Below, in pieces: positions 1 through 64,000 of a stretch of DNA of 64,000 nucleotides. Position 1 is the stretch's first letter, and every line of letters starts with the position of its first letter. Location of the stretch: assembly GCF_021502675.1 (NCBI RefSeq), contig NZ_JAKFHA010000028.1:1-64000 (forward strand), written 5' to 3'. The stretch comes from Yinghuangia soli. GTDB taxonomy: Bacteria > Actinomycetota > Actinomycetes > Streptomycetales > Streptomycetaceae. A model generated the notes under the pieces. That model did not search any database and was not told where the DNA came from. It saw only the letters and a list, made by a program, of their open reading frames with translations. A program made the translations under genes and the position numbers.

Positions 1-5
1 CGACA

Positions 6-127
6 GGTTTCCGGTGGTCATGGCGAAGAGGAAACGCCCGGTCCCATTCCGAACCCGGAAGCTAAGCTCTTCAGCGCCGATGGTACTGCACTCGAAGGGG
101 TGTGGGAGAGTAGGACGCCGCCGGAAT
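6..127 (+). rRNA. rrf: 5S ribosomal RNA
   Basis: The segment has the conserved actinobacterial 5S core, including the CCCGGTCCCATTCCGAACCC stretch and the closing AGTAGGACGCCG. The two ends pair: TTCCGG at 9-14 with CCGGAA at 121-126, giving a molecule of about 120 nt. It is the last gene of an rRNA operon whose 16S and 23S genes lie off the left edge. The ends are approximate to a few bases. A strong terminator follows directly. Confidence 0.95.
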
Positions 128-134
128 TAACTTC

Positions 135-180
135 AAATAAGGGGTTCCACCGCTCGGTGGAGCCCCTTATTTGCTTTTCT
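135..180 (+). terminator. Rho-independent terminator of the rRNA operon
   Basis: A 17-bp stem (135-151 with 156-172, one G-U pair) closed by a GCTC loop is followed by a T-rich tail, TTGCTTTTCT. It sits 8 nt after the 5S gene and matches the usual end of an rrn operon. Confidence 0.92.
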
Positions 181-322
181 GTACAAATTTCTTCCCCGCA
201 TGAATTTCCGTGGGCCATGGCCGGCGGTGGCTGCCCGGTGCGCCGGGTGCCTTCGGGTGCGGGACAATGGGGTGCGGCCGTGTTGTCGGCCTGCCCGTTC
301 GATGATCCGAGGAGCCAATCCC

Positions 323-2938
323 ATGTCCTATCCCTCTGAGGGGCGACCGCATCGCCGTTCCGGTGGTTCGCAGAACTCGGGGGGTGCCGGCCGGCGCGGA
401 CCTGGTGGCGGCGGACGCTTCTCGGGCGGAGGTCAGGGCGGTCAGGGCGGTGGCGACCGCCGTCCGTTCCGTTCGGACAGCGGAGGCTCGGGATCGCGCG
501 AGGGTGGCGGCAGCGGCGAGCGCCGTTCGTTCCAGCAGCGTGACGATCGTGGCGGCCGTCCTTCCTACGGGGACCGGGACCGCCAGGGGCAGGGCGGCGG
601 GGACCGTCGTCCGTTCAACCGCGACCGCGATGACCGCGGTGGCCGTCCCTCCTACGGGGACCGCGACCGTCAGGGCGGCGGCCAGGGCGGAGGGGACCGT
701 CGTCCGTCGTACGGGCAGCGGGACAACCGCGAGGGCGGGGAGCGCCGTTCGTTCCAGCCGCGTGATGACCGCGGTGGCCGTCCCTCGTATGGGGACCGCG
801 ACCGCCAGGGCGGCGGCGAGCGTCGTCCGTTCAACCGGGACCGCGATGACCGCGGTGGCCGACCCTCCTACGGGGACCGGGACCGTCAGGGTCAGGGTGG
901 TGGCGGCGAGCGCCGTTCCTTCCAGCAGCGTGACGACCGGGGCGGGCGTCCCTCGTACGGGGACCGCGACCGCCAGGGCGGCGGGGACCGCCGTCCGTCC
1001 TACGGCCAGCGGGACGACCGCGGCGGCCGGGGCGAGGGCCGGCCGTACCAGCAGCGTGATGACCGCGGTGGCCGTCCCTCGTTCGGTGGCGACCGTGATG
1101 ACCGCCGTCCGTCCTACGGGCAGCGTGACGACCGTGGAGACCGCCGTCCGTCGTCGTACGGACAGCGGGACAACCGCGAGGGTGGGGAGCGCCGTTCGTT
1201 CCAGCCGCGCGATGACCGTGGCGGGCGTCCCTCCTACGGGGACCGCGACCGTCAGGGCCAGGGCGGCGGGGAGCGCCGGTCGTTCCAGCGGGACGACCGC
1301 GGGCCGCGTCGGGACAGTGGCGACCGCCCGTCCTACGGCAACCGGGACCGCGATGACCGCGGTGGCCGTCCGTCGTACGGCGACCGGGACCGTCAGGGTC
1401 AGGGTGGTGGCGGCGAGCGCCGTTCCTTCCAGCAGCGTGACGACCGGGGCGGGCGTCCCTCGTACGGCGACCGCGACCGACAGGGCGGCGGCGACCGTCG
1501 TCCGTCCTACGGGCAGCGCGACGACCGCGGCGGCGACCGCGGCGGGCGTCCGTCCTACGGGGACCGGGACCGTCAGGGCGGTGGCGACCGCCGTCCGTCG
1601 TACGGGCAGCGGGACAACCGTGAAGGCGGCGGCGAGCGTCGTTCGTTCGCGCCGCGTGATGACCGTGGCGGGCGTCCCTCGTATGGCGACCGCGACCGTC
1701 AGGGCCAGGGCGGCGGCGAGCGCCGGTCGTTCCAGCGGGACGACCGCGGGCCGCGCCGGGACAGTGGCGACCGCCCGTCCTACGGCAACCGGGACCGCGA
1801 CGACCGCGGCGGCCGACCGTCGTACGGGAACCGGGACCGCGATGACCGCGGCGGGCGTCCGTCGTACGGGAACCGGGACCGGGACGACCGCGGTGGCCGT
1901 TCCTCCTACGGGGACCGCGACCGCGGCAACCGCCGGCCGTTCCAGCACGACGACCGCGAGCGCGCGAACCCGCCGGTGGACCGGCTGCCGATTCCGCCGG
2001 ACGTGACGGGCGAGGAGCTCGACCAGGCGGCGCGGCGCGAGCTGATGAGCCTGCCGAAGACGCTGGCCGACGACGTCGCGCGGAACCTGGTGATGACCGG
2101 GCGCCTGATCGACGAGGACCCGGAAGAGGCGTACCGCTACTCGCGGGTGGCGCTGCGGCTGGCATCGCGCGTGGCCGCGGTGCGGGAGGCTGCGGGTATC
2201 GCCGCGTACATGACGGGCCGGTACACCGAGGCGCTGTCGGAGCTGCGTGCCGCGCGGCGGATGACGGGGTCGGCGGAGCACTGGGCGGTCATGGCCGACT
2301 GCGAGCGCGGTCTGGGCCGTCCGGAGCGGGCCCTGCAGATGGCCGGTGCGCCGGAGGTCCAGGAGCTGGACAAGGCCGCGCAGATCGAGCTGCGGATCGT
2401 GGCCGCGGGTGCGCGCCGCGACATGGGCCAGCTGGACGCTGCCGTGGTCACCCTCCAGGTGCCCGAGCTCAACGCCCAGGGCGCGAAGGAGTGGACGGCC
2501 CGGCTGCGGTTCGCCTACGCGGACGCGCTGATGGCGGTGGGCCGCGAGGACGAGGCGCGCGAGTGGTTCGCGCGGGCCGCGGACGCGGACACCGACGGTT
2601 CGACGGGTGCCGCACAGCGCCTCGCCGAGCTCGACGGCCTCGAGTTCGTGGACGCTTATGACCCCGAGCTGGACGACGTGGACGAGGACCTCGACGACGC
2701 CGAGGAGCGCCGCGACGTGCGGGCCTCGCGGTCGCGCGACGAGGAGGACGTCTTCGCGGACGACGACCTCGACGATGACGACGACCTCCCGGCCGACGAA
2801 GGCGACTTCGAGGACGACGAGGACGACGAGGAGATCGACGACGCGGACTCGGACGACGAGGAAGAAGACGACGAAGAAGACGAGGACGAGGACGAGGTCG
2901 AGGGTGACGAGCCCGAGGCGGGCGACCGTCGCGCCTGA
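323..2938 (+). CDS. Large RGG/DRD-repeat protein with TPR-like core and acidic tail
   Basis: 871 residues. The start is ATG 323 because GAGGAG lies 8 nt upstream; an in-frame ATG at 200 has no such site. Residues about 10-545 are disordered and built from some fifteen imperfect copies of a DDRGGRPSYGDRDR-type unit, with spacers such as RRPSYGQRD and RRSFQQRD. Residues about 553-775 are helical and alanine-rich, resembling tetratricopeptide repeats. The last 95 residues are almost all Asp and Glu. Shorter relatives with a Gly/Arg-rich start and a TPR core occur in streptomycetes as uncharacterised proteins. The repeat domain resembles RNA-binding, condensate-forming RGG/YG regions; that role is inference. 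The gene stands alone between an rRNA terminator and its own terminator. Confidence 0.85.
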   Translation: MSYPSEGRPHRRSGGSQNSGGAGRRGPGGGGRFSGGGQGGQGGGDRRPFRSDSGGSGSREGGGSGERRSFQQRDDRGGRPSYGDRDRQGQGGGDRRPFNRDRDDRGGRPSYGDRDRQGGGQGGGDRRPSYGQRDNREGGERRSFQPRDDRGGRPSYGDRDRQGGGERRPFNRDRDDRGGRPSYGDRDRQGQGGGGERRSFQQRDDRGGRPSYGDRDRQGGGDRRPSYGQRDDRGGRGEGRPYQQRDDRGGRPSFGGDRDDRRPSYGQRDDRGDRRPSSYGQRDNREGGERRSFQPRDDRGGRPSYGDRDRQGQGGGERRSFQRDDRGPRRDSGDRPSYGNRDRDDRGGRPSYGDRDRQGQGGGGERRSFQQRDDRGGRPSYGDRDRQGGGDRRPSYGQRDDRGGDRGGRPSYGDRDRQGGGDRRPSYGQRDNREGGGERRSFAPRDDRGGRPSYGDRDRQGQGGGERRSFQRDDRGPRRDSGDRPSYGNRDRDDRGGRPSYGNRDRDDRGGRPSYGNRDRDDRGGRSSYGDRDRGNRRPFQHDDRERANPPVDRLPIPPDVTGEELDQAARRELMSLPKTLADDVARNLVMTGRLIDEDPEEAYRYSRVALRLASRVAAVREAAGIAAYMTGRYTEALSELRAARRMTGSAEHWAVMADCERGLGRPERALQMAGAPEVQELDKAAQIELRIVAAGARRDMGQLDAAVVTLQVPELNAQGAKEWTARLRFAYADALMAVGREDEAREWFARAADADTDGSTGAAQRLAELDGLEFVDAYDPELDDVDEDLDDAEERRDVRASRSRDEEDVFADDDLDDDDDLPADEGDFEDDEDDEEIDDADSDDEEEDDEEDEDEDEVEGDEPEAGDRRA
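541..1924 (+). repeat. Imperfect tandem coding repeats (RGG/DRD array)
   Basis: The DNA repeats GACCGCGGTGGCCGTCCC-type and GGGGACCGCGACCGTCAGGG-type blocks many times within the coding frame, with variable spacers. The array probably changes length by slippage or recombination. It also produces long meaningless open frames on the opposite strand. Confidence 0.85.
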
Positions 2939-2949
2939 CGTATGACCGA

Positions 2950-2994
2950 GCGGAGGCCCGGCACCTGATCGAGGTGCCGGGCCTCCGCTTTTTT
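2950..2994 (+). terminator. Rho-independent terminator after the RGG-repeat gene
   Basis: A perfect 17-bp stem (2950-2966 with 2972-2988), GATCG loop, then a run of six T residues. It lies 11 nt after the stop codon and separates this gene from the convergent DJ-1/PfpI gene. Confidence 0.93.
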
Positions 2995-3073
2995 CATTTC
3001 TGCGGCCTGTGGGCCTGCCGGCCTGCGGGCACGCTGTCGTCGGTGCCCGCAGGCGGGGGTGACTGCTCGGCCG

Positions 3074-3799
3074 TCAGGCCTGCTTCGCGTCGAGCAGCTT
3101 GGCCATCAGCTCGGGGTGCCCCTCGAGCGCCGTGCGGATCTGGCCGTCGGCGATCGGGTCGTACGACGGGATGTCGATGGCGTCCCAGTCCAGCGGGCCC
3201 TGCGGCGGCTGCGGGTCGTACTCGATGAACAGCTGGGTGAGACGCGAGAATTCGGTGCTGACCAGGCGTTCGACGAGCTTGAGGGCCATGTCGATGCCGG
3301 CCGCGACGCCGGCCGCGGTGATGACGGGGCCGTCCTCGACCCAGCGTTCGGCGACCGGGGTCGCGCCGAAAACGGGGAGGCGCTCGCGGTAGATCCAGTG
3401 CGTGGTGGCGCGGCGTCCGTCGAGGAGTCCGGCTTCGCCGAGCAGCAGGGCGCCGGTGCAGACCGAGGCGATGACCTGGGCGGTGGCTCCGGCGGTGCGG
3501 ATGTAGTCGACGAGTTCCTTGTCGGCGAGCGCGGCGAGGGTGGGTTCCTCGCCGCCGGGGACGATGAGGACGTCCGGGGCGGGGACTTCGGCGAAGCTGC
3601 GATTCGCGGTGATGCCGAGCGGCGTGTCGGTGCCCATGGGCGTGTCCTTCTGCGCGGCGACGGTCACCACCTCGAAGGGGAGGTTGAAGCGCGGCAGTGC
3701 GGCGAGGGTCTGGAGCGGGCCGGCGATGTCGAGCAGGGTCAGCCCCGGGTAGGCCACGAAGGCGATGGTCTTGCGGGGAGTTGCATCGGTTTCCGTCAT
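3074..3799 (-). CDS. DJ-1/PfpI family protein (isonitrile-hydratase-like)
   Basis: 241 residues, one class I glutamine-amidotransferase-like fold. The nucleophile elbow is visible as SVCTGALLLGEAG with Cys about residue 114, preceded by the glycine-rich VPGGEE that holds the acidic partner. The N-terminal AYPGLTLLDIAGPLQTL and the RRATTHW segment are typical of the isonitrile hydratase/ThiJ branch. ATG 3799 is chosen because AAGGTGG lies 5 nt upstream; an in-frame GTG at 3808 would overlap that site. It is divergent from a GlxA-type regulator (116 bp between starts) that carries the same fold at its N terminus, so the regulator may control it. The substrate is unknown. Confidence 0.85.
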   Translation of the reverse strand: MTETDATPRKTIAFVAYPGLTLLDIAGPLQTLAALPRFNLPFEVVTVAAQKDTPMGTDTPLGITANRSFAEVPAPDVLIVPGGEEPTLAALADKELVDYIRTAGATAQVIASVCTGALLLGEAGLLDGRRATTHWIYRERLPVFGATPVAERWVEDGPVITAAGVAAGIDMALKLVERLVSTEFSRLTQLFIEYDPQPPQGPLDWDAIDIPSYDPIADGQIRTALEGHPELMAKLLDAKQA

Positions 3800-3915
3800 G
3801 GCAGCCACCTTGCCGCCGGGCGGGCCGCCGCAGAGCGTCGATGTCCGTATTCCTGCGATGCCTGTCTGCCGGACCTCCTGCCCGGGCCCAGGCAGGGCTG
3901 GGTACCGTCGTCGCC

Positions 3916-5019
3916 ATGGCGAACGAGCAAGCAGTGGAGGCGTTCCGGCGTGTCGTGGTGGTCGGCTACCACGATGCCTCGCTGCTGGACATCGCGTGCG
4001 TGGTGGAGACGTTCGACGCGGCCAATACCTTGGGCGCGGTGCCGCCGTACCGGGTCGAGCTGGTGTCGCCGAAGGGCCGCCCGGTGGTCGGTACGGCCGG
4101 GTTCACGCTGGCCGTGCACGGGGCTCTGGAGACGGTGACGGGCCGGATCGACACGTTGGTGGTGGCGGGGGGCTACGGGCACGAGGAGGCGGCCGAGGCC
4201 GACGGCATGGTGCGGCACGTCCGGCGTCTGGCGCCTGCGTCGCGGCGGGTGGCCTCGGTGTGCACGGGGGCGTCGGTGCTGGCGGCGTCCGGGCTGCTGG
4301 ACGGCCGGCGGGTGACGACGCACTGGGCGTTCGCGGCACGGCTGGCCCGGCGGCACCCGGCGGTGCACGTCGACCCGGCGCCGCTGTACGTCAAGGACGG
4401 GGACGTCTACACGTCCGCCGGGGTGACCTCGGCGCTCGATCTGACGCTGGCCTTCGTGGAGGAGGACAACGGGGCTGCGCTGGCCCGCTCGGTGGCGCGC
4501 GGGCTGGTGACGTATTTGCAGCGGCCGGGGAACCAGGCGCAGGTGAGCATGTTCGTGGCCGGGCCGCCGCCGGACCATCCGGTGATCAGGAAGCTGGCCG
4601 GCCATATTGCCAAGAACCCTGCGGACGACCTGTCGCCGGCGGCGTTGGCGCGGGCGGCGGGGGTGAGCAGCCGGCATCTTGCCCGGCTGTTCGAGGTGCA
4701 GATGGGCACGACGCCGGCGCGGTATGTGCGGGCGGTGCGTACCGAGCATGCCGCGCAGTTGCTGTCGTCGTCGGCGCTGCCGTTGAGCGGGGTCGCGCGG
4801 CGGTGCGGGTTCGGGTCGACGGAGACGCTGCGGCAGGCGTTCATGGACATGTACGGGGTGTCGCCGTCGGCGTACCGGCGGATGCACCGGGGCTCGGCCG
4901 AGCCGCAGGACACGCAGGACACGCAGGACATGCAGGGCAAGCAGGAAACGCACGAAACGCAGGACGCACGACACCCACAGGCCGCGCAGGCGACAGGGGA
5001 CGCTTCCGAGGTGTCCTGA
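3916..5019 (+). CDS. GlxA-type AraC-family transcriptional regulator
   Basis: 367 residues. Residues about 10-200 form a DJ-1/PfpI-like domain (VVVGYHDASLLDIACVVETF, then SVCTGASVLAASGLLDG). Residues about 225-330 are an AraC-type double helix-turn-helix with SSRHLARLFEVQMGTTPARYV and the second helix pair ending in VSPSAYRRMHRG. The ATG at 3916 has no clear Shine-Dalgarno site but TACCGT stands 7 nt upstream, as in leaderless starts; an in-frame ATG at 3841 is less likely. The C-terminal tail is odd: a Gln/Thr/Asp/Glu-rich run (QDTQDTQDMQGKQ) not needed for the fold. It probably senses a small molecule and regulates the divergent DJ-1/PfpI gene. Confidence 0.86.
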   Translation: MANEQAVEAFRRVVVVGYHDASLLDIACVVETFDAANTLGAVPPYRVELVSPKGRPVVGTAGFTLAVHGALETVTGRIDTLVVAGGYGHEEAAEADGMVRHVRRLAPASRRVASVCTGASVLAASGLLDGRRVTTHWAFAARLARRHPAVHVDPAPLYVKDGDVYTSAGVTSALDLTLAFVEEDNGAALARSVARGLVTYLQRPGNQAQVSMFVAGPPPDHPVIRKLAGHIAKNPADDLSPAALARAAGVSSRHLARLFEVQMGTTPARYVRAVRTEHAAQLLSSSALPLSGVARRCGFGSTETLRQAFMDMYGVSPSAYRRMHRGSAEPQDTQDTQDMQGKQETHETQDARHPQAAQATGDASEVS

Positions 5020-5092
5020 CCGGTCATCCCCGGCTATATGTCGCTGATGTCCCGTCAGTTGATCTTGATAACTAGCCCGAGCTGACTGGGCC

Positions 5093-6400
5093 TCAGCCCA
5101 GTGCAAGACTCCGCAGCACCAGACCGGTCGCCGGCTTCGGCCCGAACGACGTGGACTTCCGCGGCATCCGCACCGCCTCCTGGGCCAGCTCCCGCACCAC
5201 GGACTCGGTCGTGGCCCGCAGCAGCAGCGCGCTGCCGCCGGTGCGCTGCGCCTCGCGGATCGCGGCCACCGCGTCGTGGTGGTACGTGATGTGCTCGGGG
5301 TCGTCGGGGACCTGCCACACGTGGTCCAGCAGCGCCGAGTGCAGGATCGTCGCGTCCAGGCTGCGCCACGCCTCCGGCCGGTCCTCGCGCACGGTGGCGG
5401 CCAGGAGTTCCGGGTCGGGGTCGGTGAGCAGGTGGAAGGCTCCGTCGCCGGCCAGCAGGAAGGCCGGGCCTTCGATGCGTTCGAGGGTCCACAGCACCGA
5501 CGGCCAGGGGTCCTCGACGCGGCGGGCCAGGAACGCCCCCGAGCCGGCCGGGCCCTGGGTGCGCAGCAGGTCCAGGATGCGCGGCACCGGCAGGCCGGGC
5601 AGCACGCGGTGGATCGCGCCGACCTGCAGCGGGTAGCGGGCCGTGTCCACGAGGAGGACCAGGCCGCGGTCCCACGGGCCCGGGCCGCGCCCGGCGGCGT
5701 ACGCGTCGTCGCGCAGCCTGCGGTAGCCGGCCCAGCGGTGGTGGCCGTCCGCGACGAGCGCCTGGCGCTTCGTCAGGTCGGCGGCGATGAGGGCCAGTTC
5801 GTCCGGGTCGGTGATGGCCCACAGGCGGTGCTCGGTGCCGTCCGGGGTGCGCGTGTCGAGCAGCGGCGGGCCGGCGGTCGTGGCGCGGTCGACGGCGTCC
5901 GAGGCGGGCCCGTCGCCGGTGTAGACGAGGAGGATCGGCTCGGGGTTGGCGTCGGTGGCGCGCATGAGCTCGGTGCGGTCCGCGACCGGGCCCGGCATGA
6001 CGTCCTCGTGCGGCAGCACCGCGGGGTTGCCCGGGCCGTCGCCGAGGGCCAGCGCACCGATCAGGCCGCGCTGGTGCGCGGTCGCGGTGATCTGCTCGTA
6101 GACGTACAGCGCGGGTTCCGGGTCGGGCCGCAGGACGCCTTCGGCGAGCCAGGTCCGCAGCGTCACGCCCGCGTGCGCGTAGGGGCCTTCCGCGCCGCAC
6201 GCGTCGGCGCGCGGCAGCACGACGCGCACGATGTTGTGCGGATCGGCGTCTTCGAGCAGCCCCACGCCGCCGGGCTCGACCACGTCGTACGGGGGAGAGG
6301 TGACCAGCGACAGGTCGCCGACCATGGCGGGGTCGTAGCGCAGCCCGCGGAAGGGGGCCAGATCAAGCCCGTTCGTGTCGGCGTGGTCCATGACGGGCAT
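5093..6400 (-). CDS. DUF1015 family protein
   Basis: About 435 residues. Family features are the opening LAPFRGLRYDP, the SPPYDVV segment, HNIVRVVLP, and VADGHHRW near the middle, which is highly conserved in DUF1015. The biochemical role of the family is unknown. Two in-frame ATG codons (6400 and 6391) precede the conserved part and neither has a good ribosome site; the upstream one is listed. It is divergent from the TPR/HAD gene pair, with 85 bp between starts. Its stop region overlaps a short hairpin (5085-5102) without a T run. Confidence 0.85.
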   Translation of the reverse strand: MPVMDHADTNGLDLAPFRGLRYDPAMVGDLSLVTSPPYDVVEPGGVGLLEDADPHNIVRVVLPRADACGAEGPYAHAGVTLRTWLAEGVLRPDPEPALYVYEQITATAHQRGLIGALALGDGPGNPAVLPHEDVMPGPVADRTELMRATDANPEPILLVYTGDGPASDAVDRATTAGPPLLDTRTPDGTEHRLWAITDPDELALIAADLTKRQALVADGHHRWAGYRRLRDDAYAAGRGPGPWDRGLVLLVDTARYPLQVGAIHRVLPGLPVPRILDLLRTQGPAGSGAFLARRVEDPWPSVLWTLERIEGPAFLLAGDGAFHLLTDPDPELLAATVREDRPEAWRSLDATILHSALLDHVWQVPDDPEHITYHHDAVAAIREAQRTGGSALLLRATTESVVRELAQEAVRMPRKSTSFGPKPATGLVLRSLALG

Positions 6401-6485
6401 GCTACGTCCAAGATCGCGCGTGAGCCGACGGGTCGGGCTGCCGCGCATCGCCGGAGCGGCATCGCGCGACGGACAGGAGCGGACG

Positions 6486-6974
6486 ATGACGGGTGGGCAG
6501 CAGGAGCAGTTCGGCGGTGAGGCCGGCGGTGATGCGGACGGCGGGGGCGGCGCCCCGCACGGGGACGTGTACGACTGGTACCGGCGCGGGCTGGACCTGC
6601 TGGACCGGGGGCATCCGGCCGCGGCCGCGCAACTGCTGGCGCGGGCGGCGGGGGCGGTGCCGGAGTCGCGCAGTCTGCGCGAGGCGCTCGCCCGGGCGCT
6701 GTTCGACGCGGGGCGGCATGCCGAGGCGCTGGCCGAGTTCCGGGCCGTCGCGCAGTCCGATCCGGCGGACGACTACGCGCAGTTCGGCTGGGGGCTGGCG
6801 GCCGCGCGGGTGGGTGATTTCGAGACCGCGGTGGAGCACTTGGCGCTGGCGGTCGCAATGCGGCCGGGGACCAAGCACTACCGTGTGGCGCTGACCCAGG
6901 CGCGGGCGACGTTGCGTGCGCGGGAGAGCGCCCGGCAGGCCGGGGACGGAGAAATGGGAGGCAGGCGCGCGTGA
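6486..6974 (+). CDS. Small TPR-like protein coupled to a HAD phosphatase
   Basis: 162 residues. After a Gly/Asp-rich start, residues about 33-140 contain three helical repeat units: YRRGLDLLDRGHPAAAAQLL, then LREALARALFDAGRHAEAL, then FGWGLAAARVGDFETAVEHL. These fit tetratricopeptide repeats. AGGAG lies 6 nt before ATG 6486. Its stop overlaps the GTG start of the HAD hydrolase gene (GTGA), so the two are translationally coupled. A scaffolding role is inferred; no partner can be named from sequence. Confidence 0.82.
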   Translation: MTGGQQEQFGGEAGGDADGGGGAPHGDVYDWYRRGLDLLDRGHPAAAAQLLARAAGAVPESRSLREALARALFDAGRHAEALAEFRAVAQSDPADDYAQFGWGLAAARVGDFETAVEHLALAVAMRPGTKHYRVALTQARATLRARESARQAGDGEMGGRRA

Positions 6975-7993
6975 GCGGTGGCGGTGCGGCAGAAGGCTCG
7001 GTGGTCCCGGTCCGGGCGTACGACGTTGCGCTGCTCGACCTCGACGGGGTCGTCTACACCGGGCAGCGGGCCGTGCCGCACGCACCCGAGGCGCTCGCGG
7101 AGGCGCGGGCGGCGGGGATGACGCTGGCGTTCGTGACCAACAACGCGTCGCGTACGCCGGAGGCGGTCGCCGCGCATCTGGCCGGGATCGGGGTGCCGGC
7201 CGAGCCGTCCGACGTGGTGACGTCGGCGCAGGCCGCGGCGCGGCTGGCGGCCGAGCAGGTGTCGGCCGGTTCGCCGGTCCTGGCGGTGGGCGGCGAGGGG
7301 CTGACCGCGGCGCTGCGCGAGCGCGGGCTGGTGCCGGTGGCCTCGGCGGCGGACGAACCGGTGGCGGTGGTCCAGGGGTTCGCGCCGACGGTGGACTGGG
7401 CGCTGCTGGCCGAGGCGTCGTACGCGGTGGGTGCGGGGCTGCCGTGGATCGCGTCGAATCTGGACCTGACGATCCCGACCGAGCGCGGTATCGCGCCGGG
7501 CAACGGGGCGCTGGTGGGTGTGGTGCGGGCCGCGACGGGGCGGGAGCCGGTGGCGGCCGGGAAGCCGGAGCTGCCGCTGCACCGCGAGTCGATGCTGCGG
7601 ACCGGGGCGCGGAACCCGCTCGTGGTGGGGGACCGGCTGGACACCGACATCGAGGGTGCGGTCGCGGGCGGGGTGGACAGCCTGCTGGTGATGACCGGGG
7701 TGACGGACGTGCCGGGGCTGCTGGCCGCGCCGGAAGGCAGCCGCCCGACGTTCGTGGCGGCGGATCTGCGGGCGCTGTCGGCGGAGTTGCCGCGGGCGCG
7801 GGAGGGCGCCGACGGGCGGTGGGAGTGCGGCGGCTGGACGGCGGCGGTCGACGGCAGGTCGCTCGTGCTGGCCGGCGGGGGAGAGCCGTACGACGCGCTG
7901 CGGGCGGCGTGCGCCGCGGTCTGGGCTGCGGGCGGCGCGTCCGAGGTCGATGTCGACGAGGCCGCGAAGGCGCTGGCGGCCGCGGGCCTCTAG
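6971..7993 (+). CDS. HAD-superfamily hydrolase, NagD-like
   Basis: 340 residues with the four HAD motifs. Motif I is LLDLDGVVYTG with the nucleophile and acid Asp pair. Motif II is VTNNAS. GKPELPLH supplies the motif III Lys. Motif IV is VVGDRLDTDIEGAVAGG. The large cap between motifs II and III matches the NagD/phosphoglycolate-phosphatase-like class. The C terminus (from about residue 275) has an extra 65-residue segment that is not part of the HAD core. GTG 6971 has GGGAGG about 10 nt upstream. The substrate is probably a phosphorylated metabolite. Confidence 0.88.
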   Translation: MSGGGAAEGSVVPVRAYDVALLDLDGVVYTGQRAVPHAPEALAEARAAGMTLAFVTNNASRTPEAVAAHLAGIGVPAEPSDVVTSAQAAARLAAEQVSAGSPVLAVGGEGLTAALRERGLVPVASAADEPVAVVQGFAPTVDWALLAEASYAVGAGLPWIASNLDLTIPTERGIAPGNGALVGVVRAATGREPVAAGKPELPLHRESMLRTGARNPLVVGDRLDTDIEGAVAGGVDSLLVMTGVTDVPGLLAAPEGSRPTFVAADLRALSAELPRAREGADGRWECGGWTAAVDGRSLVLAGGGEPYDALRAACAAVWAAGGASEVDVDEAAKALAAAGL

Positions 7994-8032
7994 CCGGATC
8001 ACCGCAGGTGCCGGGTCACTGCGGCAGCCGGG

Positions 8033-8374
8033 TCACAGCAGTTTGCGCAGCGTCAGCAGGTCCTTGAACGACGCTTCGAGTTTGACGCGGCCGCGGGCCC
8101 AGGCGGAGGCGAAGTTGAGCTCGCCGTCGACGAGCGCGACCAGGTCGTCGCTGCCGGCTTCCAGTCGGATCTGGGCCTTCTCCGGGCTCGGTTCGGTGGT
8201 GATGTCCTGCAGTGCGCCGTCGTGCAGCCGGCCGGAGAAGGTGACGCCGAGGTCGGGGACCCGGCAGCTGAGGCTGCGGTCCAGGCGTACCGCCTTGCCC
8301 AGGTCGCCCTCGGCTCCGCCGAGCTTGGCGGAGAGCTGCTCGAGTGCGGTGCGGCACTCTTCGACGGTCGCCAT
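8033..8374 (-). CDS. SCP2 sterol-carrier-like domain protein
   Basis: 113 residues. The sequence fits a stand-alone SCP2 domain: an N-terminal helix, a central sheet with VTFSGRLHDGAL and AQIRLEAGSDDLVALVDGEL, and the closing NFASAWARGRVKLEASFKDL, where the small domain ends in a lipid-pocket helix. Such proteins bind hydrophobic ligands; the ligand here is unknown. It is convergent with the HAD gene, 39 bp away, and divergent from the phasin-like gene. Confidence 0.8.
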   Translation of the reverse strand: MATVEECRTALEQLSAKLGGAEGDLGKAVRLDRSLSCRVPDLGVTFSGRLHDGALQDITTEPSPEKAQIRLEAGSDDLVALVDGELNFASAWARGRVKLEASFKDLLTLRKLL

Positions 8375-8532
8375 AAGGGGAATGGTCCTTTCCGTTCCTG
8401 GGCCGCTGCCGACGGTACCCCAGCCCTCGATCGGACCGTTGCGGGCGGCCCGGGGCGCGCCGAGGCGGTAGCGTCGAGAGGGACGAATGGGCGCAGTCCC
8501 GCCCGACCCGAGTCCTCAGGAGGCGCCCGACC

Positions 8533-9273
8533 ATGCGTGACGCACTGCGTAGTTACCTGCAGATCGCGACCGGCCTGACCGAGATGACCGTCATGCGGGT
8601 CACCGAGGTGGCGAAGCAACTGGTCGAGAAGAGCGGTGTGGACCTCGACACCGTGCCGTCGCAGGTGGCGCAGCAGGCCCAGGCGGTTCCGCAGTATGTG
8701 CAGCAGGTCGCGGACGATCTGTTCACGACCGGCAAGGCCAACCGGGACCTTCTGGTGGGCGTGGTGCGCAGCGAGGTGGACAAGGCCATGGGCCGGTTGC
8801 GGCCGTGGATGGACGACGTGACCCGGGTGTCGGACGACGTGGAGCGCGTCGAGCGGCGGGTGACGGATCTGGAGCACCGGCTGGCGGTCGCGGCGGCGGC
8901 GCCGCGGGCCCCGCGGGTGCAGCCGGTGCCGGAGGCGGACGAGGAGCCGGTGCCGGTGCGGCGGGCGGGTGCGCGGGCGAGTGCTCCGGCGGCTGCGGCC
9001 GCTCCGGTGGCGCCGGCTGCGGACGAGGCGGATGTGCCGGTCGCGAAGCGTACGGTGACGCCGGCGCGGGCTTCGGCGAAGAAGGCCGCGGCGAAGAAGA
9101 GCCCGGCCAAGACTGCGGCCGCGAAGAAGGCCGCGGGGGACAGGCTGCCGGCGAAGAGTGCCGCGAAGAAGACGGCCGGGGGTGCGGCGGCGAAGAAGAC
9201 CGCGCCGCGGCGTCCGGTGCCGAAGGCGGCCCCGAAGAGTGCGCCGGAGTCCGCTCCGGGCGCGGGTGAGTAG
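8533..9273 (+). CDS. Phasin-like coiled-coil protein with histone-H1-like Lys/Ala tail
   Basis: 246 residues. CAGGAGG lies 7 nt before the ATG. Residues 1-120 are amphipathic helix with no signal peptide (YLQIATGLTEMTVMRVTEVA, later WMDDVTRVSDDVERVERRV), similar to phasin-like or magnesium-transporter-associated coiled-coil proteins. Residues about 170-246 are Lys, Ala and Pro, with repeated AAKK and AKK tripeptides as in histone H1-like or HbhA-type tails, which bind DNA or anionic polymers. It opens the run that leads to tlyA, the NAD kinase gene and recN. Binding to DNA or to the envelope is equally possible. Confidence 0.8.
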   Translation: MRDALRSYLQIATGLTEMTVMRVTEVAKQLVEKSGVDLDTVPSQVAQQAQAVPQYVQQVADDLFTTGKANRDLLVGVVRSEVDKAMGRLRPWMDDVTRVSDDVERVERRVTDLEHRLAVAAAAPRAPRVQPVPEADEEPVPVRRAGARASAPAAAAAPVAPAADEADVPVAKRTVTPARASAKKAAAKKSPAKTAAAKKAAGDRLPAKSAAKKTAGGAAAKKTAPRRPVPKAAPKSAPESAPGAGE

Positions 9274-9491
9274 TCCGGCATGGCCGTGGTGACGGCGAGC
9301 CTCGAGGGCCGGAGCGCCGCCGGGGTGCGGGCGGCCGTGGACGTGGCGGTGCGCGGCGGGCGGTGTGCCGGGGGCGGAACGTGCCGCGGCGTGTCGGAGC
9401 TTGCGGTGCGGGTCGGGGTCGCGGCCGGTGCGCGAGTCTTGGTCGGACGGGCGGCGTGGGTCCGCGCGAGTGCGATGGCGAAGGACTGCTT

Positions 9492-9953
9492 GTGAACGTG
9501 TGGGATGGCGCGCCGAAGCCGGGTCCGCGGCCGGGGCCGAGGCCTGGCCCGGCGCCGGGCTTCGGGTCGGGGCCGGCCGGCCGGGACCTCGACGAGGACC
9601 GGGGCCTCGGGTCCGGTCCGGACCGCGACCCGGACAACGACCTGGACCACGACCTGGACCACGACGCGGACCAGGACCCGGGCCGGGAAGGCGGGTTCGC
9701 AGCGGCGGGCACTCCCGAACCTGCCCCGCAGGTCGCCGCTCAGGGCGCGGCCGGTGCGGTCGCCGCGGCTGCGGATCCGGACGAGATCGTGCCGCTCGGG
9801 CTGGATGCCCCGGAGCCGTCCGGGGATGCCGTCGTGGACCGTGCCGTGCAGCGGTTGACGCAGGTGGACGTCCTGCCGACGGACCGGCATGGGCAGGTGT
9901 ACGAAGATGTGCACCGGGAACTGCGTGAGGTGCTGACCGGTCTCGACCGCTGA
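9492..9953 (+). CDS. Small Asp/Pro-rich hypothetical protein upstream of tlyA
   Basis: 153 residues from GTG 9492, with GAAGGA 6 nt upstream. Residues 8-20 are Pro/Gly/Arg repeats, and residues about 33-60 are an Asp-alternating stretch (DNDLDHDLDHDADQD). The last 55 residues look like the conserved part: IVPLGLDAPEPSGDAVVDRA followed by VYEDVHRELREVLTGLDR. Short proteins with this kind of C-terminal helix are found at the same place, before tlyA, in other actinomycetes. The function is unknown. The preceding 218 bp hold no convincing gene. Confidence 0.7.
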   Translation: MNVWDGAPKPGPRPGPRPGPAPGFGSGPAGRDLDEDRGLGSGPDRDPDNDLDHDLDHDADQDPGREGGFAAAGTPEPAPQVAAQGAAGAVAAAADPDEIVPLGLDAPEPSGDAVVDRAVQRLTQVDVLPTDRHGQVYEDVHRELREVLTGLDR

Positions 9954-10113
9954 GCACGCCGCAGCCCGCGGGCGGCACGTGGCGACGCGCATTGCGTGCC
10001 GCGCCGTCCGCGCCACCGCACGAAGCAGATCGCGCCCGTGCCGGGGCACGGCCCGAGGTCCGGGCGCGTGCCGCGGGCTCAGGCCGTACCGGATCGAAGG
10101 CAGGCAGGACACC

Positions 10114-10917
10114 GTGGCACGACGCAGGCTCGATGCGGAGCTGGTGCGCAGGGGATTGGCGCGGTCGCGGGAGCACGCGGGCGAGTTGATCGCGGCCGGG
10201 CGGGTCTCGGTGGGCGGGGCGACCGCGACGAAGTCGGCGACGCAGGTGGAGACGAGTGCCGCCGTGGTGGTGGCGCAGGACGACTCGGATCCGGATTACG
10301 TGTCGCGCGGGGGCCACAAGTTGGCGGGTGCGCTGGCCGCGTTCGTGCCGATGGGGCTGGTCGTCGAGGGGCGCCGCTGCATTGATGCAGGGGCGTCCAC
10401 CGGCGGGTTCACGGATGTGCTGCTGCGGTCCGGGGCCGGGCATGTCGTCGCGGTGGATGTCGGCTACGGGCAGTTGGCGTGGTCGCTGCAGAGCGACGAG
10501 CGTGTGACCGTGGTGGACCGGACGAACGTCCGCGAGTTGACGCTGGATCAGGTGGGCGGGCCGGCCGGGCTGGTGGTGGGCGACCTGTCGTTCATCTCGC
10601 TGGGCCTGGTGCTGCCCGCGCTGGTGCGCTGCTCGGCGCCGGATGCGGACCTGGTGCTGATGGTGAAGCCGCAGTTCGAGGTCGGCCGGGAGCGGCTGGG
10701 CACGGGCGGTGTGGTGCGGGATCCGGCGCTGCGTGCGGAGGCGGTGCGCGGGGTGGCCGCGCAGGCCGCCGGGCTGGGCCTGGGGGCGCTGGGGGTGGTG
10801 GCGAGTCCGCTGCCGGGGCCGTCGGGGAATGTGGAGTATTTCCTGTGGATGCGGCGCGGTGCACCGGAGCTGGAGGCGGCCGCGGTGGACCGGGCGGTTG
10901 CGGAGGGCCCGCAGTGA
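10114..10917 (+). CDS. tlyA: TlyA-family rRNA 2'-O-methyltransferase
   Basis: 267 residues. The N terminus is an S4 RNA-binding domain (RRLDAELVRRGLARSREHAG). It is followed by a FtsJ-like methyltransferase with the SAM motif DAGASTGGFTDVLL. The expected K-D-K-E type catalytic residues are visible in SRGGHKLAGAL, VGDLSF, MVKPQFE and GNVEYFLW. In mycobacteria and streptomycetes this enzyme methylates 16S and 23S rRNA and is needed for capreomycin sensitivity. GTG 10114 is preceded by a weak AGGCAGGA site. It lies with the NAD kinase and recN genes, the standard actinobacterial order. Confidence 0.93.
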   Translation: MARRRLDAELVRRGLARSREHAGELIAAGRVSVGGATATKSATQVETSAAVVVAQDDSDPDYVSRGGHKLAGALAAFVPMGLVVEGRRCIDAGASTGGFTDVLLRSGAGHVVAVDVGYGQLAWSLQSDERVTVVDRTNVRELTLDQVGGPAGLVVGDLSFISLGLVLPALVRCSAPDADLVLMVKPQFEVGRERLGTGGVVRDPALRAEAVRGVAAQAAGLGLGALGVVASPLPGPSGNVEYFLWMRRGAPELEAAAVDRAVAEGPQ

Positions 10918-11014
10918 GGCCGCCGCGCGATGACGGGGGTACGCGGTACGGTCGCCGGATGCGGGTGTTCAGGGCGGCCGGCGTCGGTTCCGGCGGAGAC
11001 GGGTGGGCAGGGGC

Positions 11015-12034
11015 ATGACCGGGGGCTCGATGGCCGGGCGCACTGTGCTGGTGGTCGCGCACACCGGGCGTCCTGCTGCGCTGCGCAGTGCGCGGCTGGT
11101 GGTGGACGGTCTGGTCGCGGCGGGGATCGTGGTGCGGGTCCTGGAGTCGGAGGCCGAGGAGCTGGCGCTGCCGGGCATCGAGGTGGTGCCCGCGGAGCCG
11201 GGTGCGGCCAAGGGCTGCGAGCTGGCGATCGTGCTGGGCGGCGACGGGACGCTGCTGCGCGGTGCGGAGCTGGTGCGGGATGCGCGGGTGCCGATGCTCG
11301 GGGTGAACCTGGGCCGGGTGGGTTTCCTGGCCGAGGCCGAGCGCGAGGACCTCGGCGAGGTGGTCGAGCGGGTGGTGCGGTTCGACTACGACGTCGAGGA
11401 GCGCATGACGCTCGATGTGGTGGTGCGTACCAACGGCGATGTGGTGCACACGAACTGGGCGCTGAACGAGGCGGCGGTGGAGAAGGCCGCCCGGGAGCGG
11501 ATGCTGGAGCTGGTCACCGAGGTGGACGGGCGTCCGCTGTCGCGGTGGGGCGGTGACGGTGTGGTGTGTGCGACGCCGACGGGTTCCACGGCGTATGCGT
11601 TCTCGGCGGGCGGCCCGGTGGTGTGGCCTGAGGTCGAGGCGTTGCTGATGGTGCCGATCAGTGCGCATGCGCTGTTCGCGAAGCCGCTGGTGGTGTCGCC
11701 GCGTTCGGTGCTGGCGGTGGAGGTGCTGCCGGAGACGCCGAAGGGCGTGCTGTGGTGCGACGGGCGGCGCACGGTGGATCTGCCGCCGGGGGCGCGCGTC
11801 GAGGTGCGGCGCGGGGCGGTGCCGATCCGGTTGGCGCGGCTGCACGAGGCGCCGTTCACCAACCGGCTGGTGGCGAAGTTCGCGCTGCCGGTGCGGGGTT
11901 GGCGCGGGGGTCCGCACGACGGGCCGGACGCGGAGCACGGAACCGAAGAAGCGGCCGGGCCCGACCGGGTGTTCGCCGCCGAGTCCGCCGATGTTTCCCC
12001 GGACGGTGCCGTCCCGGGGCCGAAGAACCCGTAG
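11015..12034 (+). CDS. nadK: ATP/polyphosphate-NAD kinase
   Basis: 339 residues. It phosphorylates NAD to NADP. Visible motifs are GGDGTLL, NLGRVGFL, and the conserved CATPTGSTAYAFSAGGP. The last 45 residues, after LVAKFALPVRGW, are a poorly conserved acidic/Pro tail. Three starts are possible: GTG 11003, ATG 11015 and ATG 11030. ATG 11015 is chosen since GGTGGGCAGGGGC lies just upstream and it leaves a short leader before the TVLVVAHTGRP strand. The stop is 11 nt before recN. Confidence 0.92.
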   Translation: MTGGSMAGRTVLVVAHTGRPAALRSARLVVDGLVAAGIVVRVLESEAEELALPGIEVVPAEPGAAKGCELAIVLGGDGTLLRGAELVRDARVPMLGVNLGRVGFLAEAEREDLGEVVERVVRFDYDVEERMTLDVVVRTNGDVVHTNWALNEAAVEKAARERMLELVTEVDGRPLSRWGGDGVVCATPTGSTAYAFSAGGPVVWPEVEALLMVPISAHALFAKPLVVSPRSVLAVEVLPETPKGVLWCDGRRTVDLPPGARVEVRRGAVPIRLARLHEAPFTNRLVAKFALPVRGWRGGPHDGPDAEHGTEEAAGPDRVFAAESADVSPDGAVPGPKNP

Positions 12035-12045
12035 GGTCGGTCGCC

Positions 12046-13785
12046 GTGCTGGAAGAGATGCGCATACAGGGCCTCGGTGTGATCGAGGACGCCGTGGTCG
12101 AACTCGCGGCCGGTTTCACGGTGGTGACCGGTGAGACGGGTGCGGGCAAGACGATGGTGGTGACCGGTCTGGGGCTGCTGTTCGGCGGCCGGGCCGATGC
12201 CGGGCTGGTGCGGACCGGGCAGGGCCGTGCGGTGGTCGAGGGCCGGGTGCGGTTGTCCGCGGACGCGCCGGCCGCGGTGCGGGCCGCGGAGGCGGGTGCC
12301 GAGCTGGACGAGGACGCGCTGCTGCTGAGCCGTACCGTCTCGGCGGAGGGCCGGTCGCGGGCGCATGTGGGCGGCCGGGCGGCGCCGGTGGGTCTGCTGA
12401 CCGACCTGGCCGAGGAGCTGATCGCGGTGCACGGGCAGACGGACCAGCAGCGGTTGCTGCGGCCGTCCCGGCAGCGTGCGTCGCTGGACCGGTATGCGGG
12501 CGAGGCGGTGGCGAAGCCGCTGGCGTCGTATGCGCGGGTCTACAAGCGGCTGCGGACGGTGGTCGCGGAGCTGGAGACGATCACCACCCGGGCCCGGGAG
12601 CGGGCCCAGGAGGCGGATCTGCTGCGGTTCGGCCTTAACGAGGTCGAGCAGGCCGCGCCGCTGCCCGGTGAGGACGTGGAGCTGGCCGCGGAGACCGAGC
12701 GGCTGGGGCATGCGGATGCGCTGCGCGGGGCGGCGACGACCGCGCATGCGGCGCTGCTGTCGGATCCGGAGGCGGGCGACGAGGGCCCGGATGCGGTGAC
12801 GCTGATCGGGGCGGCGCGGCGGGCCGTGGAGGCGGTCGCGGCGCACGACCCGGCGCTGGCGGCGTTGGCCGAGCGCCTCGGCGAGGTCGGCTATCTGGTG
12901 TCGGACGTGGCGACCGAGCTGGCGTCGTACGCGGCCGGGGTGGATGCGGATCCGGTGCGGCTGGCGCTGGCCGAGGAGCGGCGTTCGGTGCTGTCCGGGC
13001 TGACCCGGAAGTACGGGGCGGACATCGGCGAGGTGCTGGCGTGGGCGGAGCGTTCCGCGATGCGGCTGGCCGAGTTGGACGGCGACGACGACCGGGTGGG
13101 CGAGCTGGCCGAGGAGCGCGAGGCGCTGCGGGCCGAGCTGGCCGAGCTGGCCGGCGAGGTGTCGGCGGCGCGGGCCGCGGCGGCGGGCCGGTTCGCGGAC
13201 GCGGTGACGATAGAGCTGGGTGCGCTGGCGATGCCGCATGCGCGCGTGTCGGTGGCGATCACCGGGGTCGACGATGCGGAGGGGCTGCCGGTCGGCGGCC
13301 GGGTCTTGGCGTACGGGCCGAGCGGGGTGGACGAGGTGGAGCTGCTGCTCGCGCCGCATCCCGGGGCGCCGCCGCGGGCGCTGAACAAGGGGGCGTCGGG
13401 CGGTGAGCTGAGCCGGGTGATGCTGGCCGTCGAGGTGGTGTTCGCGGGTGCGGACCCGGTGCCGACGTTCGTGTTCGACGAGGTCGATGCGGGGGTCGGC
13501 GGCAAGGCTGCGGTCGAGGTCGGGCGGCGGCTGGCGATGCTGGCCCGGTCCGCGCAGGTGATCGTGGTGACGCATCTGCCGCAGGTGGCGGCTTTTGCGG
13601 ACCGGCACTTGGTGGTGGAGAAGTCGAACGACGGCACGGTGACGCGGTCGGGCGTGGTGGCGCTGGACGACGAGGCGCGGGTGCGGGAGCTGTCGCGGAT
13701 GCTGGCGGGTCTGGAGGACTCGGAGCTGGGCCGGGCGCATGCGGAGGAGCTGCTGGCGACGGCGGCGAAGGCGAAGCGCGGCTGA
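12046..13785 (+). CDS. recN: DNA repair protein RecN
   Basis: 579 residues, an SMC-like ATPase for double-strand break repair. The Walker A motif is GETGAGKT near residue 30. There is a long coiled-coil centre, then the ABC signature SGGELSRVMLAVE and the Walker B/D-loop FDEVDAGVGG, with VTHLPQVAAFA as the switch His segment. The start is GTG 12046, giving VLEEMRIQGLGVIEDAV as in other actinobacteria. A TAGGGT box 8 nt upstream might allow leaderless transcription; otherwise it is read through from nadK. Confidence 0.95.
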   Translation: MLEEMRIQGLGVIEDAVVELAAGFTVVTGETGAGKTMVVTGLGLLFGGRADAGLVRTGQGRAVVEGRVRLSADAPAAVRAAEAGAELDEDALLLSRTVSAEGRSRAHVGGRAAPVGLLTDLAEELIAVHGQTDQQRLLRPSRQRASLDRYAGEAVAKPLASYARVYKRLRTVVAELETITTRARERAQEADLLRFGLNEVEQAAPLPGEDVELAAETERLGHADALRGAATTAHAALLSDPEAGDEGPDAVTLIGAARRAVEAVAAHDPALAALAERLGEVGYLVSDVATELASYAAGVDADPVRLALAEERRSVLSGLTRKYGADIGEVLAWAERSAMRLAELDGDDDRVGELAEEREALRAELAELAGEVSAARAAAAGRFADAVTIELGALAMPHARVSVAITGVDDAEGLPVGGRVLAYGPSGVDEVELLLAPHPGAPPRALNKGASGGELSRVMLAVEVVFAGADPVPTFVFDEVDAGVGGKAAVEVGRRLAMLARSAQVIVVTHLPQVAAFADRHLVVEKSNDGTVTRSGVVALDDEARVRELSRMLAGLEDSELGRAHAEELLATAAKAKRG

Positions 13786-13835
13786 GCGCCGCGCGGCCGG
13801 GCGGCTGCGGGTCCGCGGGCCGGTCGGGGCGGCGG

Positions 13836-13853
13836 CTCAGGGGTGGCCCTGAG
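13836..13853 (+). terminator. Weak hairpin after recN
   Basis: CTCAGGG (13836-13842) pairs with CCCTGAG (13847-13853) around a GTGG loop. There is no T run, so this may only slow or partly stop transcription between recN and steA. Confidence 0.35.
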
Positions 13854-14003
13854 GGTGCGTCCGGCAGTTCCCGATCATGAGTCACGACCGGATAACGGCT
13901 TGGGTACGGGCGTGCACCGGGGGTCGGCGCGGCGTGTGAAGGGCGCCATAGGGGCCACCAGTACCGCCCTGACCAGGACCGTCTGCATGGCAGGATGACC
14001 ACG

Positions 14004-15185
14004 ATGAGGATTCCCGTGCTGCGCCGACGCCGCGTGCCCGAATACGAGGGCATCGCCGGCGCAGCCAGGCTGGACCGGCGTACCAAGAACCTCACCAAGC
14101 GGCTGCAGCCGGGCGACATCGCGGTCATCGACCATGTGGACCTGGACCGGGTGGCCGCGGAGGCGCTGGTGGCGTGCCGGCCGGCCGCGGTGGTCAACGC
14201 GTCGGCGTCGATCAGCGGCCGCTATCCGAACCTGGGTCCGGAGATCATCGTGGCTGCCGGGATCCCGCTGCTCGACTCGGTCGGCCAGGGCGTCATAGGG
14301 CGCCTGCCCGAGGGCGAGTGGGTGCACATCGAGGACGACATCCTGTATCGCGGGGACCGTCCGGTGGCGGTCGGCACGATGCTCGACAAGGAGTCGGTGC
14401 GCGCCGCGATGGAGGAGGCCCGGGCGGGGCTGTCCACCCAGATCGAGGCGTTCGCGGAGAACACCCTCAAGTACATCCGCGAGGAGCGCGACCTGCTCCT
14501 GGACGGGGTCGGGGTGCCGACCATCCGGACCGCGATGGACGGCCGGCAGGTCCTGATCGTGGTGCGGGGCTACCACTACCGCGAGGACATCGCCGCGCTG
14601 CGCCCGTACATCCGGGAGTACCGGCCGGTGATGATCGGCGTGGACGGCGGTGCGGACGCGCTCATCGAGGCGGGCTACAAGCCGCACATCATCATCGGCG
14701 ACCTGGACTCGGTGTCCGACGAGGCGCTGCGCTGCGGTGCGGAGATCGTGGTGCACGCGTACCGGGACGGGCGGGCGCCGGGCATGGAGCGCCTGGACGA
14801 ACTGGGCCTGGAGGGCATCCCGTTCCCGGCCACCGGCACCAGCGAGGACATCGCGATGCTGCTGGCCGACGACAAGGGCGCCAACCTGATCGTGGCGGTC
14901 GGCACGCACGCGACGCTGGTGGAGTTCCTGGACAAGGGCCGTGAGGGGATGGCCAGTACCTTCCTGACCAGGTTGCGGGTGGGCGGCAAGCTCGTGGACG
15001 CCAAGGGCGTCAGCCGCCTGTACCGCAGCCGCATCTCGACCACTTCGCTGCTCGTGATGTGTCTGGCCGCGCTCATCACGATCGCGGTGACCATCCGGGT
15101 CAGCCCGCTCGGCCAGGCGTACTACCACGTGTTCAAGGCGCAGTGGGACTCGCTGGTCTTCTGGCTCCAAGGAATCTTCTCTTGA
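14004..15185 (+). CDS. steA: SteA, cytokinetic-ring-associated protein (thiamin-pyrophosphokinase-like fold)
   Basis: 393 residues. The central part, about 165-345, has a thiamin-pyrophosphokinase-like core: GVDGGADALIEAGYKPHIII followed by GDLDSVSDEALRCG, and later the ATGTSEDIAMLL segment. A single membrane helix is near the C terminus (TTSLLVMCLAALITIAVTI). This architecture matches SteA, which with SteB acts in the RipC/FtsEX cell-separation pathway of Corynebacterineae. ATG 14004 is preferred over ATG 13995 because AGGA stands 8 nt upstream. The stop overlaps the TTG start of steB by 4 nt. The activity of the kinase-like domain is unproven. Confidence 0.88.
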   Translation: MRIPVLRRRRVPEYEGIAGAARLDRRTKNLTKRLQPGDIAVIDHVDLDRVAAEALVACRPAAVVNASASISGRYPNLGPEIIVAAGIPLLDSVGQGVIGRLPEGEWVHIEDDILYRGDRPVAVGTMLDKESVRAAMEEARAGLSTQIEAFAENTLKYIREERDLLLDGVGVPTIRTAMDGRQVLIVVRGYHYREDIAALRPYIREYRPVMIGVDGGADALIEAGYKPHIIIGDLDSVSDEALRCGAEIVVHAYRDGRAPGMERLDELGLEGIPFPATGTSEDIAMLLADDKGANLIVAVGTHATLVEFLDKGREGMASTFLTRLRVGGKLVDAKGVSRLYRSRISTTSLLVMCLAALITIAVTIRVSPLGQAYYHVFKAQWDSLVFWLQGIFS

Positions 15186-16318
15186 TCGATTTCCGCTACC
15201 ACGTCGTGTCCATCATCGCGGTGTTCCTGGCGTTGTCGGTCGGCCTCGTGCTGGGCAGTTCGTTCCTGGGCGACATCGCGTCGAAGAACCTCGACAAGCA
15301 GATCAAGGACCTCGGGAAGACCGCGGACGGGCTGCGCCGCGACCTGACCGCGGCGCGCGAGGAGCGCGACGACCTGAGCCGGTTCATCGACGCCGCCAAG
15401 CCCGACCTGGTGCAGGACAAGCTCAAGGGCAGGTCCGTGGTGCTGGTGACGCTGCCGGACGCCGACTCGGACGTGACCGCGGCGACCGTGAAGACGCTGG
15501 AGGAGTCGGGCGCGACGGTCACCGGCACGGTGGCGGTCAAGTCGGCGTGGGTGGACCCGGAGAAGGAGGCGGCGCTGTCCGCCGCCGCGGGGGTGCCGAA
15601 CGGGCAGACGCCGACCGACCGCACCACCGAGAAGGCCGCCGACCGGGCCGCGGCCGCGCTGGCCGGCGCGGTGGTGCACAAGTCGAAGAACGGGTCGGGG
15701 ACGCCGAACCCGGGCGGCGCGCCGACCGGTTCGACCACGCCGCCCGCCACGCCGCCCACCGGCGCGCCGACCGGGGACGCCCCGACCGGCGGCATCGGCC
15801 CGACGCCCACCGCGACGGCGAACGGCGGCACCGGCGGCACCGGGAACGGGAACGGGAACGGCAGCGGGAACAGCGATGCCGCGCTGACCGTCCTGGAGCG
15901 CCTCAAGAGCGCCGGGTTCATCGACGTGAAGGGCCACCCCGAGAAGGGCGCCACGCTCGCCGTGGTGGTCGCCCCGGCCGGCCCGGTCACCGGCAGCGAC
16001 CCGGCCCGCGCCAACACCCTCTACCTCGGTCTGTCGCGCACCCTGGACGCGTCCGACGACGGTACGGTCATGGCCGGGGACACCGCGTCCGTGCAGGACG
16101 GCGGCACGGTGGCGGCGCTGCGCCGCGACGACCGCACCGCGAAGGTCGTGTCCTCGGTGGACGCGGCCGAGACGACGGCCGGCCAGGTTTCGGTGGACTG
16201 GGCGCTGGTGGTCGAGTCCGAGGAAGGCAAGTCCGGCCAGTACGGGGCCACCGGCACGGACGGCTGGCTGCCCGAACTCCCGGACGCCACGAACGAGAAT
16301 GCGGGGAAGACGTCGTGA
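15182..16318 (+). CDS. steB: SteB / MctB-family membrane-anchored protein
   Basis: 378 residues. The start MIDFRYHVVSIIAVFLALSV is the family hallmark: a short cytoplasmic stub and one membrane helix, followed by an outside coiled coil (about 35-75). The MctB family was first described as copper transport B in mycobacteria; the corynebacterial homologue SteB binds SteA in cell separation. The TTG start is supported by AAGGAA 7 nt upstream and by overlap with the steA stop. A Pro/Thr/Gly low-complexity linker (about residues 175-235) interrupts the extracellular domain and is probably a lineage-specific insertion. The stop overlaps the next GTG. Confidence 0.87.
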   Translation: MIDFRYHVVSIIAVFLALSVGLVLGSSFLGDIASKNLDKQIKDLGKTADGLRRDLTAAREERDDLSRFIDAAKPDLVQDKLKGRSVVLVTLPDADSDVTAATVKTLEESGATVTGTVAVKSAWVDPEKEAALSAAAGVPNGQTPTDRTTEKAADRAAAALAGAVVHKSKNGSGTPNPGGAPTGSTTPPATPPTGAPTGDAPTGGIGPTPTATANGGTGGTGNGNGNGSGNSDAALTVLERLKSAGFIDVKGHPEKGATLAVVVAPAGPVTGSDPARANTLYLGLSRTLDASDDGTVMAGDTASVQDGGTVAALRRDDRTAKVVSSVDAAETTAGQVSVDWALVVESEEGKSGQYGATGTDGWLPELPDATNENAGKTS

Positions 16319-17193
16319 GTTCGGCACGCCGCGCGGTGCGCACCGCGCTGGTCGCGGGCACCGCGGCCCGGGTCGCGTACACCGTGGCCGGGCGCGTCCC
16401 GCCCGGGCGCGCGGTGGGGGAGCGCCGCAACCACCGCGGCGAGGCGGTGACGCTGCTGGAGGGGCCGGCGGCCGCGCTGGGCACCGCGCTTGCCGCGGCG
16501 ACCGCGCCGGGCGTGCCGGGCCGGCAGCGGGCCGCGGCTGTGCTGGCGACTGCGGCGGCGGCCGGGTTCGGGGCGTACGACGACCTGCTCGGGGCGACCG
16601 ACAAGCGCGGTTTCAAGGGCCACTTGGGGGCGCTCGCCAAGGGCGAGGTGACCAGCGGCGCGGTGAAGATCCTCGGGATCGGCGCGACCGGCCTGGCCGC
16701 GGGTGCGCTGCTGCAGCGGCGCCCGGTCGACAAGCTGCTGGCCGGCGTGGTGGTGGCCGGGACGGCGAACGCGGTGAACCTGTTCGACCTGCGGCCGGGC
16801 CGTGCGGCGAAGGTCGCGGTGCTGGCCGGGCTGCCCGGTGTGCTGCGCGGTGCGCGGCTGGCCGCGGCGCCGGTCGGGGCGGCGGCCGCGCTGCTGCCCG
16901 AAGACCTGGGCGAGAAGGCGATGCTGGGCGACACCGGGGCGAACGCGCTGGGCGCGGCACTCGGCGTCGCCGCGGCGGCGGGCGCCTCGCGGCGCGGCCT
17001 GGTGGTGCGGGCGGCGGCGCTGACCGCGCTGACGCTCGCGAGCGAGAAGGTCAGCTTCACCAAGGTCATCGCGGGCAACCCGACGCTGCACAAGATCGAC
17101 ATGCTGGGCCGCCGCCCGGTGGCCCAGCGCCCGGCACCGGCCGCCGAGCAGACCGGCGAGCGCTCCGGGACGCAGGCCGGCGCGGCATCGTAG
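16315..17193 (+). CDS. MraY/WecA-like (glycosyltransferase 4 family) membrane protein
   Basis: 292 residues, hydrophobic, with many Ala/Leu/Gly membrane segments. Three elements recall polyprenyl-phosphate sugar-1-phosphate transferases: GAYDDLLGATDKRGFKGHL (an Asp-Asp pair then Lys), NAVNLFDLRPGRAAK where the family has NLxDGLDGLA, and LGDTGANALGAALG matching the MGDTGS loop. The protein is shorter than MraY (about 320-360) and the second motif is changed. It could be a divergent enzyme or a non-catalytic relative. GTG 16315 overlaps the steB stop and the next gene starts 5 nt after its stop, so it sits inside a steA-steB-murJ transcription unit. A role with lipid-linked cell-wall precursors is inferred from context. 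Confidence 0.7.
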   Translation: MSSARRAVRTALVAGTAARVAYTVAGRVPPGRAVGERRNHRGEAVTLLEGPAAALGTALAAATAPGVPGRQRAAAVLATAAAAGFGAYDDLLGATDKRGFKGHLGALAKGEVTSGAVKILGIGATGLAAGALLQRRPVDKLLAGVVVAGTANAVNLFDLRPGRAAKVAVLAGLPGVLRGARLAAAPVGAAAALLPEDLGEKAMLGDTGANALGAALGVAAAAGASRRGLVVRAAALTALTLASEKVSFTKVIAGNPTLHKIDMLGRRPVAQRPAPAAEQTGERSGTQAGAAS

Positions 17194-17198
17194 CCCCG

Positions 17199-19211
17199 AT
17201 GCCCGACCGCACACCCGCCGATCCGCCCGCTTCCCCGGCAGACCGACCGGCCGACCGACCGGCCGACCCGCAGGCAGGTGCCGCGGCAGACGCGGCACCC
17301 GATCCGGCGGCCGAGGCCTCCGCCGGGAAGCCGCCCGGATCCACGGGCGCCTCGGCGGGCCGTGCCGCACGCGGGGCTGCGGGCGAGGCCGGCTCAGGGG
17401 CGAACTCTCCGGAGGGTTCGGAAGGTTCTCCGCGCACGTCGCCGTCCGGTGCGTCCGCGGGCCCGTCGGCGGGCCGGCGCGTGGCTCGCGGGCTGGCCGG
17501 GGCGGCGCTGGTCATCGCGGTGCTCACCACGCTCGCCCGGGTGGCCGGGTTCGGCCGCCAACTGGTCTTCAACGGGACGGTCGGCCCGACCCTGGTCGGC
17601 GACGCGTACGCCGCCGCCAACTACGTGCCCAACATCGTCTTCGACGTCGTCGCGGGCGGTGCGCTGGCCAGTCTCGTGGTGCCGCTGCTGGCCGGTCCGA
17701 TCGCGCGCGGCACCGTCGAGGAGGCCCGGCGCACCGCGTCGGCGCTGCTCGGCTGGGTGCTGCTGATCCTGGTCCCGGTCGCGGTGGCCGGCATGCTGCT
17801 GGCCCGGCCGATCATGGAGCTGCTGCTCCGCGGCCAGACCGATACGCCGGGCATGGTCGACCTCGGCACCGGGTTCCTGGTCGCCTTCATGCCGCAGATC
17901 CCGCTGTACGGGCTGGCGGTGGTGTCCGCGGGCATCCTGCAGGCGCACCACCGCTTCACCGCGGCCGCCGTCGCGCCGCTCGTGTCCAGCCTCGTGGTGG
18001 CGGGCGCGTACCTGGTGTTCGAGGCCGGGTACGACGGCGACGGAAGCGACCCGCAGTCGGTGCCGCGGAGCAGCGAACTCGTCCTGGGCCTGGGCACCAC
18101 GGCCGGGGTACTGGCCCTGGCGCTGTGCACGCTGGTGCCGCTGCGCGGGACCGGTCTGCGGCTGCGGCCCGCGCTGCGGTTCCCGGAGGGGGTGGCGCCG
18201 CGCGCGCGGCGGCTTGCCGCGGCCGGCGTGGCCACCCTCGTCGCGCAGCAACTCGCCACGGTCACGGTGCTGATGCTGGTCAGCGCGCACGCCCCGGACG
18301 GCGGTCTGGTGACCTACCAGAACGCGTGGATGGTCTACACGCTGCCGTACGCGATCCTGGCGGTGCCGATCGCGACCAGCGCGTTCCCGCGGCTGACCGC
18401 GGCCGCGCACGCGCGGGACCACGCGCGGTTCGCGGACACCGCAGCGTCGAGCACGCGCGCGGTGCTGCTGGTGTCGTTCGCGGGAGCCGCGGTGCTGGCC
18501 GCCACTGCGTATCCGGTGGCGGAGTTCTTCGCCCGATTGGGCGGCGGCAAGACCGACCCGGATGTCCTGGCCCGGGCGTTGGTCGCCTTCGCGCCGGGTC
18601 TGGTCGGCTACGGGCTGATGGCGCACCTGGGCCGGGCGCTGTATGCCCGCGGCCACGGGCGGGCCTCGGCCGGTGCGGTGGTGCTGGGCTGGCTGGCGGT
18701 GATCGTCACCGACGTGCTGCTGGTGCCCGCGGTGCCGCAGGACTGGGCCGTCGGGGCTCTGGGGTTGGGCAACACGGTCGGCATGACGCTGGCCGGGCTG
18801 CTGCTGGTGGCCGCGACCGCGAAGACCGCGGGTGGTGCGGCGCTGGCCGGCGTCGGACGCATCGCCGCGGGCGGCCTGTTCGCGGCCGCCGCGGGCCGCT
18901 TCGCCGGTGCCGCGGTGGCCGACCTGGTGGGAACGGGCGCCACGCCCCGCACGTTGATCAGCGGAACGGCAGCGGCGCTGGTCGGCTTGGCGGTTTTCGC
19001 CGCCGGGGCCTACATGACCTGCGGAGACGAGGTGCGCGCCCAAGTCCGGCGGGACCGAAAGGGCCAGGGCGAGACGGCCGCCGGAGGAGCCGAGCCGGAC
19101 AGCCGGACGGACGGGCAGACGGGCGGCAAGACGGACGGCAGCGCGGCCGACGGGACGGCCGACGGCACGGTGGAGGGCGAGGGCGGACGTGATGGCACGA
19201 CAGCCAGGTGA
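17199..19211 (+). CDS. murJ: MurJ-like lipid II flippase (MOP/MVF family)
   Basis: 670 residues. Residues 1-95 are a Pro/Ala/Asp-rich disordered cytoplasmic extension. About 14 membrane helices follow, starting GAALVIAVLTTLARVAGFGR, the usual start of MviN/MurJ proteins with the conserved Arg residues. The C-terminal 60 residues are charged and disordered. MurJ flips lipid II for peptidoglycan synthesis. It follows the MraY-like gene by 5 nt with no ribosome site, so translation is probably coupled. Streptomycetes carry several MVF-family proteins and this one could be a paralogue of the main flippase. Confidence 0.85.
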   Translation: MPDRTPADPPASPADRPADRPADPQAGAAADAAPDPAAEASAGKPPGSTGASAGRAARGAAGEAGSGANSPEGSEGSPRTSPSGASAGPSAGRRVARGLAGAALVIAVLTTLARVAGFGRQLVFNGTVGPTLVGDAYAAANYVPNIVFDVVAGGALASLVVPLLAGPIARGTVEEARRTASALLGWVLLILVPVAVAGMLLARPIMELLLRGQTDTPGMVDLGTGFLVAFMPQIPLYGLAVVSAGILQAHHRFTAAAVAPLVSSLVVAGAYLVFEAGYDGDGSDPQSVPRSSELVLGLGTTAGVLALALCTLVPLRGTGLRLRPALRFPEGVAPRARRLAAAGVATLVAQQLATVTVLMLVSAHAPDGGLVTYQNAWMVYTLPYAILAVPIATSAFPRLTAAAHARDHARFADTAASSTRAVLLVSFAGAAVLAATAYPVAEFFARLGGGKTDPDVLARALVAFAPGLVGYGLMAHLGRALYARGHGRASAGAVVLGWLAVIVTDVLLVPAVPQDWAVGALGLGNTVGMTLAGLLLVAATAKTAGGAALAGVGRIAAGGLFAAAAGRFAGAAVADLVGTGATPRTLISGTAAALVGLAVFAAGAYMTCGDEVRAQVRRDRKGQGETAAGGAEPDSRTDGQTGGKTDGSAADGTADGTVEGEGGRDGTTAR

Positions 19212-19657
19212 CCCGGTTCCTCCGGCCGGCCGCGCGGACGCGACGGGCCCGCAGGGCATGTCGGGCACGAGTGCGGCCGGCCGTGACCGGCGCCCGACCG
19301 CCTCGCGCTTCGCCGGCCTCCGCGGTGGCGTCTCGGCCGTCCGCACGGCGGGCGAGGTGCAGGTTCGCAGGATGGGCTGGGTGCGTGTGCGGCCGACGGT
19401 GATCGGTACCCGGCCTCGTTCCGGTGGCCCTGGCAGCTGCGCCACAGGCCTGGACATCCGCGGCTTGCCCGGCGCGGCGGCGAGGCCCGGTCGCGCGGCC
19501 TGTCTGCGCCGGGTGGCGGGTGCGGGCGACACGGGCGGGGGTGTGCGCGGGCAATTCGGTGCTGTTGCGGGACCATGGACGCCGGTCGGTGCGGGCCGTC
19601 GGCCGGTCGGCGGCCGGGGCGCCGGCACGTACGGGACGGGCGAGACGAAGGAGAGCC
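19212..19657. other. 446-bp gap between murJ and the GT4 gene
   Basis: No convincing gene. Open frames crossing it are Arg/Gly/Ala-rich with no recognisable domain, and the longest shares only a start-stop overlap with murJ. No tRNA, repeat or clear promoter was seen. It may hold the promoter of the glycosyltransferase gene. Confidence 0.6.
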
Positions 19658-20791
19658 GTGGCTGAGGGTACGTCGCAGGAGCGCGCCGGCAAGCCTGCCC
19701 GGCTGCGCGCGGTGCTGGTGCTGGCCACGGCGACCGGCGGTGCCGGGGCGCATGTGCGGTCGCTGGCCGAGGGGCTGTCGGCGCGCGGGGTCGCGGTGAC
19801 GGTGGCCGGGCCGGCGTCGACCGAGGCCCGTTTCGGGTTCAGTGCGGCAGGTGCCCGGTTCACGCCGGTGGAGATCTCCACGTCGCCGCGCCCGTCCGAC
19901 GTCGCCGCGGTGCGGGCGCTGCGCGAGCTGGCCGCGAGTGCGCATGTGGTGCACGCGCACGGGCTGCGGGCCGGGCTGATGGCCGCGACCGCGGTGGGCC
20001 GGCGGCGGCCGGGCCGTACTCCGCTGGTGCTCACGCTGCACAACGCGGTGCTGGCGACCGGCGCCAAGGGCGGTCTCGCGCACCTGATGGAGCGCCGTGC
20101 GGTGCGGGCCGCCGACGTCGTGCTGGGCGCGTCCGCGGACCTCGTGGACCGGGCCCGCAAGCTGGGTGCGGCCGATGTGCGGCTCGGTCCGGTCAGCGCT
20201 CCGCCGCTGCCCCCGCCGCGCCGCGACCCGGCCGCGGTGCGCGCCGAACTGACCAGTGCGGACCGGCCGATCGTGCTCGCGGTCGGGCGGCTCGCGCCGC
20301 AGAAGGCGTACCCGGTGCTGCTGGACGCCGCGGCGCGCTGGAAGACGCTCGACCCGGTGCCGCTCCTGGTGGTCGCGGGCGGCGGTCCGCTGTACGACGA
20401 GCTGCAGGCGCGGATCGACGCGGAGTACCTCCCGGTGCGGCTGCTGGGGCATCGCGACGATGTCGCGGACCTGCTGTCGGCCGCCGACGTGGCGGTGATC
20501 GCCAGTGAGTGGGAGGCCCGTTCGCTGGTCGCGCAGGAGGCGCTGACCGCGGGGGTACCGCTGGTGGCGACCGCGGTCGGCGGGCTGCCCGAGCTGTGCG
20601 GGGATGCGGCGGTGCTGGTGCCGTACGGCGACCCGGTGGCGCTGGGCGATGCGGTGGCCGAGGTGCTCGGCGACCCGCGGCGCCGCGAGGCGCTGGTCCG
20701 GCTCGGGCATGCGCAGGCCGAGACCTGGCCGGACGCGCACGACACCGTCGAGCAGGTGCTGAGCGTGTACGAGGAGCTCGGCCCGAACTGA
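19658..20791 (+). CDS. GT4-family glycosyltransferase
   Basis: 377 residues, GT-B fold. The N-terminal half begins RAVLVLATATGGAGAHVRSL with a glycine-rich acceptor loop and contains VVHAHGLRAGLMAA. The C-terminal half has VLAVGRLAPQKAYPVLLDA (donor phosphate Arg/Lys) and the EX7E motif in EWEARSLVAQEALTAGVP, then ATAVGGLPELCGD. These are standard for retaining GT4 enzymes. The GTG start has a strong GAAGGAG site 4-5 nt upstream. Its location after the steAB-murJ unit suggests an envelope glycan or glycolipid; the product is unknown. Confidence 0.88.
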   Translation: MAEGTSQERAGKPARLRAVLVLATATGGAGAHVRSLAEGLSARGVAVTVAGPASTEARFGFSAAGARFTPVEISTSPRPSDVAAVRALRELAASAHVVHAHGLRAGLMAATAVGRRRPGRTPLVLTLHNAVLATGAKGGLAHLMERRAVRAADVVLGASADLVDRARKLGAADVRLGPVSAPPLPPPRRDPAAVRAELTSADRPIVLAVGRLAPQKAYPVLLDAAARWKTLDPVPLLVVAGGGPLYDELQARIDAEYLPVRLLGHRDDVADLLSAADVAVIASEWEARSLVAQEALTAGVPLVATAVGGLPELCGDAAVLVPYGDPVALGDAVAEVLGDPRRREALVRLGHAQAETWPDAHDTVEQVLSVYEELGPN

Positions 20792-20803
20792 GCCGGCCGC
20801 CGT

Positions 20804-20829
20804 CCGGCCGCCGACCAGTCGGCGGCCGG
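20804..20829. terminator. Hairpin between convergent GT4 and DUF2254 genes
   Basis: A perfect 11-bp stem (20804-20814 with 20819-20829) with a CCAG loop lies in the 40-bp gap between two converging genes. No T run in either direction, as is common in high-GC actinomycetes. It probably serves both strands. Confidence 0.7.
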
Positions 20830-20831
20830 GG

Positions 20832-22199
20832 TCAGCCGATGCCCTGCCGGTCCGGGGTCAGCGCGAAGTCGCGTTCCGGGCCGGGCGGGAACGCCGCGTG
20901 CACGGCGTCGCGCAGCATCTCCTGCTGCTGGAGCAGCGGGCCGCGCCGGTGCTCCGGGGCGAGCCGCAGCAGGTCCTCCAGCGAGGCCGCCAGCCGCCGG
21001 GTGACCTGCGGGGACGCCGCGCCGTAGAGCCGCGTCTCGGTGTAGGCCAGGTCGACGATGTCGGCCCATTCGGGCACCGCCTCGACCACCCGTACGTCGC
21101 CCTTGCGGTCCAGGTGGGTGCGGGTGCCGAGCGGAAGCTGCAGCGTGCCGGCGAGCAGCATGTGCAGCCGGTCGAAGGAGTTGACCGCGGTGGTGGGGTC
21201 GTTGACGGCGGGGGACAGGGCGCGGGCCGAGATGTCGGACAGCTGCCGGAAGCCGTAGGCGAAGTCCTGGTGCATGCTGCGCTCGGTGCCCAGCTGCAGG
21301 GCGCCCGCGACGTCCACGGCCGCCGGAGGGGTGCCGTCGCCGTACACCTCCGCCAGGGGCGTGCCGTTGACGATGAAGTCGCCGACCCGCGGCGCGAGCC
21401 GCAGCACGACGCCGTGTCTTCGGGCGATCTTGACCAGGCGGCGGACGTCGACGTAGCGCAGCACGCCGCTCGGCCCGGCGTACGCGATGAAGGACGCGGG
21501 CGGCCCGTCCGGGGCCGCGGCGTGGCTGCGTTCGAGGTACCACAGCTCGCGGGAGGTCTCGCCCGCGACCGCGGCGATCACGTGGGTGACGCGCATCATC
21601 CGCAGCGTGGAGTCGACGTAGACGACGAACAGCACGAGGGACGTGATGACCAGGCCCATCGCGATGAACGACGAGACGAAGGGCTGGGCCTCCTCGGTGG
21701 TGGCCCGGCCCTTCTGCACGCGCAGCGCGAACAGGAACGTGCACAGGAACATCGCGAAGGTGGTCTTGGTGACGCGGTTGCGCACGTAGAGGCGGATCAC
21801 GCGCGGGGTGAAGCCGGACGCCATCTGCAGCGAGACCAGCGTGATCGAGAAGACCACGCCGATGAAGGTGAGCATCGCCGAGCTGATGGTGCCGATGACC
21901 GCCGATCCGGCGCCGCCGACGTTGTCGATGAAGTCGAGCAGCCGGTTGTCCTCGGTGCGCGCCGCTTCGTCGTGGATCTCCTGGTCGATGGTGAGCGTGG
22001 CGGTGGCCAGGAAGAACCCGGCGACGAGGCCGAGGACCGGTGCGAAGAGGAAGGAGTCGCGCAGCCGTTCGCGGAGCGTGGGGAACGCCCGGCGGCGCGG
22101 CGAGCGCGGCAGGTTGCGCCACGGCGCCGCGGCGGACGCGGCCGGGCCGCCGGCCGCACCGCCCGCATCGGAGCCTGCAGCCGCGCCCGCGTCGTCCAT
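20832..22199 (-). CDS. DUF2254 family membrane protein
   Basis: 455 residues. Four membrane helices are visible in the N-terminal half: FAPVLGLVAGFFLATATL, TISSAMLTFIGVVFSITLVS, TTFAMFLCTFLFAL and MGLVITSLVLFVVYVD. The soluble C-terminal half contains the conserved FAYGFRQLSDISARALSPAV followed by NDPTTAVNSFDRLHMLL, which defines DUF2254. The function is unknown; members are predicted integral membrane proteins, possibly channels or sensors. It lies 61 bp from the GH15 gene on the same strand and could be cotranscribed with it. Confidence 0.88.
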   Translation of the reverse strand: MDDAGAAAGSDAGGAAGGPAASAAAPWRNLPRSPRRRAFPTLRERLRDSFLFAPVLGLVAGFFLATATLTIDQEIHDEAARTEDNRLLDFIDNVGGAGSAVIGTISSAMLTFIGVVFSITLVSLQMASGFTPRVIRLYVRNRVTKTTFAMFLCTFLFALRVQKGRATTEEAQPFVSSFIAMGLVITSLVLFVVYVDSTLRMMRVTHVIAAVAGETSRELWYLERSHAAAPDGPPASFIAYAGPSGVLRYVDVRRLVKIARRHGVVLRLAPRVGDFIVNGTPLAEVYGDGTPPAAVDVAGALQLGTERSMHQDFAYGFRQLSDISARALSPAVNDPTTAVNSFDRLHMLLAGTLQLPLGTRTHLDRKGDVRVVEAVPEWADIVDLAYTETRLYGAASPQVTRRLAASLEDLLRLAPEHRRGPLLQQQEMLRDAVHAAFPPGPERDFALTPDRQGIG

Positions 22200-22260
22200 C
22201 TGTTCATTACGGCACGCGGGCGCGGCGCGGGCGCGCCGGGCTACTCCATCAGGCGGATGC

Positions 22261-24090
22261 TCAGGCCGACTCGGCCGCGGCGGCAGCCGAGGCGGCTCCG
22301 TTCTGCTCCAGGCGGCGCAGCGAGGTGAGGCGCAGTGCCGTGTCGATGAGCGGGACGTGGCTGAAGGCCTGCGGGAAGTTCCCGACCTGGCGCTGCAGGC
22401 GCGGGTCCCATTCCTCGGCGAGCAGGCCGAGGTCGTTGCGCAGCGCCAGCAGGCGTTCGAACAGCTCGCGGGCCTCGTCCACGCGGCCGATCATGGCCAG
22501 GTCGTCGGCGAGCCAGAACGAGCAGGCCAGGAAGGCGCCTTCGTCGCCGGTGAGGCCGTCGAGGCCGACGCCGTCGCCGCGGGTGGGGTAGCGGCGGACG
22601 AAGCCGTCCTCGGTGAGCTCGTGCTGGATCGCCTCGATGGTGCCGACCACGCGCTTGTCGTCCGCGGGCAGGAAGCCGACCTGCGGGATGAGCAGCAGCG
22701 AGGCATCGAGCTCGATCGAGCCGTAGTACTGGGTGAAGGTGTTGCGTTCGGCGTCGTAGCCGTATTCGCAGACCTCGCGGTGGATTTCGTCGCGGACGCC
22801 GCGCAGGTGCTCCAGCGGTCCTTCGGTGCCGTCCGCTTCGAGCATCTTGATGGTGCGGTCGACCGCGACCCAGGCCATGACCTTGGAGTGCACGAAGTGG
22901 CGGCGCGGGCCGCGGACTTCCCAGATGCCCTCGTCCGGGTTGCGCCAGTGCGACTCGAGGAAGTCCATGAGGCGCAGCTGCAGCTGGTGGGCGTGGTCGT
23001 GGCCTTCCATGCCGGCCAGGCGGCCGTGGTGGAGGGCGTCGACGACCTCGCCGTAGACGTCGAGCTGGAACTGCTCGGCGGCGGCGTTGCCGATGCGGAC
23101 CGGGCGGGAGTTCTCGTAGCCGGGGAGCCAGGAGGCCTCGTACTCGGTGAGGCGGCGCTCGCCGTTGACGCCGTACATGATCTGGAGGTTCTCGGGGTCG
23201 CCGGCCACCGCGCGCAGCAGCCATTCGCGCCAGGCCTTGGCCTCGTCGAGGAAGCCGGTGCGGACCAGGGCGGACAGCGTCATGGCGGCGTCGCGCAGCC
23301 ACGTGTAGCGGTAGTCCCAGTTGCGGACGCCGCCGATGTCCTCGGGCAGGGAGGTGGTGGGGGCGGCGACGATGCCGCCGGTGGGCGCGTAGGTGAGCGC
23401 CTTGAGGGTGATGAGCGAGCGGACCACCGCGTCGCGCCAGGGGCCCTCGTACGTGCACTGCTGCACCCAGTCGGCCCAGAACTCCTCGGCGGAGCGCAGG
23501 GCTTCCTCGGCGTCCAGGGGCTGCGGCGGTTCGTGGTGCGAGGGCTGCCAGGTGAGCACGAAGGAGATGCGGTCGCCTTCGCGGACGGTGATGTCGGAGT
23601 ACGTGGTCAGGCTGCGGCCGTAGGTCTTGGCGGCGGTGTCGAACCAGACCGCGTCGGGGCCGGCGACGGCGACCGTGCGGCCGTCGTCGTGGCGGCGCAC
23701 CCACGGGACGATGCGGCCGTAGTGGAAGCGCATGCGCAGTTCGGAGCGGACCGCGACCTCGCCGCTGACGCCCTCGACGATGCGCATGACGGCGGGGCCG
23801 GTGCCGTTGCGCGGCGGCATGAAGTCGATCACCCGGACGGTGCCGCGCGGGGTCTCCCACTCGGACTCCAGGACCAGGGAGTCGCCGCGGTAGGTGCGGC
23901 GGGTGGCGTGCCCGCCGGAGAGCGGCGCTATCTTCCAGCAGCCGTTCTCCTCGGTGCCGAGCAGCCCGGCGAAGACCGCCGGGGAGTCGAAGCGGGGCAG
24001 GCACAGCCAGTCGACGGATCCGTCGCGGGCCACCAGGGCCGCAGTCTGCATGTCCCCGATGAGGGCGTAGTCCTCGATGCGATTGCTCAC
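22261..24090 (-). CDS. Glycoside hydrolase family 15 protein (trehalase/glucoamylase type)
   Basis: 609 residues, intracellular (no signal peptide). An N-terminal beta-sandwich (IEDYALIGDMQTAALVARDG to about residue 250) is followed by an (alpha/alpha)6 barrel with the family signature GGVRNWDYRYTWLRDAAMTL and the IWEVRGPRRHFVHSKVMAWV segment. This length and order fit actinobacterial GH15 enzymes, including the mycobacterial trehalase, so trehalose or a short alpha-glucan is the likely substrate. GTG 24090 is chosen because homology begins there and AGGA lies about 12 nt upstream; the open frame continues upstream without homology. The stop is 61 bp from the DUF2254 start. Confidence 0.88.
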   Translation of the reverse strand: MSNRIEDYALIGDMQTAALVARDGSVDWLCLPRFDSPAVFAGLLGTEENGCWKIAPLSGGHATRRTYRGDSLVLESEWETPRGTVRVIDFMPPRNGTGPAVMRIVEGVSGEVAVRSELRMRFHYGRIVPWVRRHDDGRTVAVAGPDAVWFDTAAKTYGRSLTTYSDITVREGDRISFVLTWQPSHHEPPQPLDAEEALRSAEEFWADWVQQCTYEGPWRDAVVRSLITLKALTYAPTGGIVAAPTTSLPEDIGGVRNWDYRYTWLRDAAMTLSALVRTGFLDEAKAWREWLLRAVAGDPENLQIMYGVNGERRLTEYEASWLPGYENSRPVRIGNAAAEQFQLDVYGEVVDALHHGRLAGMEGHDHAHQLQLRLMDFLESHWRNPDEGIWEVRGPRRHFVHSKVMAWVAVDRTIKMLEADGTEGPLEHLRGVRDEIHREVCEYGYDAERNTFTQYYGSIELDASLLLIPQVGFLPADDKRVVGTIEAIQHELTEDGFVRRYPTRGDGVGLDGLTGDEGAFLACSFWLADDLAMIGRVDEARELFERLLALRNDLGLLAEEWDPRLQRQVGNFPQAFSHVPLIDTALRLTSLRRLEQNGAASAAAAAESA

Positions 24091-24547
24091 GCGGAATCCG
24101 TCCTGCCGTTGTCCGGCGTCGCGCTGTTCGTAGGGGGCCGTCCGGTTGGTGCACCGGACCCGGCCGCGAGCGGGCGGGACTGCTTCGGCGCCGGGTCGGC
24201 GCGGTGTCGCCGGGGTGCGCAGCGGGCGCCTCCGCGGCGCTCGCGGGCTCTTGATCAGGGTAGTCGACGCGCGTCGGCGATGACGCCTGGTCCGTGACTC
24301 TGCGTGCTCCCCGGGCGGGGGTTTCTCGCGAGTCGACACGGTTTCCGGCAAAATGACACCTCGGCGGTCACGCTCCGAATATGCCGGATCGTCCTGCGTG
24401 GTGACGGCCTCGCCTACGGGACGATGTCGCCGAGCGCTGTTACCCTGGTCTCCCGTGGACTTCTAGGGACCACTCCGGACCTCTTTGTCGAGGTGGAGAT
24501 TCCCCGTCGAATTCCCTCCTCGAATCACGACCCACGGGAGCCCCTCC
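24091..24547. other. 457-bp divergent promoter region, GH15 / pyrG
   Basis: No gene seen. It contains the control regions of two divergent genes. A TACCCT box at 24441-24446 could be a -10 element for pyrG, with a poor -35 (GGGACG, 24418-24423), giving a leader of about 95 nt. No attenuator or tRNA was recognised in that leader. Confidence 0.5.
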
Positions 24548-26263
<1,716 letters not shown>

Positions 26264-26311
26264 CCTCGCAGGCGGCGCGCGCGATGCCGCGCGTGAAGTG
26301 ACGTTCCCGAT

Positions 26312-26346
26312 GCGGGGGCGGCCCGGGAAGTCGGGTCCGCCCCCGC
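26312..26346 (+). terminator. Terminator hairpin after pyrG
   Basis: A GC-rich stem of 13 pairs with one bulged T (26312-26324 with 26333-26346) and an 8-nt loop lies 49 nt after the pyrG stop. No T run. Confidence 0.65.
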
Positions 26347-26358
26347 GTCGCGTTCCAC

Positions 26359-26364
26359 TACGTT
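26359..26364 (+). promoter_or_regulatory. Probable -10 of a leaderless Nudix transcript
   Basis: TACGTT is placed 7 nt before ATG 26372, the usual spacing for actinobacterial leaderless mRNA, and no Shine-Dalgarno site precedes that ATG. No good -35 is visible. Confidence 0.5.
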
Positions 26365-26371
26365 GTGCACC

Positions 26372-27040
26372 ATGAACGCCGAAGCCCAGCCCGTGCCTGC
26401 GCCGTCCGCCTCGTCCTCGCGGTTCCGCGACGCGGCCGAGGAGTGGCCGGTCACCGAGACGTCCGTCCCGTACCGGGGCCGGGTGACCGCGATGCGCTCG
26501 GACGTGGTGGTCATGCCGGACGGCGCCACCGCGCGCCGCGACTACCTGGACCACCCGGGCGCGGTCGGCGTCATCGCGCTGGACGAGGACGACCGGGTGC
26601 TGGTGCTGCGGCAGTACCGCCACCCGGTGCGGCAGAAGCTCTGGGAGATCCCGGCCGGGCTGCTGGACGTGCCCGGCGAGGCGCCGCTGCTCGCCGCGCA
26701 GCGCGAACTGTACGAAGAGGCGCACCACAAGGCCGACGCGTGGCAGGTGCTGGTCGACTTCTACAACAGCCCGGGCTCGTCGAGCGAGGCGATCCGGGTG
26801 TTCCTGGCCCGGGGCCTGAGCGAAGCAGTGGGGGAGCGGTACGAGGCGCACGGCGAGGAGGCCCACCTGGAGGTCGCGTGGGCGCCGCTGGACGAGGTGA
26901 TCGGGCTGGTGCTGGCGGGCGAACTGCACAACCCGACGCTGGTGGCCGGCGTCCTGGCGCTGGCCGCGGCGCGCAGCCGCCCGGGCGGCGAGGCGGCCCT
27001 GCGGCCGGGCGGCGCCCCGTGGCCGGCCCGGCCGTTCTGA
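26372..27040 (+). CDS. Nudix hydrolase, ADP-ribose pyrophosphatase type
   Basis: 222 residues. The Nudix box is in AGLLDVPGEAPLLAAQRELY with EEAHH following, so the catalytic REXXEE glutamates are present. Upstream, DYLDHPGAVGVIAL and VLRQYRHPVRQKLWEIPAG match ADP-ribose/NDP-sugar pyrophosphatases. The enzyme should cleave ADP-ribose to AMP and ribose 5-phosphate. The ATG is close behind a -10-like box (leaderless start). The last 25 residues are Pro/Gly-rich and unconserved. pyrG-Nudix is a conserved actinomycete neighbourhood. Confidence 0.9.
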   Translation: MNAEAQPVPAPSASSSRFRDAAEEWPVTETSVPYRGRVTAMRSDVVVMPDGATARRDYLDHPGAVGVIALDEDDRVLVLRQYRHPVRQKLWEIPAGLLDVPGEAPLLAAQRELYEEAHHKADAWQVLVDFYNSPGSSSEAIRVFLARGLSEAVGERYEAHGEEAHLEVAWAPLDEVIGLVLAGELHNPTLVAGVLALAAARSRPGGEAALRPGGAPWPARPF

Positions 27041-27146
27041 CAGCTGCCGCACGCGTACCGCCGTGCGTCGCGCGGGCAACCGCGGCGGCGTTCGCTACCC
27101 TGCGCAGCAGGACTGTCAGGGGACTGGGAAGAGGGGGTCGTCGGCA

Positions 27147-29264
27147 GTGGCCAGCACCGAATCCGCGGCCGCGCTCGACGCGGTCTCCGCCGCCGTCCCC
27201 GGGCCCCGCTCCGGTGACGACCCCGGCATCCCCACCCTGCGCCTGGGCCCCGCGCAACTGCCTGCCGTGCCGCCCGGGTTCGTGGGCCGCACCGACGAGC
27301 TGCGCACGCTGTACGGCTGGGTCACCGGGCCCGGTGCGGCGGTGCCCGTGCAAGGTGTCGCGGCGCGGGCCTCGCTGCTGCCGCCGGACCGCATCGTGGC
27401 GATCTCCGGGCCGACCGGGATCGGCCGCAGCAGCCTGGCCGTGACGCTCGCGCACCGGCTCGCCCCGCACTTCCCCGACGGCGTGCTGTACGCGCGGCTG
27501 ACCGGCCCGCGCGGCGAGACGACCGCACCTGCGGACGTCCTCGAATCGTTTCTGCATGCGCTCGGCGACCGCGAGCCGCCGGCCGGCGGCGAGGACCGCT
27601 CCCGGCGGTTCCGCGAACTCCTGGTCGACCGCCGGATACTGGTCCTCCTCGAAGACCTGACCGGCACGGCCCAGCTGCGGCCGTTACTGCCGGAGAGCCC
27701 CACCGCGCTGGTCGTGGTGACGACGGTCGGGCCGCTGACCGGGCTGGGCCGGGCCGCGGTGGTGCGGGCCTGCTCGCTGGACGTGCTGGAGCGCGAGGAC
27801 GCCGCCGAGCTGCTGGGCAGCCTCGCCGGGCACACCCGGGTGGCATGCGACCCGCGGGCCGCGGAAGAGCTGCTGTCGCTGTGCGATTACCACCCGGGCG
27901 CGCTCAAGCTCGCGGGCGCCTGGCTGCGCGCCCGCCCGCGCTATGCGCTCGCCGACGTCGGCCGCCGGCTGCGCGCCGAGCGGCTCCGGCTGCAGAGCAG
28001 TGTCGAGGACGGCGAACTGGCTTTGCGGGCCTGCTTCGCGCTCGTGCACCGCGAGCTGGTGCCGTCCGCGGCGCGGCTGCTGCGGCTGCTGGCGCTGGTG
28101 CCGGGCCGCGAGTTCGGCCCGGACGCGGCCGCCGCGCTGGCGGACTGCGGCCCGGACGCCGCGGCCCGCTCCCTCACCGAGCTGTGCGAACTGCACCTGC
28201 TCGAACCGGGCGGCGCCCCGGGCCGGTTCCGCTTCCACGAGCTGCTGCGCGGCTACGTCCAGGAGTGCCTGGACGCCGAGGAGCGCCCCGGCGAGCGCCG
28301 CACCGCCCGCGTCCGGCTCCTGGAGCGGTACGTACGCCTGGCGCGCGCCGCCGAGCACACGCTGGCCGGGCGCGGCGACCAGGTCCCGGCCGATGTGCGG
28401 TTCGAATCCCCCGCGCAGGCCCGCGCCTGGGTGCGCGAGGAGCGCCCCGAACTGCTGGCCGCCGCCCGGGTGGCGGCCGCCGCGGGCCTGGACGGGCCGA
28501 CCCGCCGCCTGGTCGCGGTGCTCACCCGGCTCCTCGACCGCCGCGCGCACTGGCGCGACGTCCGCGAGCTGCACGAACTGGCGCTGGCCACGGCACGCCG
28601 GCACGGCTCGGGCCGCCAGGAGGCCGTCGCCCTGCTCAACCTCGGCAACCTGCACGTGGCCCGCGCCGAGCTGGAGCAGGCGCTCGCCTGCTACCGGGCG
28701 GCCCTGGAGGTCTCCCGGTCGATCGCCGACCCCGCCGGCGAGGGCCGCGCGATGGTCAACCTGGGCAACGCGTACGCCGACCTCGGCGACCTCCAGCGCG
28801 CCGCGGACTGGTACGACCGGGCCCTGCTGCTGCGCCGCACCACCGGGGACGCGGACGGCCAGGCCCGCGTGCTGTCCCACCTGGGCCGCCTGCACGCCCG
28901 CATGGGCCGGTTCGAGCAGGCGCTGCGCGACCACCGGGCGGCGCTCGGGGTCCGGCGCCGCCTGGCCGACCCGGCCGAGGTCGGGCGGGTGCTGGCCGAC
29001 ATCGGCGCCTGCCTGGGCGACGCGGGCCGCACCCGCGAGGCGCTCACCGTCTACCGCGACGCCCTGGAGGCGTTCCGCGCCGCGGGCGACGAACGCCTCG
29101 AAGCCCTGGCCCTGCTCCGCACCGCGGACCTGATGGAGGACTCCGGCGACCTCCGCGAAGCCCGCGCCCGCCGCAGGCAGGCCCTGGCCCTGCTGGCCGA
29201 CATCCCCCAGGCCGACGCCGTCCGCCGCCTCCTCGACGACGAGTCCGCCCACCACGGCGGCTGA
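27147..29264 (+). CDS. AfsR/NB-ARC-like TPR protein with altered P-loop
   Basis: 705 residues. Residues about 40-270 resemble the NB-ARC ATPase part of AfsR/SARP proteins (LPAVPPGFVGRTDELRTL, then ISGPTGIGRSSLAVTLAHRL). The P-loop reads GPTGIGRSS, with Arg where Lys is expected, and the Walker B region ILVLLEDLTG has Glu-Asp in place of the usual Asp-Asp. A winged-helix-like part follows, then at least five TPR units from about residue 485 (EAVALLNLGNLHVARAELEQ and similar). There is no SARP DNA-binding domain at the N terminus. GTG 27147 has GAAGAGGGGG about 10 nt upstream. It is a likely signalling or scaffold protein; ATP hydrolysis is doubtful. Confidence 0.82.
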   Translation: MASTESAAALDAVSAAVPGPRSGDDPGIPTLRLGPAQLPAVPPGFVGRTDELRTLYGWVTGPGAAVPVQGVAARASLLPPDRIVAISGPTGIGRSSLAVTLAHRLAPHFPDGVLYARLTGPRGETTAPADVLESFLHALGDREPPAGGEDRSRRFRELLVDRRILVLLEDLTGTAQLRPLLPESPTALVVVTTVGPLTGLGRAAVVRACSLDVLEREDAAELLGSLAGHTRVACDPRAAEELLSLCDYHPGALKLAGAWLRARPRYALADVGRRLRAERLRLQSSVEDGELALRACFALVHRELVPSAARLLRLLALVPGREFGPDAAAALADCGPDAAARSLTELCELHLLEPGGAPGRFRFHELLRGYVQECLDAEERPGERRTARVRLLERYVRLARAAEHTLAGRGDQVPADVRFESPAQARAWVREERPELLAAARVAAAAGLDGPTRRLVAVLTRLLDRRAHWRDVRELHELALATARRHGSGRQEAVALLNLGNLHVARAELEQALACYRAALEVSRSIADPAGEGRAMVNLGNAYADLGDLQRAADWYDRALLLRRTTGDADGQARVLSHLGRLHARMGRFEQALRDHRAALGVRRRLADPAEVGRVLADIGACLGDAGRTREALTVYRDALEAFRAAGDERLEALALLRTADLMEDSGDLREARARRRQALALLADIPQADAVRRLLDDESAHHGG

Positions 29265-29336
29265 CCGCACCCGCCCGAGGGCAAGGCCGCCCGCTGCGGC
29301 GCCGACCGCATCCCGGACCCCCGTCCTGAGCCTTCC

Positions 29337-29391
29337 CGGTGCCGGTCCGGTGCCTGTCCCGTGCCTGTTCGGTGCCTGTTCGGTGCCTGCG
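29337..29391 (+). repeat. Five tandem copies of an 11-bp unit
   Basis: The unit CGGTGCCTGTT occurs as CGGTGCCGGTC, CGGTGCCTGTC, CCGTGCCTGTT, CGGTGCCTGTT and CGGTGCCTGCG, back to back. Eleven bases is about one DNA turn, so the copies face the same side of the helix. It lies 75-130 bp after the TPR gene and about 390 bp before the ald promoter. Confidence 0.85.
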
Positions 29392-29776
29392 CGACGATCC
29401 GGGCGCTCCCCGCTGCGGCCGGGGACCGCCCTCGCGGAATTTTCGGAGCGGGTGCGGCTCGTCCCGCTGCCGGTGGGGTCCTCCGGGCCGGCGTCGGCCG
29501 CCCCGGGGTCCGCTGTCCGTCCACGGGCCGCCCTGCGCGGTGCTGCGCTGCGTGCCTCGGCGGTCTTTCCGGTGCCTCTCTGACCTGCGGCGCAGCGTCT
29601 CCCGGGCGGTCGGCCGTCCGTATTTCCTCGCGCGCGTACGCGCGCCCGCGCGCGGTGGACCACCCGGCCGGGTGGACTGACGGAGCGGCCCGGCGGGTAC
29701 CCCTGGAATAGCGACCTCGGCGCCGTCAGCCTGGGAAAGTTAAACAACCTGCTGGGGTCACTGGCACTTTGTAAGG

Positions 29777-29805
29777 TTGGCAGGGCGTCAGGGCCGCATT
29801 AAGCT
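29777..29805 (+). promoter_or_regulatory. Sigma70/HrdB-type promoter of ald
   Basis: TTGGCA (29777-29782), 17-bp spacer, TAAGCT (29800-29805). The predicted start is about 29812, giving a leader near 90 nt. This is the clearest promoter in the window. The GTTAAACAAC motif (29738-29747) upstream could bind a regulator. Confidence 0.75.
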
Positions 29806-29902
29806 AGGTTTGCCTCGGAGTCGTGGCGGTGTGCCTCTGCCTGCCCACTGGTCTGTCCGACGGCGTCTTTCAACCCTCTTGTACGTAAGGACGTGGATCG
29901 CC

Positions 29903-31018
29903 GTGAAGGTCGGCATTCCCAGCGAGGTCAAGAACCACGAGTACCGCGTGGCCATCACGCCCGCCGGCGTGCACGAGCTCGTGCGCAACGGCCACGAAGT
30001 CTTCATCCAGAAGGACGCCGGCGTCGGCTCCTCGATCACCGACGAGGAGTACGTGGCCGCCGGTGCCACCATCCTCGACACCGCCGACGCGGTGTGGGAG
30101 ACCGGCGAGCTGATCCTGAAGGTCAAGGAGCCCATCGCCGAGGAGTACGGCCGGCTCCGCAAGGACCAGACCCTCTTCACCTACCTGCACCTGGCCGCCT
30201 CGCGCGAGTGCACCGACGCCCTGCTCGCCGCGGGCACCACGTCGATCGCGTACGAGACCGTCCAGCTCCCGACCGGCGCGCTGCCCCTCCTCGCGCCGAT
30301 GTCCGAGGTCGCAGGCCGGCTGGCCCCGCAGGTCGGCTCGTACCACCTGATGCGCCAGGGCGGCGGCCGCGGCACCCTCATGGGCGGCGTGTCCGGCGTG
30401 TACGCCGCGAAGGTCGTCGTCATCGGCGCCGGCGTCTCCGGCCTCAACTCGGCCGCGATCGCGCTCGGCATGCAGGCCGAGGTGCTGCTGCTCGACCGCA
30501 ACATCGAGACGCTGCGCCAGGCCGACCGCATCTACCAGGGCCACCTGCAGACGGTCACCTCGAACGCGTACGAGATCGAGCGCGCCGTGCTGGACGCCGA
30601 CCTCGTCATCGGCGCCGTGCTGGTGCCGGGCGCCAAGGCCCCGAAGCTCATCACCAACGAGCTCGTGTCGCGCATGAAGCCGGGCTCGGTGCTCGTCGAC
30701 ATCGCGATCGACCAGGGCGGCTGCTTCGAGGACTCGCGTCCGACCACGCACGACAACCCGGTCTACAAGGTCCACAACTCGATCTTCTACTGCGTCGCCA
30801 ACATGCCCGGCGCGGTGCCGCACACCTCCACCTTCGCGCTGACCAACGCGACGATGCCGTACATCGTCGCGCTCGCGAACAAGGGCTGGCGCAAGGCGTG
30901 CCAGGACGACGCGGCGCTCGCGCTCGGCCTCAGCACGCACGAGGGCGCGCTCACGAACGAGGCGGTCGCCGAGGCCCACGGGCTCGGCTTCGTCGAGACG
31001 GCGCAGCTGCTCGCCTGA
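29903..31018 (+). CDS. ald: Alanine dehydrogenase
   Basis: 371 residues. It interconverts L-alanine with pyruvate and ammonia using NAD. The N-terminal part has [20 protein letters not shown] and the substrate-binding [14 protein letters not shown], with TYLHLAAS supplying the active-site His. The NAD fold is [19 protein letters not shown] with DRN at the end of the second strand. Near the end, [20 protein letters not shown] is highly conserved. GTG 29903 has AAGGA 11 nt upstream. It is monocistronic: its own promoter and a strong terminator flank it. Ald is often induced by alanine or oxygen limitation through an Lrp-type regulator, but no such gene is present here. Confidence 0.95.
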
Positions 31019-31123
31019 GCTCCGGCTCGCACGACCTGACCCGACCTCGACCTGACGGACCCCGGTCCGGCGCCGATGGCGCCGCCGGACCGGACCGCAG
31101 GTACCCGGTCGGCATCCGCATGG

Positions 31124-31155
31124 TGCCGGACCCCACAACGGCGTGGGGTCCGGCA
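31124..31155 (+). terminator. Terminator after ald
   Basis: A perfect 12-bp stem (31124-31135 with 31144-31155) with an 8-nt loop, followed by TTACGCGTTT. A second, weaker hairpin (31064-31072 with 31083-31091) precedes it. Confidence 0.8.
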
Positions 31156-31273
31156 TTACGCGTTTCCGGGGGCGGCGTTCGCCAGACTGGCCCGTTGACG
31201 CACCTCGGCCAGGACCCCGACGAGACCGCCCCCGACCCGGCAGGGGGGTGGGACCGCGGCCCGAAGACCGCGG

Positions 31274-32164
31274 ATGCGGGCGCGCGGGCACGCCGAGCCT
31301 GCCGGGCGGCAGACGGCTGCCGCGGACCAACGCGACCTGGGGCGATATCTGGCCGTTCTCGCGGCCGCGGGCCGCAGCGGTCCGGACGGCGTCTCCACCG
31401 CCGACGTGACCGCCTACGTGGGCTCGCTGCGCACCGGCGACGCGCACGGGCCCGCGCTGTCCGACGCGTCCGCGGCGCGCGCGGTGGTCGCGGTGCGCGG
31501 CTTCCACCGCTTCTGCCTGCGCGAAGGCCTGGTGGCGCGCGACGTGGCGCACGAAGTCCCGCCCCCGGCCCCGCCGATGCGGCTGCCCGAAGCCGTCCCG
31601 CTGGACCGCATCGAGGCCCTCCTGGCGGCCGCCGGGCTGCCCGACCCGCCGTTCGGGCCGCGGGACCGCGCGCTCCTGGAGGTCCTGTACGCCACCGGGG
31701 CGCGCATCTCCGAGGCGGTGGGTCTGGATATCGACGACGTGGACCTGACCGCTCGTACCGTGGTCCTGGCGGGCAAGGGCGGCAAACAGCGTGTGGTGCC
31801 GCTCGGTTCGTACGCCGCGGAGGCGGTCGAGACGTACCTCGTCCGCGGACGATCGGAACTGATCGGAACTGGTCGGGGCGGCCCTGCGCTGTTCCTCAAC
31901 GCGCGCGGCGGCCGGCCGACCCGGCAGAGTGGTTGGACGGTGCTGCGTTCCGCCGCGCAGCGTGCGGGACTCGAAGACGAGATGTCGCCGCACACGTTGC
32001 GGTACTCGTTCGCGACGCACCTGTTGGACGGCGGAGCAGATGTCCGAGTTGTCCAAGAACTGTTGGGACATGCGTCGGTGACGACCACTCAGGTCTACAC
32101 GCTGGTCACCATTGATCGACTTCGTGAGGTCTACGCAGCTTCCCACCCTCGGGCTCTTGACTGA
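31274..32164 (+). CDS. xerD: Tyrosine recombinase XerD
   Basis: 296 residues. The catalytic set is complete: Arg in YATGARISEAVGL, Lys in GKGGKQRVVPL, His and Arg in SPHTLRYSFATHLL, His in LLGHASVTTTQVYT, and the nucleophile Tyr in the same segment. With XerC it resolves chromosome dimers at dif; location with parA and scpAB fits. The N terminus is unusual: before QRDLGRYLAVLAAAG there are only about 20 residues, and the first helix that other XerD proteins have is not recognisable. An in-frame stop at 31196 blocks extension. The start at ATG 31274 has no good ribosome site, so the true start remains uncertain. Confidence 0.88.
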   Translation: MRARGHAEPAGRQTAAADQRDLGRYLAVLAAAGRSGPDGVSTADVTAYVGSLRTGDAHGPALSDASAARAVVAVRGFHRFCLREGLVARDVAHEVPPPAPPMRLPEAVPLDRIEALLAAAGLPDPPFGPRDRALLEVLYATGARISEAVGLDIDDVDLTARTVVLAGKGGKQRVVPLGSYAAEAVETYLVRGRSELIGTGRGGPALFLNARGGRPTRQSGWTVLRSAAQRAGLEDEMSPHTLRYSFATHLLDGGADVRVVQELLGHASVTTTQVYTLVTIDRLREVYAASHPRALD

Positions 32165-32199
32165 ACCGGTGCGATGTTGCATGGGTCGGGCGGTTCGCC

Positions 32200-32229
32200 T
32201 TGCTGCGACCATGCGACACGCCATAGAGT
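32200..32229 (+). promoter_or_regulatory. Probable parA promoter
   Basis: TTGCTG (32200-32205), 18-bp spacer, TAGAGT (32224-32229), in the 139-bp gap after xerD. The predicted leader is about 68 nt and carries the strong AAGGAGG site. Confidence 0.6.
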
Positions 32230-32303
32230 CGCGAACCGTCAGCAAGGATCGTCAGGCTGACGAAGCAAGAAATGGCCTGGTCGGCAAGGAGGTAAGACGA
32301 CTT

Positions 32304-33500
32304 GTGAATGAGTCGACATTTGCTCCCGGGGGTGCCCAGCCAGCGTCGGCCCAGGCCTCCCGTGGGTCGGTTCAGGGATCCGGGACGGGAATTCCGGCCC
32401 CGGGCTCTGCCGCGGAGCAGCAGGGGACGCGCGACGCCGCGCTCCCGTCGACGGCCGACCAAGCGGGTACCGCGGGTGGTGCAGGGGTCCCGGGCGGGAC
32501 CGAGACGGACGAGTACGCGTACGACATGTACTACTACGACGACGAACTCCGCTACGCCGAAGAGCTGCGCGGCGGTCCGTTCGATCCGGACGCCGACTAC
32601 GAGCCGGACCCGGAGTACGCCGCGACCCTCGCCCCCGACGCCGCCACGCAGCGCCGCGAGCGCGTCGGTCCGACCGGCCGTCCCCTCCCGTACTTCCCGG
32701 TGCCCGGGCCCGTCTCGGAGCACGGCCCCGCGAAGATCATCGCGATGTGCAACCAGAAGGGCGGCGTCGGCAAGACCACGTCGACCATCAACCTGGGTGC
32801 CGCACTCGCGGAATACGGCCGCCGCGTCCTGCTCGTGGACTTCGACCCGCAGGGCGCGCTCTCGGTGGGCCTCGGGGTGAACCCGATGGAGCTCGAACTC
32901 ACCGTCTACAACCTGCTGATGGAGTCGCACCTCAGCGCGGACGACGTCCTGCTGAAGACCATCATCCCGGGCATGGACCTGCTGCCCAGCAACATCGACC
33001 TGTCCGCGGCCGAGGTCCAGCTGGTCACCGAGGTGGCCCGCGAGACGACCCTGGCCCGCGCGATCCGGCCGCTGGTGCAGGACTACGACTACATCATCAT
33101 CGACTGCCAGCCCTCGCTGGGCCTGCTCACGGTCAACGCGCTCACCGCCGCGGACAGCGTCATCGTGCCGCTGGAGTGCGAGTTCTTCGCACTGCGCGGT
33201 GTCGCGCTGCTGACCGAGACCATCGAGAAGGTGCACGAGCGGCTCAACCCGAACCTGGTGCTCGACGGCATCCTGGCCACCATGTACGACGTGCGCACCG
33301 TGCACGGGCGCGAGGTGCTGGCCCGGGTCGTCGAGGCGTTCGGCGAACAGGTCTTCCACACCGTGATCGGACGCACCGTCCGGTTCCCGGAGACCACCGT
33401 CGCGGGTGAACCGATCACGACGTACGCGTCGAACTCCGTAGGGGCCGCCGCGTATCGCCAGCTTGCGAGGGAGGTGCTCGCACGGTGCCGCGCCGAGTGA
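32304..33500 (+). CDS. ParA-family (Soj-like) ATPase near scpAB
   Basis: 398 residues. Residues 1-140 are disordered, with Asp/Tyr-rich EYAYDMYYYDDELRYAEELR. The deviant Walker A is CNQKGGVGKTTSTINLG, with both Lys residues. Walker A' is LLVDFDPQG and Walker B is YIIIDCQPSLG. The C-terminal half is full length. GTG 32304 gives VNESTF, the usual opening in streptomycete homologues, with AAGGAGG 11 nt upstream. It is distinct from the oriC-linked parA of the parABS system. Its stop region overlaps the next gene by 16 nt and scpA lies about 1 kb downstream, suggesting a role in chromosome organisation with SMC. Confidence 0.9.
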   Translation: MNESTFAPGGAQPASAQASRGSVQGSGTGIPAPGSAAEQQGTRDAALPSTADQAGTAGGAGVPGGTETDEYAYDMYYYDDELRYAEELRGGPFDPDADYEPDPEYAATLAPDAATQRRERVGPTGRPLPYFPVPGPVSEHGPAKIIAMCNQKGGVGKTTSTINLGAALAEYGRRVLLVDFDPQGALSVGLGVNPMELELTVYNLLMESHLSADDVLLKTIIPGMDLLPSNIDLSAAEVQLVTEVARETTLARAIRPLVQDYDYIIIDCQPSLGLLTVNALTAADSVIVPLECEFFALRGVALLTETIEKVHERLNPNLVLDGILATMYDVRTVHGREVLARVVEAFGEQVFHTVIGRTVRFPETTVAGEPITTYASNSVGAAAYRQLAREVLARCRAE

Positions 33501-34105
33501 GCCTGCCGGGCGCCGACGAGTTGTTCCGGACCACCGGGGGAGCGTCGCTGACCACCCGTCAGGCGACCGAGGCCGCCGGTGCGTCCGGCGCACCCGGCGG
33601 CGCGGCCGCGGCAGCGGGCAGCGGGGCGGCCGGCAACGGGCACGCCCGCGCGGTCCCGGCGCCCTCCCCGGGCCAGGACCCCGAGCCCGAGCACTCCGGG
33701 GCGCACAACTCCGCAGCGGACCCGAGCGGTTCGGCGGACCAGCCGGGCGGCCGCCCGGCGGCCCACCAGGAGGCGCGTCCGGTCGAACAGCGCACGGTGC
33801 CGGCCCCGGCCCGCGAACCGGGGGCCCCGGCCGCCGCGCCGCGCGCCGTGGTGCCGCGCCGCAAGCAGCGCCGGCCCAGCGGCCGCGAACGGCACGACGA
33901 GAAGATCACCGTGTACGTCTCGGCCGAGGAGCTCATGGACCTCGAGCACGCGCGGCTCACGCTGCGCGGCGACTTCGGGCTCGCGGTGGACCGCGGCCGG
34001 ATAGTGCGCGAGGCCATCGCCGTGGTGCTGGCCGACCTGGAGGCGCGCGGCGAAGCGAGCATCCTGGTGCGGCGGTTGCGCGGCGGACCCGGACCGGGGC
34101 ACTGA
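33485..34105 (+). CDS. Small protein with ribbon-helix-helix-like C-terminal domain
   Basis: 206 residues. GTG 33485 has GGGAGG about 11 nt upstream and lies inside the end of the ParA gene, so the two are coupled. Residues 1-125 are Ala/Pro/Gly-rich and disordered, ending in a basic patch (RRKQRRPSGRERHD). Residues about 137-195 have a strand followed by two helices: EKITVYVSAEELMDLEHARL, then FGLAVDRGRIVREAIAVVLA. This is the pattern of RHH DNA-binding proteins such as ParG or CopG. ParA partners often carry such domains; a centromere-binding or ParA-stimulating role is inferred. Confidence 0.7.
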   Translation: MPRRVSLPGADELFRTTGGASLTTRQATEAAGASGAPGGAAAAAGSGAAGNGHARAVPAPSPGQDPEPEHSGAHNSAADPSGSADQPGGRPAAHQEARPVEQRTVPAPAREPGAPAAAPRAVVPRRKQRRPSGRERHDEKITVYVSAEELMDLEHARLTLRGDFGLAVDRGRIVREAIAVVLADLEARGEASILVRRLRGGPGPGH

Positions 34106-34477
34106 CCGGGCGGCTGATCGGATCATCTTCATCGGATGCGGTGCGCGGTGCGGACCTGGTGGCGACGTCGCGGAATGACGAAGACATGAAGTGACGAAGT
34201 GACCATGTGACGACGGCGGATCGCCGATGACCGGGGGCGGGAACGCGACCGGGCCGCAAGGCCCGGAAGTGGATCCGCCCCCGATCCGCGTCTCCGGGGC
34301 CGGGAGTTCGTCCCGGCGCCCGGCCCGCGCCGCCCGGACGCCCGGCCCGCACGGCCTCGCCGCGGTCCGCTCGGCACCGCCGGAACGTCCGCACCCTTGC
34401 GTCGATCAGCGGAAACCCGGCCCCGGCCCGGCGAGCCGACCCGACGGAACCGCCCCTGCCCAGCACGATGGAACCCG
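34106..34477. other. 372-bp gap before scpA
   Basis: No gene. It contains short GAAGTGAC-type direct repeats (34188-34210), the nested hairpin listed at 34232-34283, and presumably the scpA promoter, which was not identified. Confidence 0.5.
34232..34283 (+). terminator. Nested hairpin (probable terminator of the parA unit)
   Basis: Outer arms CGGGGGCGG (34232-34240) and CCGCCCCCG (34275-34283) pair perfectly. Between them CCGGGCC (34249-34255) pairs with GGCCCGG (34260-34266) around a GCAA tetraloop. No T run follows. Confidence 0.55.
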
Positions 34478-37127
<2,650 letters not shown>

Positions 37128-37128
<1 letters not shown>

Positions 37129-38495
37129 TGGCTGGCACAGGCAGGCAGGGCTCCGGCCGCGGCAACTACCGCGGCGCGGGCAACAACCGCGACGAGCGCT
37201 CCGGCGCACCGCGCGGCGAAAGCCGCGGAGGGGCGGCCGGGCGCGACGGCGGGAGCCGGGGTGCGGGCCAGGGGTCCGGCGGCTACGGCGAGCGTTCCGG
37301 CGGTCCGGGCGGCGGCGGTTACGGCGGCAGCCGGGGCGCGGGCCAAGGCTCCGGCGGCCGCGGCGGGTCCGGCGGCGGCTACGGCGAGCGTTCGGGCGGC
37401 TCGGGCAGTTCGGGTGGCGGTTACGGCGGCGGCCGAGGCGGTTCTTCCGGCGGCCGAGGCGGCGCGGGCGGCCAGGGCGGCGGCCGCGGTGGCTCCGGCG
37501 GCGGGTATGGCGAGCGTTCCGGCGGGTCCGGTGGCGGCTACGGCGGCGGCTCGGGCCGCTCCGGTGGCAGCGGCAGCGGCAGCGGTTCCGGCGGCGGTTC
37601 GCGCTCCGGCGGCAGCGCCGGGCGTCCGGGCTCCGGCGGCTACGGCTACGGCGGCACCGGGAACACCGGCGGCCGTCCGGCGCAGAACCGGCGTCCCGCG
37701 GGTGGCACGTCGCGCCCCGACCGGCGCCCGACGACCGTCCGCGAGGGCGAGCGCACCCCGCGCGAGGCGCAGGAAGGCGTGCGCCTGCAGAAGGTGATGG
37801 CCCAGGCCGGCATCGGCAGCCGCCGCGCGTGCGAAGAGCTCATCGAGATGGGCCGCGTCGAGGTCAACGGCAAGGTCGTGCGCGAGCAGGGCATGCGCGT
37901 CGACCCGGCACAGGTCGAGATCAAGGTCGACGGCCTGCGGATCCCGACGTCCAGCGGCGAGGTCTACATAGCGCTGAACAAGCCGGCCGGCGTCGTGTCG
38001 ACGATGTTCGACCCGGAGGGCCGCCCGACGCTGTCGGAGTACATCACCGACCACGAGCAGCGGCTGTTCCACGTCGGGCGCCTGGACACCGACACCGAGG
38101 GCCTGATCCTGCTCACCAACCACGGCGAGCTGTCGAACCGGCTGACCCACCCGCGCTACGAGGTGACCAAGACGTACCTCGCGCAGATCCAGGGCCCGAT
38201 CCCGCGCGACCTCGGCAAGCGCCTCAAGGAAGGCGTCGAGTTGGAGGACGGCCTGGCGCGCGCGGACAGCTTCCGCATCATCGACCAGCTCGGCAAGACC
38301 TACATGGTCGAGGTCGTGCTGCACGAGGGCCGCAAGCACATCGTCCGCCGCATGCTGGCTGAGCTCGGCTTCCCGGTCGAGCGCCTGGTCCGCACGAAGT
38401 TCGGCCCGATCCAACTGGGCGACCAGCGCCCGGGCCGCACCCGCCGCCTCTCGAACGAGGAGATCGGCCTCCTCTTCCGCGAGGTAGGCCTGTAG
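37128..38495 (+). CDS. rluB: Pseudouridine synthase RluB/RsuA family with Gly/Arg-rich extension
   Basis: 455 residues. Residues 1-215 are Gly, Ser, Arg and Tyr in repeats such as GSGGGYGERSGG. The S4 domain follows (VRLQKVMAQAGIGSRRACEE), then the RsuA catalytic domain with GRLDTDTEGLILLTNHGEL, where the first Asp is the catalytic nucleophile, and LHEGRKHIVRRMLAELG. It modifies uridine in 23S rRNA (position 2605 in E. coli RluB). The RGG-like extension could help RNA binding and echoes the repeat protein at the left end of the window. scpA-scpB-rluB order is conserved across Gram-positive bacteria. Confidence 0.92.
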
Positions 38496-38523
38496 GCGCT
38501 CGAATAGGTGTCCACTCCCACGG

Positions 38524-38615
38524 GTGAAGTGACGGTGATTCCCGGACATGGTCGACCGACGCGACGAAACTGACGGCGCCGAGGACAACCGGACGGAGGG
38601 GGTCATGAGTCTTGC
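38524..38615 (+). repeat. 92-bp near-identical leader, copy 1
   Basis: This segment and 39308-39399 differ at one base only. It spans the upstream region, the ribosome site and the first codons (MSLA) of the first Uma2 gene, then identity stops abruptly. The offset is 784 bp. Confidence 0.95.
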
Positions 38616-39195
38616 TCACGGATTCGGGGGCGGCGATTTCCTGTCGCACCCTGGTGAATGGACAGTGCAGGAGGTTCTGGACCTGCCTGAGGACAGCCAT
38701 CAGCGCACCGAGCTTGTGGACGGTGCGCTGATCATGTCGCCCAGTGCAGGTGTTCCGCATCAGCGGGCCATGGTCAGGCTGTGGCGCGTGCTGGCGGATG
38801 CGGCCGAGGCAGTCGGCGCGCCGGTCGAGGTGCTGCCGGACGTCAACGTCCTGGTGCCGTGCGGGTTGCTGATCCCGGACATTGCGATCCTGGACGCCCA
38901 GGTGGCCGCACGTGCGGACAAGGTGGTGCCCGCAGAGGCGGTCTTCGTGGTCGTGGAGGTCGTGTCCCCGTCCAATCGCCGGACGGACATGGCACTCAAG
39001 CCGAAGGTCTACGCCGAAGCAGGGATCCCGCAGTACTGGCGCGTCGAGTTGGCGCCGGCTGCGTGCATCACCGTCGATGAACTGGACGGGGGTCGCTACG
39101 TCACCACGCAAGTCATCACCGCAGGGCGGCCGGGGCAGGTGCTGAAGCCCTTCCCCGTCGACCTCGACCCGGGAATCCTGCCGGGGCCGCGCTGA
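38605..39195 (+). CDS. Uma2-family (DUF820) putative PD-(D/E)XK nuclease, copy 1
   Basis: 196 residues from ATG 38605, which has a strong GGAGGGGG site 3 nt upstream. An in-frame ATG at 38548 would add 19 residues. The fold markers are WTVQEVLDLPEDSHQRTELV, then LLIPDIAILD (first Asp), VVVEVVSPSNRR (Glu) and KPKVYAEAGIPQYWRV (Lys). These form the PD-(D/E)XK site of the Uma2 family, which is abundant in cyanobacteria and actinomycetes. The biological role is unknown. It is a single-gene unit with its own leader and 3' hairpin, followed by a diverged paralogue. Confidence 0.88.
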   Translation: MSLAHGFGGGDFLSHPGEWTVQEVLDLPEDSHQRTELVDGALIMSPSAGVPHQRAMVRLWRVLADAAEAVGAPVEVLPDVNVLVPCGLLIPDIAILDAQVAARADKVVPAEAVFVVVEVVSPSNRRTDMALKPKVYAEAGIPQYWRVELAPAACITVDELDGGRYVTTQVITAGRPGQVLKPFPVDLDPGILPGPR

Positions 39196-39220
39196 CGGCC
39201 GGTCGCGGCCGATGGGGCCG

Positions 39221-39257
39221 GAAGAGCGTCGCTACGCGGAGCGTGGCGGCGCTCTTC
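39221..39257 (+). terminator. 17-bp hairpin after Uma2 copy 1
   Basis: Arms 39221-39237 and 39241-39257 pair over 17 positions with two G-U pairs, loop GGA. It has the same arm sequence as the hairpin after copy 2. The following TACGAT (39258-39263) could be a -10 box for the second gene. Confidence 0.8.
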
Positions 39258-39307
39258 TACGATGAAGGGGGTCTGTACGGCACCCGCACAGGCGTTCGCT
39301 CCGAAGA

Positions 39308-39399
39308 GTGAAATGACGGTGATTCCCGGACATGGTCGACCGACGCGACGAAACTGACGGCGCCGAGGACAACCGGACGGAGGGGGTCATGAGTCTTGC
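39308..39399 (+). repeat. 92-bp near-identical leader, copy 2
   Basis: Second copy of the segment at 38524-38615, with one difference (A at 39313 against G at 38529). It includes a GGTCGACC palindrome and the GGAGGGGG ribosome site. Confidence 0.95.
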
Positions 39400-39979
39400 C
39401 CAGGTGGAGGTTCCACAGCGGACTGGAATCAGTCAGCCGTGGACCGTGGAACAAGTCCTGCGGATGCCGGACGACGCGGAGCAGCGGACCGAGCTGGTCG
39501 GCGGGTCGCTGCTGATGTCGCCGAGTCCCGGACTGCCGCATCAGATGGCCTCGCGGCGGTTGGCGAACCGGCTGGAGAGCGCCGCTGCGGCGGCGGGGTT
39601 CCCGATCGTCGTGTACGAGGCCGTCAACGTCGTGTTCGCCGACAGTCTGCTGATTCCGGACATCGTCCTGGTCGACGACCTGGCGGCGAGCGACGAAGAC
39701 GGCCGGGCAGTGCCTGCCGAGGCGGTGCTGCTCGCCGTCGAGATCGCGTCGCCGTCCAACCGGGCGAACGACGTCACGGTGAAACCGGCGATCTACGCGG
39801 CGGCCGGGATCCCCTGGTACTGGCGCCTCGACATGCGGCCGGCCCCGAAGCTGGTGATCAGCGAGTTGGAGGCAGGCCGCTATGTCGAGCGGTCGGTGGC
39901 ACCGGCCGGCAAGGACACCTCGTGGGAGGAGCCCTTCCCGATGACACTGAATCCGTTGGAGCTGCTGCGCCTGCGGTGA
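39389..39979 (+). CDS. Uma2-family (DUF820) putative PD-(D/E)XK nuclease, copy 2
   Basis: 196 residues, the same length as copy 1. The same markers are present: WTVEQVLRMPDDAEQRTELV, LLIPDIVLVDD, LLAVEIASPSNRA and KPAIYAAAGIPWYWRL. The nuclease-type Asp, Glu and Lys are conserved. Beyond the first four residues the protein is clearly diverged from copy 1, while the 92-bp leader is almost identical. Whether these proteins cut DNA or act as regulators is not established. A hairpin with a UUCG loop ends the unit. Confidence 0.88.
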   Translation: MSLAQVEVPQRTGISQPWTVEQVLRMPDDAEQRTELVGGSLLMSPSPGLPHQMASRRLANRLESAAAAAGFPIVVYEAVNVVFADSLLIPDIVLVDDLAASDEDGRAVPAEAVLLAVEIASPSNRANDVTVKPAIYAAAGIPWYWRLDMRPAPKLVISELEAGRYVERSVAPAGKDTSWEEPFPMTLNPLELLRLR

Positions 39980-40002
39980 AAGCGGCCCGAGCCGGAGAGA
40001 AG

Positions 40003-40040
40003 GAAGAGCGTCGCTGCACTTCGGTGCGGCGGCGCTTTTC
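40003..40040 (+). terminator. 17-bp hairpin with UUCG tetraloop after Uma2 copy 2
   Basis: Arms 40003-40019 and 40024-40040 pair fully (some G-U pairs) around a C(TTCG)G tetraloop. The left arm begins GAAGAGCGTCGCT, exactly as in the hairpin at 39221. Confidence 0.85.
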
Positions 40041-40046
40041 TATGAT
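40041..40046 (+). promoter_or_regulatory. Probable -10 of the Pr6Pr gene
   Basis: TATGAT directly follows the hairpin and stands 6 nt before ATG 40053, fitting a leaderless transcript. The -35 would fall inside the hairpin and is not obvious. Confidence 0.5.
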
Positions 40047-40052
40047 CTTGGG

Positions 40053-40751
40053 ATGGATTCGACCGGTTCGGAAGAGCGGCTGGGGCTCAGCCGCCAGGAT
40101 GTGCGCACGTTCGCGCGGATGTGGCACGGGCTGACCGCGCTGATCGGGCTGGTCGGGCTGATCACGCAGTTCGTGCTGAGTGCCAAGGGCAGTTCCGAGT
40201 CCTCGTCGGACAACCCCGCGGTGCGGATCCTGCGGTACTTCAGCTTCTTCACGATCCAGAGCAACATCCTCATCACCGTGACCGCGGTGCAGTTGACGCT
40301 GCGGCCGGACCGGGACGGGCCGCTGTGGCGGGTCCTGCGGCTGACCGCGCTGGTGTGCATCACCACGACCGGGATCGTGTACGGGACAGTGCTGGCCGGC
40401 ACCGTCGAGCTGCACGGGGCCGGGCTGTTCGCGGACAAGCTGCTGCACTACGCGATGCCTGCGGTGGCCGTGCTGGGCTGGTTCCTGTTCGGGCCGCGGC
40501 CGCGCATCGACCGGGCGACTCCGGTGCTGATCCTGGCCTTTCCGCTGTGCTGGGCGGTCTACACGCTGATCCACGGGGCGATCACCGACTGGTACCCGTA
40601 CCCGTTCACGGACGTGGTGGAGCGCGGCTATGCCGCTGTCATCCGCAACATCCTGTTCGTGGGCGTGATGATCGTGGTGTTCGGCATGGCGTACGGGTAC
40701 GGCGACCGCAAGCTGCCGGTGGTGCCGGACCGGCGGCGGGTGCCCCGCTGA
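40053..40751 (+). CDS. Pr6Pr-family membrane protein
   Basis: 232 residues with six membrane helices. Family landmarks are ILRYFSFFTIQSNILITVTA in the second helix region, LLHYAMPAVAVLGWFLFGPR, and GAITDWYPYPFTDVVERGY near the fifth helix. There is no signal peptide and the C terminus is basic. The function of this family is unknown. The start has no ribosome site but follows a TATGAT box. It lies between the Uma2 twin genes and the paired large genes, without clear operon linkage to either (165 bp to the next start). Confidence 0.85.
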   Translation: MDSTGSEERLGLSRQDVRTFARMWHGLTALIGLVGLITQFVLSAKGSSESSSDNPAVRILRYFSFFTIQSNILITVTAVQLTLRPDRDGPLWRVLRLTALVCITTTGIVYGTVLAGTVELHGAGLFADKLLHYAMPAVAVLGWFLFGPRPRIDRATPVLILAFPLCWAVYTLIHGAITDWYPYPFTDVVERGYAAVIRNILFVGVMIVVFGMAYGYGDRKLPVVPDRRRVPR

Positions 40752-40916
40752 GCGGTCGCGCACGCGTGGTCGACGCGCGTCCGGGGAAGTTGCGGCGTAC
40801 GACACGCCACTGGGTTCGCCACCCGGCTGCGGCGCCGGGCAACGCCTGCTAGAACGTTGGCAGGGTGACGCGCCGCGTTCGAATGCGCCACCCGGTCGAT
40901 CGGGGTGGGGGGTGGC

Positions 40917-43400
40917 GTGGCGGCGAACACGGGCGGAGCGATCCTCGACCGGATCGTCTACCGGTGGCAGGACCGGGACTTGCTGGGCGGGCACGGGTTG
41001 GGGCCCGTCGCGACGTCCCTTGCGCCCGGCGGGCTGGATGCATGGGCGGCCGAACTGGCCGGGCACGTGGGCATGGACGTCGACGCCGAGAGCGGCCCGT
41101 ACACGAGTGTGTGCTGGGCCCGGACCAGTTCGGGGCCCGCGCTGGTGCACCGCGAGTTCGCGCTGCACGGGCGCGACAGCAGGCCCGGCAACGTGGCCCA
41201 CGTGCTGCTCGACCCGGGGCGGGCGCTGGGGCCGCATGTGGTGCTGGCGCTCGGCAAGTTCGACTGGGCTGGCGAAGGCGGGCCGCCGGGCGAAGTCGCG
41301 CCGGGCTACGCGCTCACCGGGATCTCCGCGGAACGCCTGATCGCCGTCGCATACGAGCGTGCCGCCGGGCTGCGGGCGGCGGCCCGGACCAGGCGTCCGG
41401 CACTGGAGCGCATCGTCGAGACGCTGCTGGCGCGCCCGCGTGCCACGCTCTCGCTGCTGCAGCGCGACGCCGGCCCGGACCCCACGCCGCTGCTGTGGGG
41501 CGTGTTCGACTTGGTCAGCCATCTGGTGCGGGGGAGTTGGAGCTTCTCGACGTACGAGACCCGCGACGATGCGAGCCGCCCCCGGTTCGTCGTGCTGCCG
41601 CACTGGCCGCGCGACGAGTCGCCCGCGCGCGAGCGGCTGGACATCGGCGGGGACGCGGGGCCGCGCGGCGGCATCTACGCCGAGGCGGCGCGCCGCCTGG
41701 TGGCCTGCTACGCCGAGCGGCCGTGGGAGGAAACCCGGGCGCTGCTCGTCGAGTTGCGCCTTGCCGCGGAGCTGGAGCCGTGGGCCAAGGCGCAGGCGGT
41801 GCTGCGGGTGCTGGAGGCGGATCCGCCTGCGCGTGCGGCGAAGGCCGGCGCGAAGGCGGGGGCCGGTGCGAAGGCGGGGGCCGCGCCGGGCGCGGGCGGT
41901 ACGGCGGACCCGACGTGGGCGGCGGGGGTTTCCGCGGCCGGCGGTGCGCCGAGTGCCGGCGGCTCCGGCGGTTCTGGTGGATCCGGTGGTGCCGTGGGCG
42001 CCGCCGCGGCGCTGGCTGCGGCGGCCAGGAACCTGCCGGAGACCGCGCACATGCCCGTGGTCGCGGCCGGTGACGCCGGCCGGCAGGCGGCAGGCGGTGA
42101 TGCCCCGGACCGCGAGTCCCGGGTGTCGCTGGTGAAGGCCGGGCGCCGGCACGGGGCTTCGCCGCACGGTGCGGCGGGGCGGTCGGGTGCGGCGGCGCCG
42201 AGCGGGTGGGACTCGCTGGTGCGGGCGTCGGTCCCGGATCCGGACTCCGGGGCGGCGCGGCGCCGCGCGGAGGCGGTGCCGGGTCCGGCTGCCGCGGGTC
42301 CGGCCGCCGCAGGTTCGGCCCCGACGGGTCAGGCTGCCCCGGGTTCGGGCGCGACGGGTCCGGCGGCCGCGGGTTCGGCCGTCCCAGGCGCGGCGCTGTC
42401 GGCAGGCCACGCGCAGGGGCCTGCCGGGGCGGTGGATTCCATCGGGCCGGGCGGTCCGGGTGCGGCGCGGCACAAGGTGCGGAGCATGGACATCCCGGCA
42501 CCGCCTTCCCCGGCCCCCGGCGGTGGTTCGGGCGCGGCGCCCGCGCCGGCCGCACCGGTGGCGCCGCCGCAGATCGAGCGGCCGCACGGGCCCGCCCCGG
42601 AGCAGCCCGAGACGCGCTACCTCCCCGTCGCGCTGCCGGTCCCCGAGCGGGCGGCTCCGGCGGCTCCGCCCGGCGCGCGGCGTTCCGGCCGGGCAGGCGG
42701 CCCCGGGCAGCCAGGGGGCGGGCCGCTCGCGCCGGGCACGCGCGGGCTGCTGCCACCGCAAGGTGCCCCGGCGGCACCCCCGCCTCCCAACGGGCCGCCC
42801 GAGCGTACGCCGCGCGACTGGGACCGGGCCGGGTGGGCCGAGGACGGCGTATCGGACCATGCGCTGCAGGCGCTGGCCGATGCGGCGCGCCGGCTCGCGG
42901 GCGGCGCGACCGTGCAGGACCCGGAGTTCCGGGCGCGTCTGGAGCAGGCGGACCTGGTCGCGGTGGCGGTCGGGCTCGAACGCGCGGACGAGGCCTTGCT
43001 GCCCGCGCTGGTCGAACGCCTGAGCGTCCTGGTCGCCAGTCCGCCGCGGTTCCCGACCCCGCGCGAGCAGGCCGCGCTCGAACGCGTGCTCGCCGGGCTC
43101 GACGGCCCGTTGCGCACGGTCGACCGGTGCGGTGTGGCGCGCCATCAGATCGCGTCAATCATCGGCCAGTTCGCCGCATATGTCCTCGACGGGTGTCAGA
43201 CTGACAGCGCGGCCGACCACTTGGCCGCGGTCGTCCGCAACCTCGACACCGTCCCCGGCACCTATCGCCCGTACCAGCAGGAACTCATCCGGGCCGCGGT
43301 CGTGCACGGCCTCGGCGCACGCTTCTTCGAGGAGATCGGCCGGCTGTGGGCGGCCAGCCGATCCCTCCTTCCCGACCCGGCGGACCCCTTGGAGGGGTAG
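40917..43400 (+). CDS. Large three-part protein A of a paralogous pair (GTPase-associated-protein-like N domain)
   Basis: 827 residues. Residues 1-300 form a conserved domain: ILDRIVYRWQDRDLLGGHGL, then NVAHVLLDPG, LLWGVFDLVSHL, WSFSTYETRDDASRPRFVVL. Residues about 300-635 are an Ala/Gly/Pro linker. Residues about 635-827 are a helical domain (HALQALADAARRLAGGATVQ onward). The neighbour at 43403 has the same three parts. The N domain reminds me of the GTPase-associated protein 1 (GAP1) N-terminal families of actinobacterial GTPase-centred systems, but I cannot confirm it. No enzyme motif was found. GTG 40917 is preferred over GTG 40905, both behind a G-rich site. It ends 2 nt before the next gene. 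Confidence 0.72.
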   Translation: MAANTGGAILDRIVYRWQDRDLLGGHGLGPVATSLAPGGLDAWAAELAGHVGMDVDAESGPYTSVCWARTSSGPALVHREFALHGRDSRPGNVAHVLLDPGRALGPHVVLALGKFDWAGEGGPPGEVAPGYALTGISAERLIAVAYERAAGLRAAARTRRPALERIVETLLARPRATLSLLQRDAGPDPTPLLWGVFDLVSHLVRGSWSFSTYETRDDASRPRFVVLPHWPRDESPARERLDIGGDAGPRGGIYAEAARRLVACYAERPWEETRALLVELRLAAELEPWAKAQAVLRVLEADPPARAAKAGAKAGAGAKAGAAPGAGGTADPTWAAGVSAAGGAPSAGGSGGSGGSGGAVGAAAALAAAARNLPETAHMPVVAAGDAGRQAAGGDAPDRESRVSLVKAGRRHGASPHGAAGRSGAAAPSGWDSLVRASVPDPDSGAARRRAEAVPGPAAAGPAAAGSAPTGQAAPGSGATGPAAAGSAVPGAALSAGHAQGPAGAVDSIGPGGPGAARHKVRSMDIPAPPSPAPGGGSGAAPAPAAPVAPPQIERPHGPAPEQPETRYLPVALPVPERAAPAAPPGARRSGRAGGPGQPGGGPLAPGTRGLLPPQGAPAAPPPPNGPPERTPRDWDRAGWAEDGVSDHALQALADAARRLAGGATVQDPEFRARLEQADLVAVAVGLERADEALLPALVERLSVLVASPPRFPTPREQAALERVLAGLDGPLRTVDRCGVARHQIASIIGQFAAYVLDGCQTDSAADHLAAVVRNLDTVPGTYRPYQQELIRAAVVHGLGARFFEEIGRLWAASRSLLPDPADPLEG

Positions 43401-43402
43401 TC

Positions 43403-45547
43403 ATGGAGGGCACCACCCGACCGGCGACGACCCGGCAGCCGCTGCACCAGATCGTCTACCGGTGGCAGCGCCAGGACCTGTTCGGACGCAAGGGCCTGGG
43501 CCCGGCGGCGACTTCGCTACCGGTCGTGGACCTGGCCCGGATAGCGCCGGACCTCGCGGAGGCGGTGGCCGCGGAGTTCGGCGGCGACGGCGCGCCGCTG
43601 ACCAGCACGTCCCTCACCCACGTCGACAGCTATGCGGCGGTGATCCACCGGGTGGCCTCGGAGTTCGAGCAAGGCCGCCTCGGCAACCACGCGCACGTCC
43701 TCCTCGGCACCCGGGCCGGGCTCCTGCCGCACGCGGTGCTGGCCCTCGACAAGTGGACGTGGCGCGGCGGGCAGCCCCCGCTGGGCGAGATCCCGGTCGG
43801 GCGGCGGCTCGCGCGCGTCCCGTACACGATCCTCGACGACGCCCTGGCCGACCGGGCGTTCGGCCTGCGCGACGCGGCCCGCGAACGCGCCGCCGAACTC
43901 GTCGAGGTGCTGGCCGCGGTGCTGCGGCGGCCCGCGATGAGCTTCTCGATCCGGCTCTCCGACTGCGGCGGCGACCCGGTCGCGCTGCTGTGGGGGCTGT
44001 TCGACCTGATCACGGTGCCGCTGCCGGGACCGCTGACCTTCTCCACGTACGAGACCACCGACGGCAACGGGCGGCCCCGGTTCGTGGTGGTGCCGCGCTG
44101 GCCCTCGCAGGAGGTGTGGAGCGGCCGGCACCGCATCGACCCCGACGCGGAGGCGCGTACCGACGTGTACCGGGCCGCCGCGGACCACATGGTGCGGCGC
44201 TACGTCGAGGCCGACTGGGACACGATGTACCCGCTGCTGCGCAGCCTCCAGGAACTGCGGCGCTATCCGCCGTACGACCGGGCCGTCGAGATCCGCGACC
44301 GCTTCGCCCGCAGCGCGGTCGGCACGGGGGCGGACTTCGGCACCGACATCGGCTACACCGAGGCCGCACTCGCGGACGCGACAGTGGACGAGGTCGAGCC
44401 GCCGTACCGCGCCGAACCGGTCCAGGAGATCCGCACCCACGCGGGCTTGTGGCGCGACGACCCGGAACCTGCGGAAGGTACGAGGTTCATGCCCGTGCCG
44501 CAGCCGCAGGCGCAGGCACAACCTCCGGCTGCAGCACCCGCCCCCGCCCCCGCGCCTGAGCCCGCGCCTGAGCCCGCGCCAGCCCCCGCGCCGGCCGCGA
44601 CCACTGCCGCTGCCGCGGTCTCCGCCCCCGCGCAGCTTCCCCGCCGCACTCCGGCCAAGCAGCGCGACCGGGGCTTCGAATCCACCCCTGCACCGCGCCC
44701 CCGCACCCCCGCGCCGGCCCCCGCCGCTGCTGAGCCACCGCCGCCCCGCAGCCCCGAGCCCGAGGCCCGCACAGCCGAGCCCGAGGCCCCCGCCGAGTTG
44801 TCCGCCCCGACCGCCCCCGCCCCCGTGGCGGAGCCCGATCCCCGACGCGATCCCGAGCCGACGGCCTCGCCCGTTGACGCCGGCACGTCCGCCGATGCCC
44901 GCACGTCCGCCGAACCCGAGGCCTTCCCCGCCCCCTCCGCAAGCCGCCCCGCCCCCGTGCCGGACCGCCCCGACGACCCGCCGCCCAGCGCCGCCACCGC
45001 CGAACGCGACCGCTGGAAGCAGCGCGGCGTCTACGACGAGGACATCGACGCCCTGGAGTTCGCCGTCGACCAGATCGCCGACGGCGGCGCGGACCGCGCC
45101 GTCGCCTTCGTCGAGGACGTCGTCGCCCTGGCCGCGGCCCTGGAACTGGCCGACATCAGGCTGCTGCCGTACGTCGCCGAGCACTTCCCCAAGCGCCTCG
45201 ACGGCGCCCCGAAGTGGTCCCAACGCGAACGCCAGGCCGTCCGGCAGGTCCTGCTGCACCCCACCAGGTACGGCGACCGCCTGGTCGAGTCCGGCACCGA
45301 CCCCAAGACCGTCCGCAAGCTCTTCGAACGCCTGGTCCGCGTCGTCCTGACCCTGGAGAAGGACCCCGCCAAGCCGTTGCGCGTCCTCGCCAAGGACCTC
45401 CTCAGCGAACGCCGCACGCTCGCCCCGTACCCGGTCCTCGACGACGTCCTGCGCAAATCCTCCTGGGAACCGGCCTACTACCAGGAACTAGGCCGCCGAT
45501 GGGCCGAACTCCACCCCACCCACGACACCCCGCCGACAGGTGAGTGA
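43403..45547 (+). CDS. Large three-part protein B of the paralogous pair
   Basis: 714 residues, ATG 43403 with GGAGGGG 5 nt upstream overlapping the end of gene A. The N domain (1-300) parallels protein A: LHQIVYRWQRQDLFGRKGLG, NHAHVLLGTRAG, LLWGLFDLITVPL, FSTYETTDGNGRPRFVVVPR. A Pro/Ala/Glu linker spans about 360-530. The C-terminal helical domain runs from about 535 (DEDIDALEFAVDQIADGGAD) to VLRKSSWEPAYYQELGRRWA. Identity to protein A is modest but spread over both domains, so this is an old duplication that has stayed together. No catalytic or membrane segment was seen. Cytoplasmic partner proteins are likely. Confidence 0.72.
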   Translation: MEGTTRPATTRQPLHQIVYRWQRQDLFGRKGLGPAATSLPVVDLARIAPDLAEAVAAEFGGDGAPLTSTSLTHVDSYAAVIHRVASEFEQGRLGNHAHVLLGTRAGLLPHAVLALDKWTWRGGQPPLGEIPVGRRLARVPYTILDDALADRAFGLRDAARERAAELVEVLAAVLRRPAMSFSIRLSDCGGDPVALLWGLFDLITVPLPGPLTFSTYETTDGNGRPRFVVVPRWPSQEVWSGRHRIDPDAEARTDVYRAAADHMVRRYVEADWDTMYPLLRSLQELRRYPPYDRAVEIRDRFARSAVGTGADFGTDIGYTEAALADATVDEVEPPYRAEPVQEIRTHAGLWRDDPEPAEGTRFMPVPQPQAQAQPPAAAPAPAPAPEPAPEPAPAPAPAATTAAAAVSAPAQLPRRTPAKQRDRGFESTPAPRPRTPAPAPAAAEPPPPRSPEPEARTAEPEAPAELSAPTAPAPVAEPDPRRDPEPTASPVDAGTSADARTSAEPEAFPAPSASRPAPVPDRPDDPPPSAATAERDRWKQRGVYDEDIDALEFAVDQIADGGADRAVAFVEDVVALAAALELADIRLLPYVAEHFPKRLDGAPKWSQRERQAVRQVLLHPTRYGDRLVESGTDPKTVRKLFERLVRVVLTLEKDPAKPLRVLAKDLLSERRTLAPYPVLDDVLRKSSWEPAYYQELGRRWAELHPTHDTPPTGE

Positions 45548-45819
45548 TCGGTCCGTTGCCGACATCCCAAGCAGGTCGCGTGCCACTGCACGACGCGTTC
45601 CCCTGGGTACGCCATCTCAGCGAGGCGGAGACCCGCGAGTTCGCCCTCGAACTGCGCGGGGCACTGTCCGGCGACGTGGAGCCCGAGGCGAGGCGCGCGG
45701 CGCAGTCCGCCATCGTGTCGTGGCGTGCCACGGCCCGGATCCACGCCGACCCGGTGCAGGAATCGGACGCAGCGCGGCCGCTCGCGGACGGCTTCGGGCG
45801 GGTCGAGGTCTGCGGGTAG
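45544..45819 (+). CDS. Small protein coupled to the paralogous pair
   Basis: 91 residues. The GTG start overlaps the stop of gene B (GTGA). The sequence is acidic and helical: FPWVRHLSEAETREFALELR, then AAQSAIVSWRATARIHADPV. The WRATARIHADP segment resembles short actinobacterial proteins of the DUF6247 type that often sit beside toxin-like genes; this match is from memory and is weak. The function is unknown. The tight coupling suggests it works with the two large proteins. Confidence 0.62.
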   Translation: MIGPLPTSQAGRVPLHDAFPWVRHLSEAETREFALELRGALSGDVEPEARRAAQSAIVSWRATARIHADPVQESDAARPLADGFGRVEVCG

Positions 45820-45947
45820 CGGCAGCCGCCCGGCCACCGAATGGCTGGTCGCCCGGTGTCCACTGGGCAGACAGCGCGTGAGGGGTGGCCGGGGGGCGGT
45901 TAGCCTGAGGGGGATTCGCGTCCTCTCGTCTGCAACGGAGTTCCCTG

Positions 45948-47036
45948 ATGCGTAGTGCTGCCGTCGTCGGCACGGGTCTGATCGGGACCTCCGTCGCGCT
46001 CGCGCTGACCGCTCGGGGAATCACGGTGTACCTGCGGGACGCCGATCCGACCGCGGCGCGGACTGCCGCGGCGCTGGGGGCCGGGCTGGACGAGGCGCCG
46101 CCGGCCGGGGGTGTGGACCTGGCCGTGCTGGCCGTGCCGCCGAACCGGATCGGGAGCACCCTCAAGGAGTGCCAGGACGCCGGGCTGGCGCACAGCTACA
46201 CCGATGTGGGCAGCGTGAAGGAGCAGCCGCTGCGCGACATCGAGGTACTGGGCTGCGACATCTCCCGCTACATCGGCGGGCACCCGCTGGCCGGCCGGGA
46301 GCGGTCGGGGCCGCTGGCCGCCCGGGCGGACTTGTTCGACGGGCGGCCGTGGGTGCTGACCCCGTCCCGGGACACCGACACCGAGACCCTCAACCGGGCG
46401 CTGGAGATGGTCGCGCTGTGCCGGGCGGTGCCGGTGGTCATGGAGCCCCGGGCGCACGACCACGCGGTCGCGCTCGTGTCGCATGCGCCGCACCTCGTGT
46501 CCGCGCTGATGGCCGCGCGCCTGGAGGACGCGGCCGACACCGCGACCCGGCTGGCCGGCCAGGGCGTCCGCGACGTCACCCGCATTGCCGGGTCGGACCC
46601 GCGGCTGTGGATCGAGATCCTGGGCGCGAACGCGACCGCCGTCGCGGACGTCCTGGCCGGTCTCGCCGACGACCTCAACGAGACCGTCACCTCGCTGCGC
46701 GCGCTGGCCGCCGAGGACGAGGCGAAGCGGCTCAGCGGCACGGAGGGCATCACCGGGATCCTCCGCCGCGGCAACGCCGGGCACGCCCGGATCCCGGGCA
46801 AGCACGGTGCACCGGCCGCGCGGTATGACGCCGTCCCGGTGGTCGTCGGCGACCAGCCGGGCGAGCTGGCCCGCCTCTTCGCGGACGTCGGTGCGTCCGG
46901 CGTCAACATCGAGGACATGACCATCGACCACTCCCCGGGCCGCCCGGCGGGTCTCGTCGAGCTGATGGTGGACCCGGCCGCCGCCGAGGGCCTGGTCGTG
47001 GACCTCCGCCGCAAGGGCTGGAACGTCCAGCGCTGA
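45948..47036 (+). CDS. tyrA: Prephenate dehydrogenase (TyrA) with C-terminal ACT-like domain
   Basis: 362 residues. It converts prephenate to 4-hydroxyphenylpyruvate in tyrosine synthesis. The NAD motif is AAVVGTGLIGTSVALAL. The catalytic His region is YIGGHPLAGRERSG, and SHAPHLVSALMAARL is conserved. From about residue 290 (PVVVGDQPGELARLFADVGA) there is an ACT-type regulatory domain, implying amino-acid feedback. ATG 45948 has GGAG about 8 nt upstream; TAGCCT at 45901 may be a -10. In most streptomycetes tyrA directly precedes cmk; here about 14 kb intervene. Confidence 0.94.
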   Translation: MRSAAVVGTGLIGTSVALALTARGITVYLRDADPTAARTAAALGAGLDEAPPAGGVDLAVLAVPPNRIGSTLKECQDAGLAHSYTDVGSVKEQPLRDIEVLGCDISRYIGGHPLAGRERSGPLAARADLFDGRPWVLTPSRDTDTETLNRALEMVALCRAVPVVMEPRAHDHAVALVSHAPHLVSALMAARLEDAADTATRLAGQGVRDVTRIAGSDPRLWIEILGANATAVADVLAGLADDLNETVTSLRALAAEDEAKRLSGTEGITGILRRGNAGHARIPGKHGAPAARYDAVPVVVGDQPGELARLFADVGASGVNIEDMTIDHSPGRPAGLVELMVDPAAAEGLVVDLRRKGWNVQR

Positions 47037-47273
47037 CTCCTGCCGGAGGTCCTGCGTTCCGCGCGGCGATCGGGCGCCGGTCCGGTTCTTGGCAGTTGCT
47101 GACGTGGACGGCGGGGCCGCGGTCTGGGTGCAAGGCCGGTTCGGGCGTACGGGTGGGATGGGTGTTCGGGTTGGGGCGGGTTGTGGCGGGGGATGACCGG
47201 ATCGTTGCATCGCCACCCCCACGCCACCCCTGGTAACTGCCATGGCGTCGTGGGCATCTGGCAGTCTGGAGGG

Positions 47274-50200
47274 GTGACGCTGTCCACCACCGACTCGCTC
47301 GCGGTGTACCTCGCTTCGCTCTCCGCATCCGACCTCGCGCGTATCGTGACGACGACGCCCACCGTGCCCGATGATCCGCGGCCTACCACTTTGCGGCATG
47401 TCGCGGTCTGTCTCGCGGATCCCGAAACGGCCTTGCTGGCTTGTTCGTTCCTCAGCCGGGGCGAGTTGCAGCTGCTCGAGGTGCTGTGGGCGGTGGCGGA
47501 GGAGCGGCCGCCGGGCGGGGCCGCGCGGTTGGGGCGCGAGGCCGGCCCGCGGCTGGACGACGATCCCGTGGTGGTGGTCGAGCCCGATGCGCTGCTGGCC
47601 CTGGTCGGCGGTGCCGAGCAGGCCGAACTGTCCGAGCTGGGCCCGGCCTTGGAGTCGCTCACCGGGCGGGTGCTGGCGTGGCCCGAGGACGGGCGGATAC
47701 GGCTGCACCCGGGGGCCGCCGCGGTGTTCCCGCTGCCGCTGGGGCTCGGGGCGCCCGCGTACGGGCTGCTGCTCGGGCAGCGTGCGGAGGATCTCCAGGC
47801 GATCGTGCGGGAGTTGGGCGGCCTGCCGGCCGGCCGCAAGGACGACAACGCCTTGCTGGCCGCGCGGCTGCTCGGCGATCCGGCCGTGGTACGCCGGATC
47901 GCGGCCCGCCTCGACCCGCCTGCGCGCGCCGCGCTGGACGAGCTGACCGAGATCGGGATCCGCCGTGATCCGGCCGCGGCGTGGGGCTACTACGCGGGCG
48001 GCCGGCCCAAGGGTGCCGCGGCGCAGGACGGCTTCGCGCGGCTGCGCCGCCGCGGGCTCCTGCTGCCGACCGGGGACGGCTGGGAGATGATGCCGCGCGA
48101 AGTGGCCCTGGCCCTGCGCGGCGACGACTACCGGGTGCCGTTCGAGGCGCGGCCGCCCGCGGTGGCGACGGTGCCGGTCGACCGGGCAGTGGTGCTGCGC
48201 GAGTCGGCGGCCGCGGCGTCCGGTGCGCTCGACATCGCGTCGCGCCTGCTGCACACGTGCGCTCTGGCCCCGCCGCAGCTGCTGAAGAGCGGCGGCGTGG
48301 GCGTGCGCGAGGTGCGCCGCCTGGCCCGTGAACTCGCCTGCGAGGAGGGCGCGGTCCGCCTGTGGCTGCACATCGCCGAGTCCGCGGGGCTGCTGCTGGC
48401 CGACGGCGAGCGCGGCCGCGTCCTGCCGACCGCCGCGTACGACGCCTGGCTGGACAGCGAACCGGCAGGCCGCCTCCTGGCGTTGGTCCGCGGGTGGGTC
48501 ACGATGCCGGACGTCCCGACCCTGGACGCTGCGGAAGCCGCGGCCGGACGCGCCGGGCGCCCGCCCGCCCCGCTGTCCGGCGCCCCCGTGCACGGGGGCC
48601 TGGCCTTGGTCGCGCGCGGGGCGCTGCTGCGGACGCTGGGCTCGCAGGGCCCCGACCGCGCGGTGCCCGACATCGGCGCGCTGGCCCGCTGCGTGGCCTG
48701 GATGTGCCCCACGCCGTTCCGGCAGGGGCTGGAGGACATCGTGGCGGGGCTGGACGCGGGCTGGGAGGGGCCGGACGACGGCCCCGACGCAGGCCGCGGC
48801 GGCGACACCGCCGGGACGGCGACGCATCTCGCCGCGCACACCGCGGCGTTGGCGGTCGCCCGCGACAGCGTGACGGTACGGGTGGGACCCGCGGCGCCCG
48901 GTGAAACGCCCGAAGAGGGGGATCGGGCGGCCGAGTTGCCTGCTGGGGGAGCATCACCGCCCGAGCCGGGTACGACGCCCGCTGCGGCTCCGCCTCAGCC
49001 GGGCGGCACGCCTGCCGCGGTGCCCCCTCAGCCGGGTATCGCGCCCGCCGGGGCTCCCCCCGAGCCGGGTAGCACGCCTGCCGCGGTGCCCCCTCAGCCG
49101 GGTATCGCGCCCACCGGGGCTCCCCCCGAGCCGGGCAGCACGCCTGCAGCAGCTTCCCCAGATCCGGGCACCGCGCCCGCCGCGGCTCCGCCCGCGCCGA
49201 CCGCTACCGCGGCTCCGCCGGCGCCGAAGGCTCCGCCCGCCGCACCCGCCGCACCCGCTCCCGTCCCCGCCGCATCCCTCGTCGTGCCGCCGAAGCCGTC
49301 GGTGCCGCCCAGGCCGTCCACCCCGCCGCCCCCGCTCCCGCTGCCGCCCGCGCCGCCGCCAGGTGCCGGCGATCCCGAAGCGCCCACCGATGTCGGGGGA
49401 GTGGTCACCCCCGGGGACTTCCCGTTCGCGTCCGCGTGCGACTGCCCGGACTGCCGCGATGTCGCCGACGAGATCGAGACCGCGTACCGGGGCCGCTTCG
49501 ACGCCGTCGCCTTCACCGCGGCCACCCTGCAGGAGGCCGCCCTGCTCGGCCTGGTGGCGTGCGGGGCACTCACCGCGCTGGGCGGCGGCGTGGCGGTGCA
49601 GCACAGCGCCGCGGCGCTGCTCGCGGCGGCCGAGGAGCTCCTGCCGCCGGCGGTCCGGCGCGCGCACTTCCCGAGCGACATGACCGCGGTGGTGACCGGT
49701 ACCGCCGCGGTCGAACTGGCCCGGCTGCTGGCCGGATGCGCCGAGCCGGAGCCGTCCGGGCGCGTGTGGCGCTTCACCGAGGAGTCGGTACGCCGGCACC
49801 TGGACGCGGGCGGCAGCGCGGCCGGCCTGCTGGCCGACCTCGCCGCCGTGGCGATCGGCAAACTCCCGCAGCCGCTCGAATACTTGATCCACGACGTGGG
49901 GCGCCGCCACGGGATCGTGCGGGCCGCACCCGCCGCCGGCGTCGTCTACTCGGACGACGAGGCCCTGATCACCGAACTGCTGCACCACCGGGGCCTGGCC
50001 GCCCTGCGCTTCCGCCGCATCGCCCCGACCGTGCTGCTGTGCGCCCAGCCGGTCGAGGAGGCGGTACGCCGCCTGCGCCGGGCCGGGTACGCCCCGGCCG
50101 CGGAGACCGAGACCGGCAGCGCACTCGTCGAACGCCCCGCCGAATACCGGGCGGACACCGAGGACCAGGGCAGCTGGCCTGTCGCCCTGCCGATGCCGGA

Positions 50201-50534
50201 GGACCTGTCCGAGGACTGGCGGTCGTGGGCCGCCGACCTGCTGGACCGCGCGTCCCGGGCGGCGCCGGCGCTGAGCGCGAAGGCGGCCCGGCTGCACGAG
50301 GCGGCGCCGCTGCTGGGCCCGGAGGACTGCCTGGTCCTCGCCGAGGCGCTGGACCGGGGCAGCGCGGTGCGGGTCGCGGCGACGGCGTACAACGGGGAGC
50401 CGCTCACCAGCACCGTCGCGCACTTGGCGATGGCCGGCGACAGTCTCTACATGCGCCCGCCCAACGGCCGTCCGGCGCTGCTGCCGTTCCGGCTGGAGAC
50501 GCTGTGGCTGGTCCTGCCCGCGGAGCCTACATAG
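47274..50534 (+). CDS. Helicase-associated (XPB/Ssl2-like C-terminal, Helicase_C_3 type) protein
   Basis: 1086 residues. Two conserved arms flank a Pro-rich centre. The N arm (1-530) has TLRHVAVCLADPETALLACS and repeated winged-helix-like segments. The centre (about 565-705) is Pro/Ala with a 22-residue repeat. The C arm carries the helicase-associated part PLEYLIHDVGRRHGIVRA, then LRFRRIAPTVLLCAQPVEEA and LRRAGYAPAAE, found in actinobacterial proteins paired with XPB helicases. No Walker motifs are present, so it is not itself a helicase. A Cys cluster (ACDCPDC) lies just after the linker. GTG 47274 is chosen by similarity; the GGAGG is too close (1 nt), so leaderless initiation from CAGTCT is possible. 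The 3' end overlaps the convergent oxidase gene by 8 bp. Confidence 0.78.
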   Translation: MTLSTTDSLAVYLASLSASDLARIVTTTPTVPDDPRPTTLRHVAVCLADPETALLACSFLSRGELQLLEVLWAVAEERPPGGAARLGREAGPRLDDDPVVVVEPDALLALVGGAEQAELSELGPALESLTGRVLAWPEDGRIRLHPGAAAVFPLPLGLGAPAYGLLLGQRAEDLQAIVRELGGLPAGRKDDNALLAARLLGDPAVVRRIAARLDPPARAALDELTEIGIRRDPAAAWGYYAGGRPKGAAAQDGFARLRRRGLLLPTGDGWEMMPREVALALRGDDYRVPFEARPPAVATVPVDRAVVLRESAAAASGALDIASRLLHTCALAPPQLLKSGGVGVREVRRLARELACEEGAVRLWLHIAESAGLLLADGERGRVLPTAAYDAWLDSEPAGRLLALVRGWVTMPDVPTLDAAEAAAGRAGRPPAPLSGAPVHGGLALVARGALLRTLGSQGPDRAVPDIGALARCVAWMCPTPFRQGLEDIVAGLDAGWEGPDDGPDAGRGGDTAGTATHLAAHTAALAVARDSVTVRVGPAAPGETPEEGDRAAELPAGGASPPEPGTTPAAAPPQPGGTPAAVPPQPGIAPAGAPPEPGSTPAAVPPQPGIAPTGAPPEPGSTPAAASPDPGTAPAAAPPAPTATAAPPAPKAPPAAPAAPAPVPAASLVVPPKPSVPPRPSTPPPPLPLPPAPPPGAGDPEAPTDVGGVVTPGDFPFASACDCPDCRDVADEIETAYRGRFDAVAFTAATLQEAALLGLVACGALTALGGGVAVQHSAAALLAAAEELLPPAVRRAHFPSDMTAVVTGTAAVELARLLAGCAEPEPSGRVWRFTEESVRRHLDAGGSAAGLLADLAAVAIGKLPQPLEYLIHDVGRRHGIVRAAPAAGVVYSDDEALITELLHHRGLAALRFRRIAPTVLLCAQPVEEAVRRLRRAGYAPAAETETGSALVERPAEYRADTEDQGSWPVALPMPEDLSEDWRSWAADLLDRASRAAPALSAKAARLHEAAPLLGPEDCLVLAEALDRGSAVRVAATAYNGEPLTSTVAHLAMAGDSLYMRPPNGRPALLPFRLETLWLVLPAEPT
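49008..49139 (+). repeat. Two tandem 66-bp coding repeats
   Basis: Two almost identical 66-bp units (49008-49073 and 49074-49139) encode a 22-residue Pro/Ala/Gly unit beginning TPAAVPPQPGIAP. Degenerate copies flank them. Confidence 0.9.
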
Positions 50535-51903
50535 GCGGGATGTTCTGGTTGAGGTGGAAGACGTTGTCCGGGTCGTACTCCGCCTTCACCGCCGCCATCC
50601 GCCGGTAGTTGTCCGGCCCGAAAGCGTCGACGATGCGGGCCTGTCCCTCGTCGCCGATGAAGTTCAGGTAGGTCGAGCCCGTCGACCACGGCCGCATGTC
50701 GGCGCACACCTGATGCGCCCACTGCGCGGCCTGGGCGTCGTCGGCCGGGTCCTCCCAGAGTGCGAACGGGTGGACGCCGTAGCGGGCGTCGGTCCAGGCC
50801 AGCGGGTTCCCGGCGGCGCGGGTGGCGACCGCCGCGCCCTGCGGGAAGAAGGCGTTCATGGAGGCGGACGGCTGGACCATCCCGGGCGACCGCGCGCAGA
50901 AGGCGTCGACCGCGGCGTCCGGGAAGGAGTCCATGTACTCCGCGGACCAGTAGTTCCGCAGCCCCGGTGGGTCGTCGAGCATGGTCTGGAACATCATGTA
51001 CGGCAGTTCCGCGATCATCGCCCCGTCGGGGGCCAGGCCCAGGAACGGAGCTGCGGCGTCCCGGCATTCGGCCTCGGTCCCGGCGTACGTGATCAGCACG
51101 GCGCAGGCCAGCCGGCCCACCAGGTGCGGCGGGACGAACTCCTCCGGCGGGCCCACCAGGTAGATGAAGCCGCCGCCCACTTCGTCAGGGGCCGTCTCGC
51201 AGAAGTCGCGGTAGGTGCGCAGCACGTCCGGGCCGTACTCGGGCGGCCACATCATGAGCGCCATGCTGAACGCCGGGAGTTCGTACAGCTTGAAGGTGAA
51301 CGACGTGGCGATGCCGAAGTTGCCGCCGCCGCCGTGCAGCGCCCAGAACAGCTCGGAGTGCTCGGTCTCGGAAGCCTCGATCATGCGGCCGTCGGCGGTG
51401 ACCATCTCGACCGCCGTCAGGTTGTCGCAGGCCAGCCCGAACTTGCGTTCCAGCCAGCCGGATCCGCCGCCCAGCGTGAACCCGCCGATGCCGGTCGTGG
51501 AGGCGCGGCCGCCGGTGGTGGCGAGCCCGCACGGCTGGGTCGCGCCGTCGAGGTCGGCCATGGTGCCGCCGCCTTCGATGCGGACCAGCCGGGCGTAAGG
51601 GTCCACCGTGACCGCGTTCATGCGGCGCAGGTCGATGGCCAGGCCGCCGTCGGTGAGGGCCTTGCCCGCGACGCCGTGCCCGCCGCCGCGCACCGATACC
51701 TCCATGCCCATCTCGCGGGCCGCGGCGAGCGCCGCGGCGACGTCCTCGCGCGAGGTGCACTGCGCGATGGCGCCGGGATGCCGGTCCATGGACCCGTTGA
51801 AGAGGGTGCGGGCGTCGTCGTAGCCCGGTGCGTCGGGAAGAAGGACGTCGCCGCGGAAGGCGCCGCGCAGGGCTTGGGCGGCGTCCAGGCCGAGGGTGGT
51901 CAT
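50527..51903 (-). CDS. FAD-linked oxidase of the berberine-bridge/PCMH type
   Basis: 458 residues, cytoplasmic (no signal peptide). The FAD domain has SVRGGGHGVAGKALTDGGLA, with the His that usually binds FAD covalently, and TTGIGGFTLGGGSGWLERKF. The Cys that gives a second covalent link in bicovalent members is absent (Ala/Ser there). The C terminus YDPDNVFHLNQNIPPM is the BBE motif. Such enzymes oxidise sugars, alkaloids or polyketides. ATG 51903 has AGCAGG about 8 nt upstream. A TetR gene lies 230 bp upstream on the same strand and is its likely regulator. Confidence 0.9.
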   Translation of the reverse strand: MTTLGLDAAQALRGAFRGDVLLPDAPGYDDARTLFNGSMDRHPGAIAQCTSREDVAAALAAAREMGMEVSVRGGGHGVAGKALTDGGLAIDLRRMNAVTVDPYARLVRIEGGGTMADLDGATQPCGLATTGGRASTTGIGGFTLGGGSGWLERKFGLACDNLTAVEMVTADGRMIEASETEHSELFWALHGGGGNFGIATSFTFKLYELPAFSMALMMWPPEYGPDVLRTYRDFCETAPDEVGGGFIYLVGPPEEFVPPHLVGRLACAVLITYAGTEAECRDAAAPFLGLAPDGAMIAELPYMMFQTMLDDPPGLRNYWSAEYMDSFPDAAVDAFCARSPGMVQPSASMNAFFPQGAAVATRAAGNPLAWTDARYGVHPFALWEDPADDAQAAQWAHQVCADMRPWSTGSTYLNFIGDEGQARIVDAFGPDNYRRMAAVKAEYDPDNVFHLNQNIPPM

Positions 51904-51980
51904 GATGGGACCTGCTTTCGGGTGGACTCCCCGAGCCTCCCCGAGCGTGCGGCGGGCACGTGATCCCCTGTACAGCCCAC

Positions 51981-52021
51981 GTGTACGCCGCCTCTATACA
52001 CCGTAGCCCTGCTTCCGCGAA
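51981..52021 (-). promoter_or_regulatory. Promoter and possible operator of the FAD oxidase gene
   Basis: On the minus strand TTCGCG (52016-52021) and TATAGA (51993-51998) are 17 bp apart. An inverted repeat GTGTA-N11-TACAC (51981-52001) covers the -10, and a further TGTAC/GTGTAC pair lies just downstream (51969-51985). This fits repression by the neighbouring TetR protein. Confidence 0.45.
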
Positions 52022-52133
52022 CGGGAAACGGGACGGATAAGAACAAAGCGGCAAAGAATATTGCAAAGTAGGACAAGGTTGAACGAGGCGGACGGAGCAG
52101 GCCGACGCGCCCGCTGTGCCGGGCGGCCGTGCG

Positions 52134-52820
52134 TCAGGTCGCCGTGCGGCCTGCGGCCTCCGCGGCGGGCGCGCCGCCGTGCACCTCGGTCGGGGTACGG
52201 CCGTAGATGGTCCGGCCGATGACCGTGGTCAGGGTGTCGAGCAGCTCGTCCGGGACCGGTTCGGTGCCGGACGGGCCGATGGCGTCGGTGAGCGACGCGG
52301 TCAGCAGCCGGACGAGGAGGGCGGCCAGTGCCTCGGCGGGCGGGCCGTCCGGGGCGATGCCGGACTCGCGGTCGCGCTCGATGCGCGCGGTGGCGTTGCC
52401 GGCCAGCCGGCCCAGGAGGCGCTCGCGGCATTCGAGCAGCGCGCCGCCCGCGTCCTCGCGCAGCATCACCCGCAGCAGCGGGCCGTGGCGCTGCCACAGC
52501 GCGGCGACCCGGGCCAGCGACTGGCGCAGCTCGTCGCGGCCGATCGGGTCGGTCAGCCAGGCCTCGGCGACCTCGACGAAGCCGTCCGCCACCGGCTCGA
52601 GGAGTGCCTCGAACACGGCCTGCTTGCCGGCGAAGTAGAAGTAGAAGCTGGGACGCGAGATGCCCGCCCCGGCGACGAGGTCGTCGATGGTGATGCGCTC
52701 GGGCGGCTTGTTGGCCAGCAGCGTGCTCGCGGTCCGCAGGATCGCCTGCTCGCGCAGGTCGCCCTTGCTGGGGCCGCGCCTGCGGCCGGTGCTGCGGTCG
52801 TCCGACGCATGCTCGTCCAT
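52134..52820 (-). CDS. TetR-family transcriptional regulator
   Basis: 228 residues. The N-terminal HTH is AILRTASTLLANKPPERITI followed by DDLVAGAGISRPSFYFYFAGKQ, with the recognition helix ISRPSFYFYFAGK. The C-terminal part resembles EthR-like/TetR_C domains with an aromatic-poor ligand pocket; the ligand is unknown. ATG 52820 is chosen because GATAAT (52828-52833) lies 7 nt upstream, a leaderless arrangement; ATG 52829 overlaps that box. It is upstream of the FAD oxidase gene on the same strand and divergent from the secreted protein gene. Confidence 0.9.
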   Translation of the reverse strand: MDEHASDDRSTGRRRGPSKGDLREQAILRTASTLLANKPPERITIDDLVAGAGISRPSFYFYFAGKQAVFEALLEPVADGFVEVAEAWLTDPIGRDELRQSLARVAALWQRHGPLLRVMLREDAGGALLECRERLLGRLAGNATARIERDRESGIAPDGPPAEALAALLVRLLTASLTDAIGPSGTEPVPDELLDTLTTVIGRTIYGRTPTEVHGGAPAAEAAGRTAT

Positions 52821-53435
52821 GACGTTCATTATCCGGGCCGCGCGGGGGTGTCCGGCGGCAAGGCCGGAGGCAGGCCCGGCAGCAGGGGCCGGAGACGCGG
52901 GCCGCGGATATGGCGCAGCGTGCCGCGGGCCGAACGGGATATCGCCGTCGCGGTGCGACTCCGCAATGCTCCCCAAGCATTCGGCGTGCCCCGCCGGCCT
53001 CATTCCGGGAATTTTCCCGAGGGAAATGAATGACGTCGCATGGCACGACTTTCGATGCTTTATTAAAGGCTGCTCACTGCGCGATGTCAACAACGGATGA
53101 CCAAGATTCTTTGAGGTCGTGCGCCTGGCGGCGAGTCGACACGTGTCACCAGCATGAGTGGCTTCGCCGCTGGTGGTCCCGGCTGTCGTCGGCCGGGGAA
53201 TCGGGGTGGATCGCGCCGCCTCGGCGCGGAAACCGAATTGTTTCCGGGAGCTTCCGGGATACGAAGATCATCGCCGTGGAATTCTTTGCGGTGACACGTG
53301 TAATCAGCGATCGAGGGAATTTACCGCTTGATTTTTTGCCGGACTGCGGTCAGATTCCACAAAGGCTGCCGGACCGCTGCTGCGGTGATTTCCGGGCGTA
53401 CCGGTGTGGGCGGGGCGGATTTGCGAAGGAGCGCA
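52821..53435. other. 615-bp divergent region, TetR / secreted protein
   Basis: No gene is supported; GC content drops noticeably here. It holds the GATAAT box of the TetR gene (52828-52833, minus strand), an inverted pair of a 12-bp site (53139-53150 and 53290-53301), and the ribosome site of the secreted protein gene. The open frame starting at 53030 runs into the next gene in the wrong frame. Confidence 0.55.
53139..53301. repeat. Inverted pair of the 12-bp site ACACGTGTCACC
   Basis: ACACGTGTCACC at 53139-53150 recurs inverted at 53290-53301. Each copy contains the palindrome ACACGTGT; the first extends to GACACGTGTC. The spacing and position upstream of a divergent gene pair suggest two binding sites for one regulator. 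Confidence 0.65.
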
Positions 53436-55064
53436 GTGTTGTTGCGAAGCATGGTGCCGCGGCGGGCCGGAGCGGTTGCGGCCGCCGGGGCGCTCACGGC
53501 CGCGGGGCTGCTCGCCGCGGCCCCGGGCGCGGACGCCGGCACCGTCACGCCCGTCGTCGAATGCGTCCTCCCGGCCGGCCAGGGCACTGTCACCGGCCCG
53601 CAGGACGTCGCGGTGGTCCTGGACAAGTCGGCCGTCGCGCCGGGCGGTTCGCTGAAGGGCTCGGTCACGCTCGGCCCGGGCCCCGCGGTCGGCACCGCCG
53701 GCCTGTCGGTCCGGGTGACGCCGTCGATCACCCTCGCGATGCGCGGCGCGGCCACCGGCGAGGTCACCGTCATCGGCGAAGAGAGCACGGTCCAGGTGGA
53801 GCCGGGCCAGGCGCCGCCGATCCCGCCGTTCGCGGGCAACTTCACGGTTCCGGCCGCGGCCGCCGCGGGCGGGGGGATCGAGTTCACCGTCGTGAAGGTG
53901 GTGACCGACGCGCAGCCCGCCTCCGGGGGACCGCGGCTTCCGACCGTGTGCACGGTCAAGTCCGGCGGGGACGCAGCCGTGGCCAAGGTCGGCGTCGAAA
54001 GCCCGGCGAGCGGGCCGGCGACGCTGGCCGCCCCCGCGGACGCGGTCCGGCCCGGCGGCACCTTCACGCTGACCGGCGCGAAGTTCACCCCGAGCGCCGC
54101 GCCGCAGATCTCCCTGTGCGACGCGGCCGGGGCGAACTGCGGCGCCGGTCGGTTCACCGCCAACACGCTTGCCATCGACGGCCAGGGCAACCTGTCCGGC
54201 AGCGCGACCCTGGCCGCCGCGGGTGTTCCTGACGGCACGTACAAAGTCAAGGTGGCGGGCGGCGAGAAGCAGGCGCAGGCCTCCCTCAAGGTCAAGGCGC
54301 CTGCTCCGGCCGGTCCGCGTACGGTCGAGCTGGACCGGCCCGGCGGCCCGGTCGGCACGACCGTGGCGGTGACCGGCAGGAACTGGACCCCGAACGGCAG
54401 CGTGACCGTGGTCCAGACGGGCGCGGACGGGCGGGACGGCCCGCACACGATCCTCGCCGCCACCGACGCGGCGGGCTCGTTCGCCACGCCGTACACGGTC
54501 ACCGACCCGGCCACCGCGAAGATCCGGGTGCGGGAAGGCATCTCCGACAGCGCCGCCGTGTCCGTCCCGTTCGCCCTGGCCGCGGCGCCCGGGCCGGCGC
54601 CCGGCGGCGAGGCGGCGATCGTCCCGGCCGCCCCCGGCACCCTGTCGATGAGCCAGGCCGGCAGCGGCATCGGCTTCGGGACCGCGACGCTCGACGGCGA
54701 GGAGCAGAGCCTGAAGGCCGCACTGAACCGCATCACCGTCGTCGACACCCGCGGCGGCAGCCTCGGCTGGTCGCTCACCGGCACCATGACCGACCTGGCC
54801 GCGGAGAACGGCCGGGACAAGATCGCGGCCGGCAGCATCGGCTGGGCCCCGGCCTGCGTCGCGGCCGCCGGAAGCCTGTCCGCGGTGTCCCCGGGCGCCG
54901 CGGGTCCGCTCGGCAGCACCCCGGCGACGCTGTGCAGCCAGGCCGGAAGCGCGGCCGGCCCGACCGGCGGGCAGTTCGCGGCCGACGCGGAACTCACCTT
55001 GACCACACCCCGGTTCGCGGCCGCGGGTGCCTATGCCGGAACCCTCACGCTCACGCTCGCATGA
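53436..55064 (+). CDS. Secreted protein with Ig-like repeats and a WxL-like C-terminal domain
   Basis: 542 residues. A signal peptide is clear: basic start, then GAVAAAGALTAAGLLAAAPG and a likely cut after ADA (about residue 35). Residues about 40-185 are a beta-rich domain with two Cys. Two Ig/IPT-like modules follow (about 190-290 and 290-375), each opening with PGGTFTLTGAKFTP-like or VGTTVAVTGRNWTPNG segments. The last 150 residues resemble a WxL surface domain: GGSLGWSLTGTMTDL and the closing AGAYAGTLTLTLA. WxL domains bind peptidoglycan non-covalently. GTG 53436 has GAAGGAG 4 nt upstream. Confidence 0.8.
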   Translation: MLLRSMVPRRAGAVAAAGALTAAGLLAAAPGADAGTVTPVVECVLPAGQGTVTGPQDVAVVLDKSAVAPGGSLKGSVTLGPGPAVGTAGLSVRVTPSITLAMRGAATGEVTVIGEESTVQVEPGQAPPIPPFAGNFTVPAAAAAGGGIEFTVVKVVTDAQPASGGPRLPTVCTVKSGGDAAVAKVGVESPASGPATLAAPADAVRPGGTFTLTGAKFTPSAAPQISLCDAAGANCGAGRFTANTLAIDGQGNLSGSATLAAAGVPDGTYKVKVAGGEKQAQASLKVKAPAPAGPRTVELDRPGGPVGTTVAVTGRNWTPNGSVTVVQTGADGRDGPHTILAATDAAGSFATPYTVTDPATAKIRVREGISDSAAVSVPFALAAAPGPAPGGEAAIVPAAPGTLSMSQAGSGIGFGTATLDGEEQSLKAALNRITVVDTRGGSLGWSLTGTMTDLAAENGRDKIAAGSIGWAPACVAAAGSLSAVSPGAAGPLGSTPATLCSQAGSAAGPTGGQFAADAELTLTTPRFAAAGAYAGTLTLTLA

Positions 55065-55472
55065 GGGGACCGCTCGCCAGGAAGTACCCGGCGCCGCGCA
55101 CGGCCACCCCGTGACGACGCCCCCGACACGGCCGGGTGTTCGCACCACCCGGTCCGCCCGCTGCCGCACGGCAGCGCGGATGCACGGCAGTTCGACCGCA
55201 CGCTGCACGACCGTACGAATGCCCGGCCGTTCCGCGGTTCCCCTTGTCCCGCGGTGCGCCGGCGCACAGGTTCGGCTGTCCGCCTGATTCGACTGTTCGA
55301 CGGCCTGACCACCGGCCGCCGGGCGGCCCGGAGTGCCAGCTCCCGGCCGTACGGCGACCTGCCATCGGGACTCCGCCGCCGGGGGGCGGAGATCGGCCGG
55401 CCAGGCGCGGGGAGGACCCTTCCCACCCGCGCCGGACGGCCGCCGGGGCCATGTGCCCCGGTTCCCGAAACC

Positions 55473-55520
55473 GCGGGCCCGGGAGCATCTGCTCCCGGGC
55501 CCGCCGCATGCCTGCGGCGG
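55473..55520 (+). terminator. Two mutually exclusive hairpins upstream of the MFS gene
   Basis: Hairpin one: GCGGGCCCGGGAGCA (55473-55487) with its perfect complement 55490-55504. Hairpin two: CCGCCGCA (55501-55508) with TGCGGCGG (55513-55520). They share 55501-55504, so both cannot form fully. There is no T run. Most simply this is a terminator for the secreted-protein transcript. Confidence 0.5.
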
Positions 55521-55554
55521 CCCCGATTCGCGCTTTCGACGCGTCATCGGGAAT

Positions 55555-55573
55555 ACTCGACACACTGTCGAGT
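55555..55573. promoter_or_regulatory. Candidate operator of the MFS gene
   Basis: A perfect inverted repeat ACTCGACA-CAC-TGTCGAGT lies 44 nt before the GTG start of the MFS gene and overlaps a possible -10 (AATACT). Confidence 0.55.
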
Positions 55574-55616
55574 TTGTGTCTGCGTACTGCCGCCCATCAC
55601 CCCGAGGACTTCGCCC

Positions 55617-57143
55617 GTGCCTGCCACCGCAGCTTCGGCGCCCGCGCGCGCCACCCGCGCTCCCCATCCCGGCGCCCTGATCGGCGCGCTCTCCTTCGCC
55701 GCGATGGTCGGCGCCATGCTCCAGACCCTCGTGGTCCCGGTCCTCGGCGCGATCGGCGCCGACCTGGACGCCGACGCGGGCGCGATCAGCTGGGTGCTCA
55801 CCGCCAACCTGCTGGCCGCCGCGGTCATGACGCCGCTGTTCGGGAAGACCGGCGACCTGTACGGCAAGAAGCGCATGCTTCTGGTCGCGCTCGGCATGAT
55901 CCTGGCGGGCTCGCTGCTCGCGGCCCTCACGTCCTCGCTGCCGCTGCTGATCGTGGCCCGGGTGCTGCAGGGCGCGTGGGGCGGCCTGTTCCCCGTGGCG
56001 CTCGGGGCGCTGCGCGACGAACTGCCGCCGCACAAGCTCACCGGGGCGATGGCCATGGTGTCCGGCATGATCGGCATCGGCGGCGGCATCGGCCTGGTGC
56101 TGACCGGCCTGCTCACCAACCACGACGGCGACTACCACCGCGTGTTCTGGGCCGCCGCCATCCTGACCGCGCTCGCCGCGGCCGCCGTCGCGCTGGTCCT
56201 GCCGCGCCGCACCCCGACCGCGACCGGCCGCATCGACTGGACCGGGGCCGCGCTGCTCGGCCTCGCCCTCGTCGCCCTTCTGCTGCCCGTCTCGCAAGGC
56301 AACGCCTGGGGCTGGACGTCCGCCAAGACCCTCGGCCTGTTCGCCCTCGCCGCGCTGCTGTTCGCCGCCTGGGCCACCGCGGAGCGCCGCATCGCCGACC
56401 CGATGATCGACATGAAGGTCTTCGTCAAGCGCACGGTCGCCTTCACCAACATCGCCGGCGTCCTGGTCGGCGTGAACATGTTCGTCGGCTTCCTGGCCGT
56501 CTCGCAGTTCGTGCAGATGCCCGAGAAGGTCGCGGGCTACGGCTTCTCCGCCTCGGTGCTCTCCGCATCCACCGTCTACCTGCTGCCCGGTGCGCTCTCC
56601 GCGATCATCGCCGCACCCGTCGGCGGCATCCTGGTCCGCCGCTTCGGCGGCCGCCACGCGCTTGCCGTCGCCGGGCTGATCAGCCTGGTCGCGTACACCT
56701 TCCTGGTGTTCGCGCACGACAAGAGCTGGCACCTCATCGCCACCGCGGTCGCCGTGCAGTCGTCCGTCGCGATCGCGTACGCCGCGATGCCCGCGCTGAT
56801 CGTCGCCGAGGTCCCGGCCGCCCAGACCGGCATCGCCAACAGCGTCAACGCCATCGCCCGCTCCGTCGGCAGCTCGCTGGCCAGCGCGGTCGTCACCTCG
56901 CTGCTCACCGGCCACCTGATCGCCGGACTGCCGGTCGCCGTCCCCACCGAAGGCGCCTTCACCGCGTCCTTCGCCATCGGCGCGGTCGCCGGCTTCCTGG
57001 TCCTGGTCGTGGCCCTCACCGGCCTCCCGCGCAGCCGCCCCCGCCTGATCGCCGACCACCGCATCGACCCGGCGGACGCGGGGGACGCAGGGGATGCAGC
57101 CGACCGGTCCGAGACTCCGGCGCAGGCTGCCGCCAAGGCCTGA
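55617..57143 (+). CDS. MFS transporter, DHA2-like drug efflux family
   Basis: 508 residues with about 14 membrane helices. Motif A is visible in PLFGKTGDLYGKKRMLLVAL, motif C-like glycines in MVSGMIGIGGGIGLVLTGLL, and the first helix ends near DADAGAISWVLTANLLAAAV, as in DHA2 exporters. The C-terminal 35 residues are a soluble acidic tail. GTG 55617 has GAGGA 8 nt upstream. It is convergent with the MarR gene 58 bp away. A perfect inverted repeat precedes it. The substrate is unknown; drugs, toxic metabolites or a product of a neighbouring enzyme are possible. Confidence 0.9.
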   Translation: MPATAASAPARATRAPHPGALIGALSFAAMVGAMLQTLVVPVLGAIGADLDADAGAISWVLTANLLAAAVMTPLFGKTGDLYGKKRMLLVALGMILAGSLLAALTSSLPLLIVARVLQGAWGGLFPVALGALRDELPPHKLTGAMAMVSGMIGIGGGIGLVLTGLLTNHDGDYHRVFWAAAILTALAAAAVALVLPRRTPTATGRIDWTGAALLGLALVALLLPVSQGNAWGWTSAKTLGLFALAALLFAAWATAERRIADPMIDMKVFVKRTVAFTNIAGVLVGVNMFVGFLAVSQFVQMPEKVAGYGFSASVLSASTVYLLPGALSAIIAAPVGGILVRRFGGRHALAVAGLISLVAYTFLVFAHDKSWHLIATAVAVQSSVAIAYAAMPALIVAEVPAAQTGIANSVNAIARSVGSSLASAVVTSLLTGHLIAGLPVAVPTEGAFTASFAIGAVAGFLVLVVALTGLPRSRPRLIADHRIDPADAGDAGDAADRSETPAQAAAKA

Positions 57144-57201
57144 CCTGCAGCGCCTCCCGCAACGCGAGAGGCCGTGGCTTCCGCGGCCGAGCCCGCGACG
57201 C

Positions 57202-57858
57202 CTATCCGGCGTTCGCGGGTTCGGCCGCTGCGGCGTCCGCCGGGTCGGCCGCGGTGCCGGTGCGGCGGGCCAGGGTGGCTTCCATTGCCTCGGTCAGGTG
57301 TTCCAGGAGTTCGGCGAGCGCGGTGCGCCGGGTGTCGTCGAGGCCGCCGAGGACTTCCTGCATCAGGGCGTGGCGGTCGCGGCGGATGCGGCCGGCGGCC
57401 CGGCGGCCCGTGGTGGTGGCGCGGACGACGACGTAGCGGCGGTCGGCGGCATCGGGCTGCCGTTCCGCGAGGCCCAGCCTGACGAGGCGCTCGGCGGTAC
57501 GGCTGGCCGCGCCCTGGTTGATGTCCAGGGCGCGGGCGAACTCGTGCATGTGCCACTCGGGTTGTGCCGCGAGCGTCTCCAGGGCGTCGACCTGCGCCGG
57601 GGTGAGGTCCTTGCCGCCCGCGCGGTACAGGGCGCGGGACAGCTCCGCGTGCGCCGGGCTGCGGGTGAACTGCTGGATGGCGCGGATGACGCGGTCGCCC
57701 GGGTCCGCCGCGCCGGAAGCGGGGGCAGCCGGGGAGTCCGGAGAGCCCGGGGGGCCGGGGGAGCCGGGGGAGTCCGGGGAAGCCTCGGCGGTGCCGCGGG
57801 AACGACGTTCGACCATGGCTGAACCGTACCGGTCGATCGGCCATCTCCCCGCTCCCAT
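57202..57858 (-). CDS. MarR-family transcriptional regulator
   Basis: 218 residues. The winged helix runs about 80-160: LTPAQVDALETLAAQPEWHM, then EFARALDINQGAASRTAERL as recognition region, and the wing RQPDAADRRYVVVRATTTGR. Both termini are Pro/Gly/Ala-rich additions, with a GSPGPPGSPDSP stretch before the domain. ATG 57858 is listed; ATG 57816 is possible. A -10-like TATAAG (57873-57878, minus strand) stands just upstream. It is divergent from an amidohydrolase gene, and a long inverted repeat between them is probably its own operator. Confidence 0.88.
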   Translation of the reverse strand: MGAGRWPIDRYGSAMVERRSRGTAEASPDSPGSPGPPGSPDSPAAPASGAADPGDRVIRAIQQFTRSPAHAELSRALYRAGGKDLTPAQVDALETLAAQPEWHMHEFARALDINQGAASRTAERLVRLGLAERQPDAADRRYVVVRATTTGRRAAGRIRRDRHALMQEVLGGLDDTRRTALAELLEHLTEAMEATLARRTGTAADPADAAAAEPANAG

Positions 57859-57875
57859 GTGCTGCTTCGTCCCTT

Positions 57876-57912
57876 ATACATGCCTAAGGCAACTCTTGCC
57901 TTGGGCATGTAT
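57876..57912. promoter_or_regulatory. Long inverted repeat, probable MarR operator
   Basis: ATACATGCCTAAGGCAA (57876-57892) and TTGCCTTGGGCATGTAT (57896-57912) are complementary except for one base, with a CTC centre. Each arm also holds a small palindrome (TGCCTAAGGCA; TGCCTTGGGCA). It lies 18 bp from the MarR start and covers the amidohydrolase -35. Confidence 0.8.
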
Positions 57913-57924
57913 CAGGGATACGTT
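57896..57924 (+). promoter_or_regulatory. Promoter of the amidohydrolase operon
   Basis: TTGCCT (57896-57901), 17-bp spacer, TACGTT (57919-57924). The -35 lies within the right arm of the inverted repeat, so a bound MarR protein would block RNA polymerase. The predicted leader is about 42 nt and carries GGAGGAGAG. Confidence 0.7.
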
Positions 57925-57972
57925 GCGGCCGCGGCCCGGCAACGGCACGACCGGGCCGCGTCTGGAGGAGAG

Positions 57973-59670
57973 ATGAGCGCGAACGACATCGCCGTACGCG
58001 GCGGCACGGTCGTCGACGGCACCGGCGGGCCCGCGCGCCGCGCCGACGTCGGCATCCGCGGCGGCCGCATCACCGAGATCGCCGAGCGCGTCGAAGGCGC
58101 CCGCGAGATCGACGCGACCGGGCAGCTGGTGGTCCCCGGATTCCTCGACATCCACACCCACTACGACCCGCAGGTCCTGTGGGACGGCCTGCTCACCCCG
58201 TCGTCCTGGCACGGCGTCACCGGCGTGGTGGCCGGCAACTGCGGCTACAGCCTGGCCCCGGCCCGCCCGCAGGACCGCCGCTCGCTGCTCGGCACCCTGG
58301 CCATGGTCGAGGACATGCGCGCCGAGACCCTCGCCGCGGGCGTGGCCTGGGACTTCGAGACCTACCCCGAGTACCTGGACGCGGTCGCCCGCCGCGGCAC
58401 CGCGATCCACTTCGGCGGATTCGTCGGGCACACCGCGGTGCGCACCTACGTCATGGGGGAGGCGGCGTACGACCGGCCCGCCACCGGCGCCGAACTCGAC
58501 CGCATGCGGGCCGTCGTCGCGGACTCGCTGCGCGGCGGCGCGCTCGGCTTCTCCAGCGACCGGGCCGGCTTCCACCTCGGCGACGGCGGCCGCCTCGTCC
58601 CCTCGATGGTCGCCGAGCAGGCCGAGGTCGAGGCGCTGGCGCAGGTCACCGCCGAGACCGGCCGGGGCATCGTGCACATCGCCACCGGCGAGAACTACGG
58701 CTGGGTCTACGACTTCCAGCGCCGCCTCGGCCGCCCGCTGACCTGGACGTCGATCCTCACCTACCCGGAAGGCACCGCGTCCCGGGCGCCGTACGCCGCC
58801 AAGCTCGCCGACCACCTCGCGGGCCGCCGGGCGGGCGCCGACGTGTGGGCGCAGGTCACCTGCCGGCCCATCACGCAGGAGTTCTCGGTCGCTGAACCGA
58901 CCTCGTTCTACTCCCTGCCGGCCTTCGCCGAACTGGTCGCGGTGCCCGTCGCAGACCGCCACCGGGTGTACCGCGACACCGCCTGGCGGTCCCGGGCCTG
59001 GGCCGAATTCACCAGCGGGAAGTGGCTGAACCCGCGCTGGGAGACCATCACCGTCGCGCACTCGCCCGCCCGCCCCGACCTGGTCGGGCGCTCCGTCACC
59101 GCGATCGCCGCGGAGCGCGGCGGCGGCACCGCGTTCGACGTCGTGTGCGACCTGGCCCTGGAGGACCGGCTGGCCTGCCGGTTCACCGTCACCTTCGCGA
59201 ACGACGACGTCGAAGGCGTGACCACCCTGCTGCGCGGCGAAGGCTGCCTGATGGGCCTGTCCGACGCGGGCGCGCATGTGAGCCAGATCTGCGACGCGGT
59301 CATGCCCACCGACTTCCTCTCCCGCTGGGTCCGGGACCGCGACGTGATGCCCGTCGAAGAAGGCGTGCACAAGCTCACCGGCCAGATCGCCGGCGTCCTC
59401 GGCCTGGACCGCGGACGCCTGCACCCCGGCGCGCACGCCGACCTGGCCGTCCTCGACTATGCGGCGCTGTCGCCCGGCCCGGTCCGCCGGGTGCGCGACC
59501 TCCCCGCGGACGGCGAGCGCCTGATCGCCGACGAGCCCGCCGGCCTGGACCACGTCCTGGTGGCCGGCGTCCCCATCCGCACGCACGGCCGCCCCGCCAC
59601 CGCCGGGCTCGACCGCCTGCCCGGCACCATCCTGCGCAGCACCCCCACCCCGGAGGCACACCATGGCTGA
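57973..59670 (+). CDS. Amidohydrolase, N-acyl-D-amino-acid deacylase (D-aminoacylase) type
   Basis: 565 residues. The start VRGGTVVDGTGGPARRADVG and the metal motif FLDIHTHYDPQVLWDG (His-Thr-His) are typical. GVTGVVAGNCGYSLAP is the segment after the first metal ligands in D-aminoacylase-like enzymes. GLSDAGAHVSQ gives the late conserved Asp. ATG 57973 has GGAGGAG 6 nt upstream. Members hydrolyse N-acyl-D-amino acids, hydantoins or related cyclic amides; the substrate here is open. It overlaps the next gene by 8 nt and is controlled by the promoter/operator described. Confidence 0.87.
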   Translation: MSANDIAVRGGTVVDGTGGPARRADVGIRGGRITEIAERVEGAREIDATGQLVVPGFLDIHTHYDPQVLWDGLLTPSSWHGVTGVVAGNCGYSLAPARPQDRRSLLGTLAMVEDMRAETLAAGVAWDFETYPEYLDAVARRGTAIHFGGFVGHTAVRTYVMGEAAYDRPATGAELDRMRAVVADSLRGGALGFSSDRAGFHLGDGGRLVPSMVAEQAEVEALAQVTAETGRGIVHIATGENYGWVYDFQRRLGRPLTWTSILTYPEGTASRAPYAAKLADHLAGRRAGADVWAQVTCRPITQEFSVAEPTSFYSLPAFAELVAVPVADRHRVYRDTAWRSRAWAEFTSGKWLNPRWETITVAHSPARPDLVGRSVTAIAAERGGGTAFDVVCDLALEDRLACRFTVTFANDDVEGVTTLLRGEGCLMGLSDAGAHVSQICDAVMPTDFLSRWVRDRDVMPVEEGVHKLTGQIAGVLGLDRGRLHPGAHADLAVLDYAALSPGPVRRVRDLPADGERLIADEPAGLDHVLVAGVPIRTHGRPATAGLDRLPGTILRSTPTPEAHHG

Positions 59671-60874
59671 CCTGCTCGAACGCATTCTGGCCTATGCCGG
59701 ACCGAAGGGCGAGCTGGTACGCCGAGGCGACGTCCCGCAGCGCGGCGGCCGCTACCGCATCATCTCCGTCGACGACCACCTCATCGAGACGCCCGACCTG
59801 TTCCGCGACCGCATGCCGGCCAGGCTGCGCGACCGCGCCCCGCACCTCGAACGCGACGGGCACGGCAACGACTGGTGGGTCTTCGAGGACGAACGCGTCC
59901 CGCTCCTCGGCTCCGACGCGCTCCGCGGCTGGGAGCAGGGCAAGGGCTACCTCGGGCCTGTCCACTTCGACGAACTGCACCCCGCGGTGTACGACGCCGA
60001 CGAGCGCGTCCGGCACATGGACGCCGCCGGCATCGCCGCCCAGCTCAATTTCCCCTCCGCGCCGTTCGGCTTCGCGGGCCGCCGCTTCGCGGCCATGAAG
60101 GACCGCGACCTGGGCCTGGCGTCCGTACGCGCGTACAACGACTGGCTGCTGGACGCCTGGGTGCGGCCGTACCCCGAGCGGTTCATCGCCTGCCAGCTGC
60201 CCTGGCTAGGCGACCCGGACCTGGCCGCCGACGAGATCCGCCGCAACGCAGCGCGCGGCTTCACCGCGGTGTCGTTCACCGAGAATCCCGAGCGGCTCGG
60301 CCTCCCGTCCCTCTACAGCCAGGACTGGGACCCCTTCTTCCGGGCCTGCGAGGAGACCGGGACGGTCGTCAACCTGCACGTGGGGTCGTCCTCCGAGACC
60401 CTCGTGCCGTCCCGCGACTCCACCGCGGCCGTGCTCGGCGTGCTGTTCCCGGTCAATGCGATGGCGGCGGCCGCCGACTGGCTCTTCGCGCGCATCCCGG
60501 TGCGCTTCCCGGAGATCCGCATCGCGCTGTCGGAAGGCGGCATCGGCTGGGTGCCGATGTTCATCGACCGCATCGAGTTCATGGGCCGCGACCTGGACTA
60601 CAGCGCCGACTTCGGCCCGCTCTCCCCGATCGACTGCCTGCGCCGCAACTTCTGGTTCACCGTCCTGTCCGACCCCGCGACCATGCAGCTCCGGCACCTC
60701 GTCGGCGTCGACCGCATCATGGTCGAGACCGACTACCCGCACCCCGACTCGACCTGGCCGGACAGCCAGGAGATCCTGGCCCGCCAATTCGCCGGCGTCC
60801 CGGACGACGAAGTCGAGTCCATGACCTTCCGCAACGCCGCCGCCCTGTACCGCCACCCGCTCCCCGAGGCCTGA
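59663..60874 (+). CDS. Amidohydrolase family 2 (ACMSD-like) metal-dependent hydrolase
   Basis: 403 residues. It opens IISVDDHLIETPDLFRDRMP, where metal-dependent amidohydrolase-2 proteins have DxHxxE/P (the second His is here in DDHLIE). NLHVGSSSETLV gives a later metal His, and VDRIMVETDYPHPDSTWPDS is the conserved Asp region near the end. The family includes aminocarboxymuconate-semialdehyde decarboxylases and other hydrolases/decarboxylases. ATG 59663 has GGAGG 8 nt upstream and overlaps the first amidohydrolase. Two consecutive hydrolytic steps in a small catabolic route are plausible. Confidence 0.88.
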   Translation: MADLLERILAYAGPKGELVRRGDVPQRGGRYRIISVDDHLIETPDLFRDRMPARLRDRAPHLERDGHGNDWWVFEDERVPLLGSDALRGWEQGKGYLGPVHFDELHPAVYDADERVRHMDAAGIAAQLNFPSAPFGFAGRRFAAMKDRDLGLASVRAYNDWLLDAWVRPYPERFIACQLPWLGDPDLAADEIRRNAARGFTAVSFTENPERLGLPSLYSQDWDPFFRACEETGTVVNLHVGSSSETLVPSRDSTAAVLGVLFPVNAMAAAADWLFARIPVRFPEIRIALSEGGIGWVPMFIDRIEFMGRDLDYSADFGPLSPIDCLRRNFWFTVLSDPATMQLRHLVGVDRIMVETDYPHPDSTWPDSQEILARQFAGVPDDEVESMTFRNAAALYRHPLPEA

Positions 60875-61011
60875 CCCGCCCGCCCGCGGGCCCGCGCCCG
60901 GCTTGCGTCCGGCCTGCGCCCGGGCCCGCGAGCGGTTACGGGGATGATCCGTCCGTGTGGTTCCCGGTACCCTCGGGGGGACATCCCCCAGGAAGCGAAG
61001 GGTCATCGACC

Positions 61012-61707
61012 GTGGAAACACGCACGCCGCTCGCGACGATCGTGGTCGCGGTCGACGGTCCGTCCGGCTCCGGCAAGTCCAGCGTCTCACGCGCCGTCGC
61101 GCAGCGGCTCGGGCTGCGCTACCTCGACACCGGCGCCATGTACCGCGCCGTGACGTGGTGGATGCTGCACAACCAGGTCGACGTGCACGACGCGGCAGCC
61201 GTCGCGGCCGCCGCCGACAAGCCGGAGCTGGTCTCCGGCACCGACCCGGCCGGGCCGACCATCACGGTCGACGGCATCGACGTCGCCGGGCCGATCCGCG
61301 GCGCCGAGGTCACCGGCGCGGTCAGCGCGGTCAGCGCGGTCCCCGAGATCCGCACCCGCCTGGTCGCGCTGCAGCGCGCGGCCATCGGGGCCGGCGGGAT
61401 CGTCGTCGAGGGCCGCGACATCGGCACCGTCGTCGCGCCGGACGCCGCGCTCAAGGTCTACCTGACCGCCTCCGAGGCGGCCCGCGCCGCGCGCCGCAAC
61501 GCGGAGAGCGACGACCCGGCGGCCAGCGTCACCGCGACCCAGGCCGACCTGGCCCGCCGCGACGCGCTCGACTCGGGCCGGGCCACCGCGCCGCTGAGCA
61601 TGCCCGCCGACGGCGTGCTCGTGGACACCACCGAGATGGACCGCGACCAGGTCGTCGAGCACCTGCTCGCCCTGGTCGGGACCCGCGCCGAGGACGCGGT
61701 GCGGTGA
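61012..61707 (+). CDS. cmk: Cytidylate kinase
   Basis: 231 residues. It phosphorylates CMP and dCMP. The P-loop is VAVDGPSGSGKSSVSRAVAQ. The CMP-binding YLDTGAMYRAVTW and GRDIGTVVAPDAALKVYLTA segments are conserved, and RRDALDSGRATAPL closes the domain. GTG 61012 has AAGGG about 12 nt upstream; a TACCCT box at 60968-60973 may be its -10. The stop overlaps the next GTG (GTGA). cmk-plsC-der is the normal actinobacterial order. Confidence 0.95.
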   Translation: METRTPLATIVVAVDGPSGSGKSSVSRAVAQRLGLRYLDTGAMYRAVTWWMLHNQVDVHDAAAVAAAADKPELVSGTDPAGPTITVDGIDVAGPIRGAEVTGAVSAVSAVPEIRTRLVALQRAAIGAGGIVVEGRDIGTVVAPDAALKVYLTASEAARAARRNAESDDPAASVTATQADLARRDALDSGRATAPLSMPADGVLVDTTEMDRDQVVEHLLALVGTRAEDAVR

Positions 61708-62435
61708 GCCTGATCCCCGGACCGCGGCGCACCGGCGAGGGCGGCCGTACGCGCTGGCCCGTCCCCACCGACATCACCAAGCCGCCGCTGTCCGCCGCCG
61801 CGCACCGCATCGGCATCCCGCTGCTGCGCTCGTTCTGGCGGATCCGCTCGCTGGGCACCCACCACGTGCCGCTCGGCGGCCCGGTCATCCTGGCCGGCAA
61901 CCACACCAACTTCGCGGACGGCCCGCTGCTGTACGCGTTCTGCCCGCGCCCGGTGCACTTCTGGGTCAAGCAGGAGATGTTCACCGGCATCATGGACCCG
62001 GTGCTGCGCGGCATCGGGCACATCCCGGTGCACCGCGGCAGCGCGGACCGCGGCATGATCATGGACTCGCTCACCGTGCTCCGGGCCGGCAACTGCCTGG
62101 GCGTCTTCCCCGAGGGGACGCGCGGCGCGGGCGACTTCGGCGAGGTGCACAACGGGCTGGCCTACCTGGCCATGCGCTCCGGGGCGCCGATCGTGCCGGT
62201 CGCGTGCCTGGGCACCGGGGAACGCGGCGCGTCCATCGCCGCGCTGCCGTCGTGGCGGGCGAAAATCGACGTCGTGTACGGCAAGCCGTTCCTGCCCGCG
62301 CCGGACACCGGAAAGCGCTCGCGGCGCGCGGTGACCGACGCGTCGGAACGCATCGTCGAGCGATTGACCGCACACTTGCACGAGGCCGAGCGTCTGACCG
62401 GCCGGAGCGCGGCACCCGCCGCCGTCCCGGCCTGA
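61704..62435 (+). CDS. plsC: 1-acylglycerol-3-phosphate acyltransferase (PlsC family)
   Basis: 243 residues. The acyltransferase HX4D motif is in [17 protein letters not shown], and motif III is [20 protein letters not shown] and [13 protein letters not shown] match blocks II and IV. It transfers an acyl group in phospholipid synthesis. The GTG start overlaps the cmk stop. The hydrophobic N-terminal half suggests peripheral membrane attachment. It lies 46 nt before der. Confidence 0.92.
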
Positions 62436-62481
62436 GCGACGCCCGGCCTGCAGAACACCACCGATCACGAGGACGCCACCC

Positions 62482-63966
62482 ATGCAGCACGACGCCGGTT
62501 CCGGCGCATCCGCCGACGAGTACTCCGGGGTCATGGACCCCGAGGCGTGGGAGGCCGACTACGACCCCGACGAGTGGGTGGACGCCGGCGGCGACCTGCT
62601 CGGCGGCGGCGAGGAAGAGGCCGAGGCGCACACCGCCATGCCGGTCCTCGCCGTCGTGGGCCGCCCCAACGTCGGCAAGTCGACGCTCGTCAACCGCATC
62701 ATCGGCCGCCGCCAGGCGGTCGTCGAGGACACCCCGGGCGTCACCCGCGACCGGGTGAAGTACGACGCCGACTGGAACGGGCGCCGCTTCACCGTGGTCG
62801 ACACCGGCGGCTGGGAGAAGGACGTCGCGGGCATCGACCTGTCGGTCGCCCTGCAGGCCGAGTACGCCATCGACAACGCCGACGCGATCCTCTTCGTGGT
62901 CGACGCCACGGTCGGTTCGACCGACACCGACGAGGCCGTCGTCAAGCTGCTGCGCCGGGCCGGCAAGCCCGTCGTGCTGGCCGCCAACAAGGTCGACAAC
63001 ATGGCGCAGGAGGCCGACGCCGCCTCGCTGTGGTCGCTCGGCCTGGGCCAGCCGTACCCGGTCTCCGCGGTGCACGGCCGCGGCTCCGGCGACCTGCTCG
63101 ACGCGGTCTTGGAGGCGCTGCCCGAGGCCCCCGCGCAGCGGTACGGCATCGGCATCGGCGGTCCCCGCCGCGTCGCGCTGCTCGGCCGGCCGAACGTCGG
63201 CAAGTCCTCGATGCTCAACAAGCTCGCGGGCGAGAACCGCGTGGTCGTCGACCCGCTGGCCGGCACCACCCGCGACCCGGTCGACGAGATGATCGAACTG
63301 GGCGGCAAGACCTGGAAGTTCGTGGACACCGCGGGTATCCGCCGGCGCGTCCACCTCACCCAGGGCGCGGACTTCTACGCCTCGCTGCGCACCACCGCGG
63401 CGCTGGAGAAGGCCGAGGTCGCGGTCATCCTGATCGACGCGAGCGAGCGGCTCGCCGAGCAGGACACCCGCATCATCTCGCTGGCCGTGGAGTCCGGCCG
63501 CGCGATCGTCATCGCGTACAACAAGTGGGACCTGCTGGACGAGGAGCGCCGCTACTACCTGGAGCGCGAGATCGAGCAGGACCTCGTGCAGGTGCAGTGG
63601 GCGCCGCGGGTGAACGTCTCGGCGAAGACCGGGCGGCACATGGAGAAGCTGGTGCCCGCCATCGAGACCGCGCTGGACAGCTGGGAGCAGCGCGTCCCGA
63701 CCGGCCGGCTCAACGCGTTCCTCGGCCAGATCGTCGCGGCCCACCCGCACCCGGTCCGCGGCGGCAAGCAGCCGCGCATCCTGTTCGGCACCCAGGCCGG
63801 CACCAAGCCGCCGCGCTTCGTGCTGTTCACCTCGGGCTTCCTGGAGGCGGGCTACCGCCGGTTCGTCGAGCGCCGGCTGCGCGAGGAGTTCGGCTTCCCG
63901 GGCACCCCGATCGAGATCCGCATGAAGGTCCGCGAGAAGCGGTCCCGCAAGCCCGGCAAGAAGTAA
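62482..63966 (+). CDS. der: Ribosome biogenesis GTPase Der (EngA)
   Basis: 494 residues. Two tandem GTPase domains: the first has [23 protein letters not shown] and NKVD; the second has [23 protein letters not shown] and NKWD. The C-terminal KH-like domain ends [15 protein letters not shown]. It acts in 50S subunit assembly. The first 50 residues are an acidic extension common in actinobacteria. The ATG has GAGGA about 10 nt upstream. The gene is complete, ending 35 bp before the window edge. Confidence 0.96.
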
Positions 63967-64000
63967 GGCCGGCAGGCGAAGCCTGTACCCGCGGTCCTCG

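Follow-up and report, generated by a model that had tools for sequence, protein, structure and literature searches.

In bacteria, tandem paralogues are known to undergo gene conversion (concerted evolution), an ordinary repair process. Two neighbouring genes of the Uma2 family (PF05685, putative restriction endonuclease) in Yinghuangia soli show a likeness to it, in that they carry a short identical tract within diverged paralogues, in one register, which ends where homology fails. They differ from it in the placement of the tract, which covers a 5' non-coding segment plus four codons and not the gene body. We analyzed the pair within a stretch of 64,000 nucleotides (positions 1 to 64,000 of contig NZ_JAKFHA010000028.1, forward strand; hereafter the window), and we consider it probable that an old tandem duplication of the genes was followed by a recent, short gene conversion over their control region. 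The process is already known, the gene family is common and little is learned here on Uma2 protein function. The locus would be a small, tidy case in which two neighbours that diverged long ago have had their control region homogenised, and it cautions that near-identical leaders need not imply a recent duplication or a mobile module.

The Uma2 pair

The pair lies on the forward strand, downstream of an rluB-like pseudouridine synthase gene (37125..38495, forward strand, with Pfam matches to S4 and PseudoU_synth_2). Leader copy 1 (38524..38615) is predicted to contain a promoter, a 5' untranslated region (5'UTR), the Shine-Dalgarno-like sequence GGAGGGGG and the first four codons of Uma2 copy 1 (38605..39195, 196 residues, beginning MSLAHGF), and a hairpin follows at 39220..39258. 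Leader copy 2 (39308..39399) precedes Uma2 copy 2 (39389..39979, likewise 196 residues, beginning MSLAQVE), which is followed by a second hairpin, homologous to the first, at 40002..40041. Both proteins score above the PF05685 gathering cut-off of 27 bits (76.6 bits and E 2.1e-21 for copy 1, 81.8 bits and E 5.4e-23 for copy 2), and by eye both retain an aspartate (in IPDI), a glutamate (in VVE or AVE) and a downstream lysine (in KP). The first-pass annotation had described proteins that differ throughout and yet keep the PD-(D/E)XK residues, a description that holds at roughly 48 to 50% identity: 47.6% of residues are identical over 185 codons, or 91 of 183 in another alignment. Synonymous divergence is high (dS approximately 1.0 to 1.2 by NG86 and LWL85), with 28 of 60 four-fold sites identical between the copies.

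Set against the family, nothing out of the ordinary was noticed in the two proteins. Copy 1 matches the solved chains 9y1l_A and 6okh_A, and its best identity to any relative listed is 55 to 56%. The models of the PADLOC candidate PDC-S03 match both proteins; these matches do not demonstrate a defence role for the pair. Uma2 genes are common among the relatives, with matches at 1e-8 in 56 of the 61 genomes searched (60 relatives and the genome itself). By eye, no other pair lying within 2 kb was present among the matches listed for these 61 genomes, the nearest being one in G015 (C36) with its members approximately 2.5 kb apart.

The starts at 38605 and 39389 are predicted. Each frame is open farther upstream, from 38548 in copy 1 and from 39332 in copy 2, with an aligned ATG in the same-genus genome G001. 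We considered the leader as coding sequence on these grounds and rejected it: between our genome and G001, codon positions 1, 2 and 3 are identical at 15, 11 and 14 of 19 codons, respectively, a profile without the mark of coding sequence, and this reading is disfavoured because position 2 is the least conserved and because the relatives' rows can be started at a motif [MV][ST][VL]A. Such a start is available in 30 of 38 rows (MSVA in 23 of them), although the relatives' starts were chosen by a script favouring Shine-Dalgarno sequences and their agreement with the starts in the window is not independent.

Extent and borders of the leader repeat

The two leaders, 38524-38615 and 39308-39399, are offset by 784 bp and identical at 91 of 92 positions. 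Their sole mismatch is at 38529 (G/A), separating an exact run of 86 bp (38530-38615) from five further identical bases (38524-38528). On the right the first difference is at 38616 (T/C), which is the third position of codon 4 in ATG AGT CTT GCY. Two statements of the first-pass annotation, that near-identical 92-bp leaders stand 784 bp apart and that their identity stops four codons into each gene, are thus confirmed, the latter with the predicted starts.

We found older, diverged homology on both sides of the identical tract and in the same register, although on the right it returns only past a linker that cannot be aligned. This linker comprises the 14 to 16 residues that follow codon 4; at an offset of 784 and with no gaps, 38620-38649 matches copy 2 at 2 of 30 positions, and the stop of the tract at codon 4 would be explained by this loss of alignment. 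Farther on, in parts of the Uma2 domain core, identity at the same offset climbs to 23 of 30. On the left, 38500-38523 matches at 15 of 24 positions, or approximately 60% (the 15 being a bin of 20 less five leader matches). A local alignment of 38429-38528 with 39213-39312 scored 25, a value reached by none of 1000 shuffles (maximum 21) and by 3 of 1000 random pieces of the window (maximum 76, some of these pieces probably overlapping the query itself). This match, which is short and gapped, runs into the 3' tip of the rluB-like gene, and the tip appears to belong to the duplicated unit.

The hairpins provide a further stretch of older homology. Each has an 18-pair stem, with folding energies of -33.6 kcal/mol (z -4.90) for copy 1 and -33.0 kcal/mol (z -6.80) for copy 2, and none of 200 shuffles was as stable for either. 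The left arms are identical over 14 of 14 bases, in line with the first-pass annotation, and the right arms also agree over most of their length, which is more than was then claimed. The hairpins are possibly terminators. That of copy 1 has no T-run after it and was not picked up by a terminator scan, which found the inner part of the copy 2 hairpin (1 found against 0.6 expected). We also considered the hairpin as a dispersed repeat and rejected this: genome-wide there are 22 occurrences of its 12-base core GAAGAGCGYCGC, three of which fall in these hairpins, and the reversed control has 16, giving no clear family.

We propose that an old, in-situ tandem duplication would have copied a unit made of the rluB tip, the promoter and 5'UTR, the Uma2 gene and the 3' hairpin, after which the two genes, together with the outer flank and the loops of the hairpins, would have been free to diverge. 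At a much later date, once the lineage of the same-genus species G001 had separated, intragenomic homologous recombination would probably have copied a promoter and ribosome-binding segment of approximately 90 bp from one copy to the other, either as a non-reciprocal gene conversion or through an unequal exchange with the same outcome. The tract would end on the right where alignability is lost, at codon 4, and on the left within decayed homology of approximately 60%. An assembly artefact, in which one leader copy was written into the place of the other, could produce the same near-identity and gains some plausibility from the genome being a draft of 91 contigs, but the repeat is short, its two copies are told apart by the mismatch at 38529 and each stands in a different flanking context, and we regard such an error as extremely unlikely.

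Distances to same-genus genomes and the order of events

The same-genus genome G001 has a single Uma2 gene, in the same place after rluB. Copy 1 shares 93 of 187 residues and 27 of 59 four-fold sites with it, and copy 2 shares 93 of 186 residues and 29 of 61 four-fold sites, so that the distance between the two copies equals the distance of either copy to the G001 gene. The leader matches that of G001 at 65 of 92 positions (71%; 76% over 83 bp by search). Because the genes are as distant from one another as they are from the G001 gene, leaders of the same age would be expected to agree at near 70 to 76% of positions, not at 99%. With sites assumed independent, the probability of at least 91 identities in 92 is approximately 3e-10 at a per-site identity of 0.76, and 7e-4 at 0.9. 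The paralogues are therefore older than the tract, with 28/60 four-fold sites kept in the bodies as against 91/92 leader positions within the genome and 65/92 with G001. We infer from these comparisons a conversion event that postdates the separation of the species.

The equal divergence of the bodies from G001 suggests that the two copies separated no later than about the time of the species split. This dating is not sharp, because the four-fold sites are near saturation and because a faster neighbour, the gene at 40053-40751, has only 65 of its 117 four-fold sites in common between the window and G001 (with 169 of 219 residues). For the rluB product, compared over its C-terminal 231 residues, 221 are identical, as are 96 of the 129 four-fold sites.

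Phylogenetic trees lean toward an old split of the copies, and the order of events is not settled by them. In a tree of 32 rows, copy 1 grouped with the Uma2 protein of G037, a genome of another family (84/94), and copy 2 with that of G001 (86/63), both with modest support. A subset of 14 of these rows again placed copy 1 with G037 (81/92) and left copy 2 without resolution. Among the rows dropped is our own L028, which was not recovered at the threshold used. In a tree of 40 rows, for which identical proteins were merged and which includes a poorly filled row (L131) and three with doubtful starts (L118, L132 and L051), support was 93/88 for copy 1 with G037 and 88/75 for copy 2 with G001. A topology with the two copies as sisters was rejected by a narrow margin on the 14 rows (p-AU 0.040) and was retained on the 40 (p-AU 0.112), and forcing both copies together with G001 gave p-AU values of 0.118 and 0.255, respectively. 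A contig search returned 10 named relatives (best segment 32 to 59% identity), which were left out of the trees.

The grouping of copy 1 with G037, of another family, would suit a different history, in which the whole unit was duplicated recently and one gene body, perhaps that of copy 1, was then swapped by recombination for a diverged Uma2 gene transferred from elsewhere; the border just within the gene is also as such a swap would leave it. However, the upstream stretch and the hairpins have diverged too while remaining homologous, so that nearly everything except the 92 bp would have to be replaced, and with copy 1 at most 55 to 56% identical to the relatives listed no donor is visible. 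We judge body replacement to be unlikely, and continue with an old duplication and a recent conversion.

The searches brought up no relative carrying both copies, and only two other same-genus genomes came up. In the second of these, G002, just 57 bp lie between rluB and the next open reading frame (L086, G002:C1:6012000-6026000, 3116-3173), leaving no room for a Uma2 gene; the locus was either gained after that lineage branched off or lost in it. With the pair met in this single genome among those searched, either copy may have been the donor and either the recipient.

Downstream of the Uma2 pair are a 232-residue protein (40053-40751) that looks membrane-bound by eye and an open reading frame of 831 residues (40905-43400), neither with a Pfam match at E 0.1. 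The first has a homologue in G001 that is 77% identical and lies approximately 5.4 kb past the Uma2 gene, with other genes intervening there. A homologue of the second is, by eye, the open reading frame that follows rluB in G002. In the comparison of the loci, many low-complexity rows for rluB and for the 40905 open reading frame were set aside.

The leader as a probable control region

The first-pass annotation had called for a search of the genome and its relatives for the 92-bp segment. This returned the two copies in the window, the related leader in G001 and a few short hits with no Uma2 gene. Within the genome, no match under E 0.01 was found besides the two copies, the next best being at E 0.019. 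Matches at E 0.001 were present in 5 of the 61 genomes (the genome itself, G001, and short ones in G050, G045 and G017), and matches at 1e-4 in 4 of 394 genomes of the family (393 others and the genome itself, a set overlapping the 61), namely our own, G001, and short ones in G310 and G377. The 3-kb loci around the five short hits contain no Uma2 gene. Plasmid and phage collections gave no match to the leader, and neither did viral contigs to one exact 32-mer of it.

These searches bear on the two explanations offered at first pass, that the leader is kept identical by gene conversion or that it is a mobile or regulatory module fitted before diverged genes. A transposable, promoter-bearing module inserted twice would account for two different genes being preceded by nearly the same sequence, but beyond the G001 leader and the five short hits no dispersed copies were found in the genome, in the 60 relatives, in the 393 other family genomes, among plasmids and phages or, for the 32-mer, in viral contigs, and the older homology continues to the left of the leader and returns in the bodies and hairpins; we give this possibility next to no credence. 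Gene conversion is favoured by the diverged bodies and flanks, the fresh leader and the more distant leader of G001. The same annotation had linked a chance local conversion to a leader found nowhere else and to orthologues with unrelated leaders. Apart from G001 and the short hits, the leader is indeed found nowhere else, and by eye the leaders of more distant relatives are unrelated overall, but that of G001, at 71%, is related.

A base-by-base essential element, held identical by purifying selection since the old duplication, would need no conversion. The segment contains the predicted promoter, Shine-Dalgarno sequence and start, and parts of it are conserved with G001. Selection of such stringency is very unlikely, in our view, given that the leader of the syntenic G001 orthologue differs at 27 of 92 positions, that by eye the other relatives' leaders have no overall resemblance, and that among the 394 family genomes a match adjoining a Uma2 gene occurs only in our own and in G001. 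Selection may instead have acted on expression, homogenising the promoter and ribosome-binding site so that two cooperating Uma2 proteins (a heterodimer, for example) are made in equal amounts while their bodies diversify, a suggestion that we hold to be distinctly unlikely.

The simplest reading of the leader is that it comprises a promoter, a 5'UTR and a ribosome-binding site. The regulatory part of the earlier proposal is likely in this plain sense, and the leader as a special device fell away: as a structured RNA it was rejected, with a fold z of 0.00 and no Rfam match at the gathering score in 38400-40100. A strict sigma-70 scan found no promoter, and the promoter reading rests on a box at a matching place in the relatives. 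Among the 32 leaders of relatives with a parsable start motif, 17 carry the hexamer CACACT at 30 to 44 bases upstream of the start, whereas 300 shuffles of this stretch averaged 0.06 and never gave more than 1, a contrast that overstates independence since the rows are related. Counting four spellings of a CACACT-like box, 20 of 38 rows have one 31 to 43 bases before the start. The CACACT box, which lies approximately 40 bases upstream of the start in Uma2 orthologues from the order, is likely a shared -10 element, and the finding of a -10-like box at the corresponding position in roughly half of the relatives argues for a promoter rather than a mobile module. Our own leaders and that of G001 have none of the four spellings. 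At -39, by eye, they have GAAACT in the window and GAGAGT in G001, each 17 bases after CGGACA or CTGACA, respectively.
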